Shown: piece by piece, positions 1 through 41,590 of the stretch
Layout of the letters: every line of letters starts with the position of its first letter
How positions within the stretch are numbered: position 1 is the stretch's first letter
Source: Candidatus Altimarinota bacterium
GTDB lineage: Bacteria > Patescibacteriota > Gracilibacteria > BD1-5 > UBA6164
DNA length: 41,590 nt
Assembly (NCBI GenBank): GCA_028696815.1
Contig: JAQVGG010000011.1
Coordinates: forward strand, 1 to 41,590
Reading direction: 5' to 3'
Translations under genes and position numbers: made by a program
The notes under the pieces: model-generated
Told to the model about the DNA's origin: nothing
Database searches by the model: none
Seen by the model: the letters and a program-made list of their open reading frames with translations, nothing else

Positions 1-7
1 GAAATTA

Positions 8-67
8 CACTTTTAAATAATAATTATCTAGATCAATTCTATGAATTTCTAGATTCTAGTAAAAGTG
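8..67. other. Candidate structured RNA element at window edge
   Basis: Nested complementary segments form one stem-loop. CACTTTTA near base 8 pairs with TAAAAGTG near base 60. Inside it ATCTAGA pairs with TCTAGAT, and AATTC pairs with GAATT around a 3-nt loop. A T-rich run follows near bases 111-118. This could be the 3' part of an RNA gene that starts outside the window, or simply an AT-rich palindrome. I do not recognise a family. No protein-coding frame is evident in bases 1-276. Confidence 0.3.
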
Positions 68-147
68 GTCCGATTTGAAACGGGACGATAGAGATAAAAA
101 GCATTTTATTCTTGTTTTTTTATATAATCCTCGCGATTAAAACAGTT

Positions 148-246
148 GAAGTGTAAAATATTAAATTTTATGAATGAGAAACTGTTAGAGTCCCAATCTC
201 TGATTGGTCGAGTTTTTCGAAGAATAAAATTTAATATTTTATACTT
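148..246 (+). promoter_or_regulatory. Long leader hairpin upstream of typA
   Basis: A 23-bp stem (148-170 with 224-246) is perfect except for one G-T position, which would be a G-U pair in RNA. The apical part holds a further helix (AAACT with AGTTT) and a CCAAT/ATTGG hairpin at 193-207. A TATAAT at 123-128 could place the start of transcription just before the stem, giving a leader of about 140 nt. The stem ends 30 bases before the typA start codon, so it could control translation or stability. The function is inferred, and no known riboswitch class was recognised. Confidence 0.5.
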
Positions 247-276
247 CTAATATATTTTAAATAATTAAGAGAAAAC

Positions 277-2079
277 ATGTCATTTAGAAATATTGCAATT
301 ATTGCCCATGTAGACCATGGTAAAACAACTTTAGTAGATGAACTTTTAAAAGCAGATGACAATTTCGATGAAAGAGTTGGTATTGAAGTTTGTGTAATGG
401 ATTCAAACGCACAAGAGAGAGAGAGAGGAATTACGATTTATTCAAAAAATACTGGTATTACTTATAAAGGTAATAAAATCAATATAGTTGATACTCCTGG
501 GCATGCTGACTTTGGTTCAGAGGTAGAAAGAGTACTTAGAACTGTAGACAGTGTTTGTTTAGTAGTAGATGCATATGAAGGACCTATGCCTCAAACTAAA
601 TTCGTTCTTAAAAAATCACTAGAACTTGGATTACATCCAGTTATTGTTATTAATAAAATGGATAAACCAAGTGCTAGAGCTGATTGGGTTGTTGATCAAT
701 TATTTGATTTATTCGTGCAACTTGGTGCGACTGATGAACAATTAGAACACTTAAATGAACCTATTTATGCTATAGCTAGAGAAGGTTTAGCTTGGACTGA
801 TGAAAATCCAGAAAGAAAAAACATAACTCCTCTGCTTGATTTCATCATGAATAAAGTTCCAGAGGCTCCAAATAATGCAGACGCTCCTCTTAAAATGCAA
901 ATCGCAAACCTTGGTTTTGATAATTTCTTATGAAGACTTGGTATAGGTAGAATATATGAAGGTGTTGTAAAAGTTGGTCAAGAAGTTTTTGTTACTTCTA
1001 ACGATTGAGTTGAAAGAAAAGGTAAAATTACTGAAATACTTACAAACGATGGTTTAATTAAAGTAAAAACTAAAGAGGCTTCTGCTTGAGATATAGTTAC
1101 TATTGCTTGAATACCTGATATATTTGTTGGTGAAACTGTTTCAGGTGTAAGCTGAGCTACTCCAATGCCTCCTATAACTATTGATGAACCTACTCTAAAA
1201 ATGGAGTTTTTAGTAAATAATTCTCCTTTTGCAGGTAGAGAAGGTAAATTTGTTACATCAAGACAAATCAGAGATAGACTAGAAAAAGAATTAGAAACAA
1301 ATGTATGATTAAAAATAGATTTTGATTCTGGTGATAATTATCAAGTTGCAGGTAGATGAGAACTTCATTTATCTGTATTAATTGAAACTATGAGAAGAGA
1401 AGGTTTTGAATTACAAGTTTGAGCTCCAGTTGTTATTATGCATGAAGAAAAAGGTCAAAAAATGGAACCAATAGAAAATGTTTCAATATCTGTTCCTACT
1501 TGATCAGAAGGGCCAGTTATTGCTGAACTTTGAAAAAGAAAAGGTATGATGACTCATATGGAAGAAAACAACTGAATTGTTAACCTAGAATTTTCTGTTC
1601 CTACTAGATGACTTCTTGGTTTCAAATCAGAGTTTACTACTATGACAAAAGGTGAAGGTCTACTTTCTAGTTCATTTGATAAATTTGAGGCATACAAAGG
1701 ACCTATTGAAAAAAGAGAAGTTTGATCAATGATATCTATGGAAAATGGTACAGCTATGGCTTATTCTCTATGGAATTTACAAGATAGAGGTACTATATTT
1801 ATAGAACCAACTACTGCTATATATGAATGAATGATTATCTGAGAATCAAATAAGGGACAAGATTTATCTGTAAATGCAACAAAAAATAAACAGTTAACAA
1901 ATGTAAGAGCATCTGGTACTGATGAAGCTATGAGATTAACTCCACCAAAACTAATGACTCTAGAAGAAGCTATAGACTACATAGGGTCAGATGAGTATGT
2001 AGAAGTAACTCCAGAATCTATCAGATTAAGAAAAAAATATCTGACAGAAAATGAGAGAAAGAGAAATAAGAAAGGATAA
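277..2079 (+). CDS. typA: TypA/BipA ribosome-associated GTPase
   Basis: This 600-residue protein has the usual length and order of the BipA family: a GTPase domain (about residues 1-200) followed by EF-G-like domains and the BipA C-terminal region. Visible G motifs are AHVDHGKTT near residue 10, DTPGHADFG near 72 and NKMD near 127. The first in-frame TGA is codon 219, giving FDNFL-Gly-RLGIG, and many more follow, all at positions where glycine fits; the true stop is TAA. The family binds the ribosome and assists subunit assembly under stress and cold. The gene stands alone with a long structured leader and a bidirectional terminator after it. The ribosome-binding site is weak (AAGAGA just upstream). 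Identification is secure. Confidence 0.97.
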
Positions 2080-2090
2080 ATCAAAAAATA

Positions 2091-2120
2091 AAAAAACTGA
2101 AATTTAATTTCAGTTTTTTT
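2091..2120. terminator. Bidirectional terminator between typA and cyclase gene
   Basis: AAAAAACTGAAAT and ATTTCAGTTTTTT form a hairpin with A- and T-tracts on both sides, so it can end typA on the plus strand and the cyclase gene on the minus strand. The cyclase stop codon overlaps its right edge. Confidence 0.85.
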
Positions 2121-4200
2121 ATTTTTCTTTCATCTCCCACACTCAATCCCAATCTTCAGATGATTTAGCTTTCATAAAAGTTTTACATCTATCTATAAAA
2201 ACTTTACTAGGCTTATCTCATGCTTGACTTAATTTTTCAAATATATTTTCTGCTTCCTCAAATTTCTTATCAAAATACAAATACAATGCTTTTTCAAATT
2301 CAGCTATCATTTCTAACTTATATTTCTCAACCTTATCTTTAAATCAAATAAGTTCATAAATATTTACTGCTGAGTTTTTTCATTTTACTCTTATCTTATC
2401 AAGATACCTAAATACGAAATTATTTCATACTTCATTTTTTATATCTTCTGAGGCACATATATGTGTTCCATAAAACTTATTTACCCCTTCTAAACGTGAG
2501 GCTAAATTTACATTATCTCATAATGCTGTAAACTCCATTTTTCTTCACTCTGCTCAGATGTTTCATACAATCACATCTCAAGAATGAATTCACATCCTCA
2601 CTTCTAATTCTTCACCATATACTTCTTTCCATCTTATATTTAATTCCCTTAATTTTTCTTGTTGTAATAGCGCTACTTTACAATTATCATAGCTAGAACT
2701 TTCTTCAAATCCAAATACTCAGTACAAAGCCATAATTGCATCTCACTCATATTTATCTATAAATCACCTGTCATCCATTATTATATTAGACATAGCTCAT
2801 AAGTATTCTCTTAAGAAGTGAACTAGGTCTTCTGGGGTAAATTTTTCTGAAATTGTAGTAAATCAAGCAATATCTGAAAAGAAAATTGAAACTTTTTTCC
2901 TTTCTCACTCTAAACTTACATCTCATACACTTGATAATATCTTTTGGGCTATATCTTTTGATATATACTCAGACAGAGCTTTAACAACTTTTGCTTTGTT
3001 TTTATTTTCTATCAAGTATTTTACTATATTTGATAATAGAAGTGATAATACAAGAGCAAAAGCTAAGTCAGCAGGACGATTTAATATAAATCAAAGAGAA
3101 TAAATAAAAAATGGAAATACAACTAAGAAAATAGAAACTAGAGCTATATTTGATAATACAATTATATATCATCATTTACTTAAGTTTAAATAAAATGATG
3201 TGATTATTAGTAAAAAGATTAAAATCAACTCAAGATTTTCATTGAAGTAGGTATAAAAACTATTTGTGAGTACAGTATTTATAATATTTGCATGAACATG
3301 TACTCAGTAATCAACTCCGTTTGGTGTATTAAATATATCTTTAAGTCATTTTGAAGTAGTTCAAATTAAAACTATTTTATCCTTTAAACTAAACTCTTTT
3401 CAACCATTTCCTGAAATTGATTGAAGTACTAAATCTAGCTGTTCTGCATCATATGCATCTATAAATGATATTTCTGTAAACCTTGATACAGGGGCAAAAC
3501 TAATAAGGGAATTATATCACTTACCTGAAAAAGGTATTTTTTTATTTTGAGTTATATAGTAATACTCTTCATCAAACTTTTTTTCTTTTAAAATATTTTT
3601 ATCTTTAAATAATGCATAATAATATGCTTTTAAAATAGATATACTAAAGTGGTCAACAAATTGTTTTGTTCAATTAAGCATAAGTTCTCTTACAGGAGAA
3701 AACCTATGAATTACATTGTAGTTTCTTTCATAGTCTTGCGTAAAAAAACCAAATGATAATGCTCAACTAAAAAATATATCCAAAGGTTTTTCAATTTTAT
3801 TTCAACTTAAAATAGAGCCTCATAAAACTATATTTCAAGCTTCATCTATAACTTGTGCTAAACTATTATCAGTTTTGTCATTTGTAAAATCTGCCAAAAT
3901 CAAATCTATTCATATAACTGATACTCATGCATTATTTAAGTTGTTTATTACATCTATATAAACAGATCTATCAAATGGAAACCTACCTAATTTTTGTAGA
4001 GATCTTTCATCAATTCAAACAATTACTATGTCATCACTAAAATTGCTTTTTAAGCTTTCTGATCATAGTCTAAGCATACTGCTATGGTATGCTTTGTTTA
4101 AACTATCAAAAGAAAATAAAAATATGAAAATAAATATTACTGCTGATAATAATACACTTAAAAGCGGTTTATTTTTTGATAAGCTTTGTAAATTTAACAT
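2119..4200 (-). CDS. CHASE2-domain class III adenylate/guanylate cyclase
   Basis: The 693-residue membrane protein starts with one membrane segment (about residues 14-33). An extracytoplasmic CHASE2 sensor domain follows, with VIVGIDERSL and RFPFDRSVY near its start and YGVHVHANII at its end. Then come three membrane segments and a cytoplasmic class III cyclase domain from about residue 430. Catalytic signatures are FSDIAGFTT (metal Asp), DKYEGDAIMALYG (second Asp, with a Lys where ATP-selective enzymes have one) and FTALGDNVNLASRLE. The Thr in FTALGD is typical of class IIIb adenylate cyclases. About 70 helical, TPR-like residues end the protein. It should make cAMP (less likely cGMP) in response to an outside signal. 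The gene lies 6 bases after the FecR-domain gene, so the two are probably co-transcribed. Many glycines are TGA. Substrate choice is inferred. Confidence 0.92.
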
Positions 4201-4206
4201 TTATTT

Positions 4207-5475
4207 TTATTTATTTATAAAACTATCCCTAAGTTTATCTAAAGCATCTTTAGCTGTATTTCATAGATCAATTAATTTACTTGCAGAATCTATTACTTTA
4301 CCTTTTCATATATTTATAGCTTCATTTACAAACTCATATTGATTTTTGAATTGATTTTTCAGTTCTTCTGGTAAAAAGTCAAAATTTAAATATTCTAAAA
4401 TATTTATATCTAGTTTTTTTAGTATCTCTTTATTATCATTTAAGAAATTTAAAGTTAAACCTAGATTTTCTCAAGCTTTTGTATTATTTAATTCTATTTG
4501 TTTTAAATCATATAATGTAGTTCTTATAAGATTTTTCTGATCTGCTTCTCCAGATAAAGCAACAAGTAATTTTTTTAACTTCAGCTTTTCATCATAATGC
4601 CCAGTTTCATTTACACTTACGAAATTTAATCATTGATATCTTTCTAGTACTTTAGCATAAAGTTCTTCTTTTGTCTTTTCGTTTAAACTAGATAAACTAT
4701 CTTGCAAAGAAACTAAATCAGCATTTTCAAATCACTTTAAGGCTTCTATTCATTTAGTAAGTTCAAGTAAATTATCTTTAACTTCTTGTAATTCTCCTAG
4801 TTTTCATTTAAGTTTGATAAAAAAATCCTTATCCATTCTTTTATTTAGCTCAGACCAGATTATATCTTGTGAATCCTGTAAAAATTTTTGTAGAGCTATA
4901 AACGAGAAAGTTCTTATATCAAATGGTTTTTTCTCTGGCACTACTATGCTATCTCCATTATCCTTTGTAACAGTTATTTCATGTTTATCTACATACACAT
5001 AGTTATTTTCTAGATTTACCTCAAATACAGTTCATCTAACAGCAGCCTCCATATCTACATAATACTCTTTAAAATAAGAGTCTTCTCACATAAAGTTAAT
5101 TACATTTGACCATGTCTTTCATTTTTCTAGATCAAAAGATATTTGAATAGTATTCAAATTATCAGAAACCTCATTTTCTCTTACTTTTAACTCACTATTT
5201 GCTCAAAGCCTAGTTATACTACCATCTCACCATTCTATAACTGCTAAAGAGTTGCCTCACATGGTTTTTATGGTATCTCAAGAATTAAGTCTTTCTCTTG
5301 AGTTTTTTTCAAGCTTTATTTCATCTTCAAACTTATATAGATATCAAGTTCACTCTACCAATGTTACGTATGAATTTCTATCAATCTTTTTTGATTCAAC
5401 TATTTGAAATCATACTATTGCAATAATAAGTAAAATAATTCAGATGATAAATTTATTTTTTATATTTTTTAGCAT
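4207..5475 (-). CDS. FecR-domain membrane-anchored protein
   Basis: This 422-residue protein has one N-terminal membrane segment (about residues 7-23) and then a FecR-type domain outside the membrane. The FecR signature is clear: SGDTIKTMGGNSLAVIEWGD, then GSITRLGANSELKV and later AAVRGTVFEVNL. The remaining 220 residues are charged and helical, rich in Leu, Lys and Asn, and have no recognised domain. FecR-domain genes beside CHASE2 cyclases are a recurring pairing in other bacteria, so this protein may sense or pass on a surface signal to the cyclase. No FecA receptor or sigma factor is nearby, so a classical iron-citrate system is not suggested. It is the first gene of the two-gene unit and has a good promoter upstream. 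Confidence 0.85.
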
Positions 5476-5517
5476 AAATAATTTTGATTTTTGAGAAAAT
5501 AAAATAATATTAGATAT

Positions 5518-5546
5518 ATTTTACTACATATTCCAATTAATTTCAA
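5518..5546 (-). promoter_or_regulatory. Promoter of the FecR-cyclase operon
   Basis: On the minus strand TTGAAA (5541-5546) and TAAAAT (5518-5523) are 17 bases apart, facing the FecR gene 43 bases away. A weaker plus-strand promoter for the divergent gene (TTGAGA at 5491-5496, TATATT at 5515-5520, spacing 18) overlaps it. Confidence 0.55.
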
Positions 5547-5551
5547 AAATC

Positions 5552-5959
5552 ATGACAAAAAACCATCACATATTCATTATTTTAATAGTTATTATTTTAT
5601 ATATACTCTATTCAATCATAAGTTATAAGTATAAAGAATATACAATTAACTCCCATATCAAATATATAGCAAGCTTAAATGAAGATATAAAATTTAAAAT
5701 AGAAGAAGCAGAGAGTATTATAGAATACAAAAAATCAAATGCATACAAAAACAAAGTACTGAAAGAAGATCAATGATTAAAAAATAAATGAGAAATTGTT
5801 ATTTACCTAACAACAGAAGATACATATAATAAATATACAAATTCAGTGAGTAAGGAAGAAACTCCTATAGTTGAAATAGAAAAAAAGATAGATGAAACTT
5901 ACTGAATGAGCATTTACCAAAAATGGATATATTTTATATTTAAAAAAGATTTAAGATAA
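5552..5959 (+). CDS. DivIC/FtsB-like septum formation initiator protein
   Basis: This 135-residue protein has one N-terminal membrane segment (residues 7-25) followed by a predicted coiled coil (about 30-75). It then has a segment DQGLKNKGEIVIYLTTE that resembles the DivIC/FtsB signature of LG followed by KPGE and hydrophobic residues. In known members the coiled coil sits outside the membrane and forms the FtsL-FtsB(DivIC)-FtsQ division complex. The C-terminal 40 residues end in a hydrophobic patch (IYQKWIYFIF) of unknown role. The gene stands alone between a divergent promoter region and a strong terminator. The family call rests on architecture plus one motif, so it is probable rather than certain. 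Confidence 0.65.
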
Positions 5960-5975
5960 ATTTAGAAGCAAATAA

Positions 5976-6010
5976 AAGACCGGTCTTTAAAATTAAGGCC
6001 GGTCTTATTT
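5976..6010. terminator. Terminator built from two ACCGGT palindromes
   Basis: AAGACCGGTCTT, itself a perfect palindrome, pairs with GGCCGGTCTT eight bases further on, and T-rich sequence follows. It separates the DivIC-like gene from the convergent minus-strand gene. The ACCGGT core belongs to a family repeated across the window (see findings). Confidence 0.8.
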
Positions 6011-6022
6011 ATCTGAATTTTT

Positions 6023-6460
6023 TTATAAATCTGAAAAGTCACTTGGTAGTTCTTTTACACTATCATAAGTTCATCTTGGTACAGTATATGAAGAACTTGT
6101 TGATCAAAATATATTATTTCAAATTTGTTCTATTTTTTCTAAGATTCTAGATGGTTGAGCATATTTTTCAACATCTATTCATAAAAGTCTTCATAAGATT
6201 GGAAAAACAAAGATAGATATTACAGTTATAACTATACCTAAAACAGCGTATCTAATTGTATTTACTGCTGGTTTTATTTTATCCTCCTTACCTCATGATA
6301 AAATTAATAAAACTCAACCATAAAGAATAAAAAATATTGATAAAACTGATGCGGTTATAACAAATAATGAAATAATTAATAATACAAAATCTCAAAATTC
6401 CATATTTTGTCAAAAGATTGGTGAACTAGTTGATAAAGCATTAACTGTTTTTATAATCAT
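6023..6460 (-). CDS. Small membrane protein, possibly VirB2/TrbC pilin-like
   Basis: This 145-residue protein has two strong membrane segments (about residues 24-48 and 62-85) separated by a short charged loop, SGGKEDKIKPAVNTIRYAVL. A Gly-Gly-charged loop followed by Lys/Ala residues and a hydrophobic helix resembles the small VirB2/TrbC-like membrane proteins common in candidate-phyla bacteria. The C-terminal 50 residues are polar and Ser/Thr-rich. No type IV secretion genes are in the window, so the resemblance may only be architectural. It is the most downstream gene of the minus-strand translation block, 48 bases after khpA. Confidence 0.45.
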
Positions 6461-6508
6461 AATAAATATTTTATAATTTATAATTAAATGGAAATTAATA
6501 ATTATATA

Positions 6509-6748
6509 TTAATCTAGTACCTTTAAATTAATTCTTTTTCCAATTTTTAGACCTAATATTTTTAAAATAGATCTTAGAGAATTGATGGTGTTTCCATTTT
6601 TTCAAATTATTATTCACATATCTTCTTTATTAACTTTTAGTGTTAATAATACTCATAATTCATCTTCTACCCTATCTATATTAACATCTTCTTTATTATT
6701 TACAAGATTTTCTACTATAAATTGTAAAAAAGCCACTTCATTATTCAT
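6509..6748 (-). CDS. khpA: KhpA-type KH-domain RNA-binding protein
   Basis: This 79-residue single KH domain has the GXXG loop as IIIGKNGNTINSLRSIL, and the first Gly of GKNG is encoded by TGA. The length matches KhpA (YlqC). KhpA binds RNA, usually with KhpB, and in Gram-positive bacteria affects cell division and elongation. It lies just downstream of rpsP, the order rpsP-khpA found in many bacteria, which supports the call. The two are probably co-transcribed across a 67-base gap. Confidence 0.9.
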
Positions 6749-6815
6749 GATAAAATAAAATTATTATATAAAAGAATAATCCCTCATACCTAAAGATACG
6801 AAGGATATATTATAA

Positions 6816-7055
6816 TTAAATAGCTATATTATTAGCTTTAATTAATTTTTCTACTCTTGGAGAGAAAGTAACTCAGTTAGATGCATATTGTTTTACTTTT
6901 TCTAAATCTTTTATTTTAAATTCTTTAGTAAATGGATTATAGTAACCTAATACTTCTTTGTATCCATGAGTAGCAGCTCTTGCATGTTCTGTTACAACAA
7001 TTCTAAAAAATGCGCTATTTTTCTTTCCTCCTCTAGATAATCTTATTTTTAACAT
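6816..7055 (-). CDS. rpsP: 30S ribosomal protein bS16
   Basis: The 79-residue protein begins MLKIRLSRGGKKNSAFFRIV and contains LGYYNPFTKEFKI, both diagnostic of bS16, with normal family length. A TGA-encoded Gly at codon 61 lies in ASNGVTFS; reading it as stop would remove the last 18 residues. bS16 is a primary 30S assembly protein. The usual rimM-trmD-rplS genes do not follow; khpA does. Confidence 0.97.
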
Positions 7056-7185
7056 AGTTTCTTAAATTAAAAAATTACGAATTATAAATTACGAATCAAG
7101 ATGATTCTGTATTTAATTAAAAACTAACAGATAATAATTAACCAAATTGTTAATTGCTAATTGTTAATTGTTAATTAATTTAGAA

Positions 7186-7271
7186 TGGTGCCCAGGGCGG
7201 GAATCGAACCCGCACTACCATAGGTAACGGGATTTTAAGTCCCGCGTGTCTACCAATTCCACCACCTGGGC
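7186..7271 (-). tRNA. tRNA-Leu (anticodon UAA)
   Basis: The acceptor stem GCCCAGG pairs with CCTGGGC, the discriminator base is A, and the CCA end is encoded. The anticodon loop is CTTAAAA, giving UAA. A variable arm and a GGTTCGATTCC T-arm are present. The total length of 86 bases fits a class II tRNA-Leu. It lies between rpmB and rpsP in the same direction. Confidence 0.96.
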
Positions 7272-7278
7272 GTATATA

Positions 7279-7305
7279 AAAGACTAAAGTAAAACTTTAA
7301 TCTTT
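7279..7305 (-). terminator. Hairpin between rpmB and tRNA-Leu
   Basis: AAAGATTAAAG and CTTTAGTCTTT (minus strand) form an 11-bp stem with one G-T pair and a 5-base loop, followed by TTTTATATA. It could end rpmB transcription or be a processing site, since tRNA-Leu begins 8 bases later. Confidence 0.45.
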
Positions 7306-7313
7306 TATTTGCT

Positions 7314-7511
7314 TTAAACTATACCATTTTTTCTAAGAGTTCTTAATCATTTAGCAGAAACTCTTATTCTATATACAAGACCAGTTTCTGGATCTTTTAT
7401 ATTTTTATAAAAAAGATTTGGATAAAACTTTCTTCTTGTAGCTCTCATAGAGTGACTTCTTTTATTTCAAACAGAAGTTCTTTTCCCTGTAATTTCACAA
7501 ATTCTTGACAT
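7314..7511 (-). CDS. rpmB: 50S ribosomal protein bL28
   Basis: This 65-residue protein begins MSRICEITGKRTSVGNKRSH and continues with SMRATRRKFYPNL and a C-terminal RVSAKGLRTLRKNG, the conserved pattern of bL28. The Gly in SVGNKRSH and that in AKGLRTL are TGA. Only one N-terminal Cys is present, so this is a zinc-free form. It is near the short end of the usual family length. Confidence 0.95.
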
Positions 7512-7532
7512 CTTTTTAAATTACAAATTTAA

Positions 7533-7579
7533 AATTACGAATTACGAATAAAACTATCAACCTTCAATTATTCGTAATT
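7533..7579. repeat. AATTACGAAT inverted repeat
   Basis: AATTACGAAT (7533-7542) is mirrored by ATTCGTAATT (7570-7579), so the rpsJ-rpmB spacer can fold into a hairpin. The same word occurs repeatedly in neighbouring spacers, for example around 7075-7100 and 9781-9845. Confidence 0.6.
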
Positions 7580-7606
7580 CTTAATTGTTAATTGAAGATT
7601 GTTAAA

Positions 7607-7927
7607 TTATGCTTTAATTTCAATTCAAACACCATTAGGTATATTAACATTTTGTAATAATTCTAATGTTTTAGAAGTTGGTTCTAATATATCAATTATT
7701 CTTCTATGTCTTCTTACTTCAAATTGTTCTCTTGCATCTTTGTTAACAAAAGTTGATCTGTTAACTGTAACTTTTTGGATTTTTGTAGGTAAAGGTACTG
7801 GTCATACAACCATTGCTCCTGAATCCTTTGCTAGTAAAACTATTTTCTTTACTGCTTCATCTAATAATCTGTGGTCAAAAGATTTTACACTTATTCTTAT
7901 CTTTTGAGTAGCTTTTTTTGCAACCAT
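7607..7927 (-). CDS. rpsJ: 30S ribosomal protein uS10
   Basis: This 106-residue protein has the uS10 pattern: [21 protein letters not shown], then [20 protein letters not shown], then [17 protein letters not shown]. The length is normal. The TGA-encoded glycines include the conserved Gly before PVPLPTK and the Gly in NGVGIEIKA. uS10 is in the 30S head and also acts as NusE in antitermination. It follows tuf across a 203-base spacer, preserving the common tuf-rpsJ order. The rest of the S10 operon does not follow, which is unusual. Confidence 0.97.
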
Positions 7928-7982
7928 TTTATTTTAAATAACAAATAATAAATAAATATAGGCTAATGACTAACCCCAACTC

Positions 7983-8096
7983 AACCTCTATCTTGAATTC
8001 TCTCCCCTTAGCAGGGGAAAGAGTAACGCAGTTAACTATTTTTAAACTTGCCCCCCCTTACTCCTGAGAAGGAGTAAGGATTCAAGTAAGAGGTTT
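7983..8096. repeat. Compound palindromic element between tuf and rpsJ
   Basis: Outer arms AACCTCTATCTTGAA and TTCAAGTAAGAGGTT are imperfect inverted repeats (13 of 15 matching). They enclose two G/C-rich hairpins, TCCCC...GGGGA at 8003-8018 and TTACTCCT-GAGA-AGGAGTAA at 8058-8077. The base composition is very unlike the surrounding AT-rich DNA and resembles the two elements inside mfd. It looks like a dispersed non-autonomous palindromic element; it may also act as a terminator or attenuator between the genes. Confidence 0.6.
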
Positions 8097-8130
8097 GTTA
8101 AGAGTTAGCTTATCAGATTATATTTGAAAA

Positions 8131-9324
8131 TTAAGCAATAACTGAAGAAACAACTCATGAACCAACAGTTCTACCACCTTCTCTTATCGCAAATCTTAAT
8201 CATTCAGTCATCGCGATTGGAGCTTGTAATTCAACTGTCATTTTTATGTTATCACCAGGCATAACCATTTCAACTCCAGCTGGTAATTCAATAGTACCAG
8301 TTACATCAGTAGTTCTGAAGTAAAATTGTGGTTTGTAGTTTTTAAAGAAAGGAGTATGTCTACCACCTTCATCTTTAGTTAATACGTAAACCTCAGCTTC
8401 AAATTTAGTATGTGGTTTAATTGAACCTGGTTTAGCAAGTACTTGCCCTCTTTCAACTTGTTCTCTTTCTATACCTCTTAGTAAGATACCAGCATTATCT
8501 CAAGCTTGACCTTGGTCTAATAATTTATGGAACATTTCTACTCAAGTAACTGTAGAAGTTTGAGTATCTCTGATACCAACTATTTCTACGTTATCACCAA
8601 CTTTAATAATACCTGTTTCTATTTTACCAGTAACAACAGTACCTCTACCTTTGATTGAGAATACATCTTCAATAGGCATTAGGAAGTCTTTATCAACTGG
8701 TCTATCAGGAACTGGTACATATGATTCTATAGCATCAAATAATTCGATGATAGTTTTAGCACCATATGCTTTATCCATATCAGCTGGATTTTCTAAAGCT
8801 ACTAAACCTGAACCTCTTATAATAGGAGTATCATCTCCAGGGAATTCATATTTAGATAATAGGTCTCTGATTTCCATTTCAACTAATTCTAACATTTCTT
8901 CATCATCAACCATATCACATTTATTCATAAACACAACGATGTAAGGAACACCTACTTGTCTAGATAAAAGGATATGTTCTCTAGTTTGAGCCATAGGACC
9001 ATCAGTAGCAGCAACTATAAGGATAGCAGCATCCATTTGCGCAGCACCAGTAATCATGTTTTTAACATAATCAGCATGTCATGGACAATCAACGTGAGCA
9101 TAGTGTCTAGCAGCTGTTTCATATTCTACATGAGAAGTATTAATTGTAATACCTCTTGCTCTTTCTTCAGGAGCATTATCAATAGAAGCAAAATCTCTAA
9201 CTTCACCTGTACCATATTTTGTATTTAATACAGCAGATATAGCAGCAGTTGTAGTAGTTTTACCATGATCTACGTGACCAATAGTACCAATATTTATATG
9301 TGGTTTAGATCTATCAAAAGCCAT
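8131..9324 (-). CDS. tuf: Elongation factor Tu
   Basis: This 397-residue protein shows all EF-Tu motifs: [14 protein letters not shown] near residue 18, RARGITIN in switch I, DCPGHADY near 79-86 and FMNKCDM in the G4 position. Domains 2 and 3 are complete, ending GSGVVSSVIA. The Met at [13 protein letters not shown] is the native start; a frame extension upstream is not needed. The Gly of DCPGH is TGA (codon 82), which by itself shows the recoding. Only about four glycines use TGA here while the rest use GGN, unlike most genes in the window. It carries aminoacyl-tRNA to the ribosome. A promoter lies just upstream, and rpsJ follows. Confidence 0.98.
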
Positions 9325-9375
9325 AATAAAAAAATTAATTAAAATAAAATATAAAATAAAAATTTTAGTAACGCA

Positions 9376-9402
9376 ATTATATATATTTTTGGAAAATATC
9401 AA
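9376..9402 (-). promoter_or_regulatory. Promoter of tuf
   Basis: Minus-strand TTGATA (9397-9402) and TATAAT (9376-9381) are separated by 15 bases, about 50 bases before the tuf start. Confidence 0.5.
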
Positions 9403-9405
9403 GTA

Positions 9406-9492
9406 TTATCCAACTCTTTTTCTCATTTTCTTTTCTATCAATTTTAATGCTCTTCTTAATTTTCTATGAGCATGTGTTCTTAATCTAGGCAT
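9406..9492 (-). CDS. Very small basic protein of 28 aa
   Basis: The frame encodes 28 residues beginning MPRLRTHAHRKLRRA and ending MRKRVG, with more than a third of residues Lys or Arg. This composition is like small ribosomal or RNA-binding proteins. It ends in TAA just before the tuf promoter and lies about 60 bases downstream of another small basic protein, so the two may be co-transcribed. I do not recognise the family. It could be a lineage-specific ribosome-associated peptide, or a non-coding AT-rich stretch that happens to be open. Its location among translation genes and its composition favour a real gene. Confidence 0.5.
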   Translation of the reverse strand: MPRLRTHAHRKLRRALKLIEKKMRKRVG

Positions 9493-9553
9493 TATAAGTA
9501 AATTAGAAATTATAAATTAGAAATTATAAATTTAATTGTAATCTATAAAATCA

Positions 9554-9763
9554 TTAAATTTTTTCTACATTAATGGAATATTTATTTAACTTATCAGAAA
9601 CAATTTCCATAGCATTTTGTAACCATTTAGTTTCTCATTCAAATTCCATTCTCTTTTTCAGTTTTATATAATGAGAGATTGCATTTGCAACTTTTGTACC
9701 TCATTTTGGTCCTTTCTTATTTACGGCATAATTTAATCTTCTAGGTCTTTTATTAGCAGGCAT
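9554..9763 (-). CDS. Small basic protein of 69 aa
   Basis: This 69-residue protein starts MPANKRPRRLNYAVNKKGPK and becomes helical and amphipathic (YIKLKKRMEFEGETKWLQ). At least three of its glycines are TGA. The N-terminal third is strongly basic and probably contacts nucleic acid or rRNA. It sits between tRNA-Ala and tuf in the same direction, a translation-gene setting. No known ribosomal protein was recognised. It is likely a real gene because reading TGA as Gly keeps it open to a TAA and the composition is protein-like. Confidence 0.6.
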
Positions 9764-9788
9764 CTTAACTCAATTACAAATTAAAAAC

Positions 9789-9851
9789 TACGAATTATCA
9801 AATAGTAAAATACAAATTACTATCTGTAATTCGTAATTGCGAATTGATAAT
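9789..9851. repeat. AT-rich inverted repeat with TACGAATTA words
   Basis: ATTATCAA (9794-9801) pairs with TTGATAAT (9844-9851), and the interior carries ACGAATTA and TAATTCGTAATTGCGAATT words. It is the same word family as in the spacers around rpmB. Confidence 0.5.
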
Positions 9852-9859
9852 TTAAATTT

Positions 9860-9936
9860 TGGTGGAGCCTAAGGGAGTCGAACCCTTGACCTCCTGCGTG
9901 CAAGGCAGGCGCTCTAGCCAACTGAGCTAAGGCCCC
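9860..9936 (-). tRNA. tRNA-Ala (anticodon UGC)
   Basis: The acceptor GGGGCCT pairs with AGGCTCC (one G-U), the discriminator is A, and CCA is encoded. The anticodon loop CTTGCAC gives UGC. The T-arm GGGTTCGACTCCC and the D-arm TAGCTCAGTTGGCTAGAGC are canonical; total 77 bases. A possible -10 (TATAAT at 9981-9986, minus strand) lies upstream. Confidence 0.97.
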
Positions 9937-10019
9937 AGATTTTTTGTAAACAAAAATGTAATTTTCGCCTCACCTAACTGATTATAGAAAATTATCATTA
10001 TATTTACATGCTTTTTTTA

Positions 10020-10096
10020 TGGCGGGAGTGACGGGGCTCGAACCCGCGACCTCGGCAGTGACAGTGCCGCGCTCTAGCCAACTGAGCTACACCCCC
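10020..10096 (-). tRNA. tRNA-Asp (anticodon GUC)
   Basis: The acceptor GGGGGTG pairs with CACTCCC (one G-U), the discriminator G is as expected for Asp, and CCA is encoded. The anticodon loop CTGTCAC gives GUC. The T-arm GGGTTCGAGCCCC is canonical; total 77 bases. Confidence 0.97.
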
Positions 10097-10160
10097 GCAT
10101 ATATTTATTTTTTTAAATGTATTAGGTAATATTACCTTACATATTAACAAAAGCGGACGA

Positions 10161-10189
10161 ATTATATAAAATTTTAAAAACAATGCAAA
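10161..10189 (-). promoter_or_regulatory. Promoter of tRNA-Asp
   Basis: Minus-strand TTTGCA (10184-10189) and TATAAT (10161-10166) are exactly 17 bases apart, about 65 bases before tRNA-Asp. A 14-base perfect palindrome AGGTAATATTACCT (10124-10137) lies between promoter and tRNA and could be an operator or leader hairpin. Confidence 0.65.
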
Positions 10190-10200
10190 TTTTTTTTTAT

Positions 10201-10243
10201 TTTTTTTATACAAGCCCTAAAAAAAGGGCTTGTATAAAAAAAA
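10201..10243. terminator. Strong terminator after the ligase-peptidase gene
   Basis: TTTTTTTATACAAGCCCT and AGGGCTTGTATAAAAAAA form an 18-bp stem around an A-rich loop. It directly follows the stop of the minus-strand fusion gene and insulates the tRNA promoter beyond it. Confidence 0.9.
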
Positions 10244-12640
10244 TTATAAGAAAAAAGGAACCTTAGAATCGTTAAAATTTATCTTTAAAAAGTATCAATC
10301 CTTTAACTCTGTTAAATCATCTATATTTATTTTTCCTAAATATAACTCTTTTAAATTTCATCAATTAGAAACAAAATGATCTACCTTTAAATATCAATTT
10401 ACATACACAACATCTTTCATAAAAATTCATTCTTCTGATATATTTTTTAATCATCTTTTTAATCTTGTAAGGTAATTAAACACCTTTTCTAAATCAGAGT
10501 CATAATAATCTATCATTTTATCAACAAGTTTTCTATAAGAGTGTTTTAAAGCATAGTTTACAAAATAGTATCTTTCAAATACTCAGTAGTATTTTTTATC
10601 TATCTCTCAAAGAAACCTATTTTGGTTAAAAATTGCTATTCATTCATCTATTTCAAGGTATCAATTAGTTCAATGTCAAAATATAGAATATGCTAAATTT
10701 TTTCAGTTAAGTCTTCTCAAATAATGTCACTCAATTTCGTGAGCTATAATAGCTCTCATCTCTTTTTTTCAAACCTGAGCATCTCCTCTAATAAGCAAGT
10801 TGTCTCACTTTAATACAAATCTTGCTGACCTATTTCATTTTTTTAGATGAATTTTTATATCGTATATATGATTAAATTTTCTTACGAAAGCTTTTATTTC
10901 TTCAAAAGTTAAAAATTCATCATCTTCTTTTATGTCACTTTTTTCAGATAAAAGATTATTTGTATACTCAAGATTTTCAGCATGTATATCTCAGTAAATT
11001 TTTCTAGAATAAAATGTTATATCTTTTGAAACTCAATTTTTAAATGCTTTAAGTAAAGCTATCTTGTATTTTATTTCATCTTTTTTTCTGCTATATATTC
11101 AAGATAATGGTATATCAGGAATCTCTATTTTTTCTATTTTTTCTTTAAGTGCATCTAAATCAATATTTAAGTCTTCGTATTTAAACTGTGGAACATATTC
11201 TCATCATGATTTTATAAACTTTTCTTTTTCTTCTAGTAAGTTTATAGGAGTAAAGTGTTTTAATATAATTAATTTTTTATCTATATTTATCAGTTCATTG
11301 TCTATTTTTATTAATTGTTCTGTATAGTTTTTTCTAATTGCTTCATTTTTTCACTTTATGAGATTTGTGACATCACTGTGAGGAAGTTCTCATTTTTTAT
11401 ATTTAAATGGATCTATCAAAAATCATTTTAATGCATTTAGTCAAAGTATGATATTAACACTTCACAATTCCTTAAATACAAATTTAACTTTTTTGAACTC
11501 TCATAATAATTCTATATCTAGCTTAATAGTTCATGATTCTATAGTATCATCACTAAGCTTTAAAACATTTTTTGCAAACTCTATATCCATAAAACTTTTT
11601 GAATCTATAAGCTTAACTTCAGCAAGATACTTATAAGTTTTTTCGTTATATTTTATTTTTAAGTATTCTTTTCATCATACTACCTTTTTTCAACTTATGC
11701 TTTTGATTTTTTCTTCTATATCTCATGAGAAAAGATCTTTTCATAATCTAACTCATTTTTCTACTGTATTTACATAAATTCACTCTACTCTTTCTAGTCT
11801 ATCTTTAAGTGGAGCGATATTTGCTACTTGTACTTCAAGTCAAGGTCTTATATTCATCTCAAGAAGCAAAGGTCAGTCATTTTTATCCAAAACTATATCA
11901 CAACCAAGATATCATACATTTGTTACTTGTTGTACTTTTACAACCAAAGTAAGTATTTTATCCCAATCAGGAATTTCTATTCACCTAACATCTCATATTC
12001 AAGGTATAGATTTTATTATTTTTCAACGTTTTGTAATATAAGTAAGCTTTCAAGTTCATATCTCAATTCAAACTCAACAAGCTCAAGCGTGTAAATTTGC
12101 TTTACCATGAGATTCTGCCGTTGGTACTCTAAGCATTGCCATAACTGGCACCATGTTAAATGTAATAACTCTTATATCAGGTAAACCAAATTTTCATAAT
12201 AATTCTATCTCTTCTCAAAGCTCGATCTTTTTCTCTATAACTACCTTATCCCTATGTCCACTTAATGAGTAAAATCAATCTAATATATCATAAAAATGCT
12301 CTTTTAAATCTTTTTGTGTGTATACCTTTTTAGTATTAGTTACAAAGTTTCACTTTAAGTCCTTTTCGATTATTATTATAATTCATTTACCTCAAAATCC
12401 CCCATTTGGCTTAATAACAAAAGGAGGAGTTAGTAAATCAAAAATCTCATCTTTTATGTCTTCATGTTTTTTAAATACAAACAAAGTTTCTGGAACAGCG
12501 ATTCATTTTGCTTTTAAAAACTCTTTTGTTTTTAGTTTTGAATCAGCTAAACGTTTTGCTACTTTTGTATTGTATTCTTTTATATAATCGAGATTTCTAG
12601 CGTTTTGTCAGAGTAATCAGTAAGATTTGAAAAAAAACAT
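10244..12640 (-). CDS. Fused RimK-like ATP-grasp ligase and MATCAP metallopeptidase
   Basis: One uninterrupted 798-residue frame, with TGA as Gly, joins two enzymes. Residues 1 to about 310 match the alpha-L-glutamate ligase-related ATP-grasp family: NARNLDYIKEYN, SKLKTKEFLKAKGIAVPETL, the ATP-binding FVIKPNGGFGGKGI, AMLRVPTAESHGKANLH and the metal-binding LLLEMNIRPG. From about residue 400 it matches the MATCAP/DUF1704 (QEGLA-motif) peptidase family, with HEIEGH (an HExxxH zinc motif near residue 630) and IDEGIAIF as the second zinc/EGLA-like site. In other bacteria relatives of the two halves occur as neighbouring genes. The likely chemistry is adding and removing amino acids at a peptide or protein end; the substrate is unknown. 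The gene starts 7 bases after ftsX in the same operon. No signal peptide is seen, so it is probably cytoplasmic. Confidence 0.85.
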
Positions 12641-12647
12641 AAGTAAT

Positions 12648-13556
12648 TTATTTTAAATATTTTCTTGAGGAAAAATATCAACTAAGTCCTCATATGAGGA
12701 TAAAAAGCAGTAATTCTAATGGAAGTATAATATTAGCGTTTTTCAGTAAAAAGTCTAGAGTATATGTTTCTCAAAATATAAATGAAACATTTTCAAGCAT
12801 TATACTAAAAATAGCAATACTAATAAAAAAAGAAATAATTGAGTAAATAGCTCATTGTAGACTAAATGGTCAATATATAAATACACGACTTCATCAAACT
12901 AATCTTGTTATATATATCTCGTCTTTGTAATAATATATAAAGTTTCCAATAATCGAGTATATTATTATTCAAATCGATACTAGAAATGTAGCTATAATAA
13001 CATAAAGTCATAATCAAAGTGTTTGAAGTACAGATATTACTTTGTTTATCCTTTCATATTGAGCTTTATATGTTGCTATCTGAGAGTTTTTATTTTCTCA
13101 AGTATCAGCTAAATCTTCTCAAAAAAGATAGAGTTTACTTTCAATTAAATAATTCAGATTGCTATATTCTCTTAAAGGTATACTTGAAATAATGATTGTA
13201 TTTGGTAGAGGATTTGATCTTTCAAGTATCTTTACCAGATTTTCATCTTGAGTCTTAATTTCTTCTAGTACCTGGTCTTTACTTTTATAATCAACTACTA
13301 AGTCTTTTGATAGTTTTTTTATACCATTTATCAAATCAATAACTCAGGCAGAATTTTTATCATACCCTTCTTCTAAATACAAAGAAATAGTCATCTTTGA
13401 GTTTATAGAATCTATAAGCTTAAAGCTCACATTGTGCATCACTAAAAGTATGTTTATAAAAAACATAAGCAGTGTTAAAACTAGTATAGAAGAAATACTT
13501 AAAAATTTATTTCTAAGTATATTTTTAACAGAGTATTTTAGTAGACGAATAAACAA
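12648..13556 (-). CDS. ftsX: FtsX-like cell division permease
   Basis: This 302-residue protein has the FtsX layout: a short cytoplasmic start, one membrane segment (about 19-42), an extracellular domain of about 130 residues with MTISLYLEEG and NPLPNTIIIS motifs, then three more membrane segments. RLVGGSRVFIYGPFSLQGAIY is the conserved FtsX loop. The start is TTG; the frame is closed a few codons upstream, so no longer version is possible. FtsX normally pairs with the ATPase FtsE to activate peptidoglycan hydrolases, but no ftsE is next to it. Instead the ligase-peptidase fusion follows 7 bases later, suggesting a linked role. Confidence 0.85.
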
Positions 13557-13676
13557 TTTTAAACTATTTAATTGTAAATTTTTATTTGAAATAGTTTATT
13601 TGATTTTTTATGTTTTGCAAATGAAAGTAAGTAATGGTTTGATGCATTATATATTCCAATTGTCAAGCTAAAATCT

Positions 13677-13706
13677 TTGACCTTATTTATTTTTATATGA
13701 TAAAAT
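13677..13706 (+). promoter_or_regulatory. Promoter of the 1166-aa protein gene
   Basis: TTGACC (13677-13682) and TAAAAT (13701-13706) are 18 bases apart. The predicted start lies about 25 bases before the ATG. Confidence 0.65.
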
Positions 13707-13737
13707 AATATGGAATTTAAAAATTAATTTAAATATT

Positions 13738-16700
13738 ATGGGATTTTTAACAGGAGTAAATAAAAATACTATTCAGGAGTTTATAGATCCAAACTATGGT
13801 AGAAAAGCCGAAACTTTTTCAGAAAAAGAAAGATGAGAAATGAAAGCATGGGCGGACAAAGAACTTGAAAAAGCTAAAAAGGATTTAGCAGATTTAAAAA
13901 GTGGTAAAAAAACTGAGATGGTAGGTCTTGAGGATTGGACTCCTCAAGCTATTAGAGCAAAAGAGAATTTTATAAGTCTACTTGAAGATTTTAATAGAAA
14001 ATATAAAGAAATTCAAGCTGAAGCTAAAGCAGATTTAGCTGAAGCAAAAAAAGAGCAAGAAGAAAAGCCAAAAAAGAAAGCTAAACCTTGGGTAGATCCT
14101 GATTTACAAAAACCTAAAAAATCTGAAAAACCAGAAGTAAAAAAAGAAGAAACTCTCACTCCTCAGAAACCAGAAACAAAAGTATCAAAAACAAAAGAGA
14201 CCCCAGAAGATATACTTAGTGAACAACAATATATGTTATGAGAACAATGGTGATCAGAAGAAATATGATTTTGAGATGAAGAAAATATGCAAAATTCTGA
14301 TACTAAAACACCTTCAGAAACAACTCCAACTTTTGAAACACCAACTACTCCTGAAACAACAGCCCCAAAAGTTGATAGTATAAATGGTGAGCTATGAACT
14401 ATCACTTCCTATGCAGAAACTCCATCTAGTACTACTATTTTATGAAATGGACCATCAAGCACCCCTTCAGAAATAATTTGAGAAAGAGAATGAATAGAAA
14501 ATGGTAGTTTAGTATTTAAAGAGCTACAAGAAAAAATATTGAGAGAAGCTAACAATCCAAAAGTTAAACTACTTACTGCCATTAGTAGTATATGGGTTGA
14601 TTGAGCAAAAAAGGCAGCTGAATCTCAAACTACTTTTTGGTATTTTGATGGAGAACAAAAAGCAATTAATCAAGCTATATCTGATATAACTACAAAACTA
14701 TGAGAATTAAATTCTGACATATTCAATAAAGATAAAGAGTTAACTCCAGAAGATATAAACAACTATATAAGTTCTATTTTTGCTATAATGGAAAAAATAG
14801 AAAAAGGTTGAGATAGCTTATTTGAAGATTGAGAAAATGTAATAGATAACCTGTGAGATATCAGAAAACTTTTTGATTGAGCAACAGAAGAAAATTATGA
14901 AGAAAGATTGGCTCAACTTTTACAACTAAGTGCTGGTTGATTTAGAGATTGAAATACTGAAAAATCAAAAGATATAGCAAAAAGTATAATCATGAATAAA
15001 TACTTTGTAGATATGAGTAATAAAATTGACTGGGTTGATGATTTTAGTTCTATGGATGATAATTTCTTTATGAGTATTACTTATGGTATAAGTCATGAAG
15101 ATTCTAAAGAAATGGTAGAAGATGTAAAAGCAACATATAAAGAAGTATATAATGAAACTGCAAAACATAGAGATGAACTAGAAAAAAGCTTTTTAGAACA
15201 AAATCCAAACTTTGATTGAAACCTGACTGAAACAATAAATAGGTTAATTAGCAAGTCAGCTACAATCCAATCACAAAAGATGGCAAAATATCTATTTGTA
15301 CAAGAAGCAATTGAATCTGATACATTTAATTGAGATAAGGACGCTATAGTTGATACTTTTAAAGAATTAGACGGTTGATGGCAAGATACAAAAGAGTTTT
15401 TAGCAGATAATTGAGTAGCTATTGCTATGTCTCTAATACCTTTATGAGCATGATTTGCAGCAGTGTGATTAGTGGCTAAATGAGCATCTTGGGCTTCAAG
15501 ATGAAAAACTGCTCTTGATTATTGATGGAAAGGACAAGCTTTGATAAATACATGAAAATGAGTAGTTTTTTATGAGTGAATGAATGCAATGAATACTGCA
15601 ATGTATGGTATGAGCCTGGAACAATTCTTAGAATGAGCAACTGATGGTAAAGAATTAGTTAAAAGTGCATTGTTTTTTAATGCAATGTGAATTGTAAGTA
15701 AATATGTAAGACCATGAGATAAATTTATAAGTGCTCAAAATGCTAAACTAATATGAGCTGAACTATGAGCATTTACTTGAATAGATTTAGCAACTGAATT
15801 TGCATTTGAATGAAAAATGTCAGTAGAACAATTTATGAACTCTGTACTTACTTGAGGTATAATGACTGTTCTTTCAAGAGGAGCTTGAAAAATTAGTCCA
15901 AGTATGAGAGGTAGATTTGAGGATAGCAAAACTAGAAGAGTAAGCGGTGAGAGATGAGAAGTTCATTGAACAGGACCATATGAATGACCCGCAACTTCTG
16001 TTGAATTTTTTAGAAATAAATTAACTTGAACTATTTACATAAAAAGACCTGATTGACAATTAAGATACCCTAATTGAAAAATAGCTAGAATAAAAGAAGA
16101 AAACTTACAAAAAATTGAGAGAACAGAAACTACTAATGTAAGAGAAGGGTGAAGAACTGAGACTGTTTCTGAAGGCGCAACTGTAACTTGAAAAATTAAA
16201 GAAACAGCTTCTTCCGCAATCGAAGCATTTAGAAAGTGGAGAGCTCAAACTCCTGAAAAACAATTTAAATCTATTTTTAGAGAAAAAATAAAATCTTGAG
16301 AAAAAATAACTTTTGAACAGTCTTGAAAAACAGTTACAATTGAAAAAGTAGAATGAAAATTTAGAAGAACTGTTCATTGAGAAGAAAAATCAGTAATTAT
16401 TTCTGAAAAAGAAGCATTATCAAGCATACCTAAAGAATATAAAAATGGAGCTATTCAAGAAAAAATGAAAGCTTATATTGATAGTATACCTCCAAGTAAA
16501 AAAGTAGAAGTAAAAATTGATGGTGAAACATATGTAATAAAACACAATAATTGAAAGTTAGAAATACAAAAACACTGAAGTAAGGAAGTAATTACCTGAA
16601 AAAAAGCTGAAGATTTTTTAAATTCTAAAGCTAGTGAAGTACTTAGAAATCCTGAAGTTAAAAGAAAACTTGAAGAAAACATAAGAACAACTATAGACAA

Positions 16701-17238
16701 AATAGATTTTAGAAAAATGTTTAGCAAAGAACAAATAAGGAAAATAGAGTTATCTCACTGAAAAGATATATGGAATAAAATTAAAGAAAGTGCAGCAACA
16801 AAATATACTAAACTAGTGCTTTTTTGAAGAACTAGCTGAAGCTTTTGAAGTAAGGAAAACCTAGTAACTTGAAGAGTTTTTCACTTTGAAAAACCAGGAG
16901 GTTTTTGAATAAAAAATGGTGAAATATTGCAACGGCCATTACTTATTGCAAAATATGCAATATTTAATTGAGTAATGTGATTAGGTTATAATTTTGCTAT
17001 GCAACAAGCATGAGAAAAAACAGCAAAAGATTTACCATGAGACGTGATGAATTTTATAGTATGGTGATGAATACTTTGAGCAGTAAGATTAGCTATCTTA
17101 GATAATATAAAACTTGATGCTTTTGATAATAAAACGCCATTAGAAAGCTTAGATGAAGTTATTATAGATTGAATAATCTATTCTGTAAATTGAGTTCACA
17201 ATATTTTTTCAGAAAATTCTGAAAAACCAAACAAATAA
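13738..17238 (+). CDS. Giant multi-domain membrane protein of unknown function (1166 aa)
   Basis: The frame is open for 1166 residues only when TGA is Gly, and nearly all its glycines are TGA. The first 160 residues are charged and helical (Lys/Glu/Ala-rich, likely coiled coil). A Pro/Thr/Glu-rich linker follows (about 160-225), then a helical region to about residue 555. Hydrophobic stretches include IAMSLIPLGAGFAAVGLVAK (about 565-585), a weaker set around 640-710, and two strong ones near the C terminus (about 1067-1090 and 1103-1125). The middle (about 740-1040) is very basic and Glu/Lys-rich. There is no signal peptide and no recognised catalytic motif. It has its own promoter and terminator. 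The adjacent 928-residue gene has a similar build. Possible roles (surface contact, secretion, phage-like tail protein) are speculation. Confidence 0.8.
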
Positions 17239-17263
17239 ACCAAAGCTTCGCTTTGGTTTTTTG
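17239..17263 (+). terminator. Terminator after the 1166-aa gene
   Basis: AACCAAAGC-TTC-GCTTTGGTT followed by a T-run forms a compact hairpin starting at the base after the stop codon. Its T-run overlaps the -35 of the next gene's promoter. Confidence 0.92.
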
Positions 17264-17289
17264 CTTTCTACAAACAAATATGATAAAAT
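17261..17289 (+). promoter_or_regulatory. Promoter of the 928-aa protein gene
   Basis: TTGCTT (17261-17266) and TAAAAT (17284-17289) are 17 bases apart. The -10 sits in the word ATATGATAAAATAA, almost identical to the word before the preceding giant gene. Confidence 0.6.
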
Positions 17290-17318
17290 AAAAGAAATAT
17301 TATTAATAATAAAAAGTT

Positions 17319-20105
17319 ATGGTTACCTCAAGTAGAGAAGTATTATCTTCAATTACAGAAAATGAAACATTTAAAGTAAGTGAGTTAGAAAGAAAATTTC
17401 ACATTTCTGTATCTCAAAAAGATATAGATTCTTATTGAGATATATTATTATCAAGAGAAGAAATACAAAAAATACAAGAATGAAAAAATACTGTTTCAGA
17501 ATTAGCAAGATTTAAACTTGATTCATTAAAATGAGGTTTAAAAAGATGAGTTGAACAAGTTGCTAGTGATTTACAAAGATCTATGTGAATAGAAAGACAA
17601 AAAATGCAAGAGTGAGCTGAAACAGCCGCTAGAGCCGATGAAACATTTGATAGTTTAATGGAATCTTGAAGAAAAGTTTGAGGAAAAACTTGAGAAGTAG
17701 TACAAGAGTGAGCTAGAAAACTTTCTGATGCCACTAAAAAAGCTGCTGAAACTTGATATGGGATTCAGCTTTGAGCTGCAATGAAAGATTTTGTGGAAAA
17801 AATAAAAAATTTTGATTTTTTATGAGCTATTTTTTCTTTTTTAAAGTGATTAGTTGGAATGTTTAGTTCTAGTGAAGTTTTAAGAAATGCTTGAGAAAAA
17901 GTGGAAGATGCATTAAAGCCAGAAGAGATAGAAAAAGCAAAACAGTATTTAAATACAGAATTAGATGTTATTTTAAAAAACTTTTCACCTGAAAAAAGAG
18001 AACAAATAAAAACATATATATCTGATCCTAAAAATGTTTCTGAAGAACAATTAAAAATTATTTTAAAAAAAGCACAAAACTGAGAATATATAAGTCTGAC
18101 TAATTTAAAAGATATAGTTCCTTGATTCAATGAATTTATAAAATCTAATTTTTGACCTGAAGAGATTGATGCTATGAGAAAAGAGATAGAAGAAAGAGCT
18201 ATAGAGGAAGTAAAAAGAGAAGTACAAGAGAAATATAATATAGAACTTACTGAATGAAAAATTAATGACTTAAAAGAGCTTGTAAGAAAATATCTTAGAT
18301 TATCTGATGATAATATTACAACTATTTTAGATGCTATAAACAAAAAAAACCTGAGAATAAAAGATTTATACTGAAGTATATTTGAAGCTTGATTAAATTG
18401 ACTATGATTTACCGCATGACTTATTATAAAAGGTATAGTTCCTATATCAGCATTTTGAATGGAGTTTATTGAAACTAGTTGAGAAATTATAAGCCTTACC
18501 TCTTCTTCTTTATGACTTAGTGAACATATAGATATAGAGACATTTCATAAAGGCTTTAGTGAAATGAGCCCAGAAGAAAAACATATATTGGTAGCTTTAG
18601 TATATAGAAAAGGTTGATTATTTCTTGGATTACTAGGTAGAGTATCTGAAACTCTAACAAGACTTGGTGTAGAAGCAATAACTAACACATCTGTAAAAAG
18701 TTGGAGATTATGAGCTAATGCGGCCTTCTGAAACTATAAACAACAAATAGAAGCTTTTGATAAGATATCTGTTGCAATGTCTCAAGCAGCACCAGAAGCG
18801 GAAGCATGAAAAAAAATAATCAATGAAGCTTTAGCTAACTTAAAACATGTTCAAACAAATTATAGAATACTTGATATAATTAGAGAGGCTGACTGAAATT
18901 TTGATAAGGCTAAAAAATTGTTTGAAAGTGCAAATCTTGAGCTTCCTAAGTGAGCTACAGATATGACAAGCTTAAAAACTGCACTAAATGATAGTTTTGA
19001 AAAAGGTTTTACTAAATGAAGCTGACAACAATTTAAAAGATTTAGTGTAAACAACTTCTGATTTTGACCAAGTTGAGAAATATATGAACTAAATAAAAAA
19101 TTTGAAAATATAGTAAAATACCAAAAACAAGTATTTCACTGAAGTACTCTAGGTAGGTTACTAGGTAAAACTAATGAGGTTTTAGATTCAGCTAAGATAT
19201 CAAGATTATGAGATAAAATAGTATTTCATTTTAACTCAGTTGATGAATTTAAAGATTTCTGACAAAAATTTAAATGACTTCTTCAAAAAACACCAGAATT
19301 AGCTTGAGCTATATTTGATAAGATGCCTATATTTATGGTAGCATGAATTGCTGCCAATTCTGATAAACCATTTTTTGAATCTATACAAAAAGAATTTCTA
19401 TACTTAATACCTATGATATGACCTTTCATGTTAATATGAGAATCAGGATTTAATTGGGAGAACTGATGGAAAATAGAAAACCCTATAGAAGCCGGTATAT
19501 GATGAGCTCTTATATGAATGGATACAGTCTTTTTAATGAAAGAATTATATAGAAATGGTTGACCTTGAATTTTAAGATATATGTGAAAACCATTATTTGA
19601 TTTATATGATATAGCTAGATGAACTTGAGAATGAATATATTCTTTATGAAAAGCTATAGCATCATTAGATAAAGCTTGATTTGAAGAAGTTTGAAAAAGA
19701 GCTGTAGAAATGACAAAATGATTAAAGTGAAAAGTCAAAGCTCTGGCTATAATTGCTATATGATGATATTTACTTGCAGAAACAGCTTTTGCTGAGGATA
19801 ACGAATTACAAGAATATTTAAAAAAAGATAACACCCTAGATTATGATAAAGTAAGACAACAAGCATGAGTTTTATCAGAGAACGAAAAAAATGAAGTAGT
19901 TAGATTTTTATTCTTAAGTGAAAACTGAGAAGAATTTACAAAAGATGTAGAATTTAAGTTTAAATGAAATAAAATAATTTGAATCATATCTAGTAATCCT
20001 AAAGTTCAAAATGAAAGCGTTATTGTTTCACCTTCTATTATTGAAAAACTATGATATTTATTTGATATAGAAGATATAAACTTTAAATATAATTGACAAT
20101 TATAA
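17319..20105 (+). CDS. Giant membrane protein of unknown function (928 aa)
   Basis: The frame encodes 928 residues, with most glycines as TGA. The first 150 residues are helical and carry repeated amphipathic patches of a kind seen in LEA-like or apolipoprotein-like helices (EGAETAARADETF, EGARKLSDATKKAAE). Hydrophobic segments occur near residues 168-185, 352-395, 432-450, 664-680, 694-712, 725-745 and 808-825, separated by long helical charged regions. A C-terminal 100-residue polar domain follows the last segment. No signal peptide and no enzyme motif were found. It shares with the preceding giant gene the direction, a similar promoter word, large size, multiple membrane segments and heavy TGA use, but I see no clear sequence repeat between them. 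The function is unknown. Confidence 0.8.
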
Positions 20106-20110
20106 ATCTT

Positions 20111-20221
20111 ATGAAAACCCGTATCAAATACAGAAACTTAAAACATATTAAGTCTGTTAACTTATGTTGCATAACAAAGATAAGTAAAAAAGAAAGACTT
20201 GCCAGATTAAAATGCTGGTAG
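20111..20221 (+). CDS. Possible 36-aa basic peptide
   Basis: A short frame starts 5 bases after the stop of the 928-residue gene and encodes MKTRIKYRNLKHIKSVNLCC and 16 further residues, ending in Trp and TAG. It is rich in Lys and Arg. Its stop overlaps a terminator-like hairpin, and it contains no TGA codon, so it gives no recoding support. It may be a small protein co-transcribed with the giant gene, or just the 3' untranslated region. Confidence 0.25.
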   Translation: MKTRIKYRNLKHIKSVNLCCITKISKKERLARLKCW

Positions 20222-20273
20222 TTTTTCTCATACAAAAAAAGCTAGTCCCGCTAAAGCGGGACTAGCTTTTTTT
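20199..20273. terminator. Tandem terminators between giant gene and queA
   Basis: A first weaker hairpin (GCCAG...CTGGT then TTTTT, 20199-20226) is followed by a very strong one. In the second, AAAAAAAGCTAGTCCCGC pairs with GCGGGACTAGCTTTTTTT around TAAA (20234-20273). The strong one can work in both directions. Confidence 0.9.
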
Positions 20274-20298
20274 GACTAAAATTTTTTAATCATATAAT
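20272..20298 (+). promoter_or_regulatory. Promoter of queA
   Basis: TTGACT (20272-20277) overlaps the end of the terminator T-run, and TATAAT (20293-20298) is 15 bases further. The ATG is about 25 bases downstream of the predicted start. Confidence 0.55.
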
Positions 20299-20329
20299 AC
20301 CATAAATTAATAATTTACTTTTACACAAA

Positions 20330-21361
20330 ATGCAACTTTCAGAATTCGACTACCATCTACCAGAAGAGCTTATAGCACAAACTCCTATTGAACCTAGAGA
20401 TCATTCAAGACTTTTAATCCTAGATAAAGACACTTGAGAATTGCAAGATAAGCATTTTTATAATTTACTTGAGGAGCTAGGAGAAAATGATGTGCTAGTA
20501 TTAAACAAAACAAAAGTCATAAATGCTCGTCTGATTTGAGAAATAGACTGAGGAAAGCAAGTAGAAATATTTCTTCATAAACAAATCTCTAATAATACAT
20601 GGGATTGTCTTGTATATCCTGGAAAAAAACTAAAACCTTGAAAAGAAGTTAAGTTTATTTTAGACTGAGAAACTAAGCTTGAAGCTAGTATAAAAGATAT
20701 CTCAGACAAATGAAGAATAGTTGAGTTTTCTAAATGATGATTTGAGTTTTTAGAAATAGTGGAACGCCTTTGACAAGTACCTCTACCACCGTACATAAAA
20801 GAAAAACTTGATGACTCTAGCAGATACCAAACAGTTTTTAATGAGATTTCATGATCTGTTGCTGCCCCAACTGCATGACTTCACTTTACTCCTGAACTTA
20901 TTGAGAAGTTAGAAAAAAAATGAGTTATATTCGAAAAAGTGTTGCTTCATGTATGACTTGGAACATTTATGTGAGTTGAAACAGAAAATATACTTGAACA
21001 TAAGATGCATAGTGAATATATAGAATTAGAAAAAGATGTATCTAAAAGACTAAACTCTTATAAGCAAGCTTGAAAAAGAATAATTGCTGTTTGAACTACA
21101 TCTATCAGAGTACTTGAAAGCTTTGCAGATGATTCGTGAATGCTATCAAGTTGAAATAAAGAAACTTCTATTTTTATATATCCTGGGTACTCTTGGAAGT
21201 TTGTAGATGCCATGATAACAAATTTTCACCTACCAAAATCAACTCTTTTGATGCTTATATCAAGTTTTGCATGAAAACAAAACATAAAAAAAGCCTATGA
21301 ACATGCCATAAACTCTAAATACAGATTTTTCTCTTTTTGAGACGCTATGTTTATAAAGTAG
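20330..21361 (+). CDS. queA: S-adenosylmethionine:tRNA ribosyltransferase-isomerase
   Basis: This 343-residue protein is a full-length QueA: it starts [20 protein letters not shown] and has [15 protein letters not shown]. It contains VPLPPYI and the catalytic-region motifs [15 protein letters not shown] and LHVGLGTFMGV, and ends FGDAMFIK. QueA moves the ribosyl part of SAM to preQ1 in tRNA, forming epoxyqueuosine in GUN anticodons. The tRNA-Asp (GUC) in this window is a possible substrate. No other queuosine gene is nearby. It has its own promoter and a terminator and ends in TAG. Many invariant glycines are TGA. Confidence 0.97.
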
Positions 21362-21370
21362 AACTTGCAA

Positions 21371-21411
21371 GAGACCGGTCTTATTAAAAAACTCCGGTCT
21401 CTTGTTTTTTT
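21371..21411. terminator. Terminator with ACCGGT arms after queA
   Basis: GAGACCGG (21371-21378) pairs with CCGGTCTC (21394-21401), then TTG and a T-run follow. It is the second case of the ACCGGT palindrome family forming a terminator between convergent genes. Confidence 0.88.
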
Positions 21412-21915
21412 CTACTCCTCCAATGTAGGTTTTTTCTTATTATGATCAACTATATTTAATATCTGCCTTGCACATTTTAATGGATCTGGTACTATACTCA
21501 TATGGAAATTACTAGCATTTCAAGCGGTTTGGATAGTTAAACTTCAATAGTTTAGTAAATTTGCAAATAATCACTTAGTATTTGAGTTTACTTCTTGAAC
21601 ATCTTTTAAACTACATTCTGATACTTGTCTATCCAAAAAAGATATTTGATCAACTCAAATAATTCTTTTATTTGTTACTATATACATATCAAGTTCACTG
21701 TTAAGCCAAAGTATAAATAATAATAATATAGCTACCATAGTATATATAATAACTGTAAGATTTACCCAAGATTGAAATCAAAAAAGTAAATATAAACTTA
21801 TTACAAATGCTATTGATAATATAGCATATCCCCACACATTGAGAAAAGCCATCCAATGCCTTCTAACAACTTTTTCTACTACTTCTCATTCTCTCATGTT
21901 TTGTAATTTAATCAT
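21412..21915 (-). CDS. PH-domain (YdbS-like) membrane protein
   Basis: This 167-residue protein has two membrane segments (about residues 33-52 and 60-78) followed by a bacterial PH-like domain. The signature is YIVTNKRIIGVDQISFLDRQ, then LKDVQEVNSNTKGLFANLLNYGSLTIQTAGNA. Proteins of this build are widespread, and their role is poorly known, perhaps in membrane homeostasis. It lies 64 bases downstream of tsaB in the same direction and may share its transcript. It stops with TAG, next to the terminator shared with queA. Confidence 0.8.
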
Positions 21916-21979
21916 AATATTGAAATTAACTATAAAAATTGTATAAATTATTTATTCAAACTTTTTAACATCATTTTCC

Positions 21980-22549
21980 TTATGTAATGCTTGGTTTCTT
22001 AATATAAAGTGGTCTGATTTGACTATTTTTTTTAAATTTAATCTCTCAAATTATACTTTCGTAATCTATCTCGTCAAGAGCCTTGATTTTATCAAAAAAA
22101 GTAGGATTTAATTCTCAATAAATTTCACTTATATTATTTAGATCAAAATAGTTTATTAAATCTGGGTTTTGAATAACTTCAATATCATAATCTTGTCATT
22201 TTTTTATAAACGTATCTCTTTTTGAGCTTGGTTTGCAAATAGGATAATTCTTAAATAAATCAAAGTAATTTATATCAGTTATATTTTTCTTAATCACATA
22301 ATTAATAGTATTTACTATCAAAGATATAGTTCTGATTCCAGTAAAACTTCCAGGACCAGAAACCACAACTATATTCTCCAAATCATAGTATGATATGTTA
22401 TTTGCTGACAAAAAAGAATCCAATAATCAAATAAGCTTTGAGCTTTCATTCCCCAAAACTTGTATATTTTCTCTCGCGATTATCTTTCTATCAGAGTTAA
22501 AAATTATAAAAACTCAAGACTCTGAAACAGCATTTATAAATAAGTTCAC
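21980..22549 (-). CDS. tsaB: tRNA threonylcarbamoyladenosine protein TsaB
   Basis: This 189-residue protein belongs to the YeaZ/TsaB family of inactive ASKHA-fold partners of TsaD. The clearest signature is VVVSGPGSFTGIRTISLIVNT near residues 60-80. It begins with a short first strand, VNLFINAVSESGVFIIF. The start is GTG, the only suitable start just upstream of that strand. With TsaD, TsaC and TsaE it makes the t6A modification in tRNAs reading ANN codons. The C-terminal half is more divergent and ends ..IRPLYIKKPSIT. It probably heads a short operon with the PH-domain gene. Confidence 0.85.
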
Positions 22550-22579
22550 TTTTTTAATTTAATAAATAACTTTGCTAAA

Positions 22580-22652
22580 GGTGCCGGTCTTTGTTTCTAG
22601 AAGCAATATGCTTTAATTTAAGTTAAAACTTTCTAACTGAAAGACCGGTACC
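22580..22652. repeat. ACCGGT-type inverted repeat pair in the mfd leader
   Basis: GGTGCCGGTCTTT (22580-22592) and AAAGACCGGTACC (22640-22652) are complementary over 13 bases with one G-T pair, around a 47-base interior. They share the CCGGT core of the other dispersed palindromes. The element lies between the divergent tsaB and mfd genes, so it is not placed as a terminator for either. Confidence 0.7.
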
Positions 22653-22709
22653 ATATTAATGTATAATTATGGTATTTTTTATCAAAAATCAACTTTTAAG
22701 TTTTATATG

Positions 22710-22737
22710 TTTACATTTCTATTAAATAAAATATACT
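22710..22737 (+). promoter_or_regulatory. Promoter of mfd
   Basis: TTTACA (22710-22715) and TATACT (22732-22737) are 16 bases apart, about 40 bases before the mfd ATG. Confidence 0.5.
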
Positions 22738-22776
22738 CCCTATAACCTGTCTCCTACAACCTATCACCTTATAAAA

Positions 22777-25700
22777 ATGTTTAAATTAGAGCAAAATACA
22801 AGTTACATAAACAGTTGAAATTATTTTTCAAAATCACTTATTTTAAAAGAAAATGTAAAGAAACTAAAATCAACTTTGCTTTTAGTTGAATCAGAAAAAG
22901 ATATAGAAACCTATGCAAAGATACTTGATTATTTGTTTATGCCCTATAAAAAGCTTGATAATTTATCAAATATAGTTGATTTATTGTTAAATAAAGAGTG
23001 ATTTTTTATCTGAAGTACTGAGTTAATTGAGAGGCAATTTAAAGATATAGAGCAGATAAAATATGAGTCTTTATACTTCAAAAAATGAGAAAGTATAGAT
23101 ATAGAAGATGCTATAAAAAAGCTCGTTAGTTTATCGTTTAAGTTTTCAGAATATCTAGTAGGGTGAAGTTATAGAAAATCATGAGATATATTAAGTATAG
23201 TCTCTCCAGACTCAAAAACTAGATATGACATAAGTTTTTGGTGAAATAGCATCGAAGAAATAACTAAGACAACTATAACATCAGAGTTCAAAAAAGAAAC
23301 TAGTAGTATACAAGAATTTTATATTTGAGAAAATAAAAGTTTAATAGATTATGAATTAAACTCAAAAAATTCAGTTGTTATCATAGAGCTAATCTCCCCT
23401 CTTACTTTCACTATCATTGATTCCCTTGATTTTAACTCATACTATGACATCTTAAATGAAAAACTAAAAAACTACTGTAGTTTTGATTTTGTTTGAAATA
23501 AAAATATAGCTATAAAAAACTTAGAAATAGATTTTCCTAAAATGGAAACTATAGATGATTTAAAAAATACTTTATCAAAAAATAAAACTACTATCTTCAC
23601 ACAATCTTCACAAACTGTAAAAAATTTTTTAGAATACAATTCTATAAATGAAGTTGAAATAAAAGAAGTATCTTTGAATGTCCTAAAAAGTTTTTCTATT
23701 TCACCCTCTACTACAAAGGAGAGGGGGCTAGGGGGTGAGGTCTTCCTCTGTGATGATATAATATCAAAAGTATTTACAAAAAAAAGGATTAGGAAAAACT
23801 TAAGTGCGGATTTAGATTTACTTCTAAAAATAACTCCTTGAGACTATATAGTTCACATAGAACATGGTATCTGAATATTTAAACAAATAGTAAAAAAAGA
23901 ACTCTCAGGAATAATAAAAGAATACATAGAGATTGAGTACGCAAATGATGACAAATTATTTGTCCCTATAACAGAAGTCTCAAGAGTAAATAAATATCTC
24001 TGAGTAGAAAAACCAAAGCTTACTTGACTCAATACTACAGAGTGGGCAAGGAAACTAAAAAAAGCAAGTGAAGATGTAGAGCAAATTGCCTCTGAGCTTC
24101 TAGAAATTTATGCAAACAGAAAGATAAATCTATGATTTAATTTCTTGTGAGATAAAACAAAAGAAGATGCTTTTAAAAATAGTTTTCCTTATATATATAC
24201 TGAAGATCAAGCAAAAACTATTGAAGAGGTGTTAAATGATATGTCTAAACCTATTCCTATGGATAGACTTATAGTTTGAGATGTATGATTTTGAAAAACA
24301 GAAATTGCATTCAATGCAATCTATAGAGCTTTTATTAATAAAAAACAATCTATACTTATCGCTCCGTTGGTTGTTTTAGCTTATGAACACTATGAAAAAG
24401 CTCTAGATAGATTTAGAAATACAGGTATGCGCATATGAATACTTACAAGACTTGAATCAGTAAAAAACGCAAATCAAACAATTAAAAAGCTTCAAAACTG
24501 AGAACTAGATTTAATAGTATGAACTCATAAACTATTAAGTGACTCGATAATTTTTAAAGATCTATGACTGATTGTAGTTGATGAAGAGCATAAGTTTTGA
24601 GTTGGGGATAAAGAAAAGATTAAATCATATAAAACAACAATTGATGTACTGTCTATGTCAGCCACCCCTATACCTAGAAGTCTAAACATGGCATTGTCGA
24701 GTTTAAAAGAAATTTCTATTTTAAAGAATGCTCCATATGGTAGACAAAATATACAAACAATCATAAGTAGATACTATGATAATGTTATATTAGAGGCATG
24801 AATAAGAGAGTTCGAAAGATGATGACAGATGTTTTTTGTCCACAATAGAGTTTCAAACATAGAAAACTTTAAAAAGCTACTTGAAAATATATTTCCAGAT
24901 AAAAAGATAGTAGTCACTCATGGACAATTACCGGGTGACCAGTTAGAAAAAAGAATAATTGACTTCAAACATAAAAAGTATGACATACTACTGTCCACAA
25001 CAGTTATAGAAAATGGTATAGACTTTTCAAATGTAAATACAATGATTATAAACGATGCTGAAAAGTTTTGATTAAGTCAGATACATCAACTTAGATGAAG
25101 AGTTGGAAGAAGTGATAAAAAATGATACTGTTATCTGTTATATAAAAAAGAAAATCTAAAAGAAGACACGGCAAAAAGATTGAAAACAATTGTCGAATAT
25201 AGTTATCTTTGAGCATGATTTGAGCTAGCTATGAAAGACCTAGAAATAAGATGATGATGAGATTTGCTTGGTTTTAGACAAAGTGGACAAGTAAGTGAAA
25301 TAGGTGTCAACTTGTTTCTAAAAATGGTTGAAGAAAAGATAGAGGAGTTGTCTACATCATCCCAACCTTCTCCTTTGGAAGAGAAGGAGCAGAAACAATT
25401 AAATTCCCCTCTACCTCAAGGGAGAGGGGTTAGGTCTGAGGGAAAAATAGACACCAAGATAGATTTAAATATAAGCTTATCTATACCTGATGAATATTTT
25501 GCTAGTGAATTAGATAAGATAAACTTTTATAGAGAGATAGAATCTGTTAACGATATAGAAGAACTAGAATGAGTTATTGAAGATTTCAAACTTATAAATT
25601 CTAAACTTCCTCCTGAGGCTCAAAATCTGTTTGATATGTTAAAGATGAAGATATATGCTAGTTCTTACAAGATAATAAACATAAAAAAAGTCGGTATAAA

Positions 25701-25914
25701 CTATCAAATAGACTTTGAAGAAAATACTACGCTTGAAGAATTAAAAAGATTTTTAGATCTGGATAAAGAAGTAAGATTTACTGTTATAAATCTAAATAGA
25801 CTCAGAAGCTCAATAAAAAGTTTTGCAAATATAGAAAAGTTCTTAAAATACTTACTACAACTTTTTGAGTGAAATATAAAAAATAATAAAATAAAGCTTA
25901 AAAAGAAAGTTTAA
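22777..25914 (+). CDS. mfd: Transcription-repair coupling factor Mfd
   Basis: The 1045-residue protein is a full Mfd, slightly shorter than the 1148 residues of E. coli. It has a UvrB-like N-terminal region, then the RNA polymerase interaction domain (GDYIVHIEHGIGIFKQI, YIEIEYANDDKLFVPI). A RecG-type translocase follows, with Walker A VGDVGFGKTE (about 499-508), DEEH near 602, SMSATPIPR, and LRGRVGRSDKKGYCYLLY, then a C-terminal TRCF domain. Mfd removes stalled RNA polymerase and recruits UvrA. Two segments, about residues 309-322 and 861-890, are foreign: G-rich palindromic DNA read in frame (see the repeat entries). Glycines of the Walker A loop are TGA. The FKBP gene follows 16 bases later, probably on one transcript. 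Confidence 0.96.
23701..23745. repeat. In-frame G-rich palindromic insert 1 in mfd
   Basis: A GC-rich patch (CACCCTCTACTACAAAGGAG and the following GAGGGGGCTAGGGGGTGAGG) sits in otherwise AT-rich coding DNA and adds about 15 residues read STTKERGLGGEV. CACCC and GGGTG, and CCCTCT and AGAGGG, are inverted. It falls between the N-terminal region and the polymerase-binding domain, a likely tolerant linker. Confidence 0.65.
25358..25446. repeat. In-frame G-rich palindromic insert 2 in mfd
   Basis: About 89 bases encode roughly 30 residues, including PSPLEEKEQ and NSPLPQGRGVRSEGK. Two hairpins are visible: CCTTCTC (25366-25372) with GAGAAGG (25381-25387), and CCCCTCT (25406-25412) with AGAGGGG (25423-25429). 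The peptide SPLPQGRGVRSEG resembles translated palindromic repeats known from other bacteria. It sits between the translocase core and the C-terminal TRCF domain. Confidence 0.75.
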
Positions 25915-25930
25915 TTTGTAACAATTTTAT

Positions 25931-26479
25931 ATGAAAAAAGTTTTTATACTTTTAAGTATTGCATCACTTATGACACTTGCTAGTTGTTATAATAATGAAA
26001 ATTCTAGAGATAATTTAAATACTAACCAAGAAAACATGGCAGAAAAAAAACAATGACCAGTACAAAACTGAGATGAAATAGCAGTTCACTATAGAGGTAC
26101 TTTAGAAGATGGAAGTCAATTTGATTCTAGTTATGATAGAGGAGAAACTCTTCCTTTTACTGTCTGAGCTGGGCAAATGATTAAATGATTTGATGCTTGA
26201 GTAGTTGGTATGAATGTTTGAGAGAAAAAGACTTTAACATTAACTCCTGAAGAAGCTTATGGAGAATATAGCGAAGAAGCTAAACAAGTTATAACAAAAG
26301 CTGATCTATCTTCTTTTTCTGCAGCATGATTTGAACTCGTAGTATGAGAAAAAATTCCAACTCAATTTGGTGAACTTGAAATTATTGATGCTGATGAAGA
26401 AAATGTAACTTTAGATATGAATCATCCACTTGCTTGAAAAACTCTTACTTTTGAAGTTGAGTTAGTTGAGATTAAATAA
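25931..26479 (+). CDS. SlyD-like FKBP peptidyl-prolyl isomerase lipoprotein
   Basis: This 182-residue protein begins with a lipoprotein signal, MKKVFILLSIASLMTLASCY, with the lipobox LASC, so Cys19 is probably lipidated and the enzyme is held outside the membrane. After a short polar linker comes a SlyD-type FKBP domain: GDEIAVHYRGTLEDGSQFDS, ETLPFTVGAGQMIKGFD, GMNVGEKKTLTLTPEEAYG. The inserted IF domain follows, and it ends with NHPLAGKTLTFEVELVEIK. It should catalyse proline isomerisation and chaperone exported proteins. There is no His-rich metal tail as in E. coli SlyD. It lies 16 bases after mfd and is followed by a strong terminator. Confidence 0.9.
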
Positions 26480-26480
26480 C

Positions 26481-26516
26481 AAAAAAAAATGAAGTTTTGA
26501 AACTTCATTTTTTTTT
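26481..26516. terminator. Bidirectional terminator
   Basis: AAAATGAAGTTT-TG-AAACTTCATTTT with long A- and T-tracts serves both the FKBP gene and the convergent secreted-protein gene. Confidence 0.93.
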
Positions 26517-26517
26517 G

Positions 26518-27705
26518 TTATTTAACAGCTATTTTGAGATTTCAAATCAGTTGAGCTAACTTCTTAACTATTCTATATCTTTCTAGTCTAGTTTTAGCAA
26601 CATCATAATTTTCTAACTCTCAAGCTATACCATTTCTTATTTCCATAATATCATTTTTTGATTCTACATCTTGGTTTATTTCCGTATTTCTTGCTATAAA
26701 TCAATCTATTACAGAAATAAACTTATTTAACAAAGTTCTATTCTTTATAGAAAAAGAAGGAATATATGACTCTATTTCTGTTTCTGTTGTTGGACATCAT
26801 GTATATGAAGTAATATAGCCTTCTGGAACATCACAAGGGGTAGGATACATTTTACATTCTCAAGTAACTGGATTAGTTCAATAAGTAATTACTTGAGCAC
26901 AAGATATAGGATCTTCTACATCTTCTATAGTTTCTATAGTTTCTTGATTTTGAAAATAACTAATTGGATGCGTAAATCATACTGAGTAATTTGCTCTTAC
27001 ATCAACAGTTCTTATCCTTATTAACTCTATTCCTGACTGTAAATTATATGAATAATTATTTATATCTGGTCTAAAAAAACTATAAATAACACTACTATTT
27101 TTATCTAAATTATCTATTTGAACTCCTTGAAAATCAATATCTCATGGTATATCTGCATTTAGTGTAATTGTATTATCAACTATACTTCAAGTCAGATTAA
27201 AAACTTCACTTGGTGCTAAGGTGTCTGAATAAGTAAAAGTATCTAATACCCTAACTCAATTTTGACTTTGGTAATCAATAACTCCATCATTATTTAGATC
27301 TATTCATACTCATTTAGTTCACTGTGGTTTACTATAAATAACTACCTTTAATCAAGAAATAGTTAAATTATCTCAAATTTTGAAATCATCATTTACTTTA
27401 AAATTTACAACTCTTAAATTTGGCTTAATTATTGCTCATGGTAATAATTTTGAAGCTCAAGGTCAAGCTATACTCAATCATGAAAAATCATCGCTAAACC
27501 TAATATTTGCATCTAGAGGCAGAACTAAAGAAAAAGAGTTTTGTTTTGTTATTTCATTATCATTTTCAATTGTAATTTGTATAGGTGAAATAGTTTGAAC
27601 TCCTTGTCATTGGTAAAAGTTTTGGTTATCTTGAGAAATTATAGTTAAAGCACTTGTTTGCGAAATAACTAAAAAAGACAAAATAAAAATAAGTATTTTT
27701 TTCAT
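26518..27705 (-). CDS. Secreted protein with a Cys-motif, unknown function
   Basis: This 395-residue protein has a signal peptide (MKKILIFILSFLVISQTSA), then about 240 residues of predicted beta structure. The region 125-140 includes a dockerin- or calcium-like segment, GIDLNNDGVIDYQ. A compact module with four Cys follows: CAQVITYGTNPVTGECKMYP then TPCDVPEGYI and a final GC. The last 100 residues are helical (NRTLLNKFISVIDGFIARNT...). It is probably exported and surface-bound; the Cys module could form disulfides. I do not recognise the whole protein. It lies 77 bases downstream of the RAYT gene. Confidence 0.75.
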
Positions 27706-27782
27706 AAATAAATAATTAGAAAATATTATGCTATTAATTATACTCTTTTAGTTGTAAAATCAAAGAAATTTAAGAGATAAAA

Positions 27783-28301
27783 TTAAAACTCTAACTCATC
27801 CAAAATCATATCTTTGTATTGATTTACTTTTTCTTTTTCTGTAGTAAGCTGATGATAACTTGTATATGGGTAATCTTTTATATCTTTAACAAGTTGGTGT
27901 TTTAGAGGATTAAAATTAACATATGCTATGCATTGGTATAAATAAGCTTCATCTCATATATATTTTGCTTTAAATCTTCACTCAAAAAATGGTAATTTGT
28001 TTTCCAATGGATATTTTGTTCTATGCCAAACAGAATATGCTCATTGTAACCTTTTCATAAACATCGAAATCTGGGTACCGGTACCGCCGTTATTGTGTAT
28101 GATAAAATGGAAATGATTTGGTAATAAACAATAAGATACAACTTTTATATCTTTGTATTCATTTATTAATGCTATTAGATATTTATAAAACTTAACAAAA
28201 CAATCTTTATTATTAAAAATAACAGATTTATTATATCATCTATTATAAATATGATAATATCAATTTTCTACAAATGGATCTCTTGCATTTCATCTTCACA
28301 T
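27783..28301 (-). CDS. REP-associated tyrosine transposase (RAYT, Y1/HUH family)
   Basis: This 172-residue protein fits the IS200-like/RAYT family: RDPFVENGYYHIYNRGYNKS at the start, the HUH pair H63-F-H65 in CLLPNHFHFII, and MKRLQGAYSVWHRT with the presumed catalytic Tyr. FFEGRFKAKYIGDEAYLYQC and YVNFNPLKHQLV near the end are typical of RAYTs. In known cases these single-copy enzymes act on REP palindromes elsewhere in the genome. Here GGTACCGGTACC occurs 4 bases before the ATG and again inside the gene, where it encodes Gly-Thr-Gly-Thr just after the HUH motif. No terminal IS ends were found. It is intact and may be active. Confidence 0.9.
28074..28085. repeat. GGTACCGGTACC palindrome inside the RAYT gene
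   Basis: A perfect 12-base palindrome is read in frame as GTGT (about residues 73-76), between the HUH motif and the helix carrying the presumed catalytic Tyr. It is identical to the palindromes at 28306 and 28370. Confidence 0.8.
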
Positions 28302-28305
28302 AATA

Positions 28306-28401
28306 GGTACCGGTACCAAGTAAAATCATATCAATGATAATTAAATACTTTATTTAGTCAAATCAAAAGGGTACCGGTACCTCCTATAGGAGACCGGTCT
28401 C
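28306..28401. repeat. REP-like palindrome cluster upstream of the RAYT gene
   Basis: GGTACCGGTACC (28306-28317) abuts the RAYT start, and an identical copy is at 28370-28381. The second copy is followed directly by TCCTATAGGA and then GAGACCGGTCTC (28390-28401), all perfect palindromes. Between the two GGTACCGGTACC copies lie about 50 AT-rich bases. The arrangement resembles clustered REP units. Confidence 0.8.
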
Positions 28402-28413
28402 GGTTTTGGACAC

Positions 28414-28457
28414 AAAAAAATCCCCTCCTCGCACGAAGCTTGGAAAGGGATTTTTTT
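28414..28457. terminator. Terminator after the S-layer-like gene
   Basis: AAAAAAATCCC and GGGATTTTTTT bound a G/C-rich hairpin (CCTCC/GGAAAGG) with A- and T-tracts on both sides, 32 bases beyond the minus-strand S-layer-like gene. It can also end transcription coming from the left. Confidence 0.88.
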
Positions 28458-28488
28458 GTTGAATAGACTTAGACTAAACTAATAAATA

Positions 28489-31400
28489 TTAGTAAGTGAA
28501 AGTAGATTCAGCAGTTGGTAATCCAACATTAGAGTAAGAAGAAACAGAAGAAATAGTTACATTTCATCCAGTATTCATCATATCAACATAACTTACATCT
28601 TGTACAGTCATGATTCTTTTAGCATTAGCAGCGTTACCACTTAACATACCACCACTAAGTTTTAAGATAAATGTTTTAGTTGTACCAGCTGAGATTTCAG
28701 TGTCTAACCCTGTAAGAGTTAATTCATTTGAACCAGCAGCTATAATACCTGTAGCTATACTATTACCAGAAATTTCTTGATCTTTATACAGGATAAATGC
28801 ACCTGTAGAAGAAGAAGGATTTTGTAGGTCAATAGTAGCTCCAGAAAGAGTAATTCTATTGTTAGCATCAGCTGTTACAGTAAATGTATGAGTAGTTAAT
28901 GTAGCAGCAGCTGAAACAGCTAGAGTTGGTTTAGATCTAACAAGTAGGTGAGATTTAGCAATAGCTGTTTCTTCACCACTTACTGAAGTAACAGTATCAC
29001 CTGTAGCTTCAGAAACTAATCTAACACCATCAGTAGTACCAGAAACAGTAGAGATTCCAGCAAGAGTACCAACAGCTAATCTAATAGTTTTATTAGTTTG
29101 AGCAGCAGCAGTTACATCGTTAAATGCAGCTCTAACAACAACTACTGAATTAGAAGTATTTTTAGGTATTACAAAAGAAGATGTAGAACCTAGAGCAAAT
29201 TGAACAGTACCAGTTCCTAAAACAGAACCTCCTGCTAATTTGTTACCAGCTGTATCATATAAGCTTATAGTTTTTAAGCTAGATGATAGATCAGCAGATC
29301 CAGTGTTGTATAAGTATAGGTCAGTTAATTTTAAAGCATCATTTTGAGCTCCAAGAGTATATCTAGCTAATTCAACTTCTGAAGTAGAAGGAGTTAGGAT
29401 AGATGCATTTGGAGTAGATGAGTTTAAAGCAACTGTAGCAGTACCAGCACCTTTAAATGTATATAATACACCATTAGATGGTTCAGTTACAGCATCACCA
29501 GTACCACTAGTAACTAAAGTTATACTGTTAGAATCTCTAGCTTCAACATTAGTTAATTCTAATTGGAATTCTTCATTTACATTTATAGCAGTAGAGAAAT
29601 CAGCAACAACAGAAACTTGTACAGCATCATTTTTAGGTATTACTATATTTATATCATTGAAATCAGCATTTCAAGATGACATATTTTTAGTAGAAACAAC
29701 AGAACCATTAACAAGTAATTTAACATTAGTTACATTAGCAGCAGTTACACCTGAACCAGAAACAGAAGCAGGAGCAAATGTTAATTTAGTAACAGTTACT
29801 GGAGAAACATCATTAGCTCTCATAGAGAAACTCATTAATGTTTGGTTACTTGAACCAACAGTAACATCTTGGTTAGATATACCATCATTTCTAGTCATAA
29901 CTAGAGTAGCTGAACCAATAGTAGTAGTAACAGCAGAAGCTGAACCAACTTTTTGATTAGTATCAACAGAGTTACCATTAGCAGCGTATTCAACTATAGC
30001 AAAATCTCCCATATCTATACTATTAAGTGCAAAACTTGAAAGATTAGGTGCATTAGTTTTAACATTAGCTAAGATTTTTAAAGTAGTATCTCAGTTAATA
30101 GTAGCAGTACCTTCTAAATCAAAAGTAGTACCAGTAGCACTAGATGGAGTATAAGTAGAAACAACACTATTTCCTATCATCAATTTTATTGAAGAGAAAT
30201 AATTGAATAAGTTCATACTAGTATGAGTAACAGTTAAATCTTCCACAGTTATAGGTTGATTTACTTTTAATACAGCATCTAATAATACTACATCGTTTGT
30301 TCCAGGAGCAACAGTTTGAGAACTAGAAGTTGTAGCTTTAGATAAGATAATATCACCACCAGTAACTTTATATGATATAGCAGTACCTGATTTAGTAATA
30401 GAAGCTCTAAAACCAGTAGCAGTTTCATCAACGATTAAATCGTCAGTATATCTTAGAGTAAATTTATAAGTATCACCGTCTGTTGAATCAACAGAATCTA
30501 CATCAGCTCTAACATAGAAAGTTTCAGTTCTACCAAAATCTACTAAACTATTAACAGTAAAAGTAACGTTTTTTCCATCAAATGAATAATCACTAGATAT
30601 TTTTACATTATTACTATAAATAGCTAAGTTAGATAAATTAGTATCCATATCACCATCACCGTCATTTCTTAAAGTGATAGATTTAAAAGTAACTGATTTA
30701 TCATTTCAAGCATTATTTGTTAATTTAAATTGTGCTAATTCTACATTTGTATCACCTGCTCTATAAGTAGAAGGTGAACCAGAAGTAGCATACGCAACAG
30801 GAACAACAGTATAGTTAGCAGTAGTCATTGTAGAAGTAGAAACTGGGAAGTTTCCAGCTATAGAAGCGCTAGCAGTTATATCTGAAGCAGATACTATAGA
30901 GAAACTATGTTGAGATCCAGTATCACCATCTAAAGTAGCAACTAAGTCTAATGTTTCAGTTTCACCAGCTCTAATAACGAAAGCAGGAGAAAAAGTTATA
31001 TAAACTGATTCATCAGAACCAACAGTTTGTCTACCAGAAACTCTAACACCATCTTTTTCCATCCATACTCTATCAAAATCAGCTCTATCACCTAGACCTG
31101 TTCTAACAACTCTTATAGATTCAAGAGTAGTATCTTGGTTACCAGCAGTAAAATCAAAACTACCAAAAGTAACTGTACCAGAATTTGGTATAGATTTAGC
31201 AGATGAAGTAGTTGGAGATAATTCTACAGACATACTAGATCCAGTAGGAACAACTACAGTAGTTCCACCGTTAGTATCAGTAGTATCATCATCCATATCA
31301 TCAAGACCATCTAATAGTCCAGATAATAGGTCATCATCTTCTCCTGCCATAACAGCAGCATCCATAGAAGCAGTAGCAGCTTCAAATACCCATCCTCTAG

Positions 31401-31926
31401 TAGCAGGAGTATTATAATCAGTGAAAGCAGAAACTATTCCGTTTTCAGAAGCGAAAGCTACTAATTGTTCTTGCCAAGAAGTAGATAAAGTAGAATCATA
31501 GTTATAATCAGCACCAAAAGCAGCTTTTACAACCATACCTAGAGCTTCAGCTTTAGTTATGTTAGCTTCTGGATTAAATTTAGCGTTAGCAGCTATCATA
31601 TTGTTAACTCTAAGAGTTTCAACAACGTAACAAGCCCAAGTATTTGGAGTTGTAGCAGAAACGTCTGTAAATAAGTTATCACAAGTTGTTTTTTTAGTTA
31701 AACCTGCAACACCCATAGTAACAGCAGCGATTTCTTGTCTTAGAACGTTTTGATCTAAGTTGTAACCAGCTGGATTAGCTGAGTTATCATTAATTATCCC
31801 TTGAGAAGCTAATGTATTAGCAGCTTCAAGAGCAGCAGTACTATATGCACCAACTGATGGAGCAGTAGAAACTACAACCATAGTAGATAGAGCTATAGTA
31901 GCTATAATCTTTTTAAATAAGTTCAT
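28489..31926 (-). CDS. SLH-domain S-layer-like surface protein (1145 aa)
   Basis: The 1145-residue protein has a signal peptide (MNLFKKIIATIALSTMVVVS, cleaved after VGA). S-layer homology-like repeats occupy residues 30-195, recognisable by FTDVSATTPNTWACYVVETL, FNPEANITKAEALGMVVKAA and WQEQLVAFASENGI. An Asp-rich linker (DLLSGLLDGLDDMDDD, about 197-215) leads to about 900 residues of Thr/Ser/Val-rich predicted beta domains. Those domains carry repeated motifs such as DKSVTFKSITLRNDGDGDMD and VVPTGSSMSVELSPTT. It is likely the S-layer or a main surface protein. It uses GGN for most glycines and TGA only a handful of times, unlike its neighbours, which fits high expression. The glycosyltransferase gene ends 33 bases upstream. 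The beta domains could bind calcium or carbohydrate, but this is not shown. Confidence 0.85.
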
Positions 31927-31959
31927 GTGTAATCTTATTTAGTAAATAAAATTTTATAC

Positions 31960-33039
31960 CTAGGAAAAAACTTTAGATAGTTGTTCTTCAAATACACCTG
32001 ATCAGAAATTGGAAACAGCTATATGGTAAGAATTTTTTGAAAACTCTTTTCTGAGATCCTCATCTTTTAATAGAGTTTCTAGTTTTGAGATAAAATCTTT
32101 ATCAGATTTTACCAAAAAACCATTTTTTCAATTTTTGACCAGTTCAGAAACTCATCAAAAATCAAATCAAACTATAGGTAGTCCTGCAAGCATAGCTTCC
32201 AAAACCACCATACCAAAAGAGTCAACCAGAGAAGGAAATAAAAATATATCAGCATCTCTTAAGTTTTTGATAATTTTTTTATCATCTAGACTTCAAAGAA
32301 ACATTATATTTTTGTTGTTAGAGTATTTAGTTTTGAATACATCTAACTGTTTTCCTTCTCAACCTATAATCAAATTAAAATCATATTTTTTTGAAAGCTT
32401 AGAAAAAGCTTCAAAAACAATTTTTATGTTTTTTCACTCAACCCATCTAGAGTAAGTAAAAATATTTATTTTTGTTTTTTTAGTATCTTTTGACGGAGTC
32501 AAGTTATAAAACTCATCTCTACATCTTGGATACAATAATTTAATTTGATTATTTTCTCAGAAGATATCTTCTAAAGAACTCTTTATATATAAGCTATTTG
32601 CAATTAATACATCTATGTATTTTACAGAAAACTTTTCTAAGAGCCTTTTAACCTTAAGTAAGAAAGATGAATGTTTTTTAGTATGATACCATGGATAATG
32701 ATGATTCCACCAAAATAACTTAGCCTTACTTCTAAAAAGTAATTTTGATAAAACTCCTACAAAATGCATAGGAGAGTTTCATGCAAATATTATTTCATAG
32801 TTTCTAATCTTATAAGCTATAATTAAATAACTTATAAATTTAGGTCTAAAGCTAATTTCTTCTATAGGAAAATTAATTTTTCCTATAAAGTTATCTTTGT
32901 TGAGTTTAGTAGTATATAAAGCTACATTATTTCATTTATTTTGAAGAATATATGAAAGGTAAATCATCATATTAACAGCTCATCACACCTCAAAAACTCG
33001 AGGATGCAATACAGCTATACGTTTATTTTTTGGTATCAT
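31960..33039 (-). CDS. Family 4 glycosyltransferase
   Basis: This 359-residue protein has the GT-B/GT4 layout. The N-terminal half starts IAVLHPRVFEVGGAVNMM (Gly-rich acceptor-side loop) and includes WWNHHYPWYH. The C-terminal donor-binding half contains FTYSRWVEGKNIKIVFEAF and the signature FLFPSLVDSFGMVVLEAMLA followed by GLPIVGFDFGGVSELV, with the EX7E-type glutamates of GT4 enzymes. It transfers a sugar from a nucleotide-sugar donor to a cell-envelope acceptor. It lies 33 bases upstream of the S-layer-like gene on the same strand, so S-layer glycosylation is a reasonable guess. Stop TAG. Confidence 0.9.
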
Positions 33040-33052
33040 AAATAAAAACATA

Positions 33053-33225
33053 CAAAAAAGGTTAAAGCCTTAACCCATTGTTGTGTCCACAACCCTGGGA
33101 AACAAACAAGCAACAGATTGCTTATCTATTTTCCAGAGTTGTTAATAAGACATAACAAACAAAGATAAGGTTTGTAAATATTTTTTAGTTAATCAGTCTA
33201 TGTTAAAGAACTGTAAAAATTAACG
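33053..33225 (-). ncRNA. Candidate small RNA of unknown family (about 170 nt)
   Basis: A stand-alone transcription unit is visible on the minus strand: promoter at 33232-33260, predicted start near 33225, and an intrinsic terminator GGTTAA-GGCT-TTAACC plus six T at 33053-33072. Between them lie a stem closing GTTAAT with ATTAAC, a small ACAAA/TTTGT hairpin, and a long rod. In the rod TTGTTATGTC pairs with GACACAACAA (one G-U), ACAACTCTGG pairs with the CCAGGGTTGT side (one mismatch), and an AAGCAA/TTGCTT tip closes it. No open frame is apparent. Size and rod shape recall 6S RNA, but the outer hairpins do not fit and no SRP, tmRNA or RNase P motif is seen. The other 5' candidate is the glycosyltransferase leader. 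Confidence 0.6.
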
Positions 33226-33231
33226 TGCTAT

Positions 33232-33260
33232 ATAATATTTGTTTTTATAAATAAAGTCAA
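33232..33260 (-). promoter_or_regulatory. Promoter of the candidate small RNA
   Basis: Minus-strand TTGACT (33255-33260) and TATTAT (33232-33237) are exactly 17 bases apart, one of the best promoters in the window. Confidence 0.7.
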
Positions 33261-33326
33261 ATGTGCAAAGTCATATTTCACACACTCTTCACATAAGCTT
33301 TTTAAAGAGAGAAACCGTGTAATTAC

Positions 33327-33354
33327 ATTATCTGAAATTTAAAGAAAAAGTCAA
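33327..33354 (-). promoter_or_regulatory. Second minus-strand promoter upstream of the small RNA
   Basis: TTGACT (33349-33354) and GATAAT (33327-33332) are 16 bases apart and point the same way as the small RNA promoter. The 33261-33402 stretch holds no gene that I can support; a longer transcript through the small RNA is possible. Confidence 0.35.
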
Positions 33355-33402
33355 TAGATTATTTAATAGGTATAAATAGCTAAAAATAAGTAAAATACAA
33401 CA

Positions 33403-33430
33403 AAAAGAGGTAATTAATCACCTCTTTTTT
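33403..33430. terminator. Terminator of the pilus operon
   Basis: AAAAAGAGGT-AATTAATC-ACCTCTTTTTT forms a hairpin 23 bases beyond the pilC stop and separates the pilus operon from the small RNA promoters. Confidence 0.9.
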
Positions 33431-33452
33431 TATTTTCTCTTTCTTTTTTCTT

Positions 33453-34562
33453 TTAGCTATTACTTACAGTATCTGCTAAATTCATAATTGGTTGCATAAT
33501 AGCCATTGCTATAAATCATACTACAACTGCTAAAAATACAATTATAAATGGTTCAAGTAATTTGTTTAGATTTGTAATTGTATTGTCAACCTGCTCATCA
33601 TAAAAATCTGCAACCTTTACTATAACTTGATCAAGTTTAGCTGTTTCTTCTCATACCTGTATCATCTGTGTAACCATTTCTGGGAAGAACTCATCTGAAT
33701 CTATTGATTCCCATATTTTGATACCTCCTTTGACATCTTCACTAAGAAGCAAAAGTCTTTGTCTATATGCTTCGTTTCATACCGCATCAGAAGTTATTCT
33801 CAATGACTCAACTATAGACACTCAAGATCATATTAATCATGCAAATATTCTAGAGAATTTTGATAAAATTATTTTTCTTACAACTTCTCAAAATACAGGT
33901 ACCTTTAATATAATACTATCAAATAAATATCTTCAAGAAGCTGTTTTTTTCCACAATGAAATTCAAACTATAATTCCAAATACTAATATAATTATCAAAT
34001 ACCAATAGTGGGTAAAAAAGTTTGATAAAGCTATTAAGGTTTGAGTTGAAGCTGGAAGTGAAGCTTTATCTTCAAATATATCAAGAAGTTTAGGAACAAC
34101 CATTGTCATCATAACAAATACAACTCAAAAAACTACTACTAGTATAAATAATGGATATATCATGGCAGATTTTAGTTTACCTGATATAGAAGCTACTTTT
34201 TCTACTTGATTTGCTAAATCTAACAATACTGTATTTAACTTTCAAGTTTTTTCTCAAGACCTAACTATTCAAACCTCTGCATTTGAAAAAGATGAAGGAT
34301 AAAGCCCTAGACATTCTGATAAACTTTTTCATGATTTAAGTTCTTCACAAAATCTTCACAATATCTTTTTAAAAACAAGATTTTTCTCTTGTTTTTCCAG
34401 TACCATCATTGATCTTAATAAGCTCATTCATGCATTTACCATTGTAGACAAAAGTCTATAAAATATAACTTTTTCTTTTGTCTTTATAGTTTGCATAGAA
34501 ATAAGCATTTCATTAAGCTTTTCCATAGCACTCTTTTCTTGAATTTTTTTTACATCTATCAT
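33453..34562 (-). CDS. pilC: Type IV pilus inner-membrane protein PilC/GspF
   Basis: This 369-residue protein has the two repeated GspF domains. The first includes FYRLLSTMVNAGMSLLRSMM and the signature IVRSGEKTGKLNTVLLDLAN followed by a membrane segment. The second includes FSRIFAGLIGSGVSIVESLRI, then MVTQMIQVGEETAKLDQVIV. It ends in a membrane helix LEPFIIVFLAVVVGFIAMAI. Three membrane segments are visible. PilC forms the platform that PilB works on to assemble pilin. It lies 23 bases after pilB. The gene uses TGA for many invariant glycines, such as that in RSGEKTG. No retraction ATPase (pilT) or pilin is in the window. Confidence 0.93.
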
Positions 34563-34585
34563 AATAGATTTATTATTTATAAATA

Positions 34586-35851
34586 TTATTTATTACTACT
34601 TTTAGCTACTCTATACACTTCTTCTAAAGAAGTTTCTCCATTTAAAGCTTTCATTATTCAATCTTGTTCAAGAGAAATCATACCATCTTTTATAGCTTGG
34701 TTATTTATATTAAATGCTGATGATCAAGATAGTATCATCTCTTTAACTCAAGGAGAAATCTCTAAAACTTCATATAATCAAACTCTTCATTTATATCATA
34801 GTCAATCACACTTGTCACATCAAACAGCCTTATAAAACACTGGTTTTTTTAGTTTATCTCATACCCTTCTTTCAAGTTCTTGTTTAGGTGTAATTGAAAT
34901 TGCATGTTTTATGTTTTTTAATACTTCTTCTCATAATTCACTAAAACTAACTTCTTTTTTACAATGTGGACAAAGTCTTTTTACAAGTCTTTGAGCAATA
35001 ATTATGTTAAATGAAGCTGGTAATAAAAATGGTTTTACTCACATATTTAATACTCTTGTAATTGTTTCAGCTGCGCTATTTGTATGGATTGTAGACAATA
35101 CAAGATGTCATGTCAAAGATGCTTCAATAGCTATATCAACTGTTTCTTTATCTCTCATCTCTCAAACCATTATGATATCAGGATCTTGTCTAAGAGCAGT
35201 CCTTAAACCATTTGCAAAACTATACCCTATATCAGGTTTAACCTGTGATTGATTTATACCATCAATTTGATTTTCAACAGGATCTTCTAGTGTCATTATA
35301 TTTACATTTACTCTATTTAACATAACTAAAGCAGAATATAGAGTTGTAGATTTTCATGATCAAGTTGGACCAGAAGTAAGTATAATACCATTTGGTAAAC
35401 TAAGAGCTTTTTTTATTAAATCTCCATTTTTTCCTTCTATTCATAAGTCTTCAAAATCAGGGATTTCTTTTGATTTATCAACTATTCTCATTACTACTTT
35501 TTCTCAGTGAACTGTAGGTAAAGTTGAAACTCTTAGGTCTAATGATTTACCCTCAATAGTTTTACTAATTCTACCATCTTGTGGTTTACGAGATTCATCA
35601 ATCTTTAAATCAGACAATATCTTAAATCTTGCAACTATTCATTGATGTAAAAAGTTTTGATATTCAAGTATTTCTCTTAACTCTCAATCAGATCTATATC
35701 TAAGTCTTACATAGTTTAAAAGAGGTTCTATATGAATATCTGAAGCATCCAATAATACTGCTCCTAATATCATATAGTCGCATATTTTTTGAACATCGTC
35801 TCACTTATAAATTAAATCTTTTAATGTTTCAATTACTTCATTATATTTCAT
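34586..35851 (-). CDS. pilB: Type IV pilus assembly ATPase PilB/GspE
   Basis: This 421-residue ATPase has the PilB/GspE core without the longer N-terminal domain of many homologues. It shows [20 protein letters not shown] and the Walker A GPTGSGKST at residues 161-169, in which both inner glycines are TGA. An Asp box ([11 protein letters not shown]), Walker B-like [15 protein letters not shown] and the His box [16 protein letters not shown] follow. The zinc tetracysteine motif CPHCKK..(about 50 residues)..GCDKCDGLGYKGR is intact. It hydrolyses ATP to extend the pilus. It sits between the PilO-like gene (4 bases upstream) and pilC. Confidence 0.96.
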
Positions 35852-35855
35852 ATTT

Positions 35856-37085
35856 TTATTTTAAATTTAACTTATTTGAAATATCATTTAATTCCCTTTC
35901 TATCAATAAGAATATATCCTTATACTCAAGTACTTTTTTAAACTCTTTTTCTAAATTTTCTCATTTATTTACCTTTCAACTAATTGTAATTATGTCTTTT
36001 TTTATAGTTCCTAAATATGTATTTATTTTGTCTAAGTTATTTAAATAAAATCTATCATTTGTATTTAAAAGTTTTTCTATTTTTTGTTGAACAGAGCTCT
36101 CTAGTACATAATAATTATATTTTTCTTTAGATGTTTTTCAGATTACTTTTTCAACTTCTTCTTTTATCTTATACAACGGTACTCATACCACGTAAAAATT
36201 TAATTCGGCTTCTATTTCATATTTATCATTTGATTGAGTTCAATTTATTATTAAATCAAGTAAATCTTTTTTATCTATTAAATTAGAATCATCAATATAA
36301 TACTTCATTTTAACAGAAGTAATTTCTGTTATTTGATTATTATCTTTTATAATTATATCTCCATTTTCCTCTATAACTGATCACACCTGGTTAACATAAT
36401 TTAAAAATTTTAAGATGTTTGCCTTTGTTCATACCAAGTTTAATTTTAATGGTGTATAATAAACTCCTGAATCTTGTAAGTTTATATCTTTTTCACTTTT
36501 TAGGTTATTACTTACTAGTTTTATTTCAGATATTCAGATTGAACTACTAGTAACAAGATTAAATTTTCTAAGTAGGTTCTCAATATAGTTAATAAACTTA
36601 AAATCTGTAAGTCAGTCCTCAGTATAAAATTCTCCTTCAGAGACATACATAGGGAGTATAGATAAAATTTGTTTTTCTTTTGCTATATAATCTTCTTTTA
36701 TATTACTTTCTTCTATTTGAGTTTTTGTATTTTCTAAAAATTTTATATATGAAACATTTCATGTATTGATAAAACTTGAATCATAAAAATTTTTATCAAT
36801 TTTTTCAAGTAAACTAGCCGTGTATTCATCATTTAATTCTTTTAATAAATCTTCACTTTCAAAATTTTTTCTTTTTATCAAAACTGTAAAATCATCATAA
36901 CTTAATCCTTTTTTCTTTATACTATTATAACTATTCAAAACTTTATTGAAATCGGATTTTGTTTCTTGAACTTTTAATACTTCTTTATAAACATAAAGTG
37001 ATAAAAGTAATAATATAATAAAAACAATGATTGATAAAATAAAACTTAAAATAACCATGTTTTTCTCTCTTTTTTTATTTGCCAT
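35856..37085 (-). CDS. PilO-like pilus assembly protein
   Basis: This 409-residue protein has a short basic cytoplasmic start (MANKKREKNM), one membrane segment (about residues 10-33) and a coiled coil. A periplasmic-type domain follows, with the strand pattern TPLKLNLVGTKANILKFLNY as in PilO (a ferredoxin-like alignment-complex domain). The C-terminal 130 residues repeat the helix-strand style (YEIEAELNFYVVGVPLYK) and may be a second such domain. PilO links PilM/PilN to the outer parts of the pilus. It lies 4 bases before pilB in the operon. The family call rests on architecture and the short motif. Confidence 0.65.
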
Positions 37086-37095
37086 ATTAAATTAA

Positions 37096-37944
37096 TTATA
37101 ATGATAAACCAGCATCTTTGTAAGATAGCCTTATTTTAAAATCAGTTTTATAAATATATCATGTTTCTCACACCAACTTATCAGCAGTAAAAACCTTTTG
37201 TTTATTCAAAAGCTCAAACTTAGATTCTTCACTTTTTTCGATAAAATTTAAAAAACTACTTGCAACTGATATAGAAGTTCATCAAAGCTTATTAGCAGTT
37301 CATGTTTCTCAATTAAATCATGGAATAGATGAGTCCCAATATGAAGTAAAAGCTGAACAATCAGCACTTAGTGTATTTCATATAATTATTATATTATTAC
37401 AAACGATTTGTTTTTTATCTAAAGACAAAAAACTATTTTTTAACATATCAAATTGTGATAATATATCTACTGGGTTAACTTTTGTTTTTGTTTTATTAAT
37501 TACAAATGAAACTTTTTCTGAATTAATAAAGTTATTTATTGAATAAACATCTTTTAATACTGGTAAAAGATTAATAATTGTTGTTTCTTTTTCAATATCT
37601 AATTTCTCCTCATATTTTTTTAATAATGTATTTACTCAAGAACAATATGATTCTTCAAATTCTTGAGCATCTCATAATAAAATGCTACAAAATGGGCTAA
37701 GAAAAGCTTTTTCATAAAAGGTATTTCATTCGCTTTTTTGTATAAAAATATATGAAAAAAATACTATTAAAAGTATAAATAATGTAAAATTGATATATTT
37801 AAATATATTTCATACAAGTCCCATATAGTAAACTGAATCTTTATTTACTTCAGTTTCTATACTATCTATTTCTTCTTTTAAAGATCTATCATCTCTAAAA
37901 TCCTCAAAGATATTTGATGTGTCTATTTTTTGATTTTCAGACAT
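37096..37944 (-). CDS. Pilus-operon membrane protein of unknown family
   Basis: This 282-residue protein has a 45-residue acidic cytoplasmic part and one membrane segment (about 57-78). An extracytoplasmic region with several Cys (FCSIL, YCSGV, IVCNN, ADCSAF) follows, which could form disulfides. It ends in a beta-rich segment (KTDFKIRLSYKDAGLSL). It is the first gene of the four-gene operon with the PilO-like gene, pilB and pilC, and has a promoter just upstream. By position it may be a PilN-like or minor accessory subunit, but I see no motif to prove it. Confidence 0.7.
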
Positions 37945-37976
37945 ATATTATAATTGTTAAAAAATACTTCCATATT

Positions 37977-38005
37977 AGAATAACATAATTTAAACAATGA
38001 AACAA
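37977..38005 (-). promoter_or_regulatory. Promoter of the pilus operon
   Basis: Minus-strand TTGTTT (38000-38005) and TATTCT (37977-37982) are 17 bases apart, about 33 bases before the first gene. Confidence 0.5.
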
Positions 38006-38052
38006 AAAAAATAACTTTACATTTAGTAAAATTATTTTAAAAAATAAGAATA

Positions 38053-38064
38053 GGTACCGGTATC
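38053..38064. repeat. GGTACCGGTATC palindrome (degenerate copy)
   Basis: This is a one-base variant of the GGTACCGGTACC palindrome near the RAYT gene, located between the DinG-like gene and the pilus operon promoter, about 10 kb from the RAYT. Confidence 0.75.
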
Positions 38065-38078
38065 ATATTTTAGAGTCT

Positions 38079-40715
38079 CTAATTTTTCTTTAAAACTTCT
38101 AATAAACCATTACTTGATCCTTTTTTATATTTTATATTTACTGGAAAAGCTCAAAATAATGCTTCTCACCAATTAGTAGAATAAATTCTATCATCTAAAA
38201 ACACAACTATTCAGCTATCTTCTTTTGTTCTTATTAGTCTTCAAAACCCTTGTTTAAGTTTAATTATGGCTTTTGGTAGAGAGTAATCAGCAAAAGCATT
38301 TTTAAAAAGTATGCTTCTCGCCTGAAAAATAGGGTCTGATGGTACCATAAAAGGAACTTTATGAATAATTAAGTACTTAAGTTTTTCTCAAGAAATATCT
38401 ACTCCTTCCCAAAAAGTATCAGTTCATAATAGTACAGAGTTAGCATGATTTGATTTATAAAAGTCTAGTAGTTTATGTTTTCATCATCAAATTCATTGAG
38501 CATAGAGTGTTATACCCTCTTTTTTTAGAGGTATATTTAACTTTGAATAGACTTCTTTAATTGCAAAAAAAGCTGTAAATAAAACAAGTGTGCTTCATTT
38601 TACAACCATAAAAAAATCATGTAAAAAGTTTACGATGTTTGTCATATTGTTTTTTATGCTTCCCAAGTCATCTGGAACATAAAGTAAGGCTTGTTTAGAG
38701 TAGTCAAAGTCCGTTTGTAGAGATTTAAAATCAAATCCCTCTAGTCATAAAATATTGCTTATATAGTCAAAGCTATCATTTATTTTTAAAGTAGCACTAG
38801 TTAAAATACAAGAGTTTAATTTGTTCCACAAATTGTTGATAAGATATTCTCAGGGACTTAGTAATGTATACTCTAAGTAAAATCATTTGTTTTCAGTATA
38901 TGATATAATTGAAATAAATTTATTTATTGAGTTTTTATCTAGAACTACTCAAATTATATCAAGTATCATTTCTAAGTGAGAAATCTCTTTACTTAAGTGC
39001 ATATATATTTCTTCTGGAACTATCAGTAAATTATCTATTAACTCTGTTAATTTAATTCTTAATCATAAAGAAATTGATGCTATGTCTACATTGTCTATAT
39101 TACTATTAAAGAAGTCTGACTTAATTAAAGCAGTTTTGTATTTTGAATCTTCACTCACCTTTAAGCTTAAATATGCTCAAAACACATCAAACATAGATCA
39201 TACATCAAAAAGTAACGAATCCACCTTTTGGTTATAATTGTCTACTATAAATTTATGTTTTTTTAGAGAATTGTCTACAATCGAAAATGTTTTTTCTAGA
39301 TCTTTTATACTAAATCCTTTTTTTAATGTATTAGTAACTACATCTTCTAAATTATGTGACTCATCAATTATTAAGTTTTTTACTTTTCAAAGTATGTTAT
39401 TCTCTCAATCTATGTCCTGAAAGAGTATATTGTTATTTATGATAACTATGTTTGATCACCTTGCATTTCTTCTTGCTCTTACTGCAGGTTCTCTATCTTC
39501 ATACATATTTATAGCTGAAAAGGTCACCTTATCATCTGCATTTATCTCTCTTAAAAAAGAATACTCTGATCAGTAATAATCTAGCTCATCTAACTCATAT
39601 TCTTCTGAGTCAAATACCCAATATATTGTTTTCAGTAAAAAACTTGTTTTTTCTTTGCTTAAAAACTCTTCTTCATCAAAAAACCTTAAAAATGTGTATA
39701 TTCAAAGATAATTTCTTTTTCACTTAAGTTTTGTATATGTAAAATCGTATTCTAGATTATTTTTAAAAAATTTAAGATCTTTGTAGTAAATTTGATCTTG
39801 CAAAGCTTTAGTACTTGTGGTTATATAAACTTGTTCTCAATTTTTTATAGAATAAAGAATTGAGGGCAATAAATAAGCGAATGTTTTTCATACTCATGTG
39901 GGTGCTTCAATAGCTAATTTTTTATTATTATCTAGAGAAGATAAAACTTCATTATACATTATCTCTTGATTTTCTCTTGGTTCAATATTTTCTATTTTAG
40001 ACATAATTTGTCTAAAATCTTTAATCTTAATGTCTTTATCTTCCATTAATTGAATATACTCTTTTTTATCAGGAAAATTAGAAAAAAATAATTTTAAAAA
40101 CTTTGTTTTGTCTATATTTTTTTCCTTTTTGTCTACATAATTGTCTAAAATAAATCTAAATCCTGAATCTTCACTTTTAGATAATATATATGAAAATATT
40201 TTTTTATCTTGCTCATTTAAATCCTTTGTTTTGTCTATTATAAGTTTAAAAAGCTTAAGAGTTGCTATAGTATCATTTAAAGCCCTATGTGCTCACTCTA
40301 AATCTAAATTAAAAGAACTTGATAATGATTCCAAACTTAATGATTTTTCATATCTGAAAAAGATATTTGAAAGTAAAAAAGTATCTAAAGTTATATTGTT
40401 TCCCAGCGGTATTCAATAGCTAACTAAAAAATCTTTATCAAAATAGACATTATGTCACAATATAGGTAAATCTCATATAAACTCTATAACTTTGTCTTTT
40501 ATATAATCAAAAGTTGGTGCATTTTCTACATCTTTGTTAAATATATTTGTTATATTTGATGTTAGCTCTGGTATCTCAATTCCAGGATTTATAAGTGTAT
40601 CGAATTTTTCAATTATTTCAAAAGTAATAGGGTTAAACTTTACCAATGCTATTTCTATTATCTTATCAAAATTATTATCAAGTCATGTAGTTTCTAAATC
40701 AAGTGCAACAATCAT
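38079..40715 (-). CDS. dinG: DinG-family helicase with fused DEDDh exonuclease
   Basis: This 878-residue protein starts with a DnaQ-like exonuclease domain (about 1-165: ALDLETTGLD, ILGHNVYFDKDF, HRALNDTIA), then an XPD/DinG-like superfamily 2 helicase. The Walker A is APTGVGKT, the Walker B is DESHN, and late motifs are LLGTDTFWEGVDISG and KQGFGRLIRTKEDSG. Between Walker A and DESHN only one Cys is seen, so the four-Cys iron-sulfur site of E. coli DinG is absent. This matches the exonuclease-fused Gram-positive type. It probably acts in DNA repair or nucleic acid clearance. It stops with TAG and has no partner genes. Confidence 0.92.
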
Positions 40716-40732
40716 AAATTATTAAAATTATA

Positions 40733-40760
40733 TTGAAATTAAATTATTTGAGATTATAAT
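40733..40760 (+). promoter_or_regulatory. Promoter of the exported coiled-coil gene
   Basis: TTGAAA (40733-40738) and TATAAT (40755-40760) are 16 bases apart, about 25 bases before the ATG, in the short divergent spacer with dinG. Confidence 0.6.
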
Positions 40761-40790
40761 AATAATAATTAGCTAGAAACAAAAAGATAA

Positions 40791-41462
40791 ATGAAAAAAA
40801 TTGTAGTTACATTAATTGCTGTATTATTTTCTACTTTCTACATAAGTTATGCTTATTCAAGTTCAACTTATGAAGATATTTTTGAGCAAAATATAAATTC
40901 AGCAAAATTACTTGAAAAACATGTAGTTCAATTAAAAAAACAACTTGAATGATTTAAAGAAAAATATAATATTGAAAAAGATGAAAAGATAGATAAGACA
41001 ATTTACAATCTAGAAAGAATGGAAACAGGATTGATAAAAATACAAAACTATAAAGTAGAAGAAAATCTTGCTTCAAATATAATAAAAAATATTGTTAATG
41101 AGTTAAAAAACCTAAATTCAGATCTTTGATCATATCTAAAAAAAATAGTTGATAATAACAATACAGAAGTAAAAAAATATAGAGAAAAGTATATAAAAGT
41201 AATACCTCCTTTCTCAAATAATGTAAAAACAATTATATATGAACTAGCAACAAAAATTAAATCAAAGGACAAACTAACAAGTAAAGATAAACAAATAATT
41301 CAGAGTCTAAAAAATATGGAATCATACGCTAAAAATCTTGATAGATTTTCACAGGCTCAATTTAACACAAAAGCAGAGCTTAAAGATTATATGATAGAAA
41401 ATATATCAAATATAAAACTTGAGATTACAAGCATAAAAAAAGTTATAACTAAAAAAGACTAG
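40791..41462 (+). CDS. Exported coiled-coil protein of unknown function
   Basis: This 223-residue protein has a signal peptide (MKKIVVTLIAVLFSTFYISY, cleaved after YAYS or near it). It is then almost entirely charged helix with heptad-like spacing of Leu/Ile (HVVQLKKQLEGFKEKYN, IVNELKNLNSDLGSYLKKIV), so a long coiled coil is likely. No Cys and no domain was recognised. It has its own promoter and terminator. The protein is probably secreted or held at the surface. It ends in TAG. Confidence 0.75.
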
Positions 41463-41480
41463 GTTTGAAGTGCCCCCTAG

Positions 41481-41518
41481 AAAGTAGAGTCAAATAAAAA
41501 AGAGACTCTACTTTTTTT
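41481..41518 (+). terminator. Terminator after the exported coiled-coil gene
   Basis: AAAGTAGAGTC pairs with GACTCTACTTT around an A-rich loop, with a T-run after it. Confidence 0.92.
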
Positions 41519-41568
41519 GTGTTTTGAATAAAATAAGAAAAAGTATTTAATTTTTAATAAATATAAAA

Positions 41569-41590
41569 ATGAGAGAAATTAAATATACTA
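41569..41590 (+). CDS. Possible start of a gene cut by the window end
   Basis: An ATG follows an AT-rich stretch 50 bases after the terminator and opens MREIKYT before the sequence ends. Too little is present to say more. Confidence 0.3.

Follow-up and report, generated by a model that had tools for sequence, protein, structure and literature searches.

A structured RNA specific to one order of Gracilibacteria is probably a 5' leader of the S-layer operon

Does the stretch of DNA between pilC/gspF (33453-34562) and a GT4 glycosyltransferase gene (31960-33039, minus strand; PF00534, 3.8e-37) encode a small RNA of its own, or does it belong to the genes that follow? The window, a contig of 41,590 nucleotides from a member of a Gracilibacteria family, is read here with genetic code 25, in which TGA specifies Gly. 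An earlier note on this DNA had proposed an independent small RNA gene, made up of a consensus promoter, a long rod and an intrinsic terminator, in a 413-base gap with no open frame. Indeed, we found no code-25 frame of at least 60 aa in the region. The size of the gap also fits the glycosyltransferase start at 33039, although it is not strictly the longest in the window, as had been stated: under code 25 a gap of 480 bases (9764-10243) contains two tRNAs. The structured RNA as a whole runs on the minus strand from about 33226 to 33054 and comprises, with its promoter, a boxA, a rod of ~25 pairs, a small hairpin and a 16-nt hairpin. A terminator-like hairpin found by terminator scan (33402-33429, strand not assigned) separates pilC from this promoter. 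The glycosyltransferase gene is the first gene 3' of the RNA, and its stop codon lies 33 nt from the start of a gene for an S-layer protein of 1145 aa (28489-31926, minus strand). An IS200-like (Y1_Tnp) transposase ORF is found just 3' of the S-layer gene, at 27783-28334.

The element is not confined to this genome. A blastn search of 60 related genomes detected it in 27, every one of them from a single family. These loci have in common an upstream direct repeat, the promoter, boxA and the rod, together with a GUUGU..ACAAC hairpin and a 3' hairpin that hardly varies; one additional match, in genome G030, falls inside a coding region. The 14-base core GTTAAGGCTTTAAC occurs in one copy each in 32 of the 36 genomes of the family and in none of 24 other genomes of the order, and the reversed control sequence was found nowhere. 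A covariance model of the rod and 3' part (R1) had matches in 53 of 77 genomes from the order, with 10 of the 53 in a sister family, and gave no match among about 240 genomes of the phylum outside the order. When both families were used to train a further model, R2, its matches were likewise confined to the order in a search of 288 genomes of the class. Scanning 84,980 species genomes for the pattern yielded 45 stretches, of which almost all carry the label Gracilibacteria or Patescibacteria. Conservation in relatives, a check that the earlier note had suggested, was found by covariance model, and compensatory changes by alignment. Its statement that the family is unknown also stands, as Rfam 15 gave no match at gathering or permissive thresholds. 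6S RNA is similar in being rod-like and of comparable length, but Rfam gave no match in the window or the genome, and a search of the whole genome (G000) for RF00013 at E<=10 found none while control genomes did match; the RNA described here is, moreover, bound in cis to one gene. The literature searched, with most subscription journals outside its scope, contained no match for a boxA-bearing S-layer leader or for structured RNAs from Gracilibacteria. Judged from the compared sequences, this is a real, uncatalogued family of structured RNA, restricted to a single order within the Gracilibacteria.

What lies 3' of the RNA is constant. The S-layer protein gene follows on the same strand, directly or at times with one glycosyltransferase gene between, in 50 of 51 evaluable loci. 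It was found with 50 of 54 distinct leaders, and three of the remaining ones are truncated where the locus or contig stops. The last, L144, matches the leader pattern but has no S-layer gene beside it, and lies on a contig in a Mucilaginibacter bin; it is probably a chance match to the pattern, with a mis-binned contig as the alternative. Clustering of the flanking proteins gave the same picture, with one large secreted protein 3' of 27/27 family loci, on the same strand and either direct or past one glycosyltransferase. In the sister family, matches to an RNA-only model lie directly before homologues of the S-layer protein; PilC was not found upstream within the few kilobases examined there. 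SLH domains exceed the Pfam cut-off in 8/8 homologues scanned, and the window copy carries a weak SLH; a sequence search of the S-layer protein against the PDB gave no match. Comparison among relatives establishes this linkage, as it does the RNA structure, the promoter architecture and the boxA sequence. A periodic surface layer was already expected for a BD1-5 Gracilibacterium (PMC6851277).

The promoter named in the earlier note is present, on the minus strand, with TTGACT as the -35 element (33255-33260, its position kept in relatives), a 17-bp spacer and TATTAT as the -10 element (33232-33237); the position of the latter predicts a transcription start near 33226. Promoter-like matches occur in the window at chance density (19 found by the scan vs 15.9 expected), yet this one is credible because an upstream direct repeat and its spacing are conserved in relatives. 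The repeat, GTGAAGAGTGTGTGAA (33277-33292, minus strand), is a likely activator site of the form GTGAA-N6-GTGAA, which occurs in 48 of 53 leaders against 0.015 expected from mononucleotide shuffles. Where it is present, it almost always lies exactly 16 bp from TTGAC. Direct repeats of 11 bp are typical of OmpR/PhoB-type regulators, and since the repeat has this spacing, a response regulator of the OmpR/PhoB type is perhaps the activator.

Near the 5' end of the predicted transcript lies a boxA, TTCTTTAACATA (33199-33210, minus strand), a motif common to rRNA leaders. A lone boxA-like match carries little weight in AT-rich DNA of this kind; we accept this one because its place in the leaders is constant, the consensus TCNTTAAMA being found in 46 of 55 against 2.7 expected. 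This genome and ten relatives also have a matching boxA in their 16S rRNA leaders, 3' of the promoter. Across these genomes the two kinds of boxA show no strict within-genome co-variation, only a shared set of variants. boxA is usually a signal of rRNA operons, and its classical role is to oppose Rho. A profile search of the 98.8% complete genome for Rho returned only low-scoring matches below the family cut-off, so this role may not apply here. NusB is encoded (PF01029, 1e-13), and the boxA may load NusB/S10 and function via the Nus complex. Pairing of boxA with GGUUAAGG of the 3' hairpin was considered and rejected by inspection, as several boxA variants (CATTAA, CCTTACCA) break the pairing while the hairpin is unchanged.

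The long rod that the earlier note described as stable proved to be so by prediction (-50.9 kcal/mol, z = -6.1, with 0/200 shuffles as good). Its 5' arm (33118-33142, minus strand) contains segment A, ACAAC at 33142-33138, and its 3' arm (33089-33113) contains segment B, GTTGT at 33093-33089. In the alignment of leaders, 19 of the 25 rod pairs have changes on both sides. The covariation score of the rod is 0.488, as compared with 0.198 +/- 0.014 for shuffled partners, a control that ignores relatedness, and at most 0.177 for slid partners, a control that accounts for it; with the sister family added the score is 0.547 vs 0.223. The next hairpin, GTTGTGGACACAAC (hairpin 2; 33080-33093, minus strand), pairs segment B with a downstream segment, A', and so excludes the outer rod pairs A-B. 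The parts well supported in relatives are the rod and this GUUGU..ACAAC hairpin (mean z -1.78). The stem TTGTTATGTC/GACACAACAA, also put forward in the earlier note, folds in the window, but its average support in relatives is weak (mean z -1.05), and we did not retain this outer stem as the conserved core, since both the rod and hairpin 2 are stronger.

At the base of the rod, segment B (GUUGU or GUUAU) therefore has two possible partners, A on its 5' side and A' on its 3' side, and 45 of 55 leaders are able to form both pairings. B and A' vary together: 25 leaders have GTTGT/ACAAC-type and 11 GTTAT/ATAAC-type combinations, five have a G-U pair and none the A-C combination. However, B-A' pairing is only modestly above that in shuffles (4.6 vs 4.07 pairs), and the composition of the linker explains much of it. 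The three segments may constitute a switch, or may merely be a mobile junction.

The last element, GGTTAAGGCTTTAACC (hairpin 3; 33060-33075, minus strand), is almost invariant in the order, with the 16-nt consensus GGUUAARGCUUUAACY. It is too constant for covariation to be informative; the few departures in its stem in relatives are G-U wobbles. The earlier note took it for an intrinsic terminator, which our results do not bear out: the 6-bp hairpin with its T6 tract (33054-33059) is predicted at only -3.5 kcal/mol and is not listed by the terminator scan, and the hairpin is kept in relatives while the U tract is absent in many. Hairpin 3 is followed by a U-rich tail, taken as 5 or more T in 8, in 17/17 leaders of the glycosyltransferase type and in about 17/38 others, with the types classed by us and relatedness uncorrected. 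Because of this difference and the T6 tract, partial termination is possible in the leader type found in the window, whereas hairpin 3 as a general terminator is not supported. Hairpin 3 looks like a recognition site. From hairpin 3 to the S-layer start codon is only about 33 nt in two loci, L018 and L026. Extra stem-loops with a common loop, CTGACC(A), lie between hairpin 3 and the S-layer start in five loci of the sister family (L126, L127, L128, L130 and L131).

The linkage to the S-layer gene, the missing U tracts and the distance of ~33 nt to the start codon argue for a leader rather than a small RNA gene, and this spacing suggests that the RNA is co-transcribed with the downstream gene. 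The best explanation of the whole, which we consider probable though well short of certain, is a structured cis-acting 5' leader of the S-layer operon with an activated promoter, boxA/Nus loading and mRNA protection. What speaks against it is the copy in the window itself, where the T6 tract and the intervening glycosyltransferase gene leave room for partial termination. A rival reading is an attenuator, in which a ligand, a protein or the state of RNA polymerase would make A/B/A' and hairpin 3 with its U-rich tail toggle between termination and read-through. The two alternative pairings, the joint variation of B and A' and the distribution of U-rich tails are all as such a device would have them. 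However, hairpin 3 is overlapped by neither alternative, so that no clear link from switch to terminator exists; moreover, the hairpin is weak, many members have no U tract, and the B-A' pairing owes much to the linker. We consider an attenuator unlikely.

Somewhat less likely still is that the leader is cut to free a stable RNA that also acts in trans, for example in feedback on surface genes. The long, near-perfect rod would suit RNase III and the constancy of hairpin 3 a recognition site, but the RNA is single-copy and always in cis, and both a trans target and processing are purely hypothetical. The proposal of the earlier note, a trans-acting small RNA gene whose adjacency to the S-layer gene is mere retained synteny, can point to its own promoter, a stable fold and, in the window, a hairpin with T6. 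Against it stand the strict linkage, in two families, to a single gene on the same strand, the many members that lack a U tract, the weakness of the hairpin and the short distance from hairpin 3 to the start codon, and we regard it as very improbable. The least credible reading of all takes hairpin 3 for a DNA operator and not for an element of the RNA: in much of the sister family GAGGTTAAAGCTTTAACCTC forms a perfect DNA palindrome, but the wobbles in relatives preserve the RNA hairpin and spoil the DNA symmetry, which favors RNA, and the sequence has a fixed place within a covarying RNA and one copy per genome.

If the RNA is a leader of the S-layer operon, its parts could act in turn. An activator bound at GTGAA-N6-GTGAA, 16 bp before the -35 element, would switch on the promoter; boxA would then load NusB/S10, as in rRNA operons, and keep RNA polymerase going through the structured leader and for kilobases beyond. 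The rod, hairpin 2 and hairpin 3 would fold 5' of the reading frame, where they may stabilize the mRNA or set its output, and the leader as a whole would support very high S-layer expression. The S-layer leader resembles rRNA operon leaders, with their boxA and NusB/S10 antitermination, in the motif and its similar place after the promoter; it differs in preceding protein genes, in its other structured parts downstream and in the GTGAA-N6-GTGAA site. Conservation of boxA in the 5' UTR of a protein-coding mRNA has a parallel in the suhB leader of Enterobacteriaceae (PMC5725501). There, however, boxA represses, which counts against a role in raising output, and it does so with Rho-dependent termination, whereas here no Rho exceeds the cut-off and expression of the gene seems to be very high. 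In other bacteria, S-layer genes have long-lived mRNAs and, like this one, strong promoters (PMC8056022). Their leaders show no sequence kinship to this RNA as far as tested, and Rfam has no match. A bolder formulation is that an order-wide RNA family lets the S-layer mRNA of an apparently Rho-less host borrow boxA and Nus from rRNA operons and adds to them a bistable A/B/A' and an invariant hairpin. We advance it tentatively, as a doubtful possibility; were it true, S-layer synthesis would be run and controlled as a stable-RNA operon. For an uncultured lineage that uses code 25, the RNA offers a defined, testable element of the surface-coat gene, and a boxA kept on the mRNA of a structural protein, with no clear Rho gene, provides a natural test of a Rho-independent role for boxA.

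The codon usage of the S-layer gene also favors the reading as a leader. TGA makes up 4 of its 86 Gly codons (5%), as compared with about 62-86% in the remaining window genes and 28% in typA, and this low use is a likely sign of high expression. Avoidance of TGA-Gly may thus be a handy expression marker in this genome. The typA/bipA homologue, also low in TGA-Gly, lies at 277-2079. At several directly linked S-layer loci a candidate hairpin that would hide the AUG is visible: the start codon often lies where ACUUAUAG....CUAUGAGU could form a hairpin, with a U-rich stretch, TTTATTTT, before it, for example in L020, L052 and L134.
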